Shown: piece by piece, positions 1-64,000 of the stretch
Position numbering within the stretch: the first letter of the stretch is position 1
Layout: each line of letters begins with the position of its first letter
NCBI RefSeq assembly: GCF_017094465.1
Contig: NZ_CP064791.1
Location: 1,860,001 to 1,924,000 of the forward strand
Reading direction: 5' to 3'
Origin: Halapricum desulfuricans
GTDB taxonomy: Archaea > Halobacteriota > Halobacteria > Halobacteriales > Haloarculaceae
Length of the DNA: 64,000 nucleotides
Notes under the pieces: generated by a model
The model's input: only the letters and a program-made list of their open reading frames with translations
What the model was told of the DNA's origin: nothing
The model's database searches: none
Position numbers and translations under genes: made by a program

Positions 1-60
1 CGGATGTCCGGTTCGACTCGACGAGAACGATTTTTGGTGGTGGCCGCCAAGGGACAACGT

Positions 61-354
61 ATGGCCGAGTTCGATCTCGATTTGCAGGCCGTCGAGGACA
101 AACTCGATGGAACCGACGACGGGGACGGGCGGATCGTGCTCGATATCCTCGACGGAAGTACAGCCGACGAGGAGTGGGTCGAGTTGATCGAAGACGGGGA
201 CGTCCTCGTGCTCAGCGTCGAGGGCGACGTCAACGAGCGCGCGGCCGGTTTCGCCCGGGAGATACGGGATATGGGTGGAGAACTCGTCCACTTCCGAGGC
301 TTTCTCGTCATCGCACCGCCGAACGTGGCAGTCGACACCGACCGACTCAACTGA
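61..354 (+). CDS. Small conserved haloarchaeal protein (DUF5779-like)
   Basis: This is an acidic protein of about 97 residues with no signal peptide, membrane segment or metal motif. The frame is open from position 4 (116 residues), but the internal ATG at 61 starts the conserved-looking part (MAEFDLDLQAVED) and I prefer it. The pattern of alternating strands (RIVLDILDG, DVLVLSVEGD, LVHFRGFLVIAPP) suggests a compact alpha/beta fold. It resembles a family known to me only as an uncharacterised haloarchaeal DUF, and no function is known. Its 3' end overlaps the convergent GDT1-like gene by 8 bp, so the two transcripts must be antisense at their ends. Confidence 0.7.
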   Translation: MAEFDLDLQAVEDKLDGTDDGDGRIVLDILDGSTADEEWVELIEDGDVLVLSVEGDVNERAAGFAREIRDMGGELVHFRGFLVIAPPNVAVDTDRLN

Positions 355-1054
355 CCACGACCAGTGCCGAAAGTGCCGACGAGACCGCCCCGACGACGGT
401 CTCCCAGACCGAGAAGTCAGTCGTGATCGCGAGTAGCGTATCGGCAGCGAAAAACGCGAAGATCGCCGCGCCGGCGAAGTGCGCCTTTCGGGCGTCGAAC
501 TGACTGGAGAACGTGTGGAAGAAGTACGCGTTCGCGAGACTCACGGGGATGATCGCGAGCATCTCGCCGACCCAGATCCCGGGATGAGCGCCGTACTGAG
601 CCGCCAGCGTGATCGTGATCAGTTGGGTCTTGTCGCCGAACTCGCCAGCCGCCATCATCGCAAAGATCGGCAGCCAGCCGCCGAGGGCGTTGGGCACCTC
701 GTAGCCGAACAACGAGACATCTAAGTCACCCTCGCTACCGAACGCACCGCCGTCGGTCGCAGTCGGTTGCGCCTGCTTTGCCGGGGCCGACCGCAACAGT
801 AAGACCGCGAACACCGCGAACAGCGTTGCAGTGAACAGATCCAGGTAGAGCGTCGGCAGTGCTCCTTTCAGCGCGTTGCCGAAAAGGATCTCCAGCGCCG
901 TCCAGCCGGCGAAGGCTGCCCCGGCGGCCGACACGACGACGAGCGGGTGATATCGTGTCGAGAGGCCCGCGATGATGAACTGGACTTTCTCGCCCGGAAG
1001 CACCGCGAGCTGTGCCGTCGCTGCGACGATCACGACCGTCAAGAACTCAGACAC
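347..1054 (-). CDS. GDT1/TMEM165 (UPF0016) family cation transporter
   Basis: A 235-residue membrane protein with two internally related halves, as in the GDT1/UPF0016 family of Mn2+/Ca2+ exporters. The second half carries the family signature EFGDKTQLITITLA, with acidic residues that line the ion path in characterised homologues. The first half has a degenerate version (LPGEKVQFIIAGL) in which the usual acidic E-x-G-D becomes P-G-E. About six transmembrane helices are visible, with a soluble linker (residues about 85-115) between halves. Substrate is inferred from the family (Mn2+ most likely in prokaryotes). A GGAGGG ribosome-binding site precedes the ATG, and a perfect 14-bp palindrome lies about 41 bp upstream, suggesting metal-responsive control. 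Confidence 0.88.
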   Translation of the reverse strand: MSEFLTVVIVAATAQLAVLPGEKVQFIIAGLSTRYHPLVVVSAAGAAFAGWTALEILFGNALKGALPTLYLDLFTATLFAVFAVLLLRSAPAKQAQPTATDGGAFGSEGDLDVSLFGYEVPNALGGWLPIFAMMAAGEFGDKTQLITITLAAQYGAHPGIWVGEMLAIIPVSLANAYFFHTFSSQFDARKAHFAGAAIFAFFAADTLLAITTDFSVWETVVGAVSSALSALVVVS

Positions 1055-1094
1055 GGCGACTCCCTCCGGACCGACTCCGTCTCATTGCGAGAAT

Positions 1095-1108
1095 TTAGAC
1101 GCGTCTAA
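1095..1108. promoter_or_regulatory. 14-bp perfect palindrome, candidate operator of the GDT1-like gene
   Basis: The sequence TTAGACGCGTCTAA is its own reverse complement. It lies 41-54 bp upstream of the GDT1-like start codon and overlaps the A/T-rich stretch that would serve as its TATA region. The TTAG...CTAA outline resembles operators of DtxR/MntR/SirR-type metalloregulators in haloarchaea. That match is by eye only. Confidence 0.5.
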
Positions 1109-1201
1109 TACGTAAACGTTCCGGAGCTAAATCCGCGACGGGTTCGTGAGCGGCACAGCTGATGAGGAGGTGTGAAATCGCAAGAAACCGTACGGCTGAG
1201 A

Positions 1202-2575
1202 TCAGTACTCGGGTTCTTCGAGGACGAGCGACTGGTCGCGCCCGGGGCCGATCCCGACCGCGTAGATCGGCGTGTCGAGTTCGTCGCTGAGATACTCCAG
1301 GTACGCCCGGGCGTTCTCGTGCAGCGCCTCGTAGCCCGCCTCGGCGACGGCGCCCCAGTCTTGCTGTGGCCAGCCGTCGAACGTGCGAAGCGTGGCGTCA
1401 CAGCGGGCCCACTCCTCTGTCGTCGGCGGGACCGTCTCCAGCTGTTCGCCGTCGAGCGTGTAGGCATGGCCGACGTTCACCTCGTCCAGTCCAGCCAGCG
1501 TGTCGACGTGGTTGACTACCAAACCAGTGAACCCGGACACACGCGCGGCGTGGCGGAGCATCGGCACGTCGAGCCAGCCGACTCGACGGGGACGGCCGGT
1601 GACGGTGCCGTACTCGTCGCCCTCCTCGCGGATGTACGTCGCCAGCTCCTCGTTGTCACCTTCGCCCTGCTCGTCGTACCCGGGCGTGTCCTCGACGACG
1701 CCGCCCAGTTCCGTCGGCATGGGGCCGGAGCCGACGCGCGAGAGGTACGCCTTGACGATGCCGATCACCTCGCCGTCGCCGACGACGCCAGGTGCCAGGC
1801 CGCTGCCGACGCAGGCCCCGCCAGCGGTCGGGTTCGAGGAGGTGACGTACGGGTAGTTGCCGTGATCGATATCGAGCAGCGTCCCCTGTGCCCCTTCGAG
1901 CATGACGTTGTCGCCCTCGGCCCGTGCCTCGCTGAGGAACTGGCCGGCATTGACGGCCATCGATTCCAGCCGGCGGCCGTACTCGCTGAACTCCTCGTGG
2001 AGGGCCTCGACGTCGAAGGCCTTCGGGTAGTCCAGTTCGTCCGGATCCAACCCGTAGACGTCCTCGACGATCGCGCGTTTCTGCGGGACGACGTACTCCA
2101 GCCGTTCGCGGAGCACGTCGGGATCGAGCAGGTCGCCGATGCGGACCCCGCGACGGCCGGCCTTGTCCTCGTAGGTCGGGCCGATCCCCCGGCCCGTGGT
2201 CCCGACTTCCTGGTCGTCCTCGCTTTTGACGTCCTCTTCGATGGAGTCCAGTACACGGTGGAACGGCATGATCACGTGAGCGCGCTCGGCAACTCTGATA
2301 TCCGGATCGAGCCCCCGATCGCGCAGCGCGTCGATCTCCTCGAACAGTGTCCGCGGGTTGATCACGCAGCCGTTTCCGAGCACACCGATCTTGCCCCGGA
2401 CCGCACCGCTGGGCACCAGCGAGAGTTTGTAGGTCTCCCCACCCTCGACGACGGTGTGGCCCGCGTTATCTCCGCCCTGATAGCGAACGACGACGTCGGC
2501 CGCGTCGCCGTAGAGATCGACGACGCCGCCTTTTCCCTCGTCGCCGAGCTGTGAGCCGACGATCGTGACAGTCAT
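1202..2575 (-). CDS. purA: Adenylosuccinate synthetase
   Basis: Catalyses the GTP-dependent joining of IMP and aspartate, the first of two steps from IMP to AMP. The 457-residue protein begins with the diagnostic nucleotide loop GSQLGDEGKGGVVD (residues 7-20) and continues with DNAGHTVV, the IMP-site segment GTTGRGIGPTYEDK, LEGAQGTLLDIDHGNYPYVTSS and the GTP-site SVTGRPRRVGW-like segment (here YGTVTGRPRRVGWLD). It is slightly longer than bacterial enzymes (about 430) because of acidic insertions typical of halophiles. It is monocistronic, divergent from the small wHTH gene at 2755, and separated from the GDT1-like gene by about 150 bp in which only the candidate operator stands out. Confidence 0.98.
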   Translation of the reverse strand: MTVTIVGSQLGDEGKGGVVDLYGDAADVVVRYQGGDNAGHTVVEGGETYKLSLVPSGAVRGKIGVLGNGCVINPRTLFEEIDALRDRGLDPDIRVAERAHVIMPFHRVLDSIEEDVKSEDDQEVGTTGRGIGPTYEDKAGRRGVRIGDLLDPDVLRERLEYVVPQKRAIVEDVYGLDPDELDYPKAFDVEALHEEFSEYGRRLESMAVNAGQFLSEARAEGDNVMLEGAQGTLLDIDHGNYPYVTSSNPTAGGACVGSGLAPGVVGDGEVIGIVKAYLSRVGSGPMPTELGGVVEDTPGYDEQGEGDNEELATYIREEGDEYGTVTGRPRRVGWLDVPMLRHAARVSGFTGLVVNHVDTLAGLDEVNVGHAYTLDGEQLETVPPTTEEWARCDATLRTFDGWPQQDWGAVAEAGYEALHENARAYLEYLSDELDTPIYAVGIGPGRDQSLVLEEPEY

Positions 2576-2719
2576 CAGGGTCGATTTCCCACCACCCGGG
2601 TAAACAGATTACGGTCCGACACCGTCGAACGGCCACGGACTGCTAGTGAACCCATCACAACCTCTAAATACCGGGGAATCGTAGTTCGCTGTAGCGATTT
2701 TCCTTCGGCCAGACAGCAA

Positions 2720-2727
2720 CCTTTAAA
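2720..2727 (+). promoter_or_regulatory. TATA box of the small wHTH gene
   Basis: CTTTAAAC lies about 30 nt before the ATG at 2755, the spacing expected for a haloarchaeal transcript with a very short leader. A second TATA-like element (CTCTAAATA, near 2661-2669) lies further upstream and may give a longer transcript. Confidence 0.6.
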
Positions 2728-2754
2728 CCCTGGGCACACAAGTTAACGAATGCC

Positions 2755-3060
2755 ATGATAGACCGGCTTGAGAAGGAAGTCGACATGCTGGAACGCCATC
2801 TGCAGGTACTGCGGATGGTCATCGAGAACGAACCGATCGGAATCGTGAAGATGTCCAACGAGACGGGCTACCCCCATCACAAGGTCCGGTACTCGCTGCG
2901 GGTCCTCGAGGAGGAAAACCTCATCGAGCCCTCCAGCCAGGGTGCGATCACGACCGAAGAGACCGGCGAGTTCGTCGACGATCTGGACGAGAAGATCGAC
3001 CACATCGGCGAGAAACTCGAAGGGATGAAGATCGACGACGCGGCCGAAGTCGAAAACTAA
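2755..3060 (+). CDS. Small winged-helix regulator-like protein
   Basis: A 101-residue acidic protein. Residues 1-20 form an amphipathic helix (IDRLEKEVDMLERHLQVLRMV). Residues 20-60 look like a winged helix: helix EPIGIVKMSNETG, recognition helix YPHHKVRYSLRVLEEENLI, then a short wing EPSSQGAITTEE. The C-terminus (VDDLDEKIDHIGEKLEGMK) is a second coiled-coil helix that could mediate dimerisation. I recognise the type as a conserved archaeal DNA-binding-like protein, but its target and role are unknown. It ends with a 4-bp overlap with the convergent 827-residue protein. Confidence 0.8.
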   Translation: MIDRLEKEVDMLERHLQVLRMVIENEPIGIVKMSNETGYPHHKVRYSLRVLEEENLIEPSSQGAITTEETGEFVDDLDEKIDHIGEKLEGMKIDDAAEVEN

Positions 3061-5540
3061 AGTTCCGGCACCGAGAGGTGGAAGTCGTCGTCGCGTGACT
3101 CGACCAGACAGAGGTGAAAGCCGTCTTTTCTCGATAGTCGCACGAAGCTCTCGCGCTTGTCACGGCTGAGCAGCCCGCCGCCGGTCGCTTCCGCGGCCGT
3201 TTCGAGGGCATCCGGGTCGAAGAAGCTCGACGTGACGAAAAACGCGCCGGCGAGTCGCTCGTGTATGTCCCCAACCTGCCTCGCGGCGGTGACGAGGTCG
3301 GTCATCATCCCCTCGGTCGTCGCCGACCGGGAATCGTTGAGGTTCGTCACGATCAGCGGATTGCCCATCCGGTCGCGCACCACGACATCGAACGACGTAT
3401 CCGCACGGGAGTCTCCGTCCTCGGCGTCCGCATCGGCCGAGACCGTACCGGCGAACTGCACGCGATCGATCCGGGGGATCGCGTCATACAGATCCGCGAG
3501 CGAACTCCGATGACCCGTGTCCCGGACCGCATAGAGGAGATCCTCGACGAGCCACGCGACGAATCGGTAGTGGATCGTCCCCTCGAGGAACGACTCGTAC
3601 GGTTCGCCGTCGACGGTGGCCGTCGCGTCGTCGAACTCCGTGTGGTACTCCAGCGAGAGGTTGTCGTTGACGGCCGTCGCGTCGGCGTCGCCATCGTGGG
3701 CCGCCGACAGCGTCGCGCCGCTTTTCGAGCCGTAGCGGACGAACAGGTTCGTGCCGGCGATGGCTTCCTGCGGTGTGAGGGACTGTCCCGACGACGTATC
3801 ACTGCCGGATGGAGGCGATCCCGCTTCGGACGAGGTTGTCTGTGCTTCGAGACGGTCCTCGAGAGTCGCCACCTGCTCGCGAAGCGTCTGCACCTCTTCC
3901 CGGAGGTCGTCCCGCTCGTCCCGGACCTGCTCGAGCTGGGCCTGCAGCTCGTCGCGTTCGGCTTCGAGGTCCCCGCGTTCGGCCTCGAGCTCGTCGATCC
4001 GCTGCTGAAGATCGGCGATTTCAGCCCGCGTGTCCTCGGACTGTGCGGGCTGGGAGCCCGCTGGCGAGCGCGTGGACGCCGATCGATTGGCTGCTGACCG
4101 GGCGGACGACTCGCTGTTCGTCCGGCGGTCGCCAGTCGCGCCCGCGGGCTGTTCGTACTCGGGGTCGGTGCCGGTGTGATCGTCCTCTGGAGTCCACGTC
4201 CGGCCGGGATCGACGGACGGGATCACGCGCCGCTCGAGGGAGGTATCACTGGAGCCGCCGTCCCGATCGTCGGATCCGCCCGCCGCGTCGTCGACGTGTT
4301 CGGTGATAGCAGCGTCGGCGTCACGGGGCTGGCGATCCCGTCGCGACCCGGACTCGCGGGACGGTGTGTCGGGTCGCCGGTCGCCACCACTCTGCTCGCG
4401 CCGACGGCCCTCTTCGCGCTCGGATGGCGCTTGCGCTCGTTCGCTCGGGTAGTCACGCGTGCTCTCGTCCTGTGACCGGGACGGTTGCCCGCGTTCGGAC
4501 GCGTCGTCTCGCGCCGCCGGGGCATCACGCGCCACGTCATCGTCCCGCGTCGTCGGGGCATCACGCGCCACGTCATCGTCCCGCGTCGTCGGGGTATCAC
4601 GCGTCGTTTCAGGTGGATCCGTACGCTCACGGGGGACCGTATCAGTGCCGCGCCCACCACGGTGTACGCTGTCGGCATCTTCCGACATCTCGGTCCGATC
4701 GGCATCTCCTGTCGAGGCTGCGGACTCGCCGGCGTCGCTCGCTGACGCGGACGAGTCGGTCTCGGCCGAACGGCCAGTATCGGCCGACAACTCGTCCGCT
4801 GGCACCGTATCGGTCGCCGGCTCAGCGTCCCGTGAGTCCGCAGTTGCGGACGTCTCCGCCTGCGAGCCGGCCGAGTCGGCGTCGGCATCGGCGTCAGCCG
4901 CGTGTGACGGATCAGCCGTCGCCGAGTCGGAAGCGTCGGTCTCCGATTGCGGTTCCTCGCCGGTTCCGGACGGAGGGTCGGATTCTGGCTCCTCGGGCTC
5001 CGGGATCTCGATCGGGTCGATCGACACCGGATAGACCTTGTAGATGCCGACCTCCTCGTCGGCACGCTCGAAGGCGTCCTCGCCGTATACCAGTCGCTCG
5101 CTCTCGCCGAGGAAGGCGACGCTCATCGATTTGCCGCCCTGGTAGAGAACGTAGTAGTCGCCGCTGAGGACGTTCTCCGAGAGTTCGACGTAGCCAGTGA
5201 AACCGCCGTCGGAGAGCTTTCGGTCGGCCTCGCTCAGCGCGGTCTCCTCGCTGTAGTATTTCGCCCGGACGTCGTCGCCCCGTTCCTGCATCACGGCCAG
5301 AAGCGAGAGCGCCGGCGTCGGTGCTTCCCGGACCGTCCCGGTCGCGTCCTCGAAGTCCTCGATGGACCCGCCGAGGACGTCGACAGCGGTCCCGTTGATC
5401 AGATACAGCGTCGCACGACCCGCCGTGACCGCACCGGAGAACGACCGGTCGGCGAGCGTCCGCAGTTGCTCGTAACCGTCGGTGAACGGACGCGATTCCC
5501 ACTCGTCCACTCGGTCGGCCGCGCGCGTCGTCATTGTCAT
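3057..5540 (-). CDS. Long haloarchaeal protein: N-terminal domain, disordered linker, coiled coil, C-terminal domain
   Basis: An 827-residue protein in four parts. Residues 1-175 form a globular domain (TTRAADRVDEWESRPF..., ending near IPEPEEPE). Residues about 175-500 are low-complexity and rich in Asp, Ser, Thr, Arg and Ala. Residues about 500-560 are a strong heptad coiled coil (ISDLQQRIDELEAERGDLEAE-type). A C-terminal globular domain of about 240 residues follows (TNLFVRYGSKSGATL ... DDDFHLSVPEL). The start is ATG at 5540, about 24 nt after a TATA-like CAAATAGTTT on the opposite strand. An in-frame TTG six bases upstream is less likely. The architecture suggests a scaffold or sensor protein, but I do not recognise a function. 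The linker contains a 36-bp tandem repeat. Confidence 0.75.
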   Translation of the reverse strand: MTMTTRAADRVDEWESRPFTDGYEQLRTLADRSFSGAVTAGRATLYLINGTAVDVLGGSIEDFEDATGTVREAPTPALSLLAVMQERGDDVRAKYYSEETALSEADRKLSDGGFTGYVELSENVLSGDYYVLYQGGKSMSVAFLGESERLVYGEDAFERADEEVGIYKVYPVSIDPIEIPEPEEPESDPPSGTGEEPQSETDASDSATADPSHAADADADADSAGSQAETSATADSRDAEPATDTVPADELSADTGRSAETDSSASASDAGESAASTGDADRTEMSEDADSVHRGGRGTDTVPRERTDPPETTRDTPTTRDDDVARDAPTTRDDDVARDAPAARDDASERGQPSRSQDESTRDYPSERAQAPSEREEGRRREQSGGDRRPDTPSRESGSRRDRQPRDADAAITEHVDDAAGGSDDRDGGSSDTSLERRVIPSVDPGRTWTPEDDHTGTDPEYEQPAGATGDRRTNSESSARSAANRSASTRSPAGSQPAQSEDTRAEIADLQQRIDELEAERGDLEAERDELQAQLEQVRDERDDLREEVQTLREQVATLEDRLEAQTTSSEAGSPPSGSDTSSGQSLTPQEAIAGTNLFVRYGSKSGATLSAAHDGDADATAVNDNLSLEYHTEFDDATATVDGEPYESFLEGTIHYRFVAWLVEDLLYAVRDTGHRSSLADLYDAIPRIDRVQFAGTVSADADAEDGDSRADTSFDVVVRDRMGNPLIVTNLNDSRSATTEGMMTDLVTAARQVGDIHERLAGAFFVTSSFFDPDALETAAEATGGGLLSRDKRESFVRLSRKDGFHLCLVESRDDDFHLSVPEL
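4521..4606 (-). repeat. 36-bp tandem repeat within the disordered linker
   Basis: Two full 36-bp units (4521-4556 and 4557-4592) differ at no more than one or two bases. A partial third unit follows. On the minus strand they encode the 12-residue period TTRDDDVARDAP, whose copies have drifted to AARDD at the end. The length keeps the reading frame. Confidence 0.85.
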
Positions 5541-5709
5541 GCACAAGTCCCATCGTGGCCAAATAGTTTGCGCCGCTCGTCAGACACGTTCCGTTCGCCC
5601 GATACGTTCCCGCACGATGCTCGGAGCGGTAGTGACACGTCCCTCGAGGGGACAGCGGGGCGGCCGACACAACGATTCCGTCAAGGGCCTTGATGACAAA
5701 CGAGCCAGT

Positions 5710-6327
5710 ATGGATCCAGACGCGAACCGGCAGTCGTGGGCGGAGCGCTCGGGGGAGTTTTCGCCCGAATATTACGCAGGTATCGGAGAAAACGAGGTGA
5801 GCGACGCGCTGGCGACAGTACTGGAGTACTACGTCTCGACCGACGCGGCGATCCTCGAGATTGGCTGTAGCTCCGGCCGCCACCTCGAGTACCTGCGTCG
5901 GGCTGGGTTCGAGAACCTGACCGGGATCGACATCAACGACGAGTCTTTCGAGGTGATGGCCGAGCGATATCCCACGCTGGCGGAGACGGGGGCCTTTCGG
6001 GCGGGTGCAATCGAGGACATCGTCCCGGAGTTCGATGACGATGCCTTCGATGTCGTCTACTCCGTCGAGACGCTGCAGCACATCCACCCCGACGACGCGT
6101 GGGTGTTCGAGGAACTGACGCGTGTGACGGGCGATATCCTGATAACTGCCGAAAACGAGGGCAATAGCCCGGAGCGGGGCCGGTCGGACGGCGACGTGAG
6201 CTACGTCAACGACGAGTTCCCGCTGTATCACCGCGACTGGAAGCGGGTGTTCACCGACCTCGGTCTCGCTCAGCTCACCACGAAGCCGACGAACCGGGAC
6301 ACGGTACGGGTCTTCAGAACGCCGTGA
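5710..6327 (+). CDS. Class I SAM-dependent methyltransferase
   Basis: A 205-residue protein with the Rossmann methyltransferase motifs in order: motif I AILEIGCSSGRHLEYL (residues about 48-63), acidic motif II LTGIDIN, motif III-like GAIEDIVPEFDDDAFDVVYSVETLQHI, and a motif IV/post-I helix. It belongs to the methyltransferase 11/25 type. The long N-terminal run in the frame (back to 5482) is the overlap with the neighbouring gene's promoter. The ATG at 5710 gives the natural start MDPDANRQSW. The substrate cannot be read from sequence, and the divergent neighbour gives no clue. Confidence 0.85.
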   Translation: MDPDANRQSWAERSGEFSPEYYAGIGENEVSDALATVLEYYVSTDAAILEIGCSSGRHLEYLRRAGFENLTGIDINDESFEVMAERYPTLAETGAFRAGAIEDIVPEFDDDAFDVVYSVETLQHIHPDDAWVFEELTRVTGDILITAENEGNSPERGRSDGDVSYVNDEFPLYHRDWKRVFTDLGLAQLTTKPTNRDTVRVFRTP

Positions 6328-6351
6328 ATTACCCGAGACTGCCGTGAACGG

Positions 6352-7713
6352 TCAGGATAGGGGGTTCAACGCATCCAGAACCCACGGCAGCGGCTCCCGG
6401 TCGTACGGCCACTGTCCACAGGTAGTCTTGTTTATCGATCCGCCGGTCACCATTTCGAAGTACTTCTGTTTGTGACCGAGCCGGTAATGGCAGTTGTCAG
6501 GCTTTTGTTTCTCCCAGTAGATCTCCTGCATCGACGGCGAGTTGGGCGGGTCCGGCGGCAGATCCTCGTAGTTGGGAATGTCGTGGTCCTCCTGGAGGTC
6601 AACGGCAGCGTCGTTGCCCGGGATTACCGAGCTTTCGGCCCACAGGCCCGAGAGCAGTATCAGGACGACGAGCACGCCGGCGAGCGTCGACTGGCGTGAC
6701 GGCACCGAGAGCTCGGCCGTGAGCACGCCAGCGCCGAGCGCGAGGAAGACGAAAAACAGGACGAGCTCGATAGTGCCCTGAAACTCCAGGAAGATCTGCA
6801 GCGAGTACAGTCCACCGCCGGAAGCGACCCACCAGTACGTCCGCCAGTCTCGCCGGATCGCCAGCGCGTAGCCGGCGAACGCAATCGGAACGAGCAAGAG
6901 TCCGGGGCCGAGTTCGACGATCAGCGTGAGCAACCGTCCGACGAGCGTGTACCGTTCGACGCCGTAGATCGGACCGAGGACGACCTCGACGAAGAGCGGG
7001 ATCGTTCTGCCGGTGAGGACAAAGGGCAATACGGTCAGCACTGTCACGACGAGTCCGCCGGCAATCGTCCGTCCGGCACCGCGAGCGCCGCCGCGATCGG
7101 CGTTGATCGCGACGACGAGAAACGCGAGCAACCCGCCGAGTTGCCAGAAGCCGGCCGCGAGCGCGGCAGCGACGCCGCTGGCGAGAGAGCGGTCCTCGAG
7201 GGCGAAATACAGAGCCCCGGCACCACACAGGAACGCGAAGTACTTCGGCCGGATGCCGGCGTAGGGGAACGTGTACAGCGACGTGACCAGAAGCATCGAC
7301 CCGGCGGCGACGAGCGCGGCAAAGCGATCGTCAGTGAGCCGGTGGGCCGTCAGCCCGACGAAGATGATCCCGCCGGAGACGGCGGCGACCGCGGCGATGA
7401 TGCCGTAGATCTGGAGGACGGCCATGTTGCCGAACGACAGCAGCGCGAGGACGGCCGACACCCAGTAGATGAGCGGGGGCTTGAGATCCCAGATGTCGAC
7501 GTACAGCGTCCCACCGTTCAGGATGTACCAGCCGCCGTGCTGGAACAGCGCCGAGTCCTTGTGGATGTAGAACGGCGAGCCCGCGAATTTCACGACCGTC
7601 GCGAGCCCCACCACGCCGACGGAGCCGGCGACGAGGACGACCCACCAGTTGTCCACCAGCCAGTCGTGCAACTCCCGAGTCGAGTCGACCGGCACGGCAT
7701 CCGGGAATTCCAT
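6352..7713 (-). CDS. GT-C fold membrane glycosyltransferase (ArnT/PMT-like)
   Basis: A 453-residue protein with about 11 transmembrane helices. The first extracytoplasmic loop holds HKDSALFQHGGWYILNGGTLYVDIWDLKPPLIYW, the acidic-loop layout of lipid-carrier-dependent glycosyltransferases (PMT_2/GT39/GT83). The D-x-K-P-P motif typical of the family is present. The C-terminal soluble tail (NYEDLPPDPPNSPSMQEIYWEKQKPDNCHYRLG) faces outside. Such enzymes move sugars from dolichol-phosphate carriers to S-layer glycoprotein glycans or lipids in haloarchaea; the acceptor here is unknown. I chose the start at 7713 (MEFPDAVPVD). An ATG at 7749 would add 12 residues. The frame stays open far upstream (to 8580), but that part overlaps the divergent gene. 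Confidence 0.82.
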   Translation of the reverse strand: MEFPDAVPVDSTRELHDWLVDNWWVVLVAGSVGVVGLATVVKFAGSPFYIHKDSALFQHGGWYILNGGTLYVDIWDLKPPLIYWVSAVLALLSFGNMAVLQIYGIIAAVAAVSGGIIFVGLTAHRLTDDRFAALVAAGSMLLVTSLYTFPYAGIRPKYFAFLCGAGALYFALEDRSLASGVAAALAAGFWQLGGLLAFLVVAINADRGGARGAGRTIAGGLVVTVLTVLPFVLTGRTIPLFVEVVLGPIYGVERYTLVGRLLTLIVELGPGLLLVPIAFAGYALAIRRDWRTYWWVASGGGLYSLQIFLEFQGTIELVLFFVFLALGAGVLTAELSVPSRQSTLAGVLVVLILLSGLWAESSVIPGNDAAVDLQEDHDIPNYEDLPPDPPNSPSMQEIYWEKQKPDNCHYRLGHKQKYFEMVTGGSINKTTCGQWPYDREPLPWVLDALNPLS

Positions 7714-7833
7714 GGTAGCCGTCGGTTTCAACGGGACGCATAAATCCATTTTCAAGTTTAGCAGAGAGAGCGAGACGGCGAGCGACGCCGGCAAGAACAA
7801 CGTTTTTGTAGCCGGTTCCCGGACTCCGACCCG

Positions 7834-9666
7834 ATGGGAACGTGGTCGGGCTGGTTCGGACGCGCGAGCGAGCAAGTCCGCGACGACGTTCGCTCGGACC
7901 CGTATCTGGTCTATATCCTGCTCGTCACGCTCGTCCTTGCGGGGTTCTGGTTCTGGCATCGGGTTCCGATATTCGCGACGTGGGACGAACACGACCGGGT
8001 GCTCGATCCGCTGGTCACGTACAGTTCGGTCATCAACGACCCCAGTTTCAGCGGGCTCCGGGAGGGAATTACCTGGAGTCGAGAGCCGTGGGCCGGGACT
8101 ACCTATCTGTACGTGATCGCGGTGTTGCCGGTCGTGCTCGTCGCAGCGCTGACCGGGCAGGTCGACGCCATCGCCGGGATCGGAATTCCGACCGGCGGCT
8201 ACGCACACTACGAGACCTGGGCCTCGACGCCGCGCTGGGTGTGGACGTGGAGCCTCGTGCTCATCAGGCTCACGAACGTCCTGTTCGCCGTCGGGACGGT
8301 CTATCTCACCTATCGGCTCGGAACCCGGATCTGGGATCGGCCGACCGGTCGCATCGCGTCTGTCCTGCTCGGGCTGACGCTCGGATTCGTGAAACTCGCC
8401 AAGGAAGGCGGCGAGGACATCCCGGCGACGTTTTTCCTGCTCGCATCGCTGTACGCGCTCGTGCTGTTTCTGGAATCCGACGACGACAGGCGGTTCTACC
8501 AGGCCAGCGCCGCCGGTGCAGTGGGGATGGTCTTCAAGCTCACCGTCGCGCCGATCGTCCTGTTGATCGGACTGGCCCACCTGTTGGGTGCGCGGTCGGC
8601 GGACGGATCGTTCAGGGACGCGGTCTGGCGGCCGCGGTTGATATTGACAGGTGCCGGGATCGGACTTGCCGTGATGATACTCGGCACGCCGACGCTGCTA
8701 GTCGGATCGGTCCGGGAAGTCACGGCGCGGTGGTTTCTGAGCGGGGGCGAACGTGTGTCGACGGCAGTCGGCCCGACGGCCCCGACGTGGTGGTGGTTCC
8801 TGCGGACGTACTTCAGCGCGTTCGGGATCCCGCTGTTCGTCGGAGCGGTACTCGGCGTCGGCGCCAGTCTCTACCTCTTCGGGAAGCGGCTCGTCGCGCT
8901 CCCGGATCCGAGAGCGGCCGCGCCACAGCTGGACAGCATCTGGCTGCTCGTCGCTCACCTCGGAGCCTTCCTGTTGCTCATCTCGACGTGGCACGACTGG
9001 CGTGTTCATCACCTGCTCCCGACGTTCCCGGCGATTATGCTTCTGACAGCGTGGACGTTCAGGGAACTCGGACGCCGTCGCCGGACAGTAGCCAGAGTCG
9101 GGCTCGCGATACTGATCGTCTCGACGTCCATATACGCTGGTGTCGGCGTCGCGGGCTACGCGTCGATGCCCCGCGACGAGGCGACCGACTGGTTGCGCGA
9201 CAACGCCGAGGAGAACGCGACGATGGAGACGTACTATCACGGATTCCTCGAAAACGCGATCCCACACGACATGCGGATCAATCCGATCTGGACGGACGAC
9301 GAGAGCGCGATCGATCGCTGTCCCGCCTACATCCAGATCGGATACAAGGAACTGCTGTATCTGCGGGACATCCCTGACGACCAGCGGGGCTACGACGTGG
9401 ATACGAACGTCGACGCCCGGGCGGCGTACGTCCGGGCACTGATTGATGGAAAGTACAACTACACGATCGTCAAGGAGTTCGGCGAGCGACCGCCGAACTT
9501 CGTCCCCGACCGCGCGGAGCCGGGATCGCTACGTGATCTGATCCCGCTGGGCATCTACCCTCACAGCGACCAGTACGGCGACGAACAGGAGTTCGCGGCA
9601 AACCAGTACGTCGCTATCCTGAAGCTAGACGGGGAGTGCAACCGGTCACGGGACCCGCCGTGGTGA
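7834..9666 (+). CDS. GT-C fold membrane glycosyltransferase (GT39-like)
   Basis: A 610-residue protein. A short cytoplasmic N-terminus leads into a first membrane helix (YLVYILLVTLVLAGFWFW), followed by a loop with the acidic motif ATWDEHDR, the equivalent of the catalytic D-E of phospholipid-carrier glycosyltransferases. A second acidic motif (KLAKEGGEDIPATFFLL) lies in the next loop, as in the PMT_2 family. About 11-12 helices occupy residues 25-430. The last 180 residues are a soluble, probably extracellular domain. It is divergent from the other GT-C gene at 6352-7713 with about 120 bp between starts, so the two may serve one glycosylation pathway. Confidence 0.83.
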   Translation: MGTWSGWFGRASEQVRDDVRSDPYLVYILLVTLVLAGFWFWHRVPIFATWDEHDRVLDPLVTYSSVINDPSFSGLREGITWSREPWAGTTYLYVIAVLPVVLVAALTGQVDAIAGIGIPTGGYAHYETWASTPRWVWTWSLVLIRLTNVLFAVGTVYLTYRLGTRIWDRPTGRIASVLLGLTLGFVKLAKEGGEDIPATFFLLASLYALVLFLESDDDRRFYQASAAGAVGMVFKLTVAPIVLLIGLAHLLGARSADGSFRDAVWRPRLILTGAGIGLAVMILGTPTLLVGSVREVTARWFLSGGERVSTAVGPTAPTWWWFLRTYFSAFGIPLFVGAVLGVGASLYLFGKRLVALPDPRAAAPQLDSIWLLVAHLGAFLLLISTWHDWRVHHLLPTFPAIMLLTAWTFRELGRRRRTVARVGLAILIVSTSIYAGVGVAGYASMPRDEATDWLRDNAEENATMETYYHGFLENAIPHDMRINPIWTDDESAIDRCPAYIQIGYKELLYLRDIPDDQRGYDVDTNVDARAAYVRALIDGKYNYTIVKEFGERPPNFVPDRAEPGSLRDLIPLGIYPHSDQYGDEQEFAANQYVAILKLDGECNRSRDPPW

Positions 9667-9798
9667 ATCGCTCGGGGTCAAGCCCGGGAGCATTCGCCTC
9701 GACCGCCGGTAAAGAATGATACCGTGGCCGCTGGGAACGACACGGCGCCTCCCCGGGGTTTATGCGAGCGCCGGGAGTAGATATCGAGAGCAACAGCT

Positions 9799-10272
9799 AT
9801 GGCCGACGGAGACGCGGACCCGCTCGCGGAGTTCGAGTATCCCGCCGAGAAGCTCGTGTTGACAGACCGGCAGGCCGAAGTGCTCGCGCTCCGCGAGCGG
9901 GGGCTGACACAGGCCGAGATCGCCGATCGCTTCGATACGACGCGTGCGAACGTCGCGAACATCGAATCGAGCGCGCGAGACAACGCGGAGCAAGCGCGCA
10001 ACACCGTCGCCTTTCTGGAGCTGTTAGACCCGCCAGTGGAGACCGAAATCGAGGCCCATACGTCGCTTTTCGACGTGCCACCGAGGGTGTACTCCGCGTG
10101 TGACGAGGCCGACGTCAAGGTCAACAGTTCCGCGGTCGAGCTGGTCGAGGAAGTGCGCTCGTCGGTCGCCGACGCAATCGAAGACAACATTCTCAAACGA
10201 CCGATCCGAGTCTACGTCACGGAACGTGGCGATGTCCGGATCGCCGCCGGCAACTCGTCCGGTTCGTCATGA
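9799..10272 (+). CDS. Tfx family DNA-binding transcriptional regulator
   Basis: A 157-residue protein with an N-terminal helix-turn-helix typical of Tfx and sigma-70 region 4-like domains: LTDRQAEVLALRERGLTQAEIADRFDTTRANVANIESSARDN (residues 21-62). A C-terminal domain containing DVPPRVYSACDEADVKVN and LKRPIRVYVTERGDVRI follows. Tfx was described as a regulator of the formylmethanofuran dehydrogenase operon in methanogens. Haloarchaea lack methanogenesis, so the target here differs and is unknown. An acidic N-terminal extension (residues 1-18) is a halophile addition. It is transcribed alone and ends close to the convergent J-domain gene. Confidence 0.88.
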   Translation: MADGDADPLAEFEYPAEKLVLTDRQAEVLALRERGLTQAEIADRFDTTRANVANIESSARDNAEQARNTVAFLELLDPPVETEIEAHTSLFDVPPRVYSACDEADVKVNSSAVELVEEVRSSVADAIEDNILKRPIRVYVTERGDVRIAAGNSSGSS

Positions 10273-10285
10273 CGAGCGCGCGAGA

Positions 10286-10870
10286 TCAGTCGCCGGTGTA
10301 CTGGCGAGCCGTCGTGTACGCGTCCCGGACTTCCCGAAACGCGACCTCATCGCCGCCCTGATCGGGATGGACCTCTTTGACGCGCTCGCGATAGGCGTCC
10401 CGAACGTCGGCGAGGGGCGCGCCAACGGGAACGCCCAGACGGGCGAACGCGGCCGCTGCCGGATGACCAGCCGGTCCGGCCGACTCCGCCGGCGTCTCGA
10501 ACGGCAACCGCGCACCGAGAGCGACGCCGGGGAGTTCGTGCTCGACGAGGACCGGCGCCGTCCCCGTCCCGACGAGTCGGAAGTACGTCCGCGCGTCGAA
10601 GGTGATCGCCACGGCTCGCTCCGGGAGATAGAACGCCACTCGCTGGTCGGCGACAGTGTGATCCTCGATAAATTGCTCGCCGATCCGCCCGAGATACGCC
10701 CGGATCTCCGAGCGCCGACGCGCCTCGCTGTCGCCGGATCCGGACGGGCGGTCAGCCCCGGTCAGCCGGTCAGTCAGCACGAACAGCCCAGCGACGGCGA
10801 GGCTACAGGCCAGCCCCAGCGCGGTACCGACGACGAGCCAGGACGGTAACTGGGCGAGGCTATCGAGCAC
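10286..10870 (-). CDS. Membrane-anchored J-domain protein
   Basis: A 194-residue protein with one N-terminal membrane helix (LVVGTALGLACSLAVAGLFVLT, residues about 12-34). A linker domain follows (DHTVADQRVAFYLPERAVAITFDARTYFRL), then a C-terminal J domain (residues about 140-192). The J domain has the essential HPD tripeptide (VKEVHPDQGGDE) that stimulates the ATPase of DnaK/Hsp70. Canonical DnaJ has an N-terminal J domain plus a zinc domain; here the J domain is at the C-terminus and there is no zinc domain. It therefore probably recruits DnaK to a membrane site. It sits downstream of the translation operon but is separated by about 60 bp. Confidence 0.85.
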   Translation of the reverse strand: MLDSLAQLPSWLVVGTALGLACSLAVAGLFVLTDRLTGADRPSGSGDSEARRRSEIRAYLGRIGEQFIEDHTVADQRVAFYLPERAVAITFDARTYFRLVGTGTAPVLVEHELPGVALGARLPFETPAESAGPAGHPAAAAFARLGVPVGAPLADVRDAYRERVKEVHPDQGGDEVAFREVRDAYTTARQYTGD

Positions 10871-10929
10871 ATCCCGAATACCGAACAGGGCGACAAGAAT
10901 CGCTCGCTAGAGGCAACGCGTGCCCGATT

Positions 10930-11685
10930 CTAGCCGATATACCGGAGATCCTCTTCGGACGCTGCGGGGCCGCCGCCCTCCATCTCCTGGATCTTCCGGA
11001 CGACCTCTTCCATCTCGTCGGCCCGATCTTCGAGCGACGCGAAGTCGACTTCGAAGCCGATGAGATCTTGCAGGACCTCCAGGACGGCCTGGGCACTTTT
11101 GGGATCGACCAGGTATCCCGAGGTCTCGCCCATCAGACAGGCCGCCGGGAGGTCGCGCCGGGCGCCCAGTCCGAGCAACAGGCCCGAGACGCCGACGATC
11201 CCGCCGGCGGGTTCGTCCTCGCGGAACTCGACGCCGACGGCTTCCAGGTCCTCGACCAGTTCGTCGCTCGTCGCCGCGCCCAACACGTCGTATTCCTCGA
11301 TGAGTTCGCCGGTCGGGACGCCGCCGAGCGCGAACACCCGTTCGACGCCCAGTTGCTCGGCGACATCCAGGAACGTGTCAGTCAGGCCGTAATGACCCTG
11401 GCTGTCCTGGGCCTGGTGGTCACCGGTCAGCGTGATCAGGTCCGATCCAGTCTCGGTCTCGACGGCGTGGAACTCGGCGTGTGCGAGCTCCGCCGTGCCG
11501 TCTTCGACGGTGACCTGCGGCGGGAAATGCGTCGAGTAGACGCGCGCGACGAGCTGGCTGTCCAGTTCTTCGAGTACGTGCTCGGCAGCGAGTTTGCCGA
11601 CGTGTCCGACGCCGGGCAGTCCCTCGACGAGCACCGGGTCCTCCAGGTCGGGCTCGGCGAGAATCTCGGTTTCGAACGTGTCCAT
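10930..11685 (-). CDS. PAC2 family (proteasome assembly chaperone-like) protein
   Basis: A 251-residue soluble protein of the PAC2 family. Conserved family segments are visible: LVEGLPGVGHVGKLAAEHVLEEL (residues 19-41), HFPPQVTVEDG, LITLTGDHQAQDSQGHYGLTDTFLDVAEQLGVERVFALGGVPTGEL and VGVSGLLLGLGARRDLPAACLMGETSGYLVDPKSAQAVLEVL. Archaeal PAC2 proteins resemble eukaryotic proteasome assembly chaperones; their biochemical role in haloarchaea is inferred. It is the last gene of the run L44e-S27e-aIF2alpha-Nop10-PAC2 and begins only 5 bp after nop10, which links it to translation or quality control. Confidence 0.9.
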   Translation of the reverse strand: MDTFETEILAEPDLEDPVLVEGLPGVGHVGKLAAEHVLEELDSQLVARVYSTHFPPQVTVEDGTAELAHAEFHAVETETGSDLITLTGDHQAQDSQGHYGLTDTFLDVAEQLGVERVFALGGVPTGELIEEYDVLGAATSDELVEDLEAVGVEFREDEPAGGIVGVSGLLLGLGARRDLPAACLMGETSGYLVDPKSAQAVLEVLQDLIGFEVDFASLEDRADEMEEVVRKIQEMEGGGPAASEEDLRYIG

Positions 11686-11690
11686 ACCCG

Positions 11691-11873
11691 CTACTCGCGG
11701 CGTCGCTGCTTAAGTGCCCGTCGGTACGAGCCGTACCGATCTTCCGGCGAAAAGGGGGCAGGGGCACTGTTGATGGCATCGGCCCCGCATTCGGGGCAGG
11801 TCTCAGAAAGCGTATAGATCGGCCGGTCGTGGGTATCCTGCCACGCCGAACAAATGCGAATATCGGATTTCAT
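11691..11873 (-). CDS. nop10: H/ACA ribonucleoprotein subunit Nop10
   Basis: Part of the archaeal H/ACA RNP that makes guided pseudouridines in rRNA, together with Cbf5, Gar1 and L7Ae. The 60-residue length is normal. The N-terminal zinc ribbon is reduced (RICSAW ... CPECGA), and the C-terminal PAPFSPEDRYGSYRRALKQR helix is the conserved Cbf5-binding part. It follows aIF2-alpha by 14 bp and precedes the PAC2 gene by 5 bp, the usual archaeal gene order. Confidence 0.96.
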   Translation of the reverse strand: MKSDIRICSAWQDTHDRPIYTLSETCPECGADAINSAPAPFSPEDRYGSYRRALKQRRRE

Positions 11874-11887
11874 ACCAGCGAGGGAGA

Positions 11888-12688
11888 TTACTCCTCGTCG
11901 GTGTTGCGTTCACGGTGGTACTGCGCGGTGCCGCCGTGTACCTCGATCTCGTCGGCGGCCCGCTCGGCACTGGCCTCGAGTTGCGATTCGGCAGTCTTGT
12001 AGTCCGGCGCCCGGACCTTGATCCGGTACTCCGGCGACCCGACGTAGGTCACCTCGAGTTCGACTTCTTCGGGCACCTCGCCGTTTCCTTCGGCGGCCTG
12101 GAGTGCCTCCTTGATCGCGTCGACGCCGTCGCCGTCAAACGCTTGCAAGTCGACGTAGCCGGACACTTCGACGTACGGAACGGAGACGTTCTCCCGGGCA
12201 GTCTCGACGATCGCATCCACCTCGTCTTCGGAGAGATCGGTGTCTTCGAGCGCATCGTCACCGTGGATAGCCGCCTGCTCGAAGCCCTCGTACATCGATC
12301 CGAACGTCGCGAGCAGGTCGTTTCCGACGGCGGCGTACTTTTCGTCAGAGATGTCCTCACCGAAGGACTGCTCCATCCAGTTGTCGGCCTTGCGCTCGTT
12401 TTTCCACTCCTGGATCTTGTCCTTGCGCTGGTGGTCGTTGACGTCCTTCAGCGAGAGGTCGATCTGTTGGGCGGACTCGTCGACATCCAGTACCTTCGCG
12501 ACGACCCGCTGGTCGGTGTTGACGTGATCGCGGACGTTCTTGATCCACCCGGAGGCGACTTCGCTGATGTGACAGAGACCGCGCTTGTCGTCGTACTCGA
12601 GCAGGTCCACGAAGACGCCGAAATCCTCAATCTCGTCGATGCGGCCGACGACGAGTTCGCCCTCTTCCGGCCACCCGCTGTACTTCAT
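11888..12688 (-). CDS. Translation initiation factor 2 subunit alpha
   Basis: The alpha subunit of aIF2, which carries initiator Met-tRNA to the small ribosomal subunit. The 266-residue protein starts with an S1/OB domain ([39 protein letters not shown], residues 5-43), followed by a helical domain and the C-terminal alpha/beta domain ([33 protein letters not shown]). It lies 2 bp after the S27e stop codon, so the two genes are almost certainly co-translated. Confidence 0.97.
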
Positions 12689-12690
12689 GG

Positions 12691-12864
12691 TTACCGTGCC
12701 TCGACGGTGTCGACGATGTCGCCCTCGATCTCGGCCATGCCGCCGGTCGGGACCGCGAGCGTGTGGCCACAGACTGCACAGGCGACCTCACTGGCAGCCT
12801 TGCCGAAGACGATCTGTTCGTTCTCACAGTCCGGACAGGCGACGGTGTAGAAGTTTCCAGCCAT
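12691..12864 (-). CDS. 30S ribosomal protein S27e
   Basis: A 57-residue zinc-ribbon ribosomal protein. The four zinc cysteines are in ACPDCENE (CxxC) and ACAVCGHTL (CxxC). The start [13 protein letters not shown] is taken at 12864; the open frame further upstream runs through the L44e stop region and is not used. It lies just downstream of L44e, as in other Halobacteria. Confidence 0.97.
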
Positions 12865-12869
12865 CGTAT

Positions 12870-13151
12870 CTACTCCTGGAACTCCAGTCGGCCGGCACGC
12901 CATCCTTCGCGAACGTGGGCTTTGCCACACTCGCTGCAGCGGTAGGTGAGGTTGGTCTTCTTCGTGGGTTTGTCGCCACCGGGGACCTTCGAGAACTTGC
13001 CGTCGTTCCCGATGCCGGACTGGCGCTCACGCTGGCGGTCGTTGACCTTCTTCATACCGGAAGAGCGGCCCGACCGGACCTTCTCGACCTCGTGTTCGTG
13101 GTGCTCGTTACAGTTCGGACAGTACGTGTTAAATCGGCGTGGCATCTGCAT
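12870..13151 (-). CDS. 50S ribosomal protein L44e
   Basis: A 93-residue protein of the large subunit near the E site. It carries the CPNC ... CSEC zinc motif and the basic stretch [15 protein letters not shown] that contacts rRNA. The start [11 protein letters not shown] is used because the well-studied Haloarcula protein begins the same way; the third-codon ATG (13145) is an alternative. This is the first gene of the L44e-S27e-aIF2alpha-Nop10-PAC2 operon. Confidence 0.97.
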
Positions 13152-13187
13152 AGCGAATCGACCTTGCGTGTGATTTCTCGCCGTCGC

Positions 13188-13196
13188 TTAAAACCC
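13188..13196 (-). promoter_or_regulatory. TATA box of the L44e-S27e operon
   Basis: GCTTAAAAC on the plus strand (GTTTTAAGC on the transcribed minus strand) lies about 40 nt before the L44e ATG. It predicts a leader of about 15 nt. Confidence 0.55.
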
Positions 13197-13264
13197 GTTT
13201 GGTTCCGTCCGGCCCGACCGCCGGCTCCGAAGTCCCTAAGTGCGGTTGCACCGAACGGGCGAGC

Positions 13265-13516
13265 ATGAAGAACCTCATCATCAACGGCGATCCCGGGGAC
13301 CTCCGCAAGGACGCCGTCATCGAGTACGACGGCGACGAGTACACCTGTTTCTCCGTCAAGCGCCAGGGCGACTGGCACGGACCGGACCGGCCCCAGCTGT
13401 GGTGTACGGTCGGCCAGGAGGACGAGCGTGAAGCCTACGAGCGTCGCCAGTACATCCCGATGCACCTGGATACGCTCTCAGCGGACGCCGAGGCAGTGAC
13501 CGTCGTCGAGGCGTAG
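13265..13516 (+). CDS. Conserved haloarchaeal protein, HAH_0734-like
   Basis: An 83-residue acidic protein, MKNLIINGDPGDLRKDAVIEYDG..., with a WHGPDRPQLWCTVGQEDEREAYERR core. The shape and core motif match a small protein family found across Halobacteria that I know as HAH_0734 type. No function is established. The compact beta-rich N-terminus could be an SH3- or OB-like fold, but that is a guess. I took the ATG at 13265; 22 residues of open frame upstream are not conserved-looking. Confidence 0.75.
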   Translation: MKNLIINGDPGDLRKDAVIEYDGDEYTCFSVKRQGDWHGPDRPQLWCTVGQEDEREAYERRQYIPMHLDTLSADAEAVTVVEA

Positions 13517-13549
13517 CCGGTACGTCCTCCATCAGGACGTGACCGGGAG

Positions 13550-16207
13550 TTACGTGCCAGTCGTAAGCGCCGACTGATCGACCCGATAGATCGTGACAGC
13601 CTGCCACTGTTTCTCGACGTGCACGGCATCCAGCTGGTCGACAGTGATCGGCCGATAGTGAACCCGCTCGTTCGAGCCGACGTAGATCAACTCGACGTCG
13701 TACTCGGCCAGTAACCGGCGCTGTTGGGCCGGCTGACCGGTGAATATCGTCTCGACGTCCTCGACGCGACGGTCGTAGACATCCGAGCCGCGATAGACGG
13801 CTTCCGGTGGCTTGCCGACCACGGTCGGAACGCCGGTCAGGCTGGCCGGCGCGTTGTCCCAGCGGTACTGCTGGCCGGGGTAGCTAACCATGTTCGGTTG
13901 CCCCTTGACTTCCTCGTCGAGCCAGTAGATGGACTCGTCTTCCGCAGGGTGGTCGGACTCGACGAAGGCCAGCGCGTCCATCGTCGGATCGACGTCCTCG
14001 TTCGCCGCGTCGATCAGCCAGATCCCGCCACCGAACGCGGCCGCGACGACGACCAGCCCGACGGCCAGTCGAGCCCCGGCACAGGACGCGTCACGGTCGG
14101 ACGGTACCAGCGTCGGGGCCGCCCGCATCCCGATTCGTCCGAGAACGGCGAGGCCGAGCAGGAAGCTCGCGAACACGAGCCAGCCGGGCAGGACCGACAG
14201 CGGTTCGATCGGTACCGAGCCGGAGTCGGACAGCCCGAAGTGACCGGCGAGAACCAACAACCCGTACAGCGAGAGCACACCGACCAGTCCAGCTGCCACG
14301 ATCTGGAAGGCGCGTCGCCACTGGCGGCCGGAGAGACCGAGCGCCGGACGGTGATCGGCCAGCAGTCGCACCAGCACGACCCCGGCCGCGACGGACGCGA
14401 GCACCCAGGCCTGGGCGTACACCTTGAACACCGTGTTGAACCGGCCGGGGATCGCGCCGTCCTGCAGATAGAGGAACTCCACGAGCACGATCAGCCCGGC
14501 GGCGGCGATCAACAGCACCGTCTCGAAGCCGAGTTTCGAGAGGGGGTCTCGATCCGTCGTAGTGGCCGTCTCATCGGACGGTCGCTCGTCCCGCAGCAGC
14601 GCCCATCCAATGAGGATCAGCGGAACGAACAGTCCGACAGCGGCGATACCGATCTCCGTCGTCACGGCGAGCGTCAGCGCGACGAGCGCGAAAAAGACCG
14701 GACGGGAGGACAGCGACGGTCGGGCGTGGCGATAGAGATACACCCAGAACAGAAGCAGGAACGCGCCGTGAGCGACGAGCAACTCCGCGAGCGTACTCCG
14801 GTGAGGAAGTACCCCGGGAGAACCGGTCGCGCTCGCCACCCAGAGCCAGTAGGGGGCCGACAACAGCCAGGCGATCGCGAGGACGGCCACGCCGGCGACA
14901 GTCGCGACGGCGAGGGTCCGCGCCTCGGTCCACAGTCGGTCAGTGGACGACACCGGCCGGCCAGTAGACGACGCGGAGCGGCCGGCGGACGACCGCACGT
15001 TCAGTATCGGCTGCTCGCGATCGAACAGTACCGCCATCGGCCGGTCCGGCGCGAGCGCGAGTGCCAAGACGGACAGTCCGCCGACGGCGGGGAACGACCA
15101 GGAGTTGACGACGGCGACGACGGCCCCGAGCGCCGGGACGACGCCGAAGATGGTCCCGAGCGTTCGGCGACGCGACCGATCCGCGCCGGCGACGAACACC
15201 TGAAAGAGCACCGCGGCGACGGCCAGTAGGAACGGCGTACTCATCATGTGGGCGTGCAGGTCGCCGTTGTACCACGCGAACAGCGGGAACTCCGTTATCG
15301 CGCCCTCGAGCACACGGCTGGCCGACCAGTAGTGAAACTCCGACAGCGACGATCCGATCCCGTACCCGCGCGGCAACGGGAGCAAGAGTCCGGCGAACGC
15401 CTCCCAGACACCTGCCAGCGCCGACGGGACCGTACCCAGCGGCCCGATCCGCGCTGCGACGGCATCCAGCAACGCGGCGCCGAACCGCAGCGGCGTCAGG
15501 AGGTTGCTGGCGAACCCGACGAAGAAGGCGGCCCCGATCCCGGCCCGTCGATACGAGAATCCCCGGTGGGCGGCGACCGAGCCGGCCAGCCCGTAGGCCG
15601 CCGTGACGAGCATGGCGTAGTACCCCGACAGTGCGAGGTTGTAGGCGAACCGCCCGGTGGTACCGGTCAGCCGCGCTAAAAGCGACGCGAGCAGGTGCCC
15701 GCCATAGTAATACCGGACGTGCTCGCCCGCGAACCAGGCGTCCTCGGGCGGGATCGTCGACCCGCGCAGCGAGGACTGCAACAGGCTCATATCGAGGAAC
15801 TTCTCGCCGCCGCCGGGCGAGGCCGCCGGATCGACAGCCCGGATCGCGACGAGAAAGAGAAACGCGACCGCGAACACGAGCGCAGTGCGAGCGTAGGCGT
15901 CGTGATCGACCTCGAAACCGCGATAGATCGCAAACGCCGAGAGTCCGGCGAGCACGAGGAGACCAGTCCAGAGTCCCAGCTGGATAGACACGCGCCCGAG
16001 GACGAACACGACGAGCCAGACGACCGCCAGCGCGAGCGGGAGCGCCAGCGAAGCCCCGCGGTCCTCCATATCGGGCAACAGCGCGTGTGCGAGGGGCTGC
16101 CCGAGGTACAGCAACAGGAGGTACGTCACCAGCCAGAGCGCGACCAGCCCGTATTCCATCACGACCACGAACGGCGATCCGGGCAAAAGGCTTTGTGAAT
16201 CGTCCAC
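13550..16207 (-). CDS. DUF2298 (Chlor_Arch_YYY) multi-spanning membrane protein
   Basis: An 885-residue integral membrane protein with roughly 18-20 hydrophobic helices. The family signature is the tyrosine triplet in HVRYYYGGHLLASLLARLTG (residues about 168-187), which names the YYY family. The first extracytoplasmic loop holds GEKFLDMSLLQSSLRGSTIPPEDAWFAGE. The last 150 residues are soluble and probably extracellular (DEEVKGQPNMVSYPGQQYRWDNAP... YRVDQSALTTGT). YYY proteins resemble GT-C glycosyltransferases, so a role in cell-surface glycan synthesis fits the two GT-C genes nearby. No activity has been shown as far as I know. Confidence 0.85.
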   Translation of the reverse strand: MDDSQSLLPGSPFVVVMEYGLVALWLVTYLLLLYLGQPLAHALLPDMEDRGASLALPLALAVVWLVVFVLGRVSIQLGLWTGLLVLAGLSAFAIYRGFEVDHDAYARTALVFAVAFLFLVAIRAVDPAASPGGGEKFLDMSLLQSSLRGSTIPPEDAWFAGEHVRYYYGGHLLASLLARLTGTTGRFAYNLALSGYYAMLVTAAYGLAGSVAAHRGFSYRRAGIGAAFFVGFASNLLTPLRFGAALLDAVAARIGPLGTVPSALAGVWEAFAGLLLPLPRGYGIGSSLSEFHYWSASRVLEGAITEFPLFAWYNGDLHAHMMSTPFLLAVAAVLFQVFVAGADRSRRRTLGTIFGVVPALGAVVAVVNSWSFPAVGGLSVLALALAPDRPMAVLFDREQPILNVRSSAGRSASSTGRPVSSTDRLWTEARTLAVATVAGVAVLAIAWLLSAPYWLWVASATGSPGVLPHRSTLAELLVAHGAFLLLFWVYLYRHARPSLSSRPVFFALVALTLAVTTEIGIAAVGLFVPLILIGWALLRDERPSDETATTTDRDPLSKLGFETVLLIAAAGLIVLVEFLYLQDGAIPGRFNTVFKVYAQAWVLASVAAGVVLVRLLADHRPALGLSGRQWRRAFQIVAAGLVGVLSLYGLLVLAGHFGLSDSGSVPIEPLSVLPGWLVFASFLLGLAVLGRIGMRAAPTLVPSDRDASCAGARLAVGLVVVAAAFGGGIWLIDAANEDVDPTMDALAFVESDHPAEDESIYWLDEEVKGQPNMVSYPGQQYRWDNAPASLTGVPTVVGKPPEAVYRGSDVYDRRVEDVETIFTGQPAQQRRLLAEYDVELIYVGSNERVHYRPITVDQLDAVHVEKQWQAVTIYRVDQSALTTGT

Positions 16208-16235
16208 CTCCGGGGACGAACCCGATTGATGAGGG

Positions 16236-19200
16236 CTACTGCTCGCCGTCAGCGTTGCTCTCTGCGTCAGTCAGACTCCGAATCGCATAGGCCGCGCCGC
16301 CGATCGTGCCGAGCGCGCTCGAGACGACGCCGAACCCGGGACCGAAGCCGTCACCCGTCTCAGTCGCTGTGTCGGTGCCCGTCCCGGCGTCGGATCGAGT
16401 CGTGGTGGGGGTGGTCGTCAGCTCCGGTTCGACGGCGACATCGATCGTGGCGGTGTCGGACCCGCCCTGTCCGTCGGAAACAGTCACTTCGACGGAGACG
16501 GTGGCCGCCTCGCCGACCGAGGGCGCAGCGAACGAGGTCGTCGAACCGGTGTCGCCGGCGAGGTCGACGTCGGGCCCGCCAGCCTGCGTCCACGCGTAAC
16601 TAAGCGTGCCGCCGTTGGGGTCAGAGGAGTTGCCGGCGTCGAGTTCGACCGTCGTCCCCGCCGGAACCGGCTCCTCGACGTCCGTGCTGAGCGTGACCTC
16701 GGCGACGGGCCCCTCGTTCTCCGACTGGGGCAGAACTGTCGTCGTCGTCGTCACTCCCGTGCTGTTGCCGTCGGTGTCGGTCACGGTCACCGTGAACTCA
16801 AGGGCCGTCTCCTCGCTGACCTCCGGTGCGGTGAACGTCGGGTCGGGCACTGTCGCATCGGAGAGCTCGGCCGAGGGACCGGCGACCTGCACCCAGTTGT
16901 AGGTGAGCGATTGGCCGTCGGGATCGGTCGATCCTGTCGCGTCGAGAGTCGCCTCCGCCGTCGCGAAGACGGTATCCGGCGCAGTCGCGCTGGCGGTCGG
17001 CCGCCCGTCGGCGTCCAGTTGCGGGACGAACGGGAGCCGGGTACCGTCCTCGAACGCCATCGCCTCGGACTGAGGGACGCCCTCGGGCGTGATCATGTCG
17101 AGAGCGTTCGAGTTTTCGCCCTCGGCGCTCCCGCCGCCGAAGTTCCACTCGGTCGGCTCTGCCTGGACAGTCCGGACCTGTCCGGCCGCGAACCCGTCGT
17201 ACCCGAACAAAAGCGGGGCGAACTGGAGTTCCTCCGCGTCGCCGATCACGTCCGCCGGGAAGTCGAAGGAGATTGCCGGCAGGTCCGGATGGACTGTCGT
17301 CGCCACGTCCTCGGAGACGATCGATCCGTCGGCCGCTTCGATCGCCTGCAGATCGTAGCCGGTCACGGCAGCGCGGTAGTGGTAGGGCTGTGCGAAGTCC
17401 GTGTTCGTCCCCGTCCGGCCCTCCGTCGTCGCCGGAACGGCCGGGTCCGCCGTCGGGTCCCGGATGTAGACCTGCATGAAGTACAGCGAGAAGCCCTGGC
17501 TGCCAGACCACTGGTTCGTGATCTCGTCGTTCAGGTAGTAGACGAACCGGTAGCGATCCCCGGCCCGGTACAGCTCGACGTCCGTGATGTCGAACGTCCC
17601 GGGCGTCAGTATCTCGGCAGTCGGATATTCGTAGCTGCCGGGCCCGTGATCGTCGCCGGTCGGATCGCTCCAGTCGTGCACGAGCGTCCCGGAGAAGTTC
17701 GACAGCGGGAGCAGGGGGACGGCGTCGCCGCTTTCGAGAACTGTCGACTGGTCGGCTTCCTCCGCGAGTAGATCGATGACTGCTGGGGCGTCCTCAGCGT
17801 CGGCCCCGCCGAACGTCGTCTCGGTCGCCTCGGACTCGACCGGTCGGATCCCGCCCGGACTGTCGGGGTCGTCGCCGAATACGAGCGGGGCGACGGCCGC
17901 GCCGTCCAGCCCGCCGCCGAGAGCTGCCTTCGGCACCGAGACGGCAATCGCCCCCTGAGAGGGGTAGCCCGCAGCGTCGACGGACTCGGAGACAACCGTG
18001 CCGGTGGCGTCCTCGACGACGTTGCGACCTCGATCGCCCGTGGCGACGATCCGGTAGTTGTAGGGACTCGCGAAGGAGACGTTGGTGGCGGTTCGACCCT
18101 CAGTCGCGGTCGGGCCGTCGCCGTCGGTGGCGACGTACAGCTGGAGGTGCTGCAGGGAGAATCCGAGCCCGCCATCGAGCGGGTTCGTGATCTCGCCGGC
18201 CGGTTCGAGCACGAACAGGAGGCGGTCGCCGGTGTCCCTGATGGTGAACCGTTCGACGTCGAACGCGCCGTCGGTGAACGCCTCGCCGGTCGGGTAGGTG
18301 TACGTGCCCGGCCCGTCGTCGTCGCCGACCGGGTCGTCCCACTCGGCGAGCAAGTCGCCCTCGAAGGGGTCCGTCAGGACGAGATACGGGATCCCGGCGT
18401 CCGATGCGAGCACGTCCGCTGCCGACATGCCCTCCGGCGTGAACAGGTCGATCACGTTGGGCACGTCACCGTCGGCGCCGCCGAAGCGACGCTCGCCGGC
18501 GGACTCGTCGACGCGAGCGACGTTGCCCGGCGCGTCCGGATCGTAGCCCGCGACCAGCGGGACGAGTTGCTCGTCGGTCGGGTTGCCCGGCACGGCGTGT
18601 TTCGGGACGTCGACCCGGATCGAACGCGTCGACGGACTCGCGAACACCGATCCCTCGGCGATCGTCTCCCCGTCGGGCGTCTCGACGCGTGCACCGTGCT
18701 CGCCGTCGGCGACGATCCGGTACTGATACGGCGCCGAGAGCGTCGCGTCGATCCCCTCACGGGCCGCGGTCGACCCCGACGGGTCCGTCGGATCCCGGAG
18801 GTAGAGCTGCAAGTGCTGGACGGAAAAGCCGCCGTCGTAACCGAAGGAGTTCTCGATCGGCCCGTCGAACCGGAAGCGGAACTGATAGTCCGTCTCCGAT
18901 TCGTGGAGGTCGAGACGGGTCAGATCGAGCGCCCCCTCGGCGTAGGCGTCGCCGGTCGGATACGTGTAGGGTACGTCGCCGGCGTCGTCGTCGATGCCGA
19001 CGACGTGGCTCCCCAGCCCCGACAGCGACGGCGTCTCCAGGATCGCGACGGAGCCGACCTCGACGGTTGTGGTCTCGCCGTCGCCGTCGACGCCGAGGTC
19101 GTCGCCGGTACGCAGATCGGTCGTCGAGACGGAGCCGCGGAGATCGACGCGGGCGGAGTCGTCCCCGAAGTTCAGGACGACCACGACCGTCTGGTCGCCG

Positions 19201-21116
19201 GCGTCCCGGCCGTAGGCGACGACGTTCTCGGAGTCGCTCTCGTAGTAGGCGCCCCGGAAGTCGGCGTCGTGTGCGAGCGCGGGAATCTCCTCGCGGGCCG
19301 CGATCAGCGACTTGTAGAACGCCAGATGCTCCTCGTCGTAGTCGTCCCAGTTCATGAACGCGCGGGCGTACCCCTGGTCGGTGACGCGGGGTTCGCTGTA
19401 CTCCGGCAGCGCCCGTTCCTGCCCGTAGTAGATCATGGGCGTGCCCGGGAGCGTGAACGTCGCCGCGGCGGCGGCCCGCTCGGCCTGCTTGTCGACGTTG
19501 TTGAGATACCGCGGGAGGTCGTGGTTCTCCAGGTACTGTAAGAATAGCGTCCGATCCGGGATCCCGCTGCGGTTGCGCTCGGTGATCGCGTCGACGACGT
19601 TGCTGGCATCCAGCCCCTGCCCGACGTCGACCAGCGTCTGGTAGAGCACGTCGTCGAAGTGCTGGTCGAACTCCCCTTCGCTAAACCGCCGCATGTAGGG
19701 GATGGTCTCGTCCAGCAGGAACGCGTCCTCGTCGATCGCCTTGACGCGCTCGCGGACCTCCTTCCAGAAGCCGTGGGGGACGCCGTAGCCGACGTCACAC
19801 CGGAAGCCGTCGACCTTCTCGGCCCAGTAGTCCACAGCCGAAAGGACGTGCTCGCGCATCGCGACCGACTGGTAGTTGATGTTCATCAGGTCCGACCAGC
19901 TGAAGTAGTTCGCCGGCGAGCCGTCGGCCGTCCGTTCGTACCAGTCGTAGTATTTGGAGTCCTCGCCCGCATCGACGGTGTCCTGGAAGAACGGGTGTCG
20001 ACGGGCCGTGTGGTTGATCACGAGATCGAAACAGACCTTGATGTCCTGTTCGTGGCAGGCGTCGATGAACGCCTCGTACTCCTCGACGGTCCCCAGTGCG
20101 GGTGCCGTCTCGAAGTAATCGATCGTGTCGTAGCCATGGGGACCGCCGACGGGGTCGTCCTCACGGTGGGTCGTCGCGTCGACGACCGGCGTGAGCCAGA
20201 CCACGTCGACGCCGAGATCGGCCAGGTAGTCGACTTTCGACTGGAGGTACTGGAAGTCCACCTCGCCCGCTTCGGTGCCGAACGACCGGGTGAAGATCTC
20301 GTACATCGTCGCGTCCTTGAGCCACTCCGGCGGCGCGTTCAGCGGCGTGACCGCCCCCGCGTCGGCGTCGAGTTCGACCGTCTCGATGACGCTCGGTTGG
20401 TCGTCGACGGTGACGACGTGCACTCGCGCCGTGTCGTCGATAGCGTCGGCCGGCACGGTCGCCGTCGCACCGTCGACCCCGAGGTCGGAGTCGGTCAGGC
20501 CGTCCCGATCGTCGGTGAGGAATTCGACAGTCACGTCTTCGGGAGAGGTGTCGCTGTCCGGGGCGGTCGCCTGGTTGGCCTCGATCACGAACGCGTCTGC
20601 ACCGGCGTCGTACTCACCGGTCGGCCGGACACGAGGCGGTCCGGCGGCGTCCGAAGCGGGCTCCGGGAAGACCCGAACCGTCAGTTCGTGCGTTCCGTCC
20701 GGCGCGTCGAGTTCGAGGACGTACCGGCCGGGGACGTCCGGATCGAACGCGACGACGTTGTCAGTCCCGTAATCGTACTCGGCGTCGTTCTCGTAGAACC
20801 CCTCGAGCTCGCTGTCCGGCGGCGTCTCGACGACTGTCCAGGTGAACGCATCGGCGCCGTAGTTGTCGGGATCGCGTTGGGGATCCGGGACACGGGGGGC
20901 CAGCAGATCCCGATCGTCCGGGGAGGGATCGCCCTTGTAATCGGCCGCTGGCGGGTCGACGAGTCGCTCGCCGGCGTGCATAACCCGCGGCGGCCCCGGA
21001 TGGTGACTCTGTGGCGTGACGCCAGCCGAGAGTGCGCGTGCGGTTCCGTCTACTGTCGGCAAGACCGACAGCGCGCCGAGACCGGCGACGCTGCCGAGGT
21101 ACTGTCTCCGTCGCAT
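16236..21116 (-). CDS. Secreted GH13 alpha-amylase-family enzyme with three glucodextranase C-type modules
   Basis: A 1626-residue exported alpha-glucan hydrolase. The N-terminus RRRQYLGSVAGLGALSVLP is a twin-arginine signal. Residues about 265-700 are the GH13 barrel with all four conserved regions: DLVINH (364-369), GFRCD with nucleophile Asp441, LLDE with acid/base Glu470, and NHD (531-533). Three related modules follow (about 703-915, 924-1140, 1147-1365), each with a D-D-x-G-x-x-x-Y-x-Y-P-T start and a GFS(V/L) ... (Q/M)(L/V)Y(L/V/I) core, as in glucodextranase C-terminal domains. Two PKD-like beta domains (about 1371-1463 and 1468-1565), a Thr-rich linker and a hydrophobic stretch GFGVVSSALGTIGGAAYAI (1595-1613) end the protein. 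Family and modules suggest an amylase, amylopullulanase or neopullulanase; exact specificity cannot be read. Confidence 0.92.
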   Translation of the reverse strand: MRRRQYLGSVAGLGALSVLPTVDGTARALSAGVTPQSHHPGPPRVMHAGERLVDPPAADYKGDPSPDDRDLLAPRVPDPQRDPDNYGADAFTWTVVETPPDSELEGFYENDAEYDYGTDNVVAFDPDVPGRYVLELDAPDGTHELTVRVFPEPASDAAGPPRVRPTGEYDAGADAFVIEANQATAPDSDTSPEDVTVEFLTDDRDGLTDSDLGVDGATATVPADAIDDTARVHVVTVDDQPSVIETVELDADAGAVTPLNAPPEWLKDATMYEIFTRSFGTEAGEVDFQYLQSKVDYLADLGVDVVWLTPVVDATTHREDDPVGGPHGYDTIDYFETAPALGTVEEYEAFIDACHEQDIKVCFDLVINHTARRHPFFQDTVDAGEDSKYYDWYERTADGSPANYFSWSDLMNINYQSVAMREHVLSAVDYWAEKVDGFRCDVGYGVPHGFWKEVRERVKAIDEDAFLLDETIPYMRRFSEGEFDQHFDDVLYQTLVDVGQGLDASNVVDAITERNRSGIPDRTLFLQYLENHDLPRYLNNVDKQAERAAAAATFTLPGTPMIYYGQERALPEYSEPRVTDQGYARAFMNWDDYDEEHLAFYKSLIAAREEIPALAHDADFRGAYYESDSENVVAYGRDAGDQTVVVVLNFGDDSARVDLRGSVSTTDLRTGDDLGVDGDGETTTVEVGSVAILETPSLSGLGSHVVGIDDDAGDVPYTYPTGDAYAEGALDLTRLDLHESETDYQFRFRFDGPIENSFGYDGGFSVQHLQLYLRDPTDPSGSTAAREGIDATLSAPYQYRIVADGEHGARVETPDGETIAEGSVFASPSTRSIRVDVPKHAVPGNPTDEQLVPLVAGYDPDAPGNVARVDESAGERRFGGADGDVPNVIDLFTPEGMSAADVLASDAGIPYLVLTDPFEGDLLAEWDDPVGDDDGPGTYTYPTGEAFTDGAFDVERFTIRDTGDRLLFVLEPAGEITNPLDGGLGFSLQHLQLYVATDGDGPTATEGRTATNVSFASPYNYRIVATGDRGRNVVEDATGTVVSESVDAAGYPSQGAIAVSVPKAALGGGLDGAAVAPLVFGDDPDSPGGIRPVESEATETTFGGADAEDAPAVIDLLAEEADQSTVLESGDAVPLLPLSNFSGTLVHDWSDPTGDDHGPGSYEYPTAEILTPGTFDITDVELYRAGDRYRFVYYLNDEITNQWSGSQGFSLYFMQVYIRDPTADPAVPATTEGRTGTNTDFAQPYHYRAAVTGYDLQAIEAADGSIVSEDVATTVHPDLPAISFDFPADVIGDAEELQFAPLLFGYDGFAAGQVRTVQAEPTEWNFGGGSAEGENSNALDMITPEGVPQSEAMAFEDGTRLPFVPQLDADGRPTASATAPDTVFATAEATLDATGSTDPDGQSLTYNWVQVAGPSAELSDATVPDPTFTAPEVSEETALEFTVTVTDTDGNSTGVTTTTTVLPQSENEGPVAEVTLSTDVEEPVPAGTTVELDAGNSSDPNGGTLSYAWTQAGGPDVDLAGDTGSTTSFAAPSVGEAATVSVEVTVSDGQGGSDTATIDVAVEPELTTTPTTTRSDAGTGTDTATETGDGFGPGFGVVSSALGTIGGAAYAIRSLTDAESNADGEQ

Positions 21117-21390
21117 CTCTTGGGTGTGACGCGGTATGGACGGATATGTTTACTCAGAATCACATTTCTGTCCGTTCGATGAAGCGACGGGGGACTGACC
21201 GGTCTTGCGACAGTTGATCGGGGATGAGCGGGCCGCATCAGAAGAGTCCGGGCCGCGACGTGAGCACACGTATCGGTTGCGAGATAGGTATGCCGTCGAG
21301 ATTGTGAAGACTCGTTCGGTACGAAGGGGCGAACGTCGGGCGAGACGGCCCCGGTGGCCGCGGGCACCGACGGCGAACTATCGAGTAGCA
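21117..21390. other. Intergenic region with GH13 promoter; no gene seen
   Basis: No convincing gene in this stretch. It contains the GH13 promoter: a GTAAACATATCC stretch (minus strand) about 35 nt before its ATG is the likely TATA region. The open frames here on both strands have shadow-like composition. Together with the tandem repeats that follow, this forms a 395-bp gap to the next start codon. Confidence 0.6.
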
Positions 21391-21480
21391 CAGCATCGAC
21401 GGCCCACCACCGAGTAGCAACAGCATCGACAGCCCACCACCGAGTAGCAACAACATCGACGGTCCGCCGGGTAGCAACAG
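21391..21480. repeat. 30-bp tandem repeat, three units
   Basis: Two units at 21391-21420 and 21421-21450 differ at a single base (CAGCATCGAC then g/a GCCCACCACCGAGTAGCAA). The third unit (21451-21478) is diverged and about 2 bp shorter. A partial copy (TATCGAGTAGCA) precedes the first. It is noncoding and lies just upstream of the regulator at 21512, within its probable promoter region. Confidence 0.85.
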
Positions 21481-21511
21481 GTTGAATCGGTCGCGCGTGG
21501 ATAGACGAGGT

Positions 21512-22375
21512 ATGTCCGAGTCGACACTGGAGGTTGACACCGAGGCAGCGGCGGACGCGTTCGGGGTTCTGTCCGACGATTCCAGGGTCGACATCCTGCT
21601 CGCGCTGTGGGATGCAGAGCAGTCGTCGTTCGAGGACCTCCGGCGCGCGGCGGGGATCGACGACAGCGGGCGGTTCAACTACCACCTCGATCAACTGGTC
21701 GATCGGTTCGTCCGGAAGACCGACGACGGCTACCGACTGACATCGCTGGGTGCGAACGTCGTCGATCTCCTCCTGGACGCGCGGTTCGGGCTCTCGCCGT
21801 CACCGATCGACGAGCCGACGAACGCCGACTGTCCGGCGTGTGGCGAGCGATTGCACGTCTATTACGAAGACGGGGACATGCGGCTGGCCTGTCCGTCGTG
21901 TGAGACCGTCGTCCACTACGGATTTTTCCCGCCGCGGGGCCGAGCGACCCGGACCGCCGAGGAGACCATCGACGCCTATTCGCGGCAGGTCTGGCGCGAC
22001 GTCACGCTCGCTCATCGGGGCGTCTGTCCGCACTGTAGCGGTCGCATGGAGACACGAATCGAGGTCGATCCCGACTGGGCGATCGACGTCGCAGCCCAGG
22101 GACGCTGCAGGGACTGTGGGGCGCCCTACAGTTTCCCGATTGGATTGCACCTCCTCGCGGAACCGGCCGTCGTATCCTTTCTGGCCGATCACGGCACCTT
22201 CATCGACGAGCGGCGCTTCTGGGAGTTGGATTTCGTCTACGGCGATGCGGTCTCGGTCGTCTCGGAATCGCCGCCGCGGTATCAGGTCACGATCACAGCG
22301 GGTGCAGAGCGTCTAGAGGTGACTCTCGACGAGCAGTGTGTGGTGGTCGATATCGCGCGACACGTCCCACACTGA
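21512..22375 (+). CDS. ArsR-type winged-helix regulator with zinc-ribbon C-terminal domain
   Basis: A 287-residue haloarchaeal regulator. Residues 10-80 form an ArsR-like winged helix (AFGVLSDDSRVDILLALWDAEQSSFEDLRRAAGIDDSGRFNYHLDQLVDRFVRKTDDGYRLT). The rest contains three Cys pairs: CPACGE, CPSCE and CPHCSG ... CRDCGA, indicating zinc ribbons, and ends in a beta-rich domain. It matches the DUF7347/DUF7351 two-domain family by layout. Start MSESTLEVDTEA at 21512 is preferred to the upstream frame start at 21482. The ligand and targets are unknown; it lies directly upstream of proC but has its own stop and a 107-bp gap. Confidence 0.82.
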   Translation: MSESTLEVDTEAAADAFGVLSDDSRVDILLALWDAEQSSFEDLRRAAGIDDSGRFNYHLDQLVDRFVRKTDDGYRLTSLGANVVDLLLDARFGLSPSPIDEPTNADCPACGERLHVYYEDGDMRLACPSCETVVHYGFFPPRGRATRTAEETIDAYSRQVWRDVTLAHRGVCPHCSGRMETRIEVDPDWAIDVAAQGRCRDCGAPYSFPIGLHLLAEPAVVSFLADHGTFIDERRFWELDFVYGDAVSVVSESPPRYQVTITAGAERLEVTLDEQCVVVDIARHVPH

Positions 22376-22482
22376 TCGGATGGGCGTTACGCCAGAGACG
22401 GGAGATTCCACGGCCAAGGACACCGTATGTCTCGACAGAAACCGCAGTTGGTATGTCGCCTAGCCCACTCTGCTCGGATAAG

Positions 22483-23259
22483 ATGGTAGACGTCAGCGTC
22501 ATCGGCTGTGGTAACATGGGCGGCGCTCTGATCAGTGGGTTCGCCCGCGACGGCGAGCACCGGGTGACGGCGATCGACGCCGATCCCGACGCGCTCGAAG
22601 CGATCGAGGCGGACAGCACGGAGACGACAACGGACCTCTCGGCCGCCGAGGGAAGCGAAGTGGTCGTCCTCGCGGTCAAGCCGGACGTGGTCGCGACAGT
22701 GCTCGAAGACCTGGAGTTGTCGTCCGACCAGACGATCGTCACGGTCGCGGCGGGCGTCTCGCGGGCGTTCGTCGCCGATCGGACGGACGCGACGGTCGTT
22801 CGTGTCATGCCGAACCTCGCCGCCGAGACCGGCGATATGGCAGCCGCCGTTACTCACGAGGGACTCTCAGAGGGTGTTCGCGAACTACTGGAGACGGTCG
22901 GGGAGTACGCCGTGGTCGACGAGGAACTGATGGACGTCTCGACGGCCGTCAACGGGAGCGGGCCGGCCTTCGTCTTCTATCTCATCGGCGCGATGAAAGA
23001 AGCCGGAATCGAGGGCGGCCTCGAACCCGAGCAGGCCGAGACGCTCGCGGCCCAGACGTTCAAAGGGGCGGCCGAGACCGTCCTGCGGGACGAGCGCAGT
23101 GTCGACGAATTGATCGACGCCGTCTGCTCGCCCAACGGGACGACCATCGAAGGGATGGAGGTCCTGTGGGACAGCGACGTCGAAGGGAAAGTCATCGAAG
23201 CCGTGCAGGCGGCCGAACGACGGTCCGCGGAGATCGCGGAGGAGTTCGACGATGAGTGA
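22483..23259 (+). CDS. proC: Pyrroline-5-carboxylate reductase
   Basis: The last enzyme of proline synthesis, reducing P5C with NAD(P)H. The 258-residue protein begins with the dinucleotide fold [18 protein letters not shown] (residues 3-20) and has the signature [26 protein letters not shown] and [13 protein letters not shown], plus SPNGTTIEG near the end. It is the first gene of a proC-proB-proA operon. Its stop codon overlaps the proB start in the sequence ATGAGTGA, an 8-bp overlap that points to translational coupling. Confidence 0.97.
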
Positions 23260-24094
23260 AACGATCGGGACGGTCGACGCCGAGGAGATCGAGCAGGCAC
23301 GCCAGCTGGCCGCAGACGCCCAGCGCGTCGTCGTCAAGGCCGGGACGAACTCCCTGACCGACGAGGACTCACAGCTCGACCGAGTCAAGCTCGACAAACT
23401 CGTCAGCGACATCATGGATCTGCGCCGGCGGGGCAAGGACGTTCTGCTGGTGTCTTCGGGCGCGATCGGCGCGGGAACGGGGCTGCTGGACAGGGACAGC
23501 GACACGGTCGAGGAAGGGCAGGCGCTGTCGACGGTCGGACAGAGCCACCTGATGCACCATTACACCCAGAGTTTCGACCGCTACGACCAGCAGGTCGCCC
23601 AGTTGCTGTTGACCGAACACGACCTGGAGAACCCCGAGCGGTTTACCAACTTCCGCAACACCGTCGAGACGCTGTTCGAGTGGGGCGTCGTCCCGATCGT
23701 CAACGAGAACGACGCGGTCGCGATCGAGGAGATCCAGATCGGCGACAACGACATGATCTCGTCGTCGATCGCGGTCGGGATCGGCGTCGACCTGCTGGTC
23801 ACGCTGACCGACGTCGGCGGCGTCTACACCGGCAACCCCAAGCACGACCCCGACGCCGAACTGATCGAGGCGGTTGGCGACAACTACGACACTGTCCAGG
23901 GGGTCGTCGAGGAGACGACGACCGGCGGGTTCGGCGGTATCCAGACCAAGGTCCAGGGCGCCCGTGACGTCAGCGAGTACGGCATCCCGGCGATCATCGC
24001 GAAATCGACCGAGCGGGACGTGCTGGAAAAAATCGCCACAGCCAAACCAGTCGGGACGCTATTCGTCCCCATAAACGGTGTCCACGATGAGTGA
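23252..24094 (+). CDS. proB: Glutamate 5-kinase
   Basis: Phosphorylates glutamate to gamma-glutamyl phosphate, the first step of proline synthesis. The 280-residue protein contains the amino-acid kinase motifs [11 protein letters not shown] (residues 28-38), [63 protein letters not shown], and [14 protein letters not shown]. There is no C-terminal PUA domain, which is common in bacterial ProB, so its length is that of the short form. It overlaps proC upstream and proA downstream by 8 bp at each end through the identical sequence ATGAGTGA. Confidence 0.97.
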
Positions 24095-25430
24095 ATACGA
24101 CACGGAAGCCCAGGTGACTGAGGCACAGCAGGCCGCGCTCCGGCTGGCGAACGTCGACGAAGAGACGCGCAACGCCGCGCTCAACTCGATCGCCGACGCG
24201 ATCCGCGACAACGAAGACGCCATCCTCGAAGCCAACGCTGCAGACGTCGACGAGGCAGAGGAGATGCTCGCGGCAGGCGAGTACACCCAGGCGCTGGTCG
24301 ACCGGCTCAAACTCGATTCGGGCAAGCTCGAATCGATCGCCGAGATGGTCGAGAGCGTCGCCGAGCAGGACGATCCGCTCGGCGAGACCCTACAGGCTCG
24401 CCAGCTCGACGACGACCTGGAGCTGTACAAGGTGGCGGTCCCGATCGGCGTCGTCGGGACGATCTTCGAGTCCCGGCCCGACGCCCTGGTCCAGATCGCC
24501 GCGCTCTCGCTGAAGTCCGGCAACAGCGTCATCCTCAAGGGCGGCAGCGAGGCCGGCGAGTCAAACCGGATCCTCTACGAGACGATCGTCGAGGCCACGG
24601 CCGAGGCTATCGACGCGATCCCGGAGGGCTGGGCCCAGCTCATCGAGGCCCACGAGGAGGTCGACCGACTGCTGGAGATGGACGACAAGGTCGACCTGCT
24701 CATGCCGCGTGGCTCCTCGGAGTTCGTCTCCTACATCCAGGACAACACCCAGATCCCGGTGCTGGGCCACACCGAGGGGATCTGTCACGTCTACGTCGAC
24801 GGCGAGGCCGACCTGGAGATGGCCGAGGAGATTTCCTTCGACGCGAAGGTGCAGTACCCGGCAGTCTGTAACGCCGTCGAGACGCTGCTGGTCAGCGAGG
24901 CCGTCGCCGAGCAGTTCCTGCCCGGGATGGTCGAGCGCTACGAGGACGCCGATGTCACGCTGCGGGGCGACGACCGGACTCGCGAGGTCGTCGATGTCGC
25001 CCCCGCGACCGAGGCGGACTGGGACACCGAGTACGGCGACCTCGAACTGTCGATCAAGGTCGTCGAGGACGTCTACGACGCGGTCGAACACGTCAACACG
25101 CACGGCTCGAAACACACCGAGTCGATCGTCACCGAGGACGGCGACACCGCCGAGACGTTCATGACCGGGATCGACGCCGCTAGCGTCTTCCACAACGCCT
25201 CGACCCGCTTTGCGGACGGCTACCGCTACGGTCTGGGCGCGGAGGTCGGCATCTCGACCGGCAAGATCCACGCCCGCGGTCCGGTCGGGCTTGCTGGATT
25301 GACGACGTACAAGTACTACCTGGAAGGCGACGGACAGCTCGTGGCCACCTACGCCGGCGATGACGCTGAGCCGTTCACGCACGTCGATTTCGACGGCGAG
25401 TGGACGCCCGGTCAGCTGTCCGATCGGTAG
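24087..25430 (+). CDS. proA: Glutamate-5-semialdehyde dehydrogenase
   Basis: Reduces gamma-glutamyl phosphate to the semialdehyde with NADPH, the second step of proline synthesis. The 447-residue protein has the aldehyde-dehydrogenase fold, with the NADP segment [39 protein letters not shown] and the catalytic cysteine in [14 protein letters not shown]. The ATG at 24087 overlaps the proB stop in ATGAGTGA; an upstream GTG at 24078 is a less likely start. The set proC-proB-proA covers all dedicated steps from glutamate to proline. Confidence 0.97.
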
Positions 25431-25543
25431 TGGACGCCCTCGGCCTGCAGCAGTCCGATCGCTAGCCGCTCTTTGCTGGCAGACCGCCGGATTCGATTGC
25501 CACCACCGCCGAGGACTTAGTCCTGGAACACCAACACGAGGTA

Positions 25544-26074
25544 ATGACAGAAACGGCGACGCTCGGCGGCGGCTGCTTCTGGTGTATCGAGGCGGCGCTC
25601 AAGGAACTCCGCGGGGTCGAGTCGGTCACGTCCGGCTACGCCGGCGGCGACGTCCCGAACCCGTCCTACGAGGCAGTCTGTTCGGGTTCGACCGGTCACG
25701 CCGAAGTCGTCCAGGTCGAGTACGACCCCGAGACGATCAGTTACCTCGAACTCCTGGAGGTCTTTTTCAAGGTGCACGACCCGACGACGAAGGACCGCCA
25801 GGGGCCGGACGTCGGCAGCCAGTATCGCTCGATCGTGCTCTATCACGACGACGAGCAGCGCCGGCAGGTCGAAGGGTTCATCGAGCGCCTGAACGAGGAG
25901 GTCTACGACGGTGGGATCGTCACGGAAGTCCAGCCGATCGAGACGTTCTACGAAGCCGAGGAGTATCACCAGGATTACTACGAGAAGAACCCTGCAGACG
26001 GCTACTGCCAGGTGCAGATCGAGCCGAAGGTCAAGAAGGTCCGCGAGGAGTTCGCGGCGTTGCTCGCGGAGTAG
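25544..26074 (+). CDS. msrA: Peptide methionine-S-sulfoxide reductase
   Basis: Repairs the S form of methionine sulfoxide in proteins. The 176-residue protein has the MsrA signature GGGCFWCIEAAL with catalytic Cys11, followed by the family segments GVESVTSGYAGG, PSYEAVCSGSTGHAEVVQVEYDPETISYLELLEVFFKVHDPTT and SQYRSIVLYHD. The usual C-terminal resolving cysteine is represented only by the Cys in NPADGYCQVQ. It is a single-gene transcript after the proline operon. Confidence 0.97.
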   Translation: MTETATLGGGCFWCIEAALKELRGVESVTSGYAGGDVPNPSYEAVCSGSTGHAEVVQVEYDPETISYLELLEVFFKVHDPTTKDRQGPDVGSQYRSIVLYHDDEQRRQVEGFIERLNEEVYDGGIVTEVQPIETFYEAEEYHQDYYEKNPADGYCQVQIEPKVKKVREEFAALLAE

Positions 26075-26133
26075 CCGACACCGTTTCGTAACCGGAACCG
26101 GAAACAAGGGCAGCGATCCGGCGACAGTATTAG

Positions 26134-26487
<354 letters not shown>

Positions 26488-26568
26488 TAGATAGTCGACA
26501 GACAGCAACGATTCGGACCGAGGAGAGAGAGGCGGAATTGACTTACGAGGGGCACGACCAGATCGGGT

Positions 26569-28929
26569 ATGGAGCTTGCGGCCGCGCTCCGGGCGGAGGC
26601 CCGGGACTGCAACGAGCGTCGCGTGCTCGTGCTCGCCGGCGAGCCGGAGACGACGCGCGACCGCGCGGTGGATGCGCTGGCGACGGCCGACATCCCTCTG
26701 GAGTCCACGACGCTGGTCGGCCCCGAGCCGTTCGTGAACTGTGAGCGACTCGATCCCGTCCACGCCAGCGAGTTGCTCGGTCAAACGCGAACGGCAGTCG
26801 TCTACGACGCCCACGAGTCGCTCCGTCCGAACGTGCTCGGCCAGGTCGTCGGGACCGTCGACGGCGGCGGGCTGTTCGTGCTACTCGCGCCGCCGCTGTC
26901 GGCGTGGCCCTCGCGACGGGACGACTTCGCCGAGGCGCTCGCCGTCCCGCCGTTCGGTCCCGAGGACGTGACCGGCCACTTCCGGGCTCGGCTGGTCGAG
27001 ACGCTGTACGCCCATCGCGGGGTCGCCGTCGTCGACGTCGAGAGCGATACGGTCGAGTCCGATGGGCTGACCGATCCTGCCCCACGCCTGTCCGTACCCG
27101 GTCCGGCGGTTCCGGACCGGGATGACCGTGCGTTCCCCACCGAAGCCTACCGCGCCTGCCTGACGGGCGATCAATCCGAGGCGCTGGCGGCGATGGAGGC
27201 GCTTTCTGAACCGGGTGGGACAGTCGTCGTTGAGGCCGACCGTGGCCGGGGGAAGTCAAGTGCTGCGGGCCTGGCTGCGGGGTGTCTGGCGGCGTCGGGT
27301 CGGGACGTGCTCGTGACCGCGCCACAGTACGGGCGCGCCGGCGAGGTGTTCGCTCGTGCCCGGGAGTTGCTGAACGCTATCGAGGAGCCGGTAGCACTCG
27401 ACGACGAGACGACGCCCCATCGGCTCTCGACTGACGAGGGACGAGTACGATACGCGCCGCCGACAGACGCCGTCGAGTTGCCCGACGATCCGGACGCGGT
27501 CGTCGTCGACGAGGCGGCGGCTTTGCCAGTTCGACTGCTTTCGGGGTTTCTCGACGCCCCCGCGGTGGCGTTCACGACGACGATCCACGGCTACGAGGGG
27601 GCTGGGCGGGGCTTCTCGGTCCGGTTCAAGGACCGGCTGGCCGAGTCCGATCGGACAGTCCGGGAGGTGCGCATGGACGAGCCGATCCGGTACGCGGCCG
27701 GCGATCCCGTCGAGGTCTGGGCGACGCGGGCGCTGTTGCTCGATGCGCGCCCGCCCGTCGAGCCGCTGGTCGCCAACGCCCGCCCGGAGACAGTGTCCTA
27801 CGAATCCCTCTCGGCCGAGCGACTCCTGTCGGACGAGCACCTGCTTCGGGAGGCGTTCGGGTTGCTCGTGCTCGCTCACTACCAGACCGAACCCGACGAC
27901 CTCGCGCGGCTGCTGGACGGCCCGAACGTCTCTGTTCGAGCGCTCGTACACGACGGTCACGTCGTCTCGGTCGCGCTCCTGGCCCGCGAGGGCGGACTGG
28001 ACGCCGACCGGCGGGCAGACATGTACGAGGGCGCTCGGGTCAGGGGAAATATGCTGCCGGACGTGTTGACGACCCAGCTTCGTGACGAGGCCGCCGGGAT
28101 CGAGACTGGCTGGCGCGTCATGCGGATCGCGACCCACCACGCGGCCCGCGGGCGGGGGCTGGGCTCGCTGCTGCTCGATCGGATCGAAGCGGAGGCGACC
28201 GGCGGATCCGTCTCGGCCAGCACGGGGGAAACTGGCGCGTGCGACTACCTCGGCGTCGGATTCGGTGCGACGCCGGAACTGGTCTCGTTCTGGGCCGACA
28301 ACGGCTATCGGACCGTCCACGTCTCGACGACCCGCAACGACCGTAGCGGCGAACACTCCGCGATCATGCTGCGGGCGCTCTCGGAGGCGGGCGAGGCGCT
28401 ACAGGACCGACACACGAAGTGGTTTCTCGAGCGCGTCCGGGGGATGCTCACCGACCCCCTCGCGGATCTCGATCCGGACGTGGTTCGGGCGGTGCTGTCG
28501 GCTGTCGACGGGTCGACCCGACTGGATCTCTCCGCATGGGAGTGGCGACTGCTCGCCGGCTCACCACACGGCGCAGGGCTGTTCGACACCGCGCCCGACG
28601 CCTTCCGCGCGCTCGCGCTCCGGGCGTTGACTGACGCCGGCAGCTCGACGCCCACTGGCGGTGGCGACCCCGCGATGGCCGACGGTCCGACGCGCACCGA
28701 CACTGATGGCCCGACATCGACTGGCGACGGAGAACCGGCGCTCGAACCCCGGGCCGAACGACTGCTCGTTCGGAAAGTGCTGCAGGCCCACGACTGGGAC
28801 AGTGTCACGGCGCAATTGGACTTCGTCTCCCGCCGGGAGTGCATGCGCGCGCTCGGGGACGTGACTGCACGACTGATCGAAGCGTACGGAACCGACGAGG
28901 CGAGAGCGGAACTGGAGCGATTCGAATGA
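26569..28929 (+). CDS. tmcA: tRNA(Met) cytidine acetyltransferase TmcA
   Basis: Makes N4-acetylcytidine in RNA using acetyl-CoA and ATP; TmcA/Nat10 homologues in archaea can modify many RNA sites. The 786-residue protein has the family's parts in order: N-terminal DUF1726-like domain, RecD-type helicase core with Walker A VVVEADRGRGKSSAAGLAAG (about 218-237) and Walker B VVVDEAAALP (about 310), a GNAT domain with the acetyl-CoA loop THHAARGRGLGSLLLDRI (about 520), and a C-terminal tRNA-binding domain. A Gly/Thr/Asp-rich insertion (about 697-725, near TPTGGGDPAMADGPTRTD) is a halophile linker. It overlaps the next gene by 4 bp (ATGA). Confidence 0.95.
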   Translation: MELAAALRAEARDCNERRVLVLAGEPETTRDRAVDALATADIPLESTTLVGPEPFVNCERLDPVHASELLGQTRTAVVYDAHESLRPNVLGQVVGTVDGGGLFVLLAPPLSAWPSRRDDFAEALAVPPFGPEDVTGHFRARLVETLYAHRGVAVVDVESDTVESDGLTDPAPRLSVPGPAVPDRDDRAFPTEAYRACLTGDQSEALAAMEALSEPGGTVVVEADRGRGKSSAAGLAAGCLAASGRDVLVTAPQYGRAGEVFARARELLNAIEEPVALDDETTPHRLSTDEGRVRYAPPTDAVELPDDPDAVVVDEAAALPVRLLSGFLDAPAVAFTTTIHGYEGAGRGFSVRFKDRLAESDRTVREVRMDEPIRYAAGDPVEVWATRALLLDARPPVEPLVANARPETVSYESLSAERLLSDEHLLREAFGLLVLAHYQTEPDDLARLLDGPNVSVRALVHDGHVVSVALLAREGGLDADRRADMYEGARVRGNMLPDVLTTQLRDEAAGIETGWRVMRIATHHAARGRGLGSLLLDRIEAEATGGSVSASTGETGACDYLGVGFGATPELVSFWADNGYRTVHVSTTRNDRSGEHSAIMLRALSEAGEALQDRHTKWFLERVRGMLTDPLADLDPDVVRAVLSAVDGSTRLDLSAWEWRLLAGSPHGAGLFDTAPDAFRALALRALTDAGSSTPTGGGDPAMADGPTRTDTDGPTSTGDGEPALEPRAERLLVRKVLQAHDWDSVTAQLDFVSRRECMRALGDVTARLIEAYGTDEARAELERFE

Positions 28930-29450
28930 TTCGCGATCCAACGATACTCGCATCCCTGATACGCGGGGTACCGATTCCCGACCCGTTCGTCGCCGTCGCG
29001 TTCGCGTTACTGGTCGCGGGAGTCGTCTTCAGCGTCATCCCGCTGTTGCCGGGGCCGGTGTTGTCGGTCGCCGGCGTACTCGTCTACTGGTGGGAGACCG
29101 GCGACCCGGGCTGGCTGGCACTGACTGTGCTGCTCGCGGTCGGCGTGGCGGCGGTACTCGTCGACTGGCTGGGCGGGACGGCGGCCGCGAAGGGCAGCGG
29201 CGTCTCGACGCGGGTGAGCCTGCTCGCCGGAGTGGCCGGATTCCTCGGCACCGTCGTCGCCGGGCCAGTCGGCCTGCTCGTCGGCGTCGCGGGGACGGTG
29301 TTCCTGGCGAGTGTTATCCGCGAACGGGAAGCAGCCGCCGGGATCCGAACGGCGGCCTACGCGACCGCGGGCGTGCTCGGGACGGTCGTCGTCCAGACGC
29401 TGTTGACCGGCTCGATCCTCGTTGCGGTCGTCGTGATCGCGCTGCTGTGA
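28926..29450 (+). CDS. DUF456 family membrane protein
   Basis: A 174-residue protein with about five hydrophobic helices. The family signature region is VFSVIPLLPGPVLSVAGVLVYWW (residues 38-60), followed by GVAAVLVDWLGGTAAAKGSGVSTR and GFLGTVVAGPVGLLVGVAGTVFLASVIRER. DUF456 members are small membrane proteins of unknown role. The start codon overlaps the tmcA stop (ATGA), so the two genes are translationally coupled even though no functional link is obvious. Confidence 0.87.
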   Translation: MIRDPTILASLIRGVPIPDPFVAVAFALLVAGVVFSVIPLLPGPVLSVAGVLVYWWETGDPGWLALTVLLAVGVAAVLVDWLGGTAAAKGSGVSTRVSLLAGVAGFLGTVVAGPVGLLVGVAGTVFLASVIREREAAAGIRTAAYATAGVLGTVVVQTLLTGSILVAVVVIALL

Positions 29451-29522
29451 GCGAGCCGATCGTCTCGCGGCGATAGCCGACTCGGGTAACCTATTTCACG
29501 CACGGCTGAGAAATATAAGGGA

Positions 29523-30530
29523 ATGAGCGTCATCGACGTGGTCGGCCTGACGAAACACTACGGCGATATCCGGGCCGTCGAGGGGGTCGACTTCACCGTC
29601 GAAAAAGGCGAAGTCTTCGGCTTTCTCGGGCCCAACGGCGCGGGCAAGACCACGACAATCCGGACGATGCTGGGGTTGCTGAACCCGACCGCAGGACGGG
29701 CGACGGTGCTCGGCGCGGACAGCACCGACGAGCCGGCGATGATCGAAGCCAAGCGGTCGATCGGTTACCTGCCGGCCAATCCCGCGTTCGACGACGGTTC
29801 GACCGGCCGGGAGATTCTCGACCTCCACGCCTCGATCAAGGGCGACGATCGGCGCGAGGAGCTGCTCGACCTGTTCGAACCACCGCTCGATCGGGAGGTC
29901 AGGGAGTACTCCTCGGGCAACAGGCAGAAACTCGGCGTCGTGCAGGCGTTCATGCACGACCCCGAGCTGGTGATCATGGACGAGCCGACGAGTGGCCTCG
30001 ATCCACTGATGCAACAGCGGTTCAACGAGTTCGTCCGCGCGGAACGTGAGCAGGACGTGACGGTGTTTTTCTCCTCGCACGTGCTCAGCGAAGTCCGACG
30101 GGTGTGCGATCGGGTCGCGATCCTCCGGGAGGGCGAACTCGTCACGACCGAGGCCATCGAGTCGCTGCTCGATCGCTCCGGGAAGTTCGTCCGCGCCAGG
30201 ATCGCCGGCCACGTCGAGAGCGACGCCTTCGACGGCGACGAGGTCCATGGCTTCGAACGGACGCTGATCGAAGACCGCGCCGAGGAGTTGCTCGCGGCGA
30301 CCGACTTCGAAAGCGACGCCGATGTCGTCACCGAGGTTCGGTTCACCTACACCGGCGATATCAACGACCTCGTAGCGGATCTCGCTTCGTACTCGTTCGT
30401 CGATCTCGACGTCGAGGAAGCCCCGCTCGAAGAGGTGTTCATGCGGTTTTACGGCCCCGAGCAGCGCGGACGAGCACCGCGAGACGAACACGGCGTCGCC
30501 GAACCTGCTGGAGGTGACGGGGGTGCTTGA
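29523..30530 (+). CDS. ABC transporter ATP-binding protein
   Basis: A 335-residue ATPase of the type that pairs with a separate permease to make an ABC-2 exporter. It has Walker A FLGPNGAGKTTTIR (residues about 37-50), the signature YSSGNRQKLGVVQAFM, Walker B ELVIMDEPTSGLDPL and the His switch SSHVLSEVRRVCD. The usual glutamine loop lies in a shortened helical domain. A C-terminal extension (residues about 225-335) is of the kind found in drug and lipid exporters. It begins about 30 nt after a CCTATTTC promoter-like element and overlaps the permease. Confidence 0.95.
   Translation: MSVIDVVGLTKHYGDIRAVEGVDFTVEKGEVFGFLGPNGAGKTTTIRTMLGLLNPTAGRATVLGADSTDEPAMIEAKRSIGYLPANPAFDDGSTGREILDLHASIKGDDRREELLDLFEPPLDREVREYSSGNRQKLGVVQAFMHDPELVIMDEPTSGLDPLMQQRFNEFVRAEREQDVTVFFSSHVLSEVRRVCDRVAILREGELVTTEAIESLLDRSGKFVRARIAGHVESDAFDGDEVHGFERTLIEDRAEELLAATDFESDADVVTEVRFTYTGDINDLVADLASYSFVDLDVEEAPLEEVFMRFYGPEQRGRAPRDEHGVAEPAGGDGGA
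30510..30517 (+). promoter_or_regulatory. Ribosome-binding site that decides the permease start
   Basis: GGAGGTGA is fully complementary to the haloarchaeal 16S rRNA 3' end. It lies 5 nt before the GTG at 30523. An earlier GTG at 30514 lies inside the site itself and is therefore unlikely as the start. Confidence 0.7.
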
Positions 30531-31311
30531 ACTCGCCCGTTACGAGGCGCGGCGTCGACTGAAGGGAGCACTGTATCTCACCGTCGGACTCACGCTGCTC
30601 GCGGGGATGTACATCGCGACGTTCCCGTCGATGGCGGAGGATATGAACCTCGACCAGTTCCTCGAGCAGATGCCCGAGGTCTTTCTGGAGTTGTTCAACA
30701 TCGCGACGATGAACACGATCGAGGGCTTTCTCGCCGCCGAACTGTATTCGATCGGCTGGGTCCTCCTGCTGGGACTGTACGTGGCCTACAGCGGCGCGGG
30801 GCTGATCGCGGGCGACATCGACCGCGAGCGGATGGACGTTCTGCTGTCGCTCCCGATCTCGCGGGCGCGCGTGCTCGGCGAGAAGTTCCTCGGGCTGTTC
30901 GTGCCGATCCTCGTCGTGAACGTCGTCCTGCCGGTCGTCATCTACGCCGGGACGGCCGCGATCGGGTACCCGATCGATCCGGTCAACCTGACGGTCGTGC
31001 ATCTGCTCGCGATCCCGTATCTGCTGGCCTGTGGTGCGATCGGGGTCGTCCTATCGGTGTTGACCAGCCGATCGTCAGTCGCCCAGCGCGGTGCCCTGGT
31101 CGCGATTTTCGGGTTGTTCCTGTTCGAGTCGGTGACCATCATCGCAGACTACGAGCAGCTGGGTTCGATCGCACCGATGCGGTACTTCGACGCGACGGCG
31201 GTGCTCGTCGAGGGGAGCTACGACTGGGCCGGCGGCGCGATCCTGCTCGGAGCGACGGCACTGCTGGTCGGCGCGAGCATGCTGTACTTCGGCCGCCGGG
31301 ACATCGCGTGA
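30523..31311 (+). CDS. ABC-2 type transporter permease
   Basis: A 262-residue membrane protein with six hydrophobic helices: the first near TVGLTLLAGMYIATF (about 20-35), then a long periplasmic-side loop with amphipathic helices, GWVLLLGLYVAYSGAGLIAGD, the coupling-loop motif SLPISRARVLGEK, LGLFVPILVVNVVLPVVIYAG and two more. The last helix is GAILLGATALLVGASMLYFG. The substrate is unknown. It begins 8 bp inside the ATPase gene, so both form one operon. A strong hairpin-plus-T terminator follows at 31362. Confidence 0.92.
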   Translation: MLELARYEARRRLKGALYLTVGLTLLAGMYIATFPSMAEDMNLDQFLEQMPEVFLELFNIATMNTIEGFLAAELYSIGWVLLLGLYVAYSGAGLIAGDIDRERMDVLLSLPISRARVLGEKFLGLFVPILVVNVVLPVVIYAGTAAIGYPIDPVNLTVVHLLAIPYLLACGAIGVVLSVLTSRSSVAQRGALVAIFGLFLFESVTIIADYEQLGSIAPMRYFDATAVLVEGSYDWAGGAILLGATALLVGASMLYFGRRDIA

Positions 31312-31361
31312 CGGTATCGTCCGTCGCTTCGACCGGTATGTGCCGCCCCCACACGCGGTAC

Positions 31362-31380
31362 GCGCTTCGAAAGCGCTTTT
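31362..31380 (+). terminator. Hairpin and T-run terminator of the ABC operon
   Basis: A perfect 6-bp stem GCGCTT / AAGCGC with a three-base loop is followed at once by TTTT. It lies 50 bp after the permease stop. The T-run also belongs to the TATA box of the next transcript (see 31376). Confidence 0.65.
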
Positions 31381-31383
31381 AGG
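31376..31383 (+). promoter_or_regulatory. TATA box of the L7Ae-S28e-L24e-ndk operon
   Basis: CTTTTAGG would place the transcription start near 31405, about 125 nt before the L7Ae ATG. The T-run is shared with the upstream terminator. Confidence 0.5.
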
Positions 31384-31404
31384 TACGGCAGTTCACTATC
31401 GGGT

Positions 31405-31532
31405 ACAGCCTGCGCGGGGTTGATGATGCTCCTAGCCATCTAGGATTTGCGCGCGCCGGTTTCGGCGCGGCCGGAGGGTCGCCCTCCGAAACGGCGGGGG
31501 AGCGCGAGCCCACGTGCAGGAGGTGACCAACA
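31405..31532 (+). ncRNA. Structured 5' leader of the L7Ae operon
   Basis: A predicted leader of about 125 nt, much longer than usual in haloarchaea, where most transcripts are leaderless. It holds a perfect 6-bp hairpin (TCCTAG 31430-31435 with CTAGGA 31440-31445) just after a TTGATGATG stretch. It also holds a larger stem-loop: GCCG(G)TTTC 31455-31463 with GAAACGGC 31488-31495, enclosing GGAGGG 31473-31478 with CCCTCC 31482-31487. A GGAGGTGA ribosome-binding site (31519-31526) sits 6 nt before the ATG. L7Ae is an RNA-binding protein reported to regulate its own mRNA in other archaea, so a binding site here is plausible, but I cannot confirm a kink-turn. The transcription start is inferred from the TATA position only. 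Confidence 0.55.
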
Positions 31533-31895
31533 ATGCCAGTATACGTCGATTTCGACGTCCCTGCCGATCTCGAAGCTGACGCCCTCGAGGCGCTCGAGAT
31601 CGCGCGGGACACAGGTTCCGTCAAGAAAGGTACCAACGAGACAACCAAAGCCGTCGAGCGCGGCTCGGCCGAACTGATCTTCGTCGCCGAGGACGTTCAG
31701 CCCGAGGAGATCGTCATGCATCTCCCCGAGCTGGCCGACGAGAAGGACGTGCCGTTCGTCTTCGTCGCCGAGCAGGACGACCTCGGAGAGGCCGCCGGCC
31801 TGGAAGTCGGCAGCGCGGCCGCTGCGATCGTCGACGCCGGCGACGCCGACAGCGATGTCGAAGACATCGCCGAGAAGCTCGAGGAGCTTCGGTGA
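31533..31895 (+). CDS. 50S ribosomal protein L7Ae
   Basis: A 120-residue kink-turn-binding protein. It is a part of the large ribosomal subunit and of box C/D and H/ACA modification RNPs. The L7Ae signature is clear: [46 protein letters not shown]. The first gene of an operon L7Ae-S28e-L24e-ndk, it is preceded by a strong ribosome-binding site and a structured leader. Confidence 0.97.
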
Positions 31896-31906
31896 GGTGA
31901 GCACGG

Positions 31907-32134
31907 ATGAGTGCTGAGGAATCCGAAGACAGCGGATCCACGGCCGCCGAAGTCATCGAGGTCGTCGGCCGGACGGGGATGCACGGCGAGGCCATGCAGG
32001 TCAAGTGCCGCATCCGCGAAGGGGGAAACCAGGGCCGGATCATCACCCGGAACGTCCTGGGCCCGGTCCGGGAAGGTGACGTGCTCCAGCTTCGGGAGAC
32101 TGCCCGCGAAGCCGACGCAATCGGAGGCCAGTAA
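31907..32134 (+). CDS. 30S ribosomal protein S28e
   Basis: A 75-residue S28e protein with an OB-like core: [55 protein letters not shown]. The acidic N-terminus ([12 protein letters not shown]) is a halophile addition. It starts 11 bp after the L7Ae stop codon, and the L24e ATG follows its stop by 1 bp. Confidence 0.97.
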
Positions 32135-32135
32135 G

Positions 32136-32537
32136 ATGCCACAGACACGCGAATGTGACTACTGCGGGGGCGAGATCGAGCCCGGAACGGGAACGATGCT
32201 CGTCCGAACGAACGGGACGACGCTGTACTACTGCTCCTCGAAGTGCGAGAAGAACGCCGAACTCGGCCGGGAACCCCGCGACCTGAACTGGACCGCGGCC
32301 GGCCGCGAGAGCGACCGTCAGGAGACGGTCACGGCCGAGCGGGAGGCCGCCGAGAGCGAACCCGAGGAGTCAGAGACGACGCCGGACCCTGAAGAAGACG
32401 AGGCGGAGGACGTGTCAGACACGTCGAGCGAGGCAGACACCGAGGCCGAAGAGGACACGTCGGACGACGCCCAGTCGGACACATCAAGCGAGGAATCGGA
32501 CGACGAAGACACCGAGGCCGAAGAGGCCGAGGCCTGA
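32136..32537 (+). CDS. 50S ribosomal protein L24e with long acidic tail
   Basis: A 133-residue protein. Residues 1-62 are the L24e zinc domain: [48 protein letters not shown], with the C-x2-C ... C-x3-C zinc ligands. Residues about 66-133 are almost entirely Glu, Asp, Ser and Thr with no basic residues after the first dozen. Ordinary haloarchaeal L24e is close to 66 residues, so the tail doubles the protein. No frameshift or fusion signal is visible. It lies in the conserved S28e-L24e-ndk order. Confidence 0.93.
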
Positions 32538-32558
32538 GCGATCACTTTCATTTCAACA

Positions 32559-33035
32559 ATGAGCGAGCACGACGAGCGAACCTTCGTAATGGCGAAACCG
32601 GACGCCGTCCAGCGCGGGCTGGTCGGTGAAATCATCACGCGACTCGAGGAGCGCGGCCTGAAGCTCGTGGGCGCGAAGTTCATGCAGATCGACGAGGAAC
32701 TCGCCCACGAGCACTACGCCGAACACGAGGACAAGCCCTTCTTCGACGGGCTCGTGGAGTTCATCACGTCCGGTCCCGTCATGGCGATGGTCTGGGAGGG
32801 CGCAGACGCAACTCGGCAGGTCCGCCAGATGATGGGCGCGACCGATCCCGCCGAGGCCGAACCCGGAACGATCCGCGGCGACTACGGCCTGGATCTGGGT
32901 CAGAACATCATCCACGGCTCCGATCACGAGGACCCCGGCTCGAACGAGCGCGAGATCGACCTGTTCTTCGAGGAAGACGAGCTGGTCGACTACGAGCGCG
33001 CCGACGCGACCTGGGTCTACGAAGACGCCGAATAG
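32559..33035 (+). CDS. ndk: Nucleoside-diphosphate kinase
   Basis: Exchanges phosphate among nucleoside tri- and diphosphates. The 158-residue protein has the family motifs [63 protein letters not shown] and the catalytic histidine in [22 protein letters not shown]. It is slightly longer than many homologues (about 154) and acidic, as in halophilic enzymes. It is the last gene of the L7Ae operon. Confidence 0.97.
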
Positions 33036-33086
33036 CATCCGTTCCGGCGTGAACGCCGGAGACTCTTCTCGTCGAGCGAACGGCGG

Positions 33087-34004
33087 CTACTCGTACTGGG
33101 CACAGACCCGTCGGATTCCTTCTTCGAAGTCGATCTCGGGTTCCCAGCCGGTGGCTTCCCGGAGCTTCGTCGCGTCAGCACAGGTGTCGTGAACGTATAC
33201 GGAGTCGGGGATCGGGTTCTCGACGTATTCGGGGTCGACGTTCGTTCCGAGTTCGTCGTTAAGCATTGCGACGACGGTGTTGAACGAGTAGCGGTCGCCG
33301 GTCCCGACGTTGTAGACCCCTTCGAGTTCGTGTTCGGCGGTCAGGATCGCGCCGCGAACGATATCGGAGACGTGGGTGAAATCCCGGGTCTGCGTGCCGT
33401 CGCCGTAGAGGACGGGCGAGTCGCCGTGTGCGATGTCGTCGGCGAACTGCGCGATGACGTTCGCGTACTCGCCTTTGTGCGCCTCCGCGCCGCCGTAGCC
33501 CTGATAGACCGAGAAGAACCGCAGTCCGGCCATCGTCATGTCGTAGTGGTTGGCGAAGTACTCGGCGTAGCGCTCGCGGGCGAGTTTCGACGCCTCGTAG
33601 CCCGTGTTGACCGCGACGGGCATGTCCTCGGGCGAGGGGCCGGTCCGAGTCCCGTAAATCGACGAGGTCGAGGCGTAGACGACAGTGTCACAACCGTCCT
33701 GACGGGCCTGCTCGACGGTATTGACGAACCCCTCGACGTTGACGCGGGCGCCGCGCTGGGGGTCCTCTTCGTGCATCGCATACGAGGAACGAGCGGCCAG
33801 GTGAAAGACCACGTCCACGTCCGTTGGCAGGTCCGTGCCGACGACGGTCCGTTCGTGGAACTCGACATCGTCGACGAGGTTCTCCGGCGTCCCGAGCGAG
33901 CAGTCATCAACGACGATCACGTCGTTGTCCTCGGCGAGCCGATTGGCGAGGTTCGAGCCGATGAATCCGGCACCGCCGGTCACGAGTACGCGTTTCCCGT
34001 CCAT
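33087..34004 (-). CDS. NAD-dependent sugar epimerase/dehydratase
   Basis: A 305-residue extended-SDR enzyme, probably an NDP-sugar 4-epimerase or similar. It has the NAD loop VTGGAGFIGSNLANRL (residues about 8-23), acidic end DDCS, the SS...Y-x3-K set (ASTSSIYG with GYEASKLARERYAEYF), and the sugar-site segments FFSVYQGYGGAE and YGDGTQTRDFTHVSDIVRG typical of UDP-glucose 4-epimerase-like enzymes. The start MDGKRVLVTGG at 34004 is chosen over the longer frame. It is divergent from the PQQ-repeat gene; the two share a 92-bp promoter region. Confidence 0.93.
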   Translation of the reverse strand: MDGKRVLVTGGAGFIGSNLANRLAEDNDVIVVDDCSLGTPENLVDDVEFHERTVVGTDLPTDVDVVFHLAARSSYAMHEEDPQRGARVNVEGFVNTVEQARQDGCDTVVYASTSSIYGTRTGPSPEDMPVAVNTGYEASKLARERYAEYFANHYDMTMAGLRFFSVYQGYGGAEAHKGEYANVIAQFADDIAHGDSPVLYGDGTQTRDFTHVSDIVRGAILTAEHELEGVYNVGTGDRYSFNTVVAMLNDELGTNVDPEYVENPIPDSVYVHDTCADATKLREATGWEPEIDFEEGIRRVCAQYE

Positions 34005-34096
34005 GCGCGAACCAGCACGTGCGGACGGCAAAGACGTTTCGCTGTCGGACCGGATGGAATGGTTTTCATACGCTGGACAGCCAAGGACAGGTAGAC

Positions 34097-36124
34097 ATGG
34101 TCGGCTGGCCCCACCGTCGTGACCGCGATACGGGAGACAGCGAGACGAGTCGCCCGAACGAGAGCGAGTCAGTAGGGAAGCGGGCGTCGTCGACGCGCCG
34201 GCACTACCTGCAGACGCTCGGCGCTATTACGGCGGGGGCAGGGCTAGCGGGCGAGACGACACAGCTAGCGAACGCGGAGCGTACGTCGTGGCCACAGTTC
34301 GGCTACGACACGGCGAACACGGGGCACGCGCCCGAAAACCGGGCCCCGGTCGTCAACGCGGCCAAGCAGTGGGAGGCCGCGAACGACGCAACGAGCGGGT
34401 CGGTTCCCGTCGTTGCGGACGGCCGGCTGTTCGTGACCGTCGAGGACAACGTGTACGGCTATAATCTGGAAGACGGTGTAACGGGCGGTGACTGGTCGTG
34501 GCGACTCCGGGGCGAGAACGCGGTCGGTTCGACGCCGACAGTCGTGGACGGGACGGCCTACGTCGGCCTCGACAAGGATATCCGAGCAGTGTCGATCGAG
34601 GGAAACGAGGGCTGGACGTATATCACGGAGGGGCGCATCGAGACGTCACCCGTGGTGGCCGACGGGGTCGTGTACGCCGGAAGCCGGGACGAAAACGGGC
34701 GACTCCACGCCAGGGATGCGACCGACGGATCGGAAGTCTGGACGCACCAGACCTGGTCGCCGATCCGGTCGTCGCCGGCAGTCGCGGACGGAACAGTCTA
34801 CGTCGGCAACGACTACGGGAACGTATACGCGATAGACACGGCGAGCGGGGAGAGACGCTGGACGTACAGGGACATCCCCGAACCGATCAGATCGGCCGTC
34901 GTCGTCGGAGACGGACGGATATTCGTCGCGGATGGCGCCGGTGTGCTGCATGCGATTCGCGATGGATCGGCCGACTGGTCACGCGACCTCGGTGTGCCGG
35001 TTGGCGTGTCACCGGCCGTCGCGGACGGGACAGTATACGTACCCGACTCGGACGGGACGCTGTACGCGCTCGACATCGGCGACGGGAGCAACGGCTGGAC
35101 GGCGAGCATCGACGGTCCCGGAACGACACCAGTCGTAGCTTCGGGGACAGTCTTCGTCGGGACGAACGGCGGGACAGTTCACGCATTCGAGACGGTGGAC
35201 GGGGCCGAACGATACGCAGCGGACGCCGGATCACCGGTACTGTCAGCCCCATCGGTAGCTGATGGTTGGCTATATGTCCTGACCGAGCAGGGCATCGCTG
35301 CGTTCTCGGAGTTCGTCAGCGCAGCCTTCGAGTACGAGCCGTCGAATCCGAAAACCGGACAGACGATTACCTTCGACGCGTCGTCGTCCGGTCCGGACCA
35401 GTTGATATCGTCGTACGAGTGGTCGATCGGCGGCCAGCAGGCGACAGGCGAGACGGTCCAGGCAACGTTCGATGATATCGACAACTACACCGTGGCGTTG
35501 ACCGTCACTGGCGAGAACGGACTCACCGACACGACCGAGCAACTGATACCGGTCAGCGGACAGGCGCCGACAGCAGCCATCGAGCATACACCATCCGAAC
35601 CCATCCCGAACGAAACCGTCACGTTCAGCGCGGCACCGTCGACCGACCCTGACGGTGAGATCGTCTCGTACCAGTGGCTGATCGGCACGGAATCGAAGTC
35701 CGGAGAGCAGATCGAGCACACGTTCGACCGAGCGGGAGAATTCCACGTGCAACTGACGGTAGAGGACGAAACCGGGAAAACCGACACGGTCCAGCAGCGG
35801 TTCGTGGTTTCGGAGCCGACGCCGACGGAGCCAACCCCGACACCGACACCAACGGAACCGACTCCGACACCGACACCGACGGAGCCGGCTCCGACCAATG
35901 ACACCGACAGCGCGACCGGGGTCAGCGAGTCAACCGAAGACGAGTGGGTCCCGATCGGGGCGGGCGCGCTGACGACGCTGACTGGTATCGCCGGCTGGCT
36001 TCACTTCGGTCGCGACGTGCCCGAGGACGTACACGGCGTCGACAGCGCAGAAAACGGTCAGCCGGTAGATGACGAGCCGCCGGCGCAACTGCCGGACGAC
36101 GAGTCCGAATCGGAGAACGAGTGA
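34097..36124 (+). CDS. Secreted PQQ-type beta-propeller protein with PKD domains and C-terminal anchor
   Basis: A 675-residue surface protein. The first 33 residues are a charged extension, then a Tat signal TRRHYLQTLGAITAGAGLAG with Arg34-Arg35. Residues about 60-400 contain seven or so repeats with the PQQ/YVTN pattern (VVADGVVYAGSRDE, AVADGTVYVGNDYG, VYAIDTASGERRWTY, SPAVADGTVYVPDSDGTLYALD), which fold as a beta-propeller. Residues about 405-570 hold two PKD-like domains, followed by a Thr/Pro linker, a membrane helix (WVPIGAGALTTLTGIAGWLHFG) and an acidic cytoplasmic tail. Ligand or redox role is not evident: the propeller repeats are family-like but I see no quinone-binding signature beyond that. 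Confidence 0.85.
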   Translation: MVGWPHRRDRDTGDSETSRPNESESVGKRASSTRRHYLQTLGAITAGAGLAGETTQLANAERTSWPQFGYDTANTGHAPENRAPVVNAAKQWEAANDATSGSVPVVADGRLFVTVEDNVYGYNLEDGVTGGDWSWRLRGENAVGSTPTVVDGTAYVGLDKDIRAVSIEGNEGWTYITEGRIETSPVVADGVVYAGSRDENGRLHARDATDGSEVWTHQTWSPIRSSPAVADGTVYVGNDYGNVYAIDTASGERRWTYRDIPEPIRSAVVVGDGRIFVADGAGVLHAIRDGSADWSRDLGVPVGVSPAVADGTVYVPDSDGTLYALDIGDGSNGWTASIDGPGTTPVVASGTVFVGTNGGTVHAFETVDGAERYAADAGSPVLSAPSVADGWLYVLTEQGIAAFSEFVSAAFEYEPSNPKTGQTITFDASSSGPDQLISSYEWSIGGQQATGETVQATFDDIDNYTVALTVTGENGLTDTTEQLIPVSGQAPTAAIEHTPSEPIPNETVTFSAAPSTDPDGEIVSYQWLIGTESKSGEQIEHTFDRAGEFHVQLTVEDETGKTDTVQQRFVVSEPTPTEPTPTPTPTEPTPTPTPTEPAPTNDTDSATGVSESTEDEWVPIGAGALTTLTGIAGWLHFGRDVPEDVHGVDSAENGQPVDDEPPAQLPDDESESENE

Positions 36125-36188
36125 CACGGGGCCGCGGGCGTCACCCCGGTGCCTGTACATATCGGGTGGCGACTGCCAGCACCGGGGA

Positions 36189-36194
36189 GTTTAA
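36189..36194 (+). promoter_or_regulatory. TATA box of the wHTH regulator gene
   Basis: TTTAAG lies 26-31 nt before the ATG at 36220, indicating a leaderless or nearly leaderless transcript. Confidence 0.6.
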
Positions 36195-36219
36195 GTCGTA
36201 TTATAACGAAAAACCGGTA

Positions 36220-36753
36220 ATGTCATCGATCGAATTGACTCCCAGCCAGCGGAACATTCTCCAGGAGCTCGTCAATCTCTACCGCGAGCGGGAGAGTGCA
36301 GTCAAGGGCGAAGATATCGCCGAGCAGGTCGACCGGAACCCGGGAACGATCCGAAACCAGATGCAGAGTCTCAAAGCCCTGCAGTTAGTCGAGGGCGTGC
36401 CGGGGCCGAAAGGCGGCTACAAGCCGACGGCAAACGCCTACGACGCGTTGCAGATACAGGAGATGGAACAGCCAGCGGAAGTACCGCTCTTTCACGACGG
36501 CGAGCGGGTCGAGTTCGCGAACGTCGAGGAGATCAACCTGACGAGTGTCCACCACCCCGAAAAATGCCGGGCGGAGATCAAACTCCAGGGCTCGATTGGC
36601 GAGTTCGACGAAGGGGATACCGTCACCGTCGGCCCGACGCCGCTGTCGAAACTACAGGTCGTCGGGACGGTCGAGGGGAAAGACGACACCGGCAACAGCC
36701 TGATTCTGACGATCGACGACATGCTCGCACCCGCTGAGGAGCCGGAACACTAG
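36220..36753 (+). CDS. Winged-helix transcriptional regulator (TrmB/Rrf2-like)
   Basis: A 177-residue protein with an N-terminal winged helix: [71 protein letters not shown] (residues 6-75). The C-terminal domain is a small beta barrel ([57 protein letters not shown]), the layout of a haloarchaeal regulator type related to Rrf2 and TrmB. Ligand and target are unknown. The start is supported by the TATA box 30 nt upstream. The gene ends in a 4-bp overlap with the convergent aroA gene. Confidence 0.85.
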
Positions 36754-38033
36754 CGCTCGACGGCCGCGCCGAGCGCCTCGAGTTCGTCGAAGAAGCCGGG
36801 GAACGACACGTCGACGTGTTCGATACCTTCGACAGTCGTGGTGCCATCAGCGACGAGCCCGGCGACCGAGAGCGACATGACGATCCGGTGGTCCGCGCGC
36901 CCGTCGACGGTCGTTCCGTCGAGATCACTGTCGCTGCCGTGGATCGTGAGCGTGTCGTGTTCTTCTTCGACCGAGGCGCCCATCGCAGTGAGCGATTCGG
37001 CCATCGCGGCGACGCGGTCGGTCTCCTTGTAGCGGACGTGCTCGCAGTCGACGATCCGCGTGGTTCCGTCCGCGACAGCCCCGAGGACGGCGATCGTCGG
37101 CAGCAGGTCCGGAGTGTCCGCGACGCTGACCTCGACGCCGGTCAGATCCGATCGCGTAACGTCGATCTCGCCGGCTTCCCGATCCCAGGTGAGATCCGCG
37201 CCCATCCGCTGGAGGACATCGACGATGGCAGCGTCGCCCTGCGCGCTGGGATACGCACCCGTGACAGCCAGGCCGTCCGGCGCGGCGAGTGCGCCCATCG
37301 CCAGCAGATACGAGATCGACGAGAAGTCGCCGGGGACGGTGTACTCGCCGCCGTCGGGATCGTAGGACTGTCCGCCCGCGACGACAAACCCCTCGGTTGT
37401 CGATTCGGCGTCGATCCCGAACCCCTCCAGCACTTCGAGAGTGATGTCGACGTAGGGGGCCGATTTGAGTTCGGTTTCGAGGGCGATCTCGATGCCACCG
37501 TCGGTGATCGCGCCCGCCATCAGCAGGGCGGTGATGTACTGCGAGGAGACGTCGCCCGGGATCGAGACGCGCCCGCCATCGACGGGGCCACCGACGACCA
37601 GCGGAGCCTGGCCGTTCCCGCGAGTACTCTCGGCGCGGCCGTCGAGTTGGTCGATGGCGTCCAAGAGCGGGCCCTGCGGTCGCGAGCGAAGGGAGTCGTC
37701 ACCGGTGAGAACGGTCAGTCCGTCGCCGAGGGCGGCCGTGGCCGTCACGAGGCGCATGGTCGTGCCGCTGTTGGCACAGTCGATCACGTCGTCGGGAACC
37801 TCGGGGCGGCCGTCGAATCCCGTCACGTCGAGGCGGTCGTCGTGGCGGTCGACGCGACCGCCGTAGGCCTCGACCGCGCGCATCGTCGCTTTCGTGTCGG
37901 CACTCACCAGCGGATCGCGGACGGTCGCGCCGCCGGCGTAGCCGGCTGCCAGGATCGCTCGGTGCGTGTAGCTCTTCGACGGCGGGGCCTGGACGGTCCC
38001 GCCGACCGTCGATTGGGTGATGTCTGCGTCCAT
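36750..38033 (-). CDS. aroA: 3-phosphoshikimate 1-carboxyvinyltransferase (EPSP synthase)
   Basis: Joins phosphoenolpyruvate and shikimate-3-phosphate in aromatic amino acid synthesis. The 427-residue protein has the class I/II motifs [20 protein letters not shown] (residues 12-31), [80 protein letters not shown], and [20 protein letters not shown]. The start [12 protein letters not shown] is taken at 38033. It lies downstream of a structured, GC-rich region separating it from the L10e gene. Confidence 0.97.
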
Positions 38034-38149
38034 ATGCGACCTCTCGGCGGCCTGGGTCAAACCACTTGCTACTGGGTGTTCGACGTGTGGCAGGAACGAG
38101 TACGTCCGGGCGGCGGCCGGGAGCGGCGTTCATGGCGCTCCCCGGGACG

Positions 38150-38217
38150 GGCAGGCCTGCCGCTCGCAGCTCGCGAGCGGCTACAGAAAGCGCTGGCGTC
38201 TTGGCGAGCAGCCAGCG
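38150..38217. other. Nested hairpins between L10e and aroA
   Basis: A 12-bp palindrome GGCAGGCCTGCC (38150-38161) overlaps a 9-bp stem GCCGCTCGC / GCGAGCGGC (38159-38181). A further 7-bp stem CGCTGGC / GCCAGCG follows (38191-38217). No gene and no clear promoter lie here. It may be part of the aroA leader, a transcription-stop region or a repeat remnant. Little else is seen in the gap 38034-38252. Confidence 0.5.
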
Positions 38218-38252
38218 ACCGCTGGCCGTCTCGATGCTGTCCTGGTGGACAT

Positions 38253-38285
38253 GAAAAGGGCGAGCGGGCGCAGCCAGGCGCTCGC
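38253..38285 (-). terminator. Probable terminator of the L10e gene
   Basis: On the minus strand a 7-bp stem GCGAGCG / CGCTCGC with an inner GGC/GCC pairing is followed by CCCTTTTC. It starts 9 bp after the L10e stop codon. Confidence 0.55.
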
Positions 38286-38293
38286 GAGGGATT

Positions 38294-38824
38294 TCAGGAG
38301 ATGAGCAGCTCTTCGCCGCGTTCGACCTTGATGCGACACGGCGGCGTGATCTTGTTGTACGCGCGGCGGTAGGCCTCCTTGACCGCGTCGGCCTGATCGA
38401 CGTCACAGTAGGCCGTAAAGAGACGCTCGCCTTTCTGGATGCGGGCGGCGGTGCCGACGATCTTCCCGAAGGCGGCGCGCATCCCGTCGGAGACACGGTC
38501 CGCGCCGGCGCCAGTGGCCTGTTTGTTCTCTCGGATGACCTGATGCGGGAACTTCCGGAGGGTCATCTTGTAGTTACCCTCACCGAGTTCCTTGATCAGG
38601 TGGCGGTTAGCCGACAGCCGAGCGGCCTCCATCGAGCCGTGACGCAACTGTACTTCCTCTTCGACGAGGAGGCTGATCTGGACGGGGTAGTCCTCGGACT
38701 CCTTGTCCTTGTTGCCCATCTGGTGCTGTGCGATCTTCGACCCGGGAATGCCAGTGATGTACTCGCGTCGGGTGTACGACGGCTTGTCGATGTTTCGATA
38801 CATCGAGGCGGGTTTGTCCGACAT
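38294..38824 (-). CDS. 50S ribosomal protein L10e (L16 family)
   Basis: A 176-residue archaeal L10e. Family segments are clear: [97 protein letters not shown] and [21 protein letters not shown]. It lies near the peptidyl-transferase centre of the large subunit. Start [10 protein letters not shown] at 38824. It is transcribed alone, divergent from the glutathionyl-hydroquinone-reductase-like gene, with 154 bp between the two starts. Confidence 0.97.
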
Positions 38825-38978
38825 AGGTACTCTTGAAGAATACGTGGCCCAGCGTCGGGATAAGGGCTTCGAACCCCACCGAATACTGTGTCGCCCTAGC
38901 AGGGCCAGGATGATACCGTCGGTCGGTGACATCGACGTTACTGGTCTGTTTTTCCGGGGGGAGGCCGTACGGGGAGCC

Positions 38979-39983
38979 ATGAACATGCTCATCGACGGAG
39001 AGTGGCGAACCGACGCCTACCGAACCACGAACGAGGACGGGGAGTTCGAACGCCAGACGACCGCCTTCCGCGACTGGGTTCAGGACGAGCCGGACGCGCG
39101 GTTCCAGCCGGAAGCAGACCGGTATCACCTCTACGTCTGTCGGGCCTGTCCGTGGGCCCACCGGACGCTCGTCACGCGGAAACTGAAGGGGCTGGAAGAC
39201 GTGATATCGGTCGACTACGTCGATCCCTACCGGGGTGAAGACGGCTGGCAGTTCACGCCCGAGAAGGACGGCTGCACGCCGGACACGGTCAGCGAGGCGG
39301 ACTACCTGCGGGAGATCTACGTACAGGCCGATCCCGAGATGACGGGACGGGTCACCGTACCCGTGCTCTGGGACAAACAGGAGGGGACGATCGTCAACAA
39401 CGAATCCGAGGAGATCATGCGGATGCTGGATACGGCGTTCGACGATGTCGCCGAGAACGACGTGGATCTCTACCCCGAGGGCTATCAAGAGGAAGTCGAT
39501 CGGATCATCGACGCGATCTACGAGCCGATCAACAACGGCGTCTACCGCACCGGATTCGCCGATGCCCAGGAAGCCTACGACGAGGCCGTCGAGGAGTTGT
39601 TCGACGCGCTCGACCACTGGGATTCGGTGCTCGCCGACCAGCGGTATCTCGCCGGCGACCGCCTCACCGAGGCAGACATCGCGATGTTCACGACGCTGGT
39701 CCGGTTCGACGAAGTCTATCACACGCACTTCATGTGTAACCACACGCTCATCCGCGAGTACGATAACCTCTGGCCGTATCTTCGAGATGTCTATCAAACC
39801 GGGAATATCGCTGAGACCGTGAACATGGACCACATCAAGGAGCACTACTACACGACCCATCCCGACGTGAGTCCCAAGCGGATCGTCCCGAAGGGGCCGG
39901 ATCCGGACTTCGAAGCCGACCCCGGCAGGGACGACCTCCCCGGCGAGCCGCCGGCCGACCTGCGCGCAGAGGCGACACAGTAG
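38979..39983 (+). CDS. Glutathione S-transferase family protein, glutathionyl-hydroquinone reductase-like
   Basis: A 334-residue protein with an N-terminal thioredoxin-like domain and a helical C-terminal domain. The active-site motif is CPWA ([33 protein letters not shown]), which matches the ECM4/YqjG type. The segments [60 protein letters not shown] and [28 protein letters not shown] are further family hallmarks. Haloarchaea use gamma-glutamylcysteine rather than glutathione, so the thiol partner probably differs. I chose the ATG at 38979; the ATG at 38985 is an alternative. Confidence 0.9.
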
Positions 39984-40007
39984 GCAGGCATAGTCAGCTG
40001 GGGTGGA

Positions 40008-40271
40008 TCAGCTCAGCAGCGCGAACGCCATCAACAGGCCGAAATACAGCACGACGAGCACGCCGACGGCGGCGATCCGGTAGCGCTGGAGGGGGTCCGC
40101 TTCAGCCTCGTATGCGGACTCGAAAGCCGCCTGTTCCTCGGCGTCGATGCGGTCGGGATGATCGATCCCGCGGTGAAGCGCGAGGAGCCGTTCCTCGGGA
40201 AACGGCCGTCCACAATAGGGGCACTCGTAGACCGGTTCGCCCGGCGGTACGTCGTATGTATCGGTGATCAT
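40008..40271 (-). CDS. Small C2H2 zinc-finger membrane protein
   Basis: An 87-residue protein. The N-terminal half has one C2H2 zinc finger, ECPYCGRPFPEERLLALHRGIDH (Cys16, Cys19, His33, His38). The C-terminal half is one membrane helix (YRIAAVGVLVVLYFGLLMAFALLS). Such finger-plus-helix proteins occur next to oxidase or membrane genes in Halobacteria; their role is unknown. Its start codon overlaps the stop of the upstream gene (ATGA), so it is co-translated with the 461-residue membrane protein. Confidence 0.8.
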   Translation of the reverse strand: MITDTYDVPPGEPVYECPYCGRPFPEERLLALHRGIDHPDRIDAEEQAAFESAYEAEADPLQRYRIAAVGVLVVLYFGLLMAFALLS

Positions 40272-41653
40272 AGGAGCGGGGGTTCGATGGTCGGCTGGGA
40301 GACGATGAACAGGCTCGATATCGTGTACAAGATCATGACGACGGTATAGGGATACTGGCTACGGATCGCCTGTAGCCGGCCGGGAAAGCTGTCGAACGCG
40401 ACTGCGTGGGCGGCCCAGATCGCCAGGACGTGTCCCAGTAGGACGGTCGCCAGTCCGACGGCGTCGAACCAGCCCGGCAGGACGAGCACGGGGACAGTTG
40501 CCCGAAGCGTCAGCGGCGTCGCCGCCGTCGTAGCCAGCGACGGGGCCAACGTCAGGAAATAGCCCAGATAGTGAGCGAGGTGATAGCCGGCAGCGATCGC
40601 CAGCAGGGGCGGAGCGAACCGACGGGCCAGCGTCGCCGTCGACAGGTAGGTCCCCGCGAGTCGTCGACTGTACCGCGTGCCGAGCAGATAGACGCCCACG
40701 AACAGCAGGTACCCGCCGGCGAGAACCAGCAGATACAGCGCCAGCGGCGGGACGCCGGCCTCGACGACCGGTGTCGCGGCCGATTCCCAGGCGGGCGTCG
40801 CGACAAATCCGTCGTACGTGGTCGCCCACACCAGCGCGATGACGAACCCGACTTCATCGAATCCGTCGATCAGCCGAGTCTCGGCGAGCGCCGTTCCGGG
40901 CAACCGCAGTTTGATCGATCCGTTTTCGCGGGCCAGCGGCGCGAGACGGCCGTAGTACCGGAACACGCGCGCGACCGGGTCGACCGTCCCGAACCAGCGG
41001 TCCGGGCCGTAGGTGAACGCTCCGAGCAACGTGACGCCCGTATAGCCGGCGACGACAGCCGCCAGCGTCCGTGGCTCGTCCGCGACCGGACTGACGACTT
41101 CGATCCAGATCAGCGCGAGCAGGCCGACGACGCTCGGCCAGGCGCCCAGGCGCTCGGGATAGGACGACTCCAGAGAAGGGAGCCGGTCCGCGAGCGTCCG
41201 CCAGGGATTGAGCGCCGGCCAGACAGAGCCGACGAGATACGTCGACATCGTGAACCCAGCCCACCAGCCGACCCACACTAGCAGGACCGCCGCGTTCGCA
41301 GTCCCTCGTGACGGTCCGAAAAGGGCGATGACGAACACCCACGCCAGTCCAGCGACGCCGAACAGACGGAGAAGCGGCCGCGCGAGGGGCTCCCCGACGA
41401 TCGGAAGGTCGCGGCGCCAGCCGTGGATCGCGTCGATCAGCGCCCGATCAGTGACGAGTGACGCGAGCAGGAACGACGCGCCGATCGCGGCCCCGCCAGT
41501 CACCAGAAAGAGCCAGGTCGGGATGGCGACGGTCTCGCGACCGCCGTCGCTCAGCGCCGCCCCGTGTGCCGAGACCGAGCCGACGGCCACGGAAAGCAGC
41601 GCTAGAAGGCTCGCGAGCCGGCCATATCGACGGCGGGACCGACAGGCGCACAT
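40268..41653 (-). CDS. Polytopic membrane protein of unknown function
   Basis: A 461-residue protein with a basic N-terminus and signal-like helix (RYGRLASLLALLSVAVGSVSAHG), then about 11 hydrophobic helices. Notable features are the charged motif TYGPDRWFGTVDPVARVFRYYGRLAPL in the middle and an aromatic- and histidine-rich helix (AIAAGYHLAHYLGYFL) that could bind haem or metal. I recognise it as a conserved haloarchaeal membrane protein but cannot name a function. It is divergent from the oxidase subunit III gene and coupled to the small zinc-finger membrane protein, suggesting a role around the respiratory oxidase. The start at 41653 (MCACRSRR) is chosen; longer starts would overlap the divergent promoter. 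Confidence 0.75.
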   Translation of the reverse strand: MCACRSRRRYGRLASLLALLSVAVGSVSAHGAALSDGGRETVAIPTWLFLVTGGAAIGASFLLASLVTDRALIDAIHGWRRDLPIVGEPLARPLLRLFGVAGLAWVFVIALFGPSRGTANAAVLLVWVGWWAGFTMSTYLVGSVWPALNPWRTLADRLPSLESSYPERLGAWPSVVGLLALIWIEVVSPVADEPRTLAAVVAGYTGVTLLGAFTYGPDRWFGTVDPVARVFRYYGRLAPLARENGSIKLRLPGTALAETRLIDGFDEVGFVIALVWATTYDGFVATPAWESAATPVVEAGVPPLALYLLVLAGGYLLFVGVYLLGTRYSRRLAGTYLSTATLARRFAPPLLAIAAGYHLAHYLGYFLTLAPSLATTAATPLTLRATVPVLVLPGWFDAVGLATVLLGHVLAIWAAHAVAFDSFPGRLQAIRSQYPYTVVMILYTISSLFIVSQPTIEPPLL

Positions 41654-41761
41654 ACACGATATCCTTGTGTGGCCTGTCGTGGAATAGCTTCCGGACGGAA
41701 GTATAAGCAAACACCCCCGTATTCAGGGGGATTTTTAATATCCGGCCCGCTACGGGTGGGT

Positions 41762-42637
41762 ATGAGTACCGCAGACTCCGAGGACCACGGGGAACATCAC
41801 CTCCCGGCAGTCGAGGACTGGCCCCGCGGGTTCGGCGAGGCCAGCTGGTGGCCGTTCGTGACAGCCGTGGGCGGGGCGCTGATCTACATTGGCCTGGCGC
41901 TCGTGATCTGGAGCCAGAGTTCGAATCCGACGCTGACGACACTCGGCGGACGAGCGATCACGCTCCGGGTCGCCGCCGGCGGTGTCCTCTCGGCGAGCGT
42001 CCTGCTGTTGCTGGGTGGGATCTACGGCTGGCTGTATCACGCGTTCGTGGCTAACTACTGGGAACACGGCACCGAGCAGCGAGGCAGTAGCTCCCTCCGG
42101 TTCGGCATGGTACTGTTCCTGGGTTCGGAGATCGCCACGTTCGGTGCTGGGTTCGTCTATTACTTCTTCATCCGGTCGGGCGCGTGGAGTACCGATGCGT
42201 TTCCCGAACTGCTCGGGAGTCTGGTCGTGATCAACACCGCGATCCTGCTCGCGAGTAGCGTGACCCTGCATTTCGCACACGTCGCGCTTCGCAACGGGAA
42301 CCGCCGGCGATTCGTGCGGTTGCTCGGGGTGACACTCCTGCTCGGGATCGTCTTCATCGGCGGACAGGCCTACGAGTACTACGAATTTATCGTCCACGAG
42401 GGCTTCACGATCCAGGGCGGAGCGTTCAACAGCGCCTTCTACGGACTGACCGGGCTCCACGGCGCTCACGTGTCGCTGGGCGCACTCTTGCTCGGAATCG
42501 TCTTCGTGCGGAGCCTCATGGGCCAGTACACCGAGGATCGTCATACATCTGTCAGTACAGTCTCCATGTACTGGCACTTCGTCGATCTCGTGTGGGTCTT
42601 CCTCGTCGTCTCGCTGTACCTCGGTGCCGAACTCTGA
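41762..42637 (+). CDS. Heme-copper oxidase subunit III
   Basis: A 291-residue protein with seven membrane helices of the cytochrome c oxidase subunit III family. Diagnostic segments are SSSLRFGMVLFLGSEIATFGAGFVYYFFIRSG (helix III with the conserved Glu), INTAILLASSVTLHFAHVALRNGNRR, LGIVFIGGQAYEYYEF, SAFYGLTGLHGAHVSLGALLLGIVFVRS and VSMYWHFVDLVWVFLVVSLYLG. It assists the oxygen-reducing core subunits, whose genes are not in this window, so it is a stand-alone subunit gene. It reads towards the ncRNA at 42685 with its stop in a 12-bp palindrome. Confidence 0.95.
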   Translation: MSTADSEDHGEHHLPAVEDWPRGFGEASWWPFVTAVGGALIYIGLALVIWSQSSNPTLTTLGGRAITLRVAAGGVLSASVLLLLGGIYGWLYHAFVANYWEHGTEQRGSSSLRFGMVLFLGSEIATFGAGFVYYFFIRSGAWSTDAFPELLGSLVVINTAILLASSVTLHFAHVALRNGNRRRFVRLLGVTLLLGIVFIGGQAYEYYEFIVHEGFTIQGGAFNSAFYGLTGLHGAHVSLGALLLGIVFVRSLMGQYTEDRHTSVSTVSMYWHFVDLVWVFLVVSLYLGAEL

Positions 42638-42651
42638 TCGCGATCAAAAAT

Positions 42652-42660
42652 ATTTTATAG
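42652..42660 (+). promoter_or_regulatory. Strong TATA box of the candidate ncRNA
   Basis: ATTTTATAG within an A/T-rich run (AAAAATATTTTATAG) lies about 27-29 nt before G42685, the first base of the terminal helix. No start codon with a coding open frame follows at the expected distance. It is preceded by the palindrome TGATCGCGATCA (42635-42646), which overlaps the oxidase stop codon. Confidence 0.7.
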
Positions 42661-42684
42661 TAAACTGGTGTCGGACTGCAACAA

Positions 42685-42815
42685 GGGATAGTGTCACACG
42701 CGGGGGAAAGGATCGCCGACCGCACTTGGGGGGTTGCCACTTGGGGGTGGCACCAATGGAAAACGCGACTTGCGGTCGGCCGCGGCCCCGCGCCAGTTTG
42801 CTGGCGCACTATCCC
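42685..42815 (+). ncRNA. Candidate structured noncoding RNA, family not recognised
   Basis: A 131-nt segment with its own promoter. Its ends pair perfectly (GGGATAGTG 42685-42693 with CACTATCCC 42807-42815). Inside lie a 7-bp helix CGCGGGG 42699-42705 / CCCCGCG 42786-42792, a 10-bp helix GCCGACCGCA 42715-42724 / TGCGGTCGGC 42771-42780, and a hairpin TGCCAC 42735-42740 / GTGGCA 42747-42752 with loop TTGGGG. A hairpin CGCCAG 42791-42796 / CTGGCG 42801-42806 with loop TTTG stacks on the terminal helix. It shares two bases with the 7-bp helix. The internal loop GGAAAGGATC lies between helices. It is not tRNA, 5S or SRP-like by size and motifs, and RNase P consensus elements are absent. The gap between the oxidase gene and scpA holds nothing else. 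Confidence 0.7.
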
Positions 42816-42847
42816 GGTTCGATTTCGTCGGTGGCGACCAGCCCGGA

Positions 42848-43786
42848 TCAGTCGTCAGATGCAGGGCCGGCCCCGGAAGCGGTGGGGTCCTGGATCCAGA
42901 GGTCGCCGAAAAGATCGTCCTGAGACAGCAGGACCTCCCCCCGGTGAGACAGAAAGAGCAGTCCGAGGAACGTCTCGACACGGGAGCCGGTAACGTCGCT
43001 GATCTCACGATAGAGAACTTCCGATCGGCCGGCGTTGTACTGCTCGTTGAGCACACGTTCGACGCTGCCGATGATCTCGTCGATGTTTTCGGCGTGGGCC
43101 GTCCCCGTGACCTCGGCCGCGGTCGGCTCCTCGTCCATCCGAAGATCGTCGGCACTTCGATAGTCGAGTTGCTGCGTCCCGCGCTGATACCCGTGTGGGG
43201 AGTCGCTGGTGTCGTACTCCCGGGATTCTTTCCACCAGGTGCCCCGCTCGGCATCGCGGAGTTCCCGGACAAGTTCGTCCAGCGTCTGGGGCATCCCGCG
43301 AGCGCGCTTGCGCTCGAGTCGGCGGTCGATCTCGGCGTCGAGTTGATCGAAGGGGTCGACGCCCAACTCGTCCTCGCCGAGCGGCTCGACCCAGGGGTCG
43401 TCGCCGTCAGCGGGTCCCTGATCCGCAGATTCGCCGTCGTCCAGCATAGCATCACTTTTCATGCGCACGAGCACACTCGCGTAGAACAGCGCACGGCCGG
43501 ACGTTCGCAGATCCGCCTCTTCGAGTGCGTCGAGGAACTTGTCCGTCACCCGGACGACATCGATATCCCAGGGGTCGATCTCCCCGTCCTCCGCGAGCTG
43601 GACGAGCACTTCGACCGGCTCGACATCGTCTCCCGGCGTGCCGTCCGGCTCCGGCGGTCCGCCCGGATCACCCGATTTGCCGCCCGCGAGAACGCTGGTG
43701 CCGCCGTCGGGCAAACTGCGGTCGTCGTCCGGTTCCTCCCGGGTCTCGTGACCTGTGATGTCTAGCGGAATCTCGTCGTCAGTCAT
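42848..43786 (-). CDS. scpA: Segregation and condensation protein A (ScpA)
   Basis: The kleisin partner of Smc, which closes the condensin ring in chromosome organisation. The 312-residue protein has an N-terminal Asp/Gly/Pro-rich acidic extension (residues 1-50). The kleisin N-domain is EPVEVLVQLAEDGEIDPWDIDVVRVTDKFLDALEEADLRTSGRALFYASVLVRMKSDAML. A variable middle and a C-terminal winged helix (VLNEQYNAGRSEVLYREISDVTGSRVETFLGLLFLSHRGEVLLSQDDLFGDLWI) follow. The start MTDDEIPLDITG is taken at 43786. It lies downstream of smc on the same strand, but 375 bp of inverted repeats separate them. Confidence 0.94.
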   Translation of the reverse strand: MTDDEIPLDITGHETREEPDDDRSLPDGGTSVLAGGKSGDPGGPPEPDGTPGDDVEPVEVLVQLAEDGEIDPWDIDVVRVTDKFLDALEEADLRTSGRALFYASVLVRMKSDAMLDDGESADQGPADGDDPWVEPLGEDELGVDPFDQLDAEIDRRLERKRARGMPQTLDELVRELRDAERGTWWKESREYDTSDSPHGYQRGTQQLDYRSADDLRMDEEPTAAEVTGTAHAENIDEIIGSVERVLNEQYNAGRSEVLYREISDVTGSRVETFLGLLFLSHRGEVLLSQDDLFGDLWIQDPTASGAGPASDD

Positions 43787-43835
43787 GGCTCGCCTCCAGG
43801 TTGCCACGCGACCGCGCTCGTGAGTCGCGTCTGGC

Positions 43836-44161
43836 TCCCCCGCTCGCTTTTTCGAGGATCTTCACTTCGTTCAGAACCTCCGGAGTCGCGTCTCTCCCCC
43901 CGCTCCCCGTTCTCGCTTTTTTCGAGGATCTTCACTTCGTTCAGATCCTCGCTAGTCTCGCGGGTCGCTTCGCTCGCGGGTCGATGCCCCTCCCCGCTCA
44001 CTTTTTCGAGGATCTTCACTTCGTTCAGATCCTCGCTAGTCTCGCGGGTCGCTTCGCTCGCGGGTCGATTCTCTCCCCACTCGCGTCCGAGACGCTCCTG
44101 ACAGTCGCGTCTCGCTCTCCCCGCTCGACTGTCGGAGACGCTCACTACCGTTCGCGTCTCC
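43836..44161. repeat. Array of inverted repeats between smc and scpA
   Basis: Five imperfect-to-perfect inverted repeats with 11-12-nt loops. H1 43853-43882 (CGAGGATCT arm, other arm degenerate), H2 43923-43951 and H3 44007-44035 (perfect 9-bp arms CGAGGATCT / AGATCCTCG, loop TCACTTCGTTC), H4 44088-44114 (CGAGACGC / GCGTCTCG), H5 44134-44161 (GGAGACGC / GCGTCTCC, loop TCACTACCGTTC). H2 and H3 are followed by the same stretch (CTAGTCTCGCGGGTCGC, then TTCGCTCGCGGGTCGAT). The spacers repeat GTCGCGTCT and CCCCGCTC. Arms differ but remain complementary, so pairing seems conserved. Open frames across it on both strands (peptide repeat SEDLNEVKILEK) are shadows. This explains the 375-bp gap without a gene. 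Confidence 0.85.
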
Positions 44162-47100
44162 CTAGTCATCAGCAGGAACACCTCCTGCACTCAGATCGAT
44201 CCCGGTAACCGCCGAGACGTTGTCCTGTTGCATCGTGACGCCGATTGCCCGTTCGGACCGTTCGAGCAGCGCCGAGCGATGGGAAACGACGACGAACTGG
44301 GCGTCCCCGGCGAGTTCGTCGACCATCTCTCCGACCCGCTCGGCGTTGGCCGCGTCGAGAAACGCGTCGATCTCGTCGAGCGCGTAGAACGGTGCCGGGT
44401 TGTGTCGCTGGATCGCGAAGATGAACGCGAGCGCTGTCAGCGATTTCTCGCCGCCGCTCATGGCATTGAGCCGCTGAATCGGCTTGTCGCCAGGCTGGGC
44501 CTTCATCGTCAACCCGCCGTCGAAGGGATCGTCCTCGTTTTCGAGATACAGGTGACCCGTCCCGTTCGAGAGGCGCTCGAAGATCGACTCGAAGTGATCG
44601 TTGATCGACTCGAAGGCGTCCATGAACGTCTCCTTCTTGCGCGCCTCGTAGGTCGCGATCCGCTCGCGGATCCCGTCTGCCTCCTCCTGAAGCGTGGCGC
44701 GTTTCTCCTCTAAGTCTTCGAGATCGGCCTGGACGTTGTCGTATTCCTCGATCGCGAGCATGTTGACCGGTTCTAGCGCCTCCATCTCGCTCTCCAGGCG
44801 ACCGATCTGCGACTCGACCGTGTGGTGGTCCGGGATCTCCTCGGGGTCGTAGTCGCCGACCTCGCTCTCGAGTTCGTCGATCTCCCAGTCGAGGCGCTCT
44901 GCCGTCTCCTCCAGGGTGTCGAGATCGCTCTGAACGCGCTCGACGGCCTCTTTCTGCTCGTCGCGTGCGTCTTTGGCCGCGCGCATCTCCTCACGGAGAT
45001 CCTCGCGTTCGGCCTTGAGATCGGCCAGCTCGTCTTCGAGGTCCTCGACCGCGGCTTCTTTCTCGGCGAGGACCGCCTCTTTGTCCTCGATCTTGCTCTC
45101 CAGTTCGGCGATCTCCTTCTGGCGGTCTGCCTTGCGGTTCTGTGCCGTCTCGATTCTCTCGTGGAGATCCTCGATGGCGTCCTCGGCGTACTCTTTCTCC
45201 AGTTGCTTCTCGTTCAGGTCGGCGTCCAGCCCGTCGACCTGCTCCTGGAGGTCGTCGATCTCCTCGTTGATAGCCTCTGCCTCGTCGGTGAGATCGGGCA
45301 GCTCGGAGTCTTCGATCTCCGCTTCGAGCTCTGCGATGTCCGTTTCGATCGCCTCGATCTCGGCTTCCTTCGCTTCGATGTCGGCTTCGATCTCGTCCAT
45401 CCGATCGGAGACCTCCTCGCGTTCGGCCTCGATTTCTTCGAGGTCGTCTTCGAGATCGGCAATCTCCTCGTGGACGCCTTCGCGTTCGTCCTCTCGCTTT
45501 TCGATCTCGGCTTCGATGTCCCGGACCTGCTCTGTGGCATCGGACTTCCGGTCACGGGCGTCCTCAAGGCGGTCCTCGACGTCGCGGATGTCGGCACGGA
45601 TGTCCTGGCGCTGGTCTTCGAGGTCGTTGATCCGCTGGGCGACCCGTTCGAGTTTCCCCTCGCTGCCCGCAAAGGAGTAGCGAGAGCCGCTCTGGGAGCC
45701 GCCGGTCATCGCACCGCTCTTCTCGACCAGATCGCCCTCCAGGGTCACCAGCCGGAACTCGCCCATCAACTCGCGGGCGGTCGCCATGTCCTCGACGACG
45801 AGCGTATCGCCCAGCACGTACGAGAAGACCGGCGCGTACTCGCTGTCGAAATCCACGAGGTTGTAAGCGAAATCGACCACACCCGGATGGTCGGGCTTGC
45901 CGGGCAGCGACCGGTGTTGCATCTCCGTGATCGGCAGGAACGTCGCCCGGCCGGCGTTGCGGGACTTGAGGTACTCGATGCACTGCTGGCCGACGCCGTC
46001 GTCATCGACCACGACGTGTGCCATCCGCCCGCCGGCCGCGGTTTCACAGGCGGTCGCGTACGTGCCGCTGACGCTGCCGAGCTGAGCGACTGTCCCGTGG
46101 ACGCCCTCCTTGTCGGCGTTGAGGATCGTCGTCACCGCCCGGCCGTAGGAGCTGTCGCCGCTGTCGTCGGCTTTGGCCTCCAGCTGGGCGTACTCCTGCT
46201 GTTTGGCGCTGATCTCGTCCTCGATGGATTCGAGATCCGACTGCAGTTCACGCTTCTCTTCGGTAAGGTCCTCGACGACATCGGCGATCGTCTCGCGGTT
46301 CTGCTCGGCCTTGTCCAGTTCCGCCCGCAAGTCCTCGAGTTCGGCCTCGATCTCGGGGATCCGGGCCTCGGCGTCTTCGATCGCCGCTTCCTTCTCTCGC
46401 TGGTCGTTCGAGCGCCGCCGCGCCTCATCGAGCAGTCGATCCTGCTCGTGCTGGAGGTCGTTGCGCTCGGATTTAGCTTCCGCGAGGTCGTCCTTGCGCG
46501 ATTCGAGCTCCTCGCGGACGTCGTCGAACTCCTCACCCAGCGCCTCGATTTCGGCCTCGACCGACTCCAGTTCGGCTTCCCGCTCCTGGATCTCGGCCAT
46601 CAGTGAGGACTTGTTGACCTTGATCTCGCGGATCTCGCCCTCCAGATCGTCGATCGTCTCCTGCTTGCGGTCGATCTCGACGAAGGCCTGCCGACGCTCG
46701 GTTTCGGCGTCTTCCAGTTTCTCCTCGGCGGTGTCGATCTTGTCCTCCAGCCGTGAGATCTCGCCTTTGACCTCCTCAATCTCGCGTTTGAGCTGGAGTT
46801 GCTCGTCTTCGCCTTTCCGTTCGATCTCGCGGTTGAGTTCGGCCAGTTCGTCCTCCAGTCGGACGACCTTGCCCTCCCGTTCGTCGAGTTCGGCCTGCAA
46901 CTCGGCGAGTTCGTCCTCCGTCTCGTCGATCTCGTCGCGGACCGCCGCGAGATCGTCCCGCTTGTCCTCCAGTTCGGCCGCCTTGCGGTAGCCCTCGTAC
47001 TCTTCTTTTTGCTCGCGGAGATCCTGGTATTCGAGGGCGGTCTCGCGTTCGTCTTCGAGCTGATCGAGCCGATCCTGTTTCTCCTCGATGCGGAGATCGG

Positions 47101-47734
47101 CCTCCTCGATGCGGTCTTCGACGACGTCCAGTTCCTCGAAGGCGTCCTCCTTTTTCGCGTCGAACTCGGCGACGCCCGCGATCTCGTCGATGATCTGGCG
47201 GCGGGCGTGTGGAGTCATGTTGATGATCTCGGTCACGTCGCCCTGCATGACGACGTTGTACCCCTCCGGCGTGATCCCGGCCTGTGCGAGCAGGTCTTGG
47301 ATGTCCGAGAGGTTGACCGACCGACCGTTGATGTAGTAATACGAGTAGTAGTTGTCGTCGGTCTCCTTGACGCGGCGCTTGATCGTGATCTCGTCGATCT
47401 CGCCGACCTTGTCGGTCCCGGCGGCGTTGACGACCTGTGAGCGATCGAGCGTGCCGTCGGCGTTGTCCAGCACGACCTCGACGCTGGCCTCCCGTTCGCC
47501 GGCCGTCTCGGCGCTTTCGTCCTGGTGGCCGGGGTTGTAGATGAGGTCAGTCAGCTTCTCGGCGCGAATGCCCGAGGTCCGGGCCAGTCCGAGCGCGAAT
47601 AGCACGGCGTCGATAATGTTGGACTTCCCGGAGCCGTTCGGGCCGCTGATGGTGGTGAAGTCCTCGTAGAAGGGGATTCGTGTCTTCCGACCGAAGCTCT
47701 TGAAGTTGTCGAGTACGAGCTCTTTGATGTGCAT
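44162..47734 (-). CDS. smc: Chromosome segregation protein Smc
   Basis: The condensin ATPase that loops and compacts DNA. The 1190-residue protein has the N-terminal Walker A GPNGSGKSNIIDAVLF (residues about 31-46), two very long heptad coiled coils, a hinge around residues 520-640 (KEGVHGTVAQLGSVSGTYATACETAAGGRMAHVVV ... AGRATFLPI), and the C-terminal ABC signature NAMSGGEKSLTALAF followed by Walker B PFYALDEIDAFLD. Full length, no frame disruption. It is probably co-transcribed with scpA downstream, with the inverted-repeat array between them, and it lies just downstream of a small coiled-coil gene. Confidence 0.97.
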   Translation of the reverse strand: MHIKELVLDNFKSFGRKTRIPFYEDFTTISGPNGSGKSNIIDAVLFALGLARTSGIRAEKLTDLIYNPGHQDESAETAGEREASVEVVLDNADGTLDRSQVVNAAGTDKVGEIDEITIKRRVKETDDNYYSYYYINGRSVNLSDIQDLLAQAGITPEGYNVVMQGDVTEIINMTPHARRQIIDEIAGVAEFDAKKEDAFEELDVVEDRIEEADLRIEEKQDRLDQLEDERETALEYQDLREQKEEYEGYRKAAELEDKRDDLAAVRDEIDETEDELAELQAELDEREGKVVRLEDELAELNREIERKGEDEQLQLKREIEEVKGEISRLEDKIDTAEEKLEDAETERRQAFVEIDRKQETIDDLEGEIREIKVNKSSLMAEIQEREAELESVEAEIEALGEEFDDVREELESRKDDLAEAKSERNDLQHEQDRLLDEARRRSNDQREKEAAIEDAEARIPEIEAELEDLRAELDKAEQNRETIADVVEDLTEEKRELQSDLESIEDEISAKQQEYAQLEAKADDSGDSSYGRAVTTILNADKEGVHGTVAQLGSVSGTYATACETAAGGRMAHVVVDDDGVGQQCIEYLKSRNAGRATFLPITEMQHRSLPGKPDHPGVVDFAYNLVDFDSEYAPVFSYVLGDTLVVEDMATARELMGEFRLVTLEGDLVEKSGAMTGGSQSGSRYSFAGSEGKLERVAQRINDLEDQRQDIRADIRDVEDRLEDARDRKSDATEQVRDIEAEIEKREDEREGVHEEIADLEDDLEEIEAEREEVSDRMDEIEADIEAKEAEIEAIETDIAELEAEIEDSELPDLTDEAEAINEEIDDLQEQVDGLDADLNEKQLEKEYAEDAIEDLHERIETAQNRKADRQKEIAELESKIEDKEAVLAEKEAAVEDLEDELADLKAEREDLREEMRAAKDARDEQKEAVERVQSDLDTLEETAERLDWEIDELESEVGDYDPEEIPDHHTVESQIGRLESEMEALEPVNMLAIEEYDNVQADLEDLEEKRATLQEEADGIRERIATYEARKKETFMDAFESINDHFESIFERLSNGTGHLYLENEDDPFDGGLTMKAQPGDKPIQRLNAMSGGEKSLTALAFIFAIQRHNPAPFYALDEIDAFLDAANAERVGEMVDELAGDAQFVVVSHRSALLERSERAIGVTMQQDNVSAVTGIDLSAGGVPADD

Positions 47735-47795
47735 AGGGGGTCAATGCTCCGCTGACGCCGGTTGGGCACCCGGTGGCGTCATACGGCAGTCCGTA

Positions 47796-48065
47796 TCATG
47801 CGATGATGATGTCCGAATCGCCGTCCGTCTCCGGTTCGTCGTTGCGCTGCTCGTCCGTTGGATCGGTTTCCTGGGTGTTAGGTTCTTCGGCCGAGTCCGG
47901 CTCCGCGGCTTCCGAATCCGGACTGAACCCCATATCGGCGTCGACGGCGTTCTCCAGTTCCCGAATGCGAACCTTGCACTCGACCAGCTCGTCCGTCAGC
48001 CCGTCGACAGTCGCCTGCAGTTGATTGACCTGCTCTTCGAGCTCTTCGACGCGGTTACCGCACAT
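47796..48065 (-). CDS. Small coiled-coil protein upstream of smc
   Basis: An 89-residue protein. Residues 1-42 form a heptad coiled coil (CGNRVEELEEQVNQLQATVDGLTDELVECKVRIRELENAVDAD). The rest is an acidic, disordered tail (EPDSAEEPNTQETDPTDEQRNDEPETDGDSDIIIA). The layout matches a small haloarchaeal family (DUF7518-like) commonly found next to smc. It begins 61 bp upstream of smc on the same strand. The role is not known to me; a Smc-associated coiled coil is an inference from position. Confidence 0.75.
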   Translation of the reverse strand: MCGNRVEELEEQVNQLQATVDGLTDELVECKVRIRELENAVDADMGFSPDSEAAEPDSAEEPNTQETDPTDEQRNDEPETDGDSDIIIA

Positions 48066-48187
48066 ATCCCTACCACACGTCCCCGTCCGGATAAACTTAC
48101 GTCAGACATTCACATAGCAGCTGATACGTCCTCCCATCCCGGACCCGGACGCGAACGCTTTTCCGGACACCGCTCGGCCCAACAGGT

Positions 48188-48868
48188 ATGAAACGCGGAG
48201 GGTCCGACGAACAGAAGCGCGCCGCAGGCGAATCCGCGGTCGACGCCGTCTCGAACGGGATGGTCGTCGGCCTTGGAACCGGAAGCACGACTGCCTACGC
48301 GATCCGTAAGCTCGGCAGACTGATCGATGACGGCATGGACATCGAGGGAATCCCGACCTCCTACCAGTCACGGCAGCTGGCCCGCGAGGTCGGGATTCCG
48401 CTGACGAGCCTCGAAGACGCGACGCCCGACCTGGCGATCGACGGGGCCGATCAGGTCGCCGACGGGACGCTGATCAAGGGCGGCGGCGCGGCCCATACTC
48501 GGGAAAAGCTGGTCGACGCTGCCGCCGACCGGCTGCTCGTCGTCGTCGACCCGACGAAGGAGGCGGACGCCCTCGATCATCCGGTGGCGGTCGAGGTGCT
48601 CCCGGACGCCCGGCGGACGGTCGCCGAGGCGGTGACCGATCTCGGCGGCGACCCGCAACTCAGGGCAGCCGAGCGCAAGGACGGCCCCGTCGTCACCGAC
48701 AACGGCAACCTCGTGCTGGACTGTGACTTCGGGACGATCGAGGATCCGGCGGCGCTTGCGAGGGAGCTCTCGATGGTGCCTGGCGTGCTCGAACACGGCC
48801 TGTTTGTCGGGCTGGCCGACGAGATCCACTGTGGGACTGACGACGGCGTTCGCGTGAAGGAGCTATAG
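48188..48868 (+). CDS. rpiA: Ribose-5-phosphate isomerase A
   Basis: Interconverts ribose-5-phosphate and ribulose-5-phosphate for nucleotide synthesis. The 226-residue protein carries the RpiA motifs GMVVGLGTGSTTAYAIRKLG (residues about 23-42), IPTSYQSRQLAREVGIPLTSLEDATPDLAIDGADQVADGTLIKGGGAAHTREKLVDAAADRLLVVVDPTKEAD, and VTDNGNLVLDCDFG. Length and motif order are standard. It is monocistronic, divergent from the coiled-coil gene with 122 bp between starts. Confidence 0.97.
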   Translation: MKRGGSDEQKRAAGESAVDAVSNGMVVGLGTGSTTAYAIRKLGRLIDDGMDIEGIPTSYQSRQLAREVGIPLTSLEDATPDLAIDGADQVADGTLIKGGGAAHTREKLVDAAADRLLVVVDPTKEADALDHPVAVEVLPDARRTVAEAVTDLGGDPQLRAAERKDGPVVTDNGNLVLDCDFGTIEDPAALARELSMVPGVLEHGLFVGLADEIHCGTDDGVRVKEL

Positions 48869-48887
48869 CGGGGTCACCCGGGGTGTT

Positions 48888-49883
48888 CTAGAGGACGATC
48901 CCGGTCTGCAGAATTGCGATCAGCGCAGTCAGCGTCGGGATCGAGACGAGCGTCGAGGTGAACACGACCGTCGAGACGTACGATTCCGGCGTGACGCCCT
49001 CGACCGAGCCGCCGGAGAACTCGCCAACGAGGATCAGCGGCGTCACGGCCGCCGGCGTCGCACATTCGAGGACGAACACCCGGGCGACAGTCGCCTGCGG
49101 CCCCTCCAGTCCGAGTCTGGCAAACGCTGCCAGCGAAAGCAGTGCGACGCCGACGGCGACGGCCGGCGCGAGGACCATCTTCAACGCGTTCGCGCGGACG
49201 ACGCTGCCCAGGGCGGCCCCGAGTTCGGCGTTCGACAGCTGGATCCCGAGTAACAGCAACATCACGGGGATCGAGGCGTTGCCGACCATCCCGACGGTCT
49301 CCATGGTGGCGCTCTCGGCGGGTGGGAGAACCCCAAGCGATCCCGCGACCAGTCCGACGACGACGGCGTAGACGAGCGGGATCGAGAAGATCCGCCGAAC
49401 GCCCGCCAACGCGCTCTCGTCGCGACCGCGGGCGGCGAGGTAGACCCCGAGCGTGTACAGCAGGACGCTCTGGACGACGATAAAGAGGACAGCCGTCGAG
49501 CGACCGACCGAGCCAAAGGCGAAATCGGACAGCGGGATGCCGTAGTTGCCGGCGTTACTGAACGAGCTCGTCAGTACGAACGCCCCGAGCAGGGGTTCGG
49601 TCTCGCCGGCGATCCGGCCGATTCCCTCGGCGAGAGCAGCCATCGTCAGGGTGAACCCCGTGACGCCGATGGCCAGCCACAGCAGCGTCTCCCCGCCCAG
49701 CGGCGTGGTCGCGACGCTGTGAAAGACCAGTGCCGGCGCGAGCACGTAGACGGTAATCGTGTTCAGCGGCCCGGCGTCGACGTCCTGCGTCCGGCCGAGC
49801 GCGTACCCGACCGCGGCGATGGCGATGATCGGCGCGATGGCGGTCGCGAAGATCGACAGCAGTCCCGAGTCGACTGGCGACAC
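48888..49883 (-). CDS. AEC family transporter (auxin efflux carrier-like)
   Basis: A 331-residue membrane protein with ten helices in two inverted halves. The family pattern is visible in the crossed helices ITVYVLAPALVFHSVATTPLGG, SSFSNAGNYGIPLSDFAFG (helix IV with the conserved NxG), and GNASIPVMLLLLGIQLSNA. Members are mostly exporters of organic acids; the substrate here is unknown. The start GTG at 49883 (SPVDSGLLSIF) gives a natural first helix; the longer frame to 50021 lacks support. Confidence 0.9.
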   Translation of the reverse strand: MSPVDSGLLSIFATAIAPIIAIAAVGYALGRTQDVDAGPLNTITVYVLAPALVFHSVATTPLGGETLLWLAIGVTGFTLTMAALAEGIGRIAGETEPLLGAFVLTSSFSNAGNYGIPLSDFAFGSVGRSTAVLFIVVQSVLLYTLGVYLAARGRDESALAGVRRIFSIPLVYAVVVGLVAGSLGVLPPAESATMETVGMVGNASIPVMLLLLGIQLSNAELGAALGSVVRANALKMVLAPAVAVGVALLSLAAFARLGLEGPQATVARVFVLECATPAAVTPLILVGEFSGGSVEGVTPESYVSTVVFTSTLVSIPTLTALIAILQTGIVL

Positions 49884-50013
49884 GAACGGGAGTCGCCCCG
49901 GAGCGTGCTTGTGCGTTGTGGATCGTTCCGGGGTTTGCACGTCTCGGTTCAACTCGCGGCACGTGCGTCGCGGATCGGCCCGATTTTTGTCCCCCGAGCA
50001 CCCACCGCGAGAC

Positions 50014-50754
50014 ATGGCCAAACAGCCACACTTGCTCGTCGAGGAGGGCGACGTTCACGATCTGGCGCTCGTGCCGGGCGATCCCGGCCGCGTCGACCGC
50101 ATCGCCGACCACTGTGAGGACATCGAACTCGTCGCCGAGAACCGCGAGTACAGGGTCGTCAACGCCACCTACGAGGGGCGACCGCTGACGATCTGTTCGA
50201 CCGGCATCGGCAGTCCATCGGCCGCGATCGCCATCGAGGAACTGGCCGCGGTGGGCGTCGAGACCGTCCTCCGCGTGGGGACGACCGGCGCGCTCCAGTC
50301 GGGCATCGAGATCGGCGACATGATCGTCGCCACGGGCGCAGCCAAAGACGAGGGGACGACCAAACGCTACGAGTCCGCGACCGTTCCCGCCGTGGCCGAG
50401 TACGGCGTCCTCTCCGGGCTCGTCGACACAGCTGAACGGATCGAAGACGGGACGACCGGCGGGACCGTCCACGTCGGCCCGCTCGCGACTGACGACGCCT
50501 TCTACGCCGAAACGGACGAATACGTCGAGGCCTGGGAGGCGGCCGGGTTGCTGGCCGTCGAAATGGAGGCGGCGGCGCTGTTCACACTTGCCCGCCGGAA
50601 GGGGCTCGCCGCTGGCGCGATCTGCACCGTCGACGGCAACCTCGTCGAGGGGACCCAGAAAGGCGAAACCGAGAGCGAGGAACTCCCGGAGAAAGCCAGG
50701 AACAACGTCGAGCGGGCGATCGAGATAGCGCTCGAAGCCGCCGTGAAACTGTAA
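50014..50754 (+). CDS. Nucleoside phosphorylase (uridine phosphorylase-like)
   Basis: A 246-residue PNP/UDP family phosphorylase, salvaging nucleosides by phosphorolysis to base and ribose-1-phosphate. Motifs are LALVPGDPGRVDRIADHCED (phosphate site), STGIGSPSAAIAIEELAAVGVETVLRVGTTGAL, and EMEAAALFTLARRKGLAAGAICTVDGN (base and ribose site, with the conserved Glu-Met-Glu). Uridine phosphorylase is the closest by pattern, but purine substrates cannot be excluded. It is divergent from the AEC gene and followed by the HPP-Usp gene. Confidence 0.92.
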   Translation: MAKQPHLLVEEGDVHDLALVPGDPGRVDRIADHCEDIELVAENREYRVVNATYEGRPLTICSTGIGSPSAAIAIEELAAVGVETVLRVGTTGALQSGIEIGDMIVATGAAKDEGTTKRYESATVPAVAEYGVLSGLVDTAERIEDGTTGGTVHVGPLATDDAFYAETDEYVEAWEAAGLLAVEMEAAALFTLARRKGLAAGAICTVDGNLVEGTQKGETESEELPEKARNNVERAIEIALEAAVKL

Positions 50755-50854
50755 CGCGAGGTCCCGTCGTGAGACTGCCGACAGTGTGAGGCCCGCGCGA
50801 CGCGGAACAGGGCCGCGGATTTTTTGTCTCTGTGGGTGGATCGAACGGTAAGCT

Positions 50855-52447
50855 ATGCTTGGCCCGGCCGAACGCGTGCGAGGGCTCCGGAAGCAACTCT
50901 CCAGACGGTTCCACGGGCAGGTCCGGGCGTTTCGCCGCTGGATCGAGAACACCCGCAACCTGGTACACCTCTCGGTGCTCGTCGCGCTGCCGCTGTTGCT
51001 GGGAGCCGTGACGGCGCTGTCGAACGCGATCGACCTCCTGCCGTTTCTCCTGTTCCCGCCGCTAGCGTCGGGGTCGTACACCCTCTTTGCCAACCCCGAG
51101 AGTCGCTACGCCTCGCCGCGGCGGTTCGTCGCTGGCCTCACCGCGGGCGCGTTCTCGGGCTGGATCGCCCTGGAACTCGCGCTTCGATTCTGGTATCAGC
51201 CCCAGCCCCAGACACTGGCTGCCGATCCCGGTGCCGTCGCACTCGGACTGCTTTTGACCGGTGTCGTCACCTGGGGGCTCGACATCGAAGAGGCGTCGGC
51301 GTTCGCAACGGCTCTTTTGGTGCACGTCACCGGCGCGAATCAGTTCGCGTATGTCCTCAGCGTTGCGGCGTCGAGTACTCTGGTGGCCGGCGCGTTCGTC
51401 CTCTGGCGGGACACGGTCTACGAACAGCGAGCGAACATCCTCTACGAGTCGACCCGGGGCGACGATCACGTGCTGGTCCCGACCGGCGGCCCCCACGAGG
51501 ACGCGACCGCGATGCTGGGTGCGCGGCTCGCGGCCGCCCACGACGCGGGGAAGGTCGTCCTCTGTGATATCGTCGAAGACGAGGACATCGCCGCTCAGGA
51601 GCAGGCGCTGCTCGACGGGCACGGGGCTCGAACTGACGAGGAGAGCGACGTGCTCGTCCCGCAAGCCGACTCGGCCGGCGTCCAGCCGGGCGACGTACAC
51701 CAGAACTGGGCCGATTTCGAGCGCGAACCACCCGATCACAGCGAGGGGGTGGACGCCGGCGATATCAGCCAGGACTGGGACGCCTACGACGAACGAGCGA
51801 TCCGGGACCGTGCCAGAGATCGGGCCGTGGCGTCGTCGGCGACTGCACTGGAGGCCCGTGCCGAACGCATCGAGACGGTCGTCGGCGTCCCCTGTGAGGT
51901 CGTCGTCGCGGCCGGCAGCGGATCCCGTGCCCGGACGATCGCCAGGACGGCCAAAGAGACCGGCTGTGATCTGATAACGGTCCCCTATCGGACCGGGAAC
52001 GATGGCCCCGCCCCGCATATCCGCGAACTGTTCCGGGGCGACATCGACGTGCTCGTCCACCAGTCCTACGACGGGCGGGCCCGGTGGTCGCGGGTCCTGG
52101 TGCCGGTGCGACAGGCCAGCGACGTCTCTCATGCCATGATCGACTTCGCGACGCGACTGACCGGCGGCACAGTCAGCGTGTGCCACTGTATCGACGCCGA
52201 ACGCGAGCGTCGCGACGCCGAGGAGATGCTCGCGAACCTCGCCGAAACCGCGGACGGCCGCGTCGAGACGCGAGTCGCTCGCGCCGATATCGCGTCATTC
52301 CTCGAAGCAAACGCCAGCCAGTTCGACCTGATCGTGCTGGGATCGAGCCGGGACCGGAGCACCGCCTCGCGGTTCCTCTCGCCGCCGACGTACGAGCGGC
52401 TCGGGGATCTCGAATCGGACATCGCGATTCTCGACCGGAACTATTGA
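50855..52447 (+). CDS. HPP transmembrane protein with Usp domains
   Basis: A 530-residue two-part protein. Residues about 35-185 form the HPP membrane domain with four to five helices (LVHLSVLVALPLLLGAVTALSNAIDLLPFLLFPPLASGSYTLFANPESRYASPRRFVAGL). Residues about 195-410 and 410-525 are UspA-like (universal stress) alpha/beta domains. The first is interrupted by an acidic insertion (about 265-330: HEARTDEESDVLVPQAD-like, rich in Gln, Asp and Trp) and the second ends LIVLGSSRDRSTASRFLSPPTYERLGD, a typical UspA nucleotide-site segment. The function is unknown; HPP is tentatively linked to nitrite or ion transport in plants. It overlaps the convergent channel gene by 7 bp. Confidence 0.85.
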   Translation: MLGPAERVRGLRKQLSRRFHGQVRAFRRWIENTRNLVHLSVLVALPLLLGAVTALSNAIDLLPFLLFPPLASGSYTLFANPESRYASPRRFVAGLTAGAFSGWIALELALRFWYQPQPQTLAADPGAVALGLLLTGVVTWGLDIEEASAFATALLVHVTGANQFAYVLSVAASSTLVAGAFVLWRDTVYEQRANILYESTRGDDHVLVPTGGPHEDATAMLGARLAAAHDAGKVVLCDIVEDEDIAAQEQALLDGHGARTDEESDVLVPQADSAGVQPGDVHQNWADFEREPPDHSEGVDAGDISQDWDAYDERAIRDRARDRAVASSATALEARAERIETVVGVPCEVVVAAGSGSRARTIARTAKETGCDLITVPYRTGNDGPAPHIRELFRGDIDVLVHQSYDGRARWSRVLVPVRQASDVSHAMIDFATRLTGGTVSVCHCIDAERERRDAEEMLANLAETADGRVETRVARADIASFLEANASQFDLIVLGSSRDRSTASRFLSPPTYERLGDLESDIAILDRNY

Positions 52448-53721
52448 ACACCGTCAGTGTCTGCTCGTGACCTACTGTCAGTGTCGGACCGTGACCCGCC
52501 GTCAGTGTCGGACGAAGATTCGTCCTCGGCGATCTCTTCGACATCCGCGCCCGAAGTGCCGAGGATCCGATCGGCGACCGACTCGACTTCGGCCCGACCC
52601 AGCGCCGACTGGACGAGCAAGTGTCCGCCGATGAGAGCCGGGCTGATGACGGTGTCAGCGCCGGCGCGCCGGAGTTTGTCGATGTTCTGTCGATCGGTCG
52701 CCGCCGCGACGATCCGGATGTCAGGGTTGAGCTCGCGGGCAGTTAAGATCGCCAGCGCGTCCTCGGCGTCGTTGTTGGTCGCGGCCAGCGCGCCCGCCGC
52801 GCGTTCGATCCCGGCGTCGAGCAACGGCTGTTCGTCGCTCGGATCGCCCGTCAGGACGGTCACGTCGCGACTCCGTAGCGACGACGCCCGGTCCGTGTCC
52901 GGTGTAACGACAATGTAGGAGCTATCGGCCGTCGTCAGTTCTTCGAGAATCGGTTCAGTCAGTTCGCCGTACCCCATGACGATGATGTGATTGTCGAGCA
53001 TATTGAGTTGGGCCTCCGAAACCTGGCCGAGCGCGGCGGCAAACCGGGCTTCGAGCGCCGGGCCCAGTAGCGTCCCGGCGGCGGCGCCGAAGCTGGCGAC
53101 GCCGAGCACGAGCACGGACATGCTGAACAGTTGGCCGATCTGCGTGGCGGCCGTGATGTCGCCGTAGCCGACCGTCGAGGCTGTCACGAGCGTGAAGTAG
53201 AACGCGTCCAGCGCCGTGTTCACGGCCGGGAAGTGCTCGCGCAGTGCGTAGGTCCCGACAGTGCCGTAGATCTGTGCGCCGACCAGCGCCGCCAGCGCCG
53301 CCATCTGAGCCGTCGAGAGCGACCACGAGTTCGTATACTGGTCCCGGCTGACCACAACCAGCGGGATCGACACCAGCGAGAGGGCGATCAGCGGCGTTGA
53401 GGTCGGCACCGGGACGCCGACCAGCGGCAACGTGAGCACGCCAGCCTGGACGAATCCCTGCAGCGCGGTGACCGGCAACAAAATCAGCGTCGAGTACCAG
53501 GCCGCACGCAGGCGTTTCCGGAGGCCATAGGCGCTGACCAGCATGAGAAAACCGGTCAGCGCGCCGGTGAATCCGGCGAGACGCTGGACCGATTCCGGGA
53601 CGTAGACACCCAGCAAGACGAGTTCCTGGGAAGCGATATTGATGACCCCGACCGCAAACGAGAGGGCCGCGACGACCGTCACCAGCCAGACGGTCGTCCG
53701 TGCCCTCGGTCGCCAGACCAT
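52441..53721 (-). CDS. Potassium channel with RCK/TrkA-N domain
   Basis: A 426-residue ion channel subunit. The N-terminal part has about six hydrophobic helices and a pore loop with the selectivity filter STVGYGDI in FYFTLVTASTVGYGDITAATQIGQLFSMSVLVLGVASFGAAAGTLL. A cytoplasmic RCK domain follows (LDNHIIVMGYGELTEPILEELTTADSSYIVVTPDTDRASSL), with an NAD-type GxGxxx motif G-Y-G-E. A second regulatory part reads RRAGADTVISPALIGGHLLVQSALGRAEVESVADRIL. The C-terminal 30 residues are Asp/Ser-rich. The start MVWRPRARTTVW at 53721 gives a normal first helix. It is convergent with HPP-Usp. Confidence 0.92.
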   Translation of the reverse strand: MVWRPRARTTVWLVTVVAALSFAVGVINIASQELVLLGVYVPESVQRLAGFTGALTGFLMLVSAYGLRKRLRAAWYSTLILLPVTALQGFVQAGVLTLPLVGVPVPTSTPLIALSLVSIPLVVVSRDQYTNSWSLSTAQMAALAALVGAQIYGTVGTYALREHFPAVNTALDAFYFTLVTASTVGYGDITAATQIGQLFSMSVLVLGVASFGAAAGTLLGPALEARFAAALGQVSEAQLNMLDNHIIVMGYGELTEPILEELTTADSSYIVVTPDTDRASSLRSRDVTVLTGDPSDEQPLLDAGIERAAGALAATNNDAEDALAILTARELNPDIRIVAAATDRQNIDKLRRAGADTVISPALIGGHLLVQSALGRAEVESVADRILGTSGADVEEIAEDESSSDTDGGSRSDTDSRSRADTDGVQ

Positions 53722-53826
53722 ACCGCACTGTCGGCCGGGGAACGGTATAAACGTCACCGTCCAGGTCGCGATGCGATCGAACGGTGAAAACAGCGGATCA
53801 GCGGGAATTTGAGGGGGCGAGCCGGA

Positions 53827-54696
53827 CTACTTGACGCCCTCGACTTCGAGCCAGGGGACCTCGACGAGCGCCGGGATGTGCGTCTCGATGTGGTGTTCCC
53901 AGACGCCTTCCTCGCCGAACGCTTCGCCGTGGTCGGCCGTGACGACGACGTCTCCATCAAGGTCCTCGACGAGATCGACGACCGACTCCATCGCGATCCG
54001 GAGGTTCTCCTCGTAGAGATTCATCGCCGCGCCGCGCGTCCCGTCTTTCATCACCGCACGCGGACCGAGTTCCAGCCACAGTCCCATCTTCTGGGCGAAT
54101 TCGCTGTCGTCGAGCACGCTCTCGACCTTCGGGCGGACCGTCCCGACAACCGACGAGAGCACGCCGTCCTCGTCCTCGGACTGAGACTGCTGGGCACCCT
54201 GGCGTTTGATCCCCTTCTGAATCTGCTTGAGTTTCTGGCCCGTGCCACGCGAGAGGTACGGCGCGTGGGGTTGCATGTAGTGGATGACCGTGCGCTCGGC
54301 GGCCTCGACGGCGTCCTGATTGGCGTAGAAGGCCTCGTTGAGGCTGTCCGGCGGGACTGTCTCCAGGTCGTCGTCCCAGCCGGACTGCCAGACGTCGATG
54401 ATATTGCTGATATGCTCGGTTGCCGTCCACTCGTAGCCGGAACTGGCACCCCACTTGAGTTCGTTGAGCGGGATCCCCAGATCGTTGATGAAGGGGTTCC
54501 CGGAAAAGTACGCGAGGTCGTGCTCGCCGGTGAACGTCTTCGAGGCCCATTCGGGGGTCGAGGAGCCGATACTCGTTCGCTTTTCGAGATCGCCCTCGAG
54601 ATAGTCCTCGTAGACCTCGCTGAAGACGTCGTACCGGCAGGCGTCCAGTACGAGAATGTAGTCCCAGTCCGATTCGAGGAAGTTGTGATCCGCCAT
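53827..54696 (-). CDS. Alkaline phosphatase-superfamily protein (sulfatase-like)
   Basis: A 289-residue protein of the AlkP/sulfatase fold. The N-terminus has YILVLDACRYDVF with the metal-binding Asp, and the end has VVVTADHGEAFGEEGVWEHHIETHIPALVEVP with the second metal cluster (Asp-His and His). The nucleophile position should lie in SIGSSTPEW, a Ser/Thr in place of the sulfatase cysteine motif, so a phosphodiesterase, phosphotransferase or sulfatase role remains open. It has no signal peptide. The ATG at 54696 is used; a GTG just before it is an alternative. It lies downstream of S19e. Confidence 0.8.
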   Translation of the reverse strand: MADHNFLESDWDYILVLDACRYDVFSEVYEDYLEGDLEKRTSIGSSTPEWASKTFTGEHDLAYFSGNPFINDLGIPLNELKWGASSGYEWTATEHISNIIDVWQSGWDDDLETVPPDSLNEAFYANQDAVEAAERTVIHYMQPHAPYLSRGTGQKLKQIQKGIKRQGAQQSQSEDEDGVLSSVVGTVRPKVESVLDDSEFAQKMGLWLELGPRAVMKDGTRGAAMNLYEENLRIAMESVVDLVEDLDGDVVVTADHGEAFGEEGVWEHHIETHIPALVEVPWLEVEGVK

Positions 54697-54766
54697 CACT
54701 GGACAGTAGTTCGTGCGTGTCTATCTATGTCTTTGGATTGCAGTCGAGAAAGTGGCTGCCAGGCGA

Positions 54767-55228
54767 TTAGGCGTAGCGTTCGAGTTCGGGTCGGTCGATC
54801 TCCTCGAGCACGTCGTCGGCGATCGAATCGAGCAGCTGTCGTCCCTCGGCGGTGACCACACGGCCGTCGTTGCCTTTCGTTTCGACGTAGCCGGCGTCCT
54901 CAAGCTGCTGGAGCCCGGTGCGGATGATCTTTCGCGAGCCGTCGCTCTGGCTCGGGGGCCGGACCTGATAGCGGTTGGAACCGCCCTTCGTGTTGCCGTA
55001 GGCGGTGGCGAGCGATCCGACACCGACGGGGCCGTCGACGGCGACCTTTCGCAGCAGGCTGGCTGTACGGCGCGACCAGAAGTCGTCCTGCTCGGGCGGG
55101 AGCTCGCGGTCGACGCCGGTGGTCGTGAACTCGATCCAGTCGGGTGCCTCGACGTCGCCGTCGTCGGCGAGTCGGTCCGCGACGGCCTCGATGAGGTCCT
55201 CCGCGGGGACATCGTACAGTGTCGTCAT
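54767..55228 (-). CDS. 30S ribosomal protein S19e
   Basis: A 153-residue archaeal S19e. Segments LYDVPAEDLIEAVADRLADDGDVEAPDWIEFTTTGVDRELPPEQDDFWSRRTASLLRKVAVDGPVGVGSLATAYG and SRKIIRTGLQQLEDAGYVETKGNDGRVVTAEGRQLLDSIADDV show the family, the second part being winged-helix. The start MTTLYDVPAEDLI at 55228 fits the family. It follows a DUF47 gene by 75 bp and precedes the AlkP-like gene by about 70 bp. Confidence 0.96.
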   Translation of the reverse strand: MTTLYDVPAEDLIEAVADRLADDGDVEAPDWIEFTTTGVDRELPPEQDDFWSRRTASLLRKVAVDGPVGVGSLATAYGNTKGGSNRYQVRPPSQSDGSRKIIRTGLQQLEDAGYVETKGNDGRVVTAEGRQLLDSIADDVLEEIDRPELERYA

Positions 55229-55303
55229 TGAGCGTTTATACTGCGGTCGGTCATTTAAGGACATCGTCTCACGACGGCGAGCGAGCCGACGCTCCCGTGC
55301 GAG

Positions 55304-56014
55304 TCAGTTTATATCGGGACCGTCCTCGGCGACGATACCGGGCGCGTTACTGGCGACGATGATGATCTCTTCGGTGATGTCTTCCATCTGGTTGGCCAGA
55401 TCGTCAAAGAGGATGGCCAACTCGCGGTACATCAGCGGTTGTTCGATCGAATCGTCCGCGAAGGCCGTCGCGATCACGTCGTTTCGGATCTCGTCACACC
55501 GGCTCTCCATATCTCTGATCGCCTGAATCTCCTCGGTGAGGGAGTCCGAAGCCTCGTAGGTGCCGAGATCGCGGACGAACCGCTCGATGACCGCCTCGAG
55601 CAACTCCGTCGTGTCCGCGACCTCGGCGGCCATCCGCTGGAGCCCCTCGAAACATGCGTTGTCGTGTGCCGGTCGCATCATATCGATCTCGTGAGCGATC
55701 CGCTCGGTGATGTTCACGACGACGTCGATCGTCCGGTAGAACTCGACGAGGGCGGACTGATTGTAGTTGATGCGCGTGTTGAGTTTGCCCATGTCGATGG
55801 GGTCGGCGTTTGTGATCAACGCGACGATCGCGAGATTGCGGTCGTCACAGTCACTTTCGAAGTCCTCGATCGACTCGATGGTCTCGCTGTAGTCTTCTCC
55901 GGCGGCGTACTGCTCGAGTAGTTCGGGCAGGAGCTCGATACCTGCCTGGAAGCTGTCCAGGTAGGCATCGGTGTGCGATTCGAGTTGCTGGCTGAAACTG
56001 GCTCCCTCGGACAT
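55304..56014 (-). CDS. DUF47 family protein (PhoU-like)
   Basis: A 236-residue all-helical protein of the DUF47 family, related in fold to PhoU and often paired with phosphate permeases. Segments FESDCDDRNLAIVALITNADPIDMGKLNTRINYN and IAHEIDMMRPAHDNACFEGLQRMAAEVADTTELLEAVIERFV show the repeated three-helix pattern. No phosphate transporter gene lies beside it here, so the function is only inferred. It is upstream of S19e on the same strand. Confidence 0.9.
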   Translation of the reverse strand: MSEGASFSQQLESHTDAYLDSFQAGIELLPELLEQYAAGEDYSETIESIEDFESDCDDRNLAIVALITNADPIDMGKLNTRINYNQSALVEFYRTIDVVVNITERIAHEIDMMRPAHDNACFEGLQRMAAEVADTTELLEAVIERFVRDLGTYEASDSLTEEIQAIRDMESRCDEIRNDVIATAFADDSIEQPLMYRELAILFDDLANQMEDITEEIIIVASNAPGIVAEDGPDIN

Positions 56015-56052
56015 ACGACAGGCCAGGACGGCCGCAAGTAAAGAGTATTCGA

Positions 56053-56820
56053 CTAGAGCCCGGTCGGTTCATGGATGAACGTCGTCTTCAGCCCCCACTC
56101 CTCGAGGCGATCCTGCAGGGCCTTGACCCCGAAGGTCTCGGTCGCGTAGTGGCCGGCGAAGAAGGCGTGAATCCCGTGTTCTTTCGCGAGATGGTAGGCT
56201 TTCTGCTTGCCTTCACCGGTAATGAAGGCGTCAGCACCGCTCTCGGCGGCTTCCTCCAGCCAGTCGACGCCGCTGCCAGTGACGATCGCGATGTCCTCGA
56301 TCCGATCCGGTCCGAACTCCAGCACCTGTACGCCTTCGCCGCCGTGGACGAGTTCACCCGCAAGCAAGTCGTGCAGTGCGTCGACGCTGTAGGCGTCCGG
56401 AGCGGTCCCGCGCTGGCCGACGTGGACCGGGCCGAGTTCGCCGAACGGCTCGGTGTCGGTCAGCTCCAGGAGGTCGGCCAACCCGGCCGCGTTGCCGAGC
56501 GTCTGGTGGCCGTCCAGCGGGAGATGGGCCGCATACAGCGCCAGACCGTCCTCGATCAGCGGTGCGAGTCGCCGGTAAGCCGTCCCCGTCACGCGGTCGA
56601 TCCCGCCCCAGGAGATGCCGTGATGGGCGATCACGAGGTCGGCCTGGGCGTCGACGGCCTGCTCGATCGTCGAGACGGCGGCATCGACGGTGACGGCGAC
56701 CCGGGCGACCTCCCGATCGGCCGGACCGACCTGGAGCCCGTTGGCGCTCGCGTCGACGTCAGCGTACTCCTCGACTGCCAGTCGTTCGTCCAGCCGTTCG
56801 GCGAGTTCACCACAGCGCAT
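56053..56820 (-). CDS. Nif3-like dinuclear metal centre protein
   Basis: A 255-residue protein of the Nif3/YbgI/DUF34 family. Metal-site segments are DLVIAHHGISWGGIDRVTG (residues about 60-78, two His) and IHAFFAGHYATETFGVKALQDRL near the end (His and Glu). The segment LALYAAHLPLDGHQTLGNAAGLADLLEL is also characteristic. Members are hexameric with a dimetal centre and of debated function (possibly cyclohydrolase-like). It lies between DUF47 and the zinc-ribbon gene and appears to be transcribed alone. Confidence 0.94.
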   Translation of the reverse strand: MRCGELAERLDERLAVEEYADVDASANGLQVGPADREVARVAVTVDAAVSTIEQAVDAQADLVIAHHGISWGGIDRVTGTAYRRLAPLIEDGLALYAAHLPLDGHQTLGNAAGLADLLELTDTEPFGELGPVHVGQRGTAPDAYSVDALHDLLAGELVHGGEGVQVLEFGPDRIEDIAIVTGSGVDWLEEAAESGADAFITGEGKQKAYHLAKEHGIHAFFAGHYATETFGVKALQDRLEEWGLKTTFIHEPTGL

Positions 56821-56857
56821 AGTCCTCGTTCAGCGTCCTGTAGTGTAGTGGTTGCGA

Positions 56858-57487
56858 TCACGCCCGGACGAGTTCGTCGCCGCGGTCTTCGAGCACGCCG
56901 CGGTCGATCAGGGCGTCCAGGATCGCGTGTGTCGTATTCCGATCGATCCCGTAGGCGCTCCGAGCGACGACAGTGATCTCCTCGATCTCGACGGGAAACT
57001 CGCGGTTCTGCAGGAGTTTCACGACCTTGTTGTACTCGGCACGCTCGAAGCTAGCGTCGTCCTGGGAATTGCCAGCCTGCTCGTCAGTGCTGTCGGACGT
57101 GGCCTCGTCCCCGGTCACAGTTGCGCCATCGGTCGTTTCTCGATCCCCCATCGCGGCAGCGTCCGCAGCTCGATCGTCCGAGGGCGTATCACCGTCGCCG
57201 TTGATCGGTTCGACATCAGTCGCGGTCATGTGGTCCTCGTCTGTTGGTTGCTCGAGCGTCTCCAGCGGGTCGTCGTCGAGGTCGACCGAGGGGCCGTCGG
57301 TCGCCGATCCGCCGTCGATGGCGGCAGCCAGCACGTCCTCGACGACGGTGGTCAACTTCTGGCGACACGACGGACACAGGACGACTGTTCGTCCGGTCTC
57401 GATGCGGTCTGACGTGACGAGCGAGTACTCCTGGAGTTGTGCGTCGACAGCGTCCCCGCAGAAATAACACGACGCGAGTCGATCCAT
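56858..57487 (-). CDS. Zinc-ribbon and winged-helix haloarchaeal protein
   Basis: A 209-residue protein. The N-terminus has a four-cysteine zinc ribbon: CYFCGD ... CPSCRQ (residues 7-10 and about 38-41). A long acidic disordered linker (about 70-140) leads to a C-terminal winged helix (ERAEYNKVVKLLQNREFPVEIEEITVVARSAYGIDRNTTHAILDALIDRGVLEDRGDELVRA). It is probably a DNA- or RNA-binding protein and conserved in Halobacteria, but has no known function. The start MDRLASCYFCG at 57487 is 35 residues inside the longer frame and is supported by a TATA-like CATAGTTTTGG on the minus strand. Confidence 0.75.
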   Translation of the reverse strand: MDRLASCYFCGDAVDAQLQEYSLVTSDRIETGRTVVLCPSCRQKLTTVVEDVLAAAIDGGSATDGPSVDLDDDPLETLEQPTDEDHMTATDVEPINGDGDTPSDDRAADAAAMGDRETTDGATVTGDEATSDSTDEQAGNSQDDASFERAEYNKVVKLLQNREFPVEIEEITVVARSAYGIDRNTTHAILDALIDRGVLEDRGDELVRA

Positions 57488-57572
57488 ATCGGTAACAAAC
57501 GGGCACGGACCAAAACTATGGGTGCCTGACACCGAGGAGCGATACAGGGGGCAGTCGACCGTATGCTGAGGG

Positions 57573-58388
57573 TTACCGATCCGCCGTCGCATCCGCGTGC
57601 GCGAAGACGAACCCGCGAGCGAGTTTCGCTCCGAGGACGGCGGCCTGGTCGTCGTCCTGGTCGTTCACTTCGACCACGTCGGCACCGACAGCGTGAGGAG
57701 CGACCGCCCGAACGACCCGCCGCATCGTGGCCGGATCGAGTCCAAACGGTTCGAGCGTCCCCGTGCCCGGTGCGAACCCGGGGTCGGCCGCGTCGATGTC
57801 GACGCTCAGGTACGCCTGTCCGTCCAGTTGCGGTTTCCAGTCAGGGACCTCGGCCGGGGGCACGACCGTCACGTCGGCCTCGGCCGCTCGGTCCCACTCG
57901 CGTTCGCTGCCGGCACGCGCGCCGAGAATCACGGCCCGATCGGCGACATCCAGCGCGTGGTTGGTGACCGTCGAGTGGCTGTACGGATCGCCACCGAACT
58001 CCTCGCGGAGGTCGAGATGAGCGTCCAGACAGACGAACACGTCCGGATCCAGCGCCCGGACGGCCGCGACGGTGACGGTGTGCTCGCCGCCGAGCAATAG
58101 GGGAATCGCACCGTCTCGGTCAGCATCGCCGAGCACCCCTTCGAGATAGGTCAGATATTCCCCGACATCCCCGCCAGGCCGGACGTCGCCGTGGTCGTGG
58201 ACAGCGAGGTCAGTGAAGCGACTGTCGGTGTGGTGGTCGTAATCCTCGAAGGATTCAGCGACGGCACGGATGCGCCGCGGGCCGAACCGCGTTCCGGGCT
58301 GGTAGGTCGTCGAGCGGTCGAGCGGTGCACCGACGACGACGTACTCGGCGGTCGCTCGATCCGCGTGCGCACCCGGGAACCCCGACAT
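57573..58388 (-). CDS. Agmatinase (ureohydrolase family)
   Basis: A 271-residue ureohydrolase. The dimanganese-site motifs are present: LLGGEHTVTVAA (His), VFVCLDAHLDLREEF (Asp-x-His-x-Asp), and LSVDIDAADPGFAPGTGTLEPFG (Asp-x-Asp). The family splits agmatine to putrescine and urea, but arginase-like or other guanidino substrates are possible. Its ATG follows the aIF5A stop codon with no gap. In Haloferax, an agmatinase-like gene next to aIF5A has been proposed to act in the lysine modification of aIF5A with deoxyhypusine synthase. The same arrangement here supports that function. Confidence 0.93.
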   Translation of the reverse strand: MSGFPGAHADRATAEYVVVGAPLDRSTTYQPGTRFGPRRIRAVAESFEDYDHHTDSRFTDLAVHDHGDVRPGGDVGEYLTYLEGVLGDADRDGAIPLLLGGEHTVTVAAVRALDPDVFVCLDAHLDLREEFGGDPYSHSTVTNHALDVADRAVILGARAGSEREWDRAAEADVTVVPPAEVPDWKPQLDGQAYLSVDIDAADPGFAPGTGTLEPFGLDPATMRRVVRAVAPHAVGADVVEVNDQDDDQAAVLGAKLARGFVFAHADATADR

Positions 58389-58763
58389 TCAGACGATCTT
58401 GCGCTGGCCCTCGTACTCGAGGAACTCGATCTCGTCGTCGGGACTCAGATCGGCCTCGTCGGGACTGACCATCACGAACGTCTCGTAAGTCTCGAGGTCC
58501 ATAACCTGCAGTTCGTCACTTTCGACGTTGACGACCTGACCCTGCTTGCGCTCGATGATCGGGACCCACACCTTCGCGTCGACCGGCTGGGAGAGCGATC
58601 GCTTCTTGCCGTCGAAGACGCCCTTGCCCTCGATTCGAGCCTTGGCGCTGCCGTGTTTGCCCGGCTTGGCCGTGCTGTAACCGGTGATCTTGCACGGCGT
58701 CTCGTCCATCATCACGTAGCTGCCCTCGTCGAGCTCGCGGACCTCTGTCTGCTCTTTCGCCAT
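58389..58763 (-). CDS. Translation initiation factor 5A (aIF5A)
   Basis: A 124-residue factor that helps ribosomes past difficult peptide bonds. The modification loop is [12 protein letters not shown], with the hypusine/deoxyhypusine-site lysine at Lys36. The C-terminal OB domain is [40 protein letters not shown]. The promoter GTTTATAC (minus strand) lies about 27 nt before the ATG, so the transcript is leaderless. It is followed without a gap by the agmatinase gene. Confidence 0.97.
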
Positions 58764-58786
58764 GTAGCGTCGTTGCCCCCCGCCCA

Positions 58787-58794
58787 GTATAAAC
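58787..58794 (-). promoter_or_regulatory. TATA box of the aIF5A-agmatinase operon
   Basis: GTATAAAC on the plus strand reads GTTTATAC on the minus strand and is centred about 27 nt before the aIF5A start codon. This predicts a leaderless transcript for a highly expressed factor. Confidence 0.75.
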
Positions 58795-58915
58795 GGTTTG
58801 GAACGCCGCGAGAACGAAGTCGGTCGCCCGCTCGATCCAGAACGTGCATCCGGGCGCTTTGGCTTTGCGGCACTGCAGCGGCGGGTGACGATCGACCGGA
58901 GAGACCGGGCGGGAC

Positions 58916-58925
58916 GTTTACATTA
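58916..58925 (+). promoter_or_regulatory. TATA box of the small wHTH gene
   Basis: GTTTACATTA is centred 28-29 nt before the ATG at 58949. The 58764-58948 gap holds this and the divergent aIF5A promoter and no gene. Confidence 0.65.
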
Positions 58926-58948
58926 CAGCCGGGCGAATCGAGGAGTGA

Positions 58949-59230
58949 ATGGAGGGCGTGCTCTGGCAGTTGCTGGCGAGTTCCCGCGGGGCCGAGACGC
59001 GCGCTCACCTCCTGAGAGCGATCGACTCCCGGCCGCGCAATCCCAACCAACTCGCCGACGCCCTGGAAATGGACTACACGACGATCCGTCACCACCTCAG
59101 GGTGCTCGAAGAAAACAACGTCGTTACCGCCTCCAGCGACGACTACGGTGCCGTGTACCTGCCGACCGAACAAGTACGGAGTCACTGGGACACTGTCGAA
59201 GAGATCCTCGACACCGTCGTAGAGGATTGA
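58949..59230 (+). CDS. Small winged-helix transcriptional regulator
   Basis: A 93-residue ArsR-like winged helix: SRGAETRAHLLRAIDSRPRNPNQLADALEMDYTTIRHHLRVLEENNVVTASSDDYGAVYLPTEQVRSHW. There is no ligand or metal domain, and the helix pair after the wing is short. It is followed after 55 bp by a small membrane protein on the same strand, so it may regulate or be linked to that gene. Targets are unknown. Confidence 0.87.
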   Translation: MEGVLWQLLASSRGAETRAHLLRAIDSRPRNPNQLADALEMDYTTIRHHLRVLEENNVVTASSDDYGAVYLPTEQVRSHWDTVEEILDTVVED

Positions 59231-59285
59231 TCATGGGACGAAATTTGGAAAGTGCATATACTCTCGGCCGATCAAGGGGGTACCG

Positions 59286-59588
59286 ATGGGCGTTTGGATG
59301 ACTGTCGCGCAGGTCGCCGCCGCGAGCAATCTCGTGCTCATTGGAGCGATGAGTGCCATCTGGTTGCGAAACTACCGCCGCTACGGGGCCAGCCACACGC
59401 TGGCGTATCTGGTGTTCGCGGCGTTTCTGCTGGTCGAGAACGTGATCTGGCTGTACCTGTACCTCCTCAACGACGCGTTCGTTGGCTGGTACGCGGTGGC
59501 CACGCCGACGATACAGGTCGGAATGGCGCTGCTCTGTGGGCTGGAAACCCTCGCACTGGTCGCGATCGCACGGATCACGCTGGTCTGA
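59286..59588 (+). CDS. Small membrane protein, three helices
   Basis: A 100-residue protein with three hydrophobic helices (VAQVAAASNLVLIGAMSAIWL, HTLAYLVFAAFLLVENVIWLYLYLL, TIQVGMALLCGLETLALVAIARI). It is conserved in Halobacteria as a small partner of ArsR-like genes. A CATATAC stretch about 30 nt upstream could be its own TATA box. No function can be assigned. Confidence 0.75.
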   Translation: MGVWMTVAQVAAASNLVLIGAMSAIWLRNYRRYGASHTLAYLVFAAFLLVENVIWLYLYLLNDAFVGWYAVATPTIQVGMALLCGLETLALVAIARITLV

Positions 59589-59652
59589 TTCCGGATGAAA
59601 TTCGGATCGAGTTCGGAAATCGTACTTACCTTACCCGTCCGTGTATCCTGTC

Positions 59653-60138
59653 ATGGAACCGACGAGACGACAATTCCTCGGGACGGCCGTACTCGCAGCC
59701 GCGGTCACCGGCTGTTCCGGAAGAGATAGATCGAACCCGACGACGGACGACGTGACGGTTTCGGTCCGGTCGACCGACGACCACGACGACATTCTGGTCG
59801 GCCCGGACGAGATGACCCTGTACATGTTCGCCCCCGACGAAGACGCAGGCGGGAGCACGTGTTACGACGCCTGTGCGGCCACGTGGCCGCCACTGACCGT
59901 GGCCGAAAGCCCGTCCGCAGCCGACAACGTGACGGCGACCCTGTCGACGATCACCCGCGACGACGGGTCGACGCAAGTCCTGGCCGGAGAGTGGCCGCTG
60001 TATTACTACGGGGGCGACGACAGCCCCGGTGACGTCGACGGGCAAGGCATCGACGACGAGTGGTACGTGCTCCAGCCGGATGGATCGCCACTCCGGGAAC
60101 CGCCGACGACGGACGACGGCGGTGGAATCGGATACTGA
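59653..60138 (+). CDS. Tat-exported lipoprotein with COG4315-type repeats
   Basis: A 161-residue lipoprotein. The signal is PTRRQFLGTAVLAAAVTGC with Arg5-Arg6 and a lipobox AVTGC (lipid-modified Cys21). The mature part has the secreted-lipoprotein repeat pattern MTLYMFAPDEDAGGSTCYDACAATWPPLTV and AGEWPLYYYGGDDSPGDVDGQGIDDEWYVLQPDG, found in many bacteria and archaea (PF03640 type). The exact role is unknown; the family is thought to be surface-exposed. Start MEPTRRQ at 59653. Confidence 0.9.
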   Translation: MEPTRRQFLGTAVLAAAVTGCSGRDRSNPTTDDVTVSVRSTDDHDDILVGPDEMTLYMFAPDEDAGGSTCYDACAATWPPLTVAESPSAADNVTATLSTITRDDGSTQVLAGEWPLYYYGGDDSPGDVDGQGIDDEWYVLQPDGSPLREPPTTDDGGGIGY

Positions 60139-60203
60139 TACTGCCGGCTGGACGCTCGGACAGCGGGATGCCGAACGCCTTCGAAACGGCACAGCCCACA
60201 GCG

Positions 60204-60755
60204 TCAGTCGTGAACCTCGACGCTTTCGAGGGTGATCGGTGAGGTCGGTTGGTCGTTCGCGTCGGTGTCCGCCGAGCCGATGGCCTCGACGACATCCATC
60301 CCGTCAATCACTTCGCCGAAGACCGGGTGCTTGTCGTCGAGATGGGGCTGGGCCGCGAGTGTGATGAAGAACTGCGAGCCGTTGGTGTTCGGGCCGCGGT
60401 TGGCCATCGAGAGGACCCCGGGGCCGTCGTGGCGCAGTTCCTCGTGGAACTCGTCGTCGAAAGTGTAGCCGGGACCGCCGCGGCCGTTGCCCAGCGGGTC
60501 GCCGACCTGGACCATGAAGCCCTCGATCACGCGATGGAACTCCACCCCGTCGTAGAGGGGATCGATCCGCTTTTCGCCGGTGTCGGGATCCTCCCACGCG
60601 CCGGTGCCGGGCGCAATCTCCGTGTTCTCGTAGTCGTTGGCGCCCTCGGCCAGACCGACAAAGTTCTCGACCGTCCGGGGCGCTCGTTCCTCGAACAGCT
60701 GTACCTCGATATCGCCCTCGCTCGTGTGCAGCGTCGCAGTCAGATCCGAACTCAT
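60204..60755 (-). CDS. Peptidyl-prolyl cis-trans isomerase (cyclophilin)
   Basis: A 183-residue cyclophilin-type isomerase that speeds proline-bond rotation in protein folding. Motifs are [24 protein letters not shown] (residues about 14-37), [36 protein letters not shown] with the catalytic arginine, [49 protein letters not shown] halophile insertion ([22 protein letters not shown]) lies after strand two. Start [12 protein letters not shown] at 60755. Confidence 0.96.
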
Positions 60756-60916
60756 GGGCGTCACTGGCAGTCCGGGCGGCATAACAGTGGCGGTGCGGGA
60801 ACACGTCGGCTCCGCCACGGGCAGAACAACCGCCCGACGGCAACGGGTATCGTGTCGGTTCGCTAACTCATGGCCAGAACCCTTTTGGTCGTCGGTGAAC
60901 GTCTCTCACGTATCGC

Positions 60917-61516
60917 ATGTCATCCGGTGACACGCAGACGGTCCTCGTCGTGGACGACGAACCGGACGTCGCTGACGCCTACGCCGCACAGCTGCGCGAG
61001 CAGTACACTGTGCGGACGGCTTACAGCGGCCAGAAGGCACTGGACGCGATCGACGAGACGATCGACGTCGTGTTGCTGGACCGGCGGATGCCGGAGATGT
61101 CCGGCGACGAAGTGCTCCGGACCCTGCGCTCGGACGGAATCGAGACACGGGTCGCGATGGTGACGGCCGTCGATCCGGATTTCGACATCATCGAGATGCC
61201 CTTCGACGACTATCTGACCAAGCCAGTCTCGCGATCGGAACTGTTCGAGACCGTCAGGCGGTTGCTCACGTGTGCCAAATACGACGAGCAGTTCCAGCAG
61301 TTCTACTCGCTGACGAGCAAGCTCGCGACGCTGCAGGCCAACAAGAGCCAGTCCACGTTAGCGGAAAGCGAGGAGTACGCCGAACTCACGGAGCGACGGG
61401 AGGCGGTCCGCGAGCACCTCGACGAGACGCTCTCGGAGTTCAACGACGACGCGTTCGCTGCGATGTTCCGCGAGTTGAACCCGAGCCCGCCGCTTCCCGA
61501 CGAAGTGATCGAGTGA
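60917..61516 (+). CDS. HalX-domain response regulator
   Basis: A 199-residue two-component output protein. Residues 7-115 are a receiver domain: VLVVDDEPDVADAYAAQLREQYTVRTAYSGQKALDAI with phosphoacceptor Asp in VVLLDRRMPEMSGDEVL and switch Thr/Lys in AMVTAVDP and YLTKPVS. Residues 120-199 are the HalX domain (KYDEQFQQFYSLTSKLATLQANKSQSTLAESEEYAELTERREAV). No DNA-binding domain is recognised, as is usual for HalX proteins. No cognate kinase is adjacent. Confidence 0.94.
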   Translation: MSSGDTQTVLVVDDEPDVADAYAAQLREQYTVRTAYSGQKALDAIDETIDVVLLDRRMPEMSGDEVLRTLRSDGIETRVAMVTAVDPDFDIIEMPFDDYLTKPVSRSELFETVRRLLTCAKYDEQFQQFYSLTSKLATLQANKSQSTLAESEEYAELTERREAVREHLDETLSEFNDDAFAAMFRELNPSPPLPDEVIE

Positions 61517-61569
61517 GAGAGTGTCGCTTCCGAAAGCCCTAACGTCGGTTCGCCCATAGGACGGGCCGA

Positions 61570-62502
61570 ATGAGCGAGCAGTTGCCGGACGTCCAGGCGA
61601 CCAGTCCGGACGTTACCGTGGGGTTGAATCGGGTCGGCGTCACCGGCGTCGAGAAACTCGTCAAGCTCGGTCGCGAGGACAAGCGACCGATCGTCCTGAT
61701 GGCCGAGTTCGAGGTCTTCGTGGACCTGCCGTCCTGGCGGAAGGGCGCGGACATGTCCCGAAACATGGAGGTCATCGACGAGACGCTGGAAGCCGCCGTC
61801 GCCGAAGAAGTCTACCGCGTCGAGAACGTCTGTGGCGAGGCCGCCGAACGTCTGCTGGAGAAACACGACTACACCGAACAGGCCGAGGTGAAGATGGAGG
61901 CGGAATACGTCACGCGCGAGGAGACACCTGTAAGCGAGAAACCGACGCAGTCGACTGCCGACATCATCGCGTCGGCGACCGCAACCGAAGACGGTACCAG
62001 AGAGGAGATCGGTGCCGAAGTCACGGGCATGACGGTCTGCCCCTGCAGTCAGGGGATGTCCGTCGCGCGGGCCAGACAGACGCTGAACGACCTCGACGTC
62101 GAGGAGGAGGTCATCGACGAGTTTCTGGAGACGGTCCCACAGCCGGGACACTCCCAACGTGGGCACGCGACGCTGACCGTCGAGACCGACGGTGACCCCC
62201 CGGTCGATCTCAACGAGCTCATCGAGATCGCCCGCGAGTCGATGAGCGCCCGGATCTACAACCTGGCCAAACGCCCCGACGAGGACCACATGACCTACCA
62301 GTCCCACAGCGACGCCAAGTTCGTCGAGGACTGCGTCCGATCGATGGCTGAGGGTGTCGTCGAAGCGTACCCCGACCTGGGCGACGACGCAATCGTCCGC
62401 ATGGAACAGTCGAACGACGAGTCGATCCACCAGCACAACGCCCACGCTGAGCGCGTCGCAGCCTTCGGAGATCTAGCCAGCGAGGTCAACGGCGACGACT
62501 GA
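61570..62502 (+). CDS. mptA: GTP cyclohydrolase MptA (type IV)
   Basis: Converts GTP to the cyclic phosphate intermediate that starts tetrahydromethanopterin-type and archaeal folate synthesis. The 310-residue protein is longer than bacterial GCH IB and shows [25 protein letters not shown] (residues 9-33), [22 protein letters not shown], and the metal-site stretch [15 protein letters not shown] with Cys. Histidine-rich segments [12 protein letters not shown] and [13 protein letters not shown] follow. Its stop codon TGA (62500-62502) abuts the right end of an IS200/IS605 element, so its native 3' untranslated region has been replaced. Truncation by a few residues cannot be excluded. Confidence 0.95.
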
Positions 62503-62516
62503 CATCCTCCACATAG

Positions 62517-63671
62517 CTAAAGCCGTGGGGTTCCCCCACTGGGGGTTGAATCCACGAGTAGCCGGAGGTTCGCAGGTTCGTCGTCCCGTGGGACGATGAC
62601 CTGCGTTTCGGGCTGTGCCAGTACAGCCCCCGCCTCGGACAGCGGTTTCGAGAACTTGCCCAAGGCTCGTTTGCCAATATTGAGCGCACCGTTCTTGTCG
62701 GCATTGTCGTCCAGCCCACACTTTGGACACTCGAAGCGACCCTGCGTTGCTCGGACACCTTCGCAGGCACAGCGGTTGCACGTCTGCGACGTGTCGTATT
62801 CTTCGACCAACTGCACCTCGATACCCGCGTCGTAGGCCTTGTACTCGATGTAGTTCAAAAGGCGGGCGAACGGCATCTTGTGGGTCTTGTCGTTGACATA
62901 CCGCCCTTTGTCGTTGTCTTTGCGAATCCCGCCGAGGTCGCCCACGACGATGACCGCGTTCCGTTCCTCAGCATCTTCTACAATCGAGCGAGCAATCTTG
63001 TGGAGGCGGTCGTCCACCTTTCGTGCCTCAGCGTCACCGATACGCTCGACTACCTGCTGTCCTTGTCGGGGTTTCGCCTTCCCGATGGACTTCCGCAATT
63101 GCTTGTAGTGTTCGCGGAGACGGCGCACTTCCTCGCCGTAGAACGTGGTCTTGCGGTCGGAAAGGAACGCGCAGGTAGCCATCCACCGTGCGCCTATGTC
63201 GATTGCCAGTACGTCGTCGTACTCGTCTTGGACGGTCACAGACCGCTTGACGACGAGATGGACGTACCAGTCACCGTCACGGCACACCAGTTCGCTGTCT
63301 CGAAGATTTCCCTCACGGACGAGTTGTGCGTCCTTTCGTGGGACGTGGGCTGGACACCAGATTGAGTTGCCCTGTCCTTTCTCGGGGTCATAGACAGGGA
63401 CTTTCACCCACCACGACGAGAGAACGGTGTCCTCATCGTAGGCCACGTCGAACACGTCGTTGCGAAGGACGACAGGTTGTTCCGTACCGAGGTTCGGGTC
63501 TTTCTGCCGTTGTACTTTCGACGCCTGCTGGTCGGTTGCAGAGTACAGGTCAGCGTCTCCACCGTGAACTGCAGTCTGGAACGCCTCGTACTCACGGGCG
63601 AGCAGGTCAGCCTTCCTGTTGGTCAGCGAGTGAAGTTTGACCCGCACCGTGGTTGAGACGCTCCGTTGCAA
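62517..63671 (-). CDS. tnpB: TnpB RNA-guided nuclease-family protein, RuvC-II residue altered
   Basis: A 384-residue TnpB. RuvC-I is AIDIGARWMA (Asp158). The RuvC-II position where TnpB normally has Glu-Asp-Leu reads VIVVGDLGGIR, with Gly244 in place of the Glu. RuvC-III is DDNADKNGALNIG (Asp325). The zinc ribbon is CNRC ... CPKC (Cys298, 301, 315, 318). N-terminal WED/helical parts are present and the frame is intact. TnpB uses an RNA transcribed from the element's right end, with a guide from the flanking DNA. The start is a TTG 3 nt after the tnpA stop in the same frame; an in-frame GTG downstream is an alternative. Confidence 0.9.
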   Translation of the reverse strand: MQRSVSTTVRVKLHSLTNRKADLLAREYEAFQTAVHGGDADLYSATDQQASKVQRQKDPNLGTEQPVVLRNDVFDVAYDEDTVLSSWWVKVPVYDPEKGQGNSIWCPAHVPRKDAQLVREGNLRDSELVCRDGDWYVHLVVKRSVTVQDEYDDVLAIDIGARWMATCAFLSDRKTTFYGEEVRRLREHYKQLRKSIGKAKPRQGQQVVERIGDAEARKVDDRLHKIARSIVEDAEERNAVIVVGDLGGIRKDNDKGRYVNDKTHKMPFARLLNYIEYKAYDAGIEVQLVEEYDTSQTCNRCACEGVRATQGRFECPKCGLDDNADKNGALNIGKRALGKFSKPLSEAGAVLAQPETQVIVPRDDEPANLRLLVDSTPSGGTPRL

Positions 63672-63674
63672 TAA

Positions 63675-64000
63675 CTACTCACCTGCTTGGGCGTCGATGT
63701 ACTCCTCAATGATTTCGCTGGACACGTCGTCCGCGCTTGAGACGAAGTACGAGCGCGTCCACAGCGACGGCAAGCCGAAGTCGAACTCGTCGCGGAGATG
63801 CCGCGAGGAGTAGCCCTTGACCTGTTGCATTATCTTGTTCGGGGCGAGTGTCGGGTCGCCCGTGATGAACAGGTGTACGTGGTCGGGGCGAATCGCCAAC
63901 TCCAGTATCTCTAACCCGAGTTCGTCGGCCTTCTCCTCGATGAGTTCTTCGAGACGGGCGCGTACCCCGCCCTCAAGCACCGATTTACGGTATTTCGGAC
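63675..64000 (-). CDS. tnpA: TnpA Y1 transposase, N-terminus beyond window
   Basis: The C-terminal part of the HUH single-strand transposase of the IS200/IS605 family. Reading in from the window edge the visible residues begin RKYRKSVLEGGVRARLEELIEEKA, which is the family's pattern after about 20-30 missing residues. The HUH motif is PDHVHLFI, and the catalytic tyrosine is in EEYIDAQ. The segment LWTRSYFVSSADD is typical. It ends with TAG, 3 nt before the tnpB start. The gene continues beyond 64000, so completeness is unknown. Confidence 0.9.
   Translation of the reverse strand, partial: PKYRKSVLEGGVRARLEELIEEKADELGLEILELAIRPDHVHLFITGDPTLAPNKIMQQVKGYSSRHLRDEFDFGLPSLWTRSYFVSSADDVSSEIIEEYIDAQAGE

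Follow-up and report, generated by a model that had tools for sequence, protein, structure and literature searches.

A genus-level non-coding RNA gene downstream of cox3 in Halapricum and a conserved C-rich element with which its RNA may pair

Setting and conservation of the cox3-linked RNA

The window, that is the whole 64,000-nucleotide stretch analysed here, covers G000:C1:1860001-1924000 of the 2.88 Mb genome of Halapricum desulfuricans. In it a cox3-like gene for an oxidase subunit III (41762-42637, +) is followed, outside the gene, by a 131 nt segment (42685-42815, +) that is predicted to be a structured non-coding RNA; on the other side of this segment lies a convergent scpA-like gene (about 42848-43807, -). 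The names of both genes come from reading the protein sequences alone, by the sequence-only reading and by ourselves. The segment was matched by blastn in five of the six genomes of the genus, which are all five of the complete ones; for the most distant copy the alignment stands at 68%. The sole congener in which it was not detected (G197) has a genome that is 78% complete, and its absence there is therefore uncertain. The sequence-only reading had made its proposal depend beforehand on conservation beyond one strain, and the five genomes provide it. In each of them the RNA is found downstream of cox3 and on the same strand. The window and G195 have scpA as the convergent gene beyond it, and G196 has an ApbC/Mrp-like gene there, which leaves cox3 as the only constant neighbour; the location that had been given, between cox3 and scpA, thus holds throughout for its cox3 side, and G196 departs from it on the other. 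Between the scpA-like and smc-like genes of the window there are also three tandem direct repeats of ~77 nt each (43848-44078), every one of which carries an imperfect palindrome, CGAGGATCTTCACTTCGTTCAGATCCTCG.

A covariance model of the RNA gave scores of 129-165 bits for the five RNAs of the genus and no credible further member in 146 genomes of the family and 392 of the order. Matches from genus g69 (L049-L051, E 9e-5 to 5e-3) were rejected, as was a weak second match in G198 (L062), because they fall inside protein genes or at their ends. Among named genomes, where near relatives may be hidden, the exact pattern of the conserved cores was matched in Halapricum hydrolyticum only, by records with the same sequences as the same-genus genome G195. 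Phage and plasmid records contained no match to the RNA, and viral contigs contained none to the exact core pattern and a single chance-like one to a looser pattern. In other genera cox3 is followed by a different 3' sequence without the RNA, often with a small conserved gene. In several of these genera a short conserved gene (e.g. MEPLDVEDGFDVHEYRHGLKLVSQDRATMHLENRNDFACPACGDAFEELFVSEKRENTFG...) stands at the place of the RNA (L068, L069, L071, L073-L075, L077, L078, L081, L084, L089, L092).

Promoter, ends and fold

The TATA box that the sequence-only reading had noticed (TTTTATA, 42653-42659, +) occupies -32 to -26 relative to the RNA and is conserved at the same distance in the five genomes. 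In each, TTTTATA and one further base are separated from GGGATAG by exactly 24 nt, a gap that runs from TATAG/TATAC to GGGATAG in all five cases. The spacer itself is 38-88% identical to that of the window (38-54% in the three more distant genomes), and the distance from the cox3 stop codon to the RNA differs between genomes. A TATA box that keeps its place while the spacer diverges and the interval to the cox3 stop codon varies is what one expects of an independent transcript with its start near 42685. It could be argued that the segment instead belongs to the 3' untranslated region of cox3 or is a terminator, given that it always lies 3' of cox3 on the same strand. However, the RNA has its own TATA box, which keeps its distance when the cox3 stop codon does not, its 131-155 nt with internal conserved cores exceed a terminator, and it is missing after cox3 in other genera; we regard this reading as very improbable.

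Just 5' of the TATA box, and overlapping the cox3 stop codon, the sequence and its alignment contain a dyad, TGATCGCGATCA (42635-42646, no strand assigned), that is kept in G195, imperfect in G109 and G198 and unrecognisable in G196; judged by its sequence it is a possible factor site. At the other end the closing helix is followed in all five genomes by a pyrimidine-rich tract (GGTTCGATTTCG, 42816-42827, +, in the window and GGTTCTCTCTCG in relatives), at which transcription may terminate.

The 131 nt have a predicted minimum free energy of -68.3 kcal/mol, compared to -54.1 +/- 4.0 for dinucleotide shuffles (z -3.55), and only 1 of 200 shuffles folded as well. The perfect 9-bp and 10-bp helices, the 6-bp helix and the hairpins that had been described for this segment are present. 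The segment is closed by P1, in which GGGATAGTG (42685-42693, +) pairs with CACTATCCC (42807-42815, +) as a perfect 9-bp helix that is kept in all five genomes, in G196 with one bulged C. Inside it, P2 joins GCGGGG (42700-42705, +) to CCCCGC (42786-42791) by 6 bp, with one mismatch in G195, and P4 is the 10-bp helix GCCGACCGCA/TGCGGTCGGC (42715-42724, +, with 42771-42780), which four genomes retain; in G196 this middle helix is formed by other sequence, GGATC/GATCC. The hairpin P5 (GCCAC-TTGGGG-GTGGC, 42736-42751, +) has a G-rich loop, and its CCAC/GUGG pairing is also found in G195 and G196. The 3' hairpin P3 (GCGCCAG-TTTG-CTGGCGC, 42790-42807, +) has a core of 5 bp (GCCAG/CTGGC). The 7 bp once ascribed to it are reached only by borrowing bases from its neighbours, at the cost of P2 and of the end bases of P1; its pairs are all kept in the five genomes, partly via G-U. 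Under substitution, then, the helices are mostly preserved through G-U wobble, with the middle helix of G196 as the exception, and strict covariation is weak: among five sequences three pairs change on both sides, which was equalled in 21 of 500 shuffles, a modest signal.

Two segments stand out by their constancy. Core a, GGGGGAAAGGATC (42702-42714, +), is invariant at 12 of 13 nt in the five genomes, its first base being A in G195, and core b, TTGGGGGTGGCACC (42741-42754, +), is exact in all five.

It is clear that promoter, spacing and RNA recur in every complete genome of the genus, and with the fold this is more than chance, as the sequence-only reading had argued. The RNA is very probably real, and there is good support for a genus-level gene for a non-coding RNA, with a promoter of its own. 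What it was predicted to be, an independently transcribed structured RNA, agrees with a promoter at a fixed distance from a conserved fold, with the varying distance from cox3, with convergent downstream genes and with the lack of any conserved frame. No same-strand gene follows that would make it a riboswitch or 5' leader, the downstream gene being convergent in the window, G195 and G196. Nor is it a small mRNA, for a small protein or type I toxin: no reading frame is kept across the indels, since the lengths in the five genomes (131, 136, 146, 153 and 155 nt) differ by non-multiples of three. No reverse transcriptase, as a retron RNA would have, was read among the nearby long frames, where the neighbours are cox3-like and scpA-like, and as far as the sequence can be read for H/ACA features there is no ACA near the 3' end, where the closing helix lies. 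The absence of a known family was also borne out: with Rfam 15 at the gathering threshold there was no family match in the window or the related loci, and a permissive search of the same sequences gave only chance matches below 14 bits, so that neither this RNA nor the C-rich RNA described below has a match. An expressed sRNA of 281 nt has been published for Halapricum salinum (PMC7002113); no match of it to the cox3-linked RNA or to the second locus was established.

A C-rich element at a second locus

Core a (GGGGGAAAGGATC) recurs exactly at one further orthologous locus in each complete genome of the genus, where the flanks diverge around ~65 nt that are nearly identical in the genus, AAAGTAGGTGGGG(TGGGGG)nGGGGGAAAGGATCATGGCACCGGTGGGGCGGTGCCACT. 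Beyond these two, the 13-mer showed no site conserved throughout the genus; other matches (an MCM intein junction, L117/L119, and L116 and L106) look unrelated to the RNA. A search by blastn and by a pattern of a G-run plus a GGCACC...GGTGCC hairpin placed the element in 45 genomes (43 of them complete) from six genera of one family, mostly at one place per genome (loci including L130, L133, L136, L137 and L142-L171). A sample of about 300 genomes from other families contained none, and a reversed control pattern gave one match. The window genome carries exactly one, at about 272650-272740 of G000:C1 (L108/L145). The G-run and GGCACC/GGTGCC pattern also has 30 matches in viral contigs (L172-L201), many of which may be chance.

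The G-rich strand of this locus is quadruplex-prone, with four or more G-tracts, and recurrent potential G-quadruplex sequences are known from archaea, in Methanomicrobiaceae with a C3TC3 motif (PMC8044849). The second locus resembles these in having intergenic G-tracts that adjoin a hairpin-forming sequence, but differs in occurring about once per haloarchaeal genome and in having promoter geometry. To define the latter, 40 loci were aligned without gaps on the start of the hairpin as read on the C-rich strand. The profile has a TATA peak of up to 1.8 bits at -32 to -25 from the hairpin start; A is favoured at -1, and a signal resembling a dyad lies at -62 to -45. The TATA geometry is the same as for the cox3-linked RNA. 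As the TATA box and dyad lie on the hairpin side at a constant distance, we infer that the C-rich strand is the transcript. A start on the G-rich strand would make the two RNAs paralogues with a G-rich, possibly quadruplex-forming, core, which would suit the identical cores on the same strand and the G-tracts; the promoter signals place the start on the C-rich strand, and two further C-rich genes of G195 show the same geometry. We therefore reject a quadruplex-forming G-rich RNA as the product of the second locus and consider the paralogue reading improbable.

The C-rich RNA (minus strand in G000) would thus begin with a 5' hairpin, continue in the genus with GAUCCUUUCCCCCACC and finish in a UUCC- or UUUC-rich end, and is a candidate for a new sRNA family across the Haloarculaceae. 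The search pattern prescribed the hairpin bases, so that a conserved hairpin within the 40-locus set carries no independent weight; in members found by other routes (L104, L139 and the two extra genes) the arms are different yet still paired. The C-rich RNA of G197, the congener without a detected cox3-linked RNA, lacks the GAUCCUUU segment, which speaks for a pairing of the two RNAs.

Complementarity of the two RNAs and possible function

The main functional clue to the cox3-linked RNA is that a complementary conserved C-rich RNA is encoded elsewhere in the genome, which the sequence-only reading had missed. Core a is complementary to GAUCCUUUCCCCC of the C-rich RNA (G000:C1:272683-272695, minus), and a part of core b, GGGGGTGG, is predicted to be able to pair with CCACCCCC. 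If both strand assignments hold, the longest uninterrupted complementarity between the two RNAs in each of the five genomes is 13, 14, 12, 13 and 15 nt, compared to a mean of 7.4-7.9 for shuffled controls, of which 1 in 300 reached at least 13; since the genomes are related this amounts to about one maintained observation and not five. Both partners are predicted to be accessible, the C-rich segment being 75-96% unpaired and AAAGGAUC of the cox3-linked RNA 73-85% unpaired in four of the five genomes, with G196, where it is mostly paired, as the exception. Conserved complementarity and accessible partners are what would be looked for in a sponge or anti-sRNA, an assignment that hinges on the strand inferred for the partner. 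Since the constant core exactly complements a more widespread C-rich RNA, the cox3-linked RNA probably acts by capturing it; to the full statement, that an independently transcribed G-rich RNA pairs in trans with a conserved C-rich sRNA as its sponge or anti-sRNA, we would give an even chance from the sequences.

Alternatively, it could be a genus-restricted structured sRNA that acts otherwise, through G-rich loops on mRNAs or by binding protein, the C-rich match being a by-product of shared ancestry or composition. All of the evidence for the gene itself stands without a partner, and the exposed G-rich loop is conserved. Total duplex energies (RNAduplex) are also unexceptional, no better than for shuffles of the same composition, although with one partner G-rich and the other C-rich this measure is a poor discriminator. 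Furthermore, genera devoid of the cox3-linked RNA also carry CUUUCCCCC (CUUUCCCCCACC) of the C-rich RNA, so this segment was not selected by the cox3-linked RNA, which speaks against simple coevolution. On the other hand, in each genome almost no shuffle equals the longest uninterrupted match, which takes in the non-repetitive AAAGGATC, and the 13-mer has no other genus-wide conserved site. The by-product reading is a serious but rather doubtful one.

In the capture mechanism that we propose, in which both loci would be transcribed on the strands given here, a folded scaffold would present the constant G-rich segments GGGGGAAAGGAUC and UUGGGGGUGG, and the C-rich sRNA would start with its hairpin and continue as unpaired GAUCCUUUCCCCCACCC. 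The G-rich segments would base-pair with it in trans, and the duplex, if it forms in vivo, would sequester or destabilise the C-rich sRNA, whether as a sponge, anti-sRNA or target mimic or by co-degradation. The direction may also be the reverse, with the C-rich RNA controlling the cox3-linked RNA.

Bacterial sponges and anti-sRNAs such as SroC usually act together with Hfq and RNase E, and many derive from mRNA or tRNA precursors. Like them, the cox3-linked RNA is predicted to form a short perfect duplex with a conserved sRNA and would lower its activity; unlike them, it is a free-standing folded archaeal gene. The best precedent that we found for a genus-restricted haloarchaeal sRNA gene is sRNA132 of Haloferax volcanii, which is reported to act on the mRNA of a phosphate transporter operon via its 3'-UTR (PMC6560208). 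The two are alike, judged by description, in being intergenic genes with their own promoter, restricted to one genus and conserved in position and structure, but the predicted partner here is a small RNA and not an mRNA. The open literature, a weak guide as most subscription journals lie outside it, yielded no C-rich haloarchaeal sRNA, no archaeal sponge and no archaeal sRNA acting on another sRNA. Partners are known for few archaeal small RNAs, and if the capture reading is true the pair would provide a natural archaeal sRNA sponge and two new RNA families. It is directly testable, with two single-copy loci, a predicted duplex of 13 nt, clear promoters and a partner that arose recently in the genus, and a tractable species of the Haloarculaceae would allow a search for targets of the C-rich RNA.

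A possible origin is indicated by the two extra short C-rich genes, s1 and s2, of G195 and Halapricum hydrolyticum (L041/L042, 962-880, minus, and L111, about 1500-1590), which have the same promoter spacing. The antisense relation of s1 to the cox3-linked RNA extends over a longer stretch, with scores of 26 for the window RNA and 21 for that of its own genome, compared to a shuffle maximum of 13; s2 is marginally antisense (19 versus 14 with the window RNA, 15 versus 18 in its own genome). That s1 is antisense far beyond shuffles speaks for the pairing, and suggests that a C-rich gene of this sort is present within the cox3-linked RNA as an inverted copy. The whole may then be a two-RNA antisense circuit, in which a family-wide C-rich sRNA with a dyad-bearing promoter is captured in trans by a newly evolved inverted-copy RNA of one genus, an interpretation that we hold tentatively, at somewhat less than even. 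One of the extra C-rich genes lies ~50 nt after a possible ORF for a 34-aa membrane peptide (MSKQFRKFLYRTGIALFVIIVWAVAMIAAGVGPF), and the other adjoins genes resembling an integrated mobile element.
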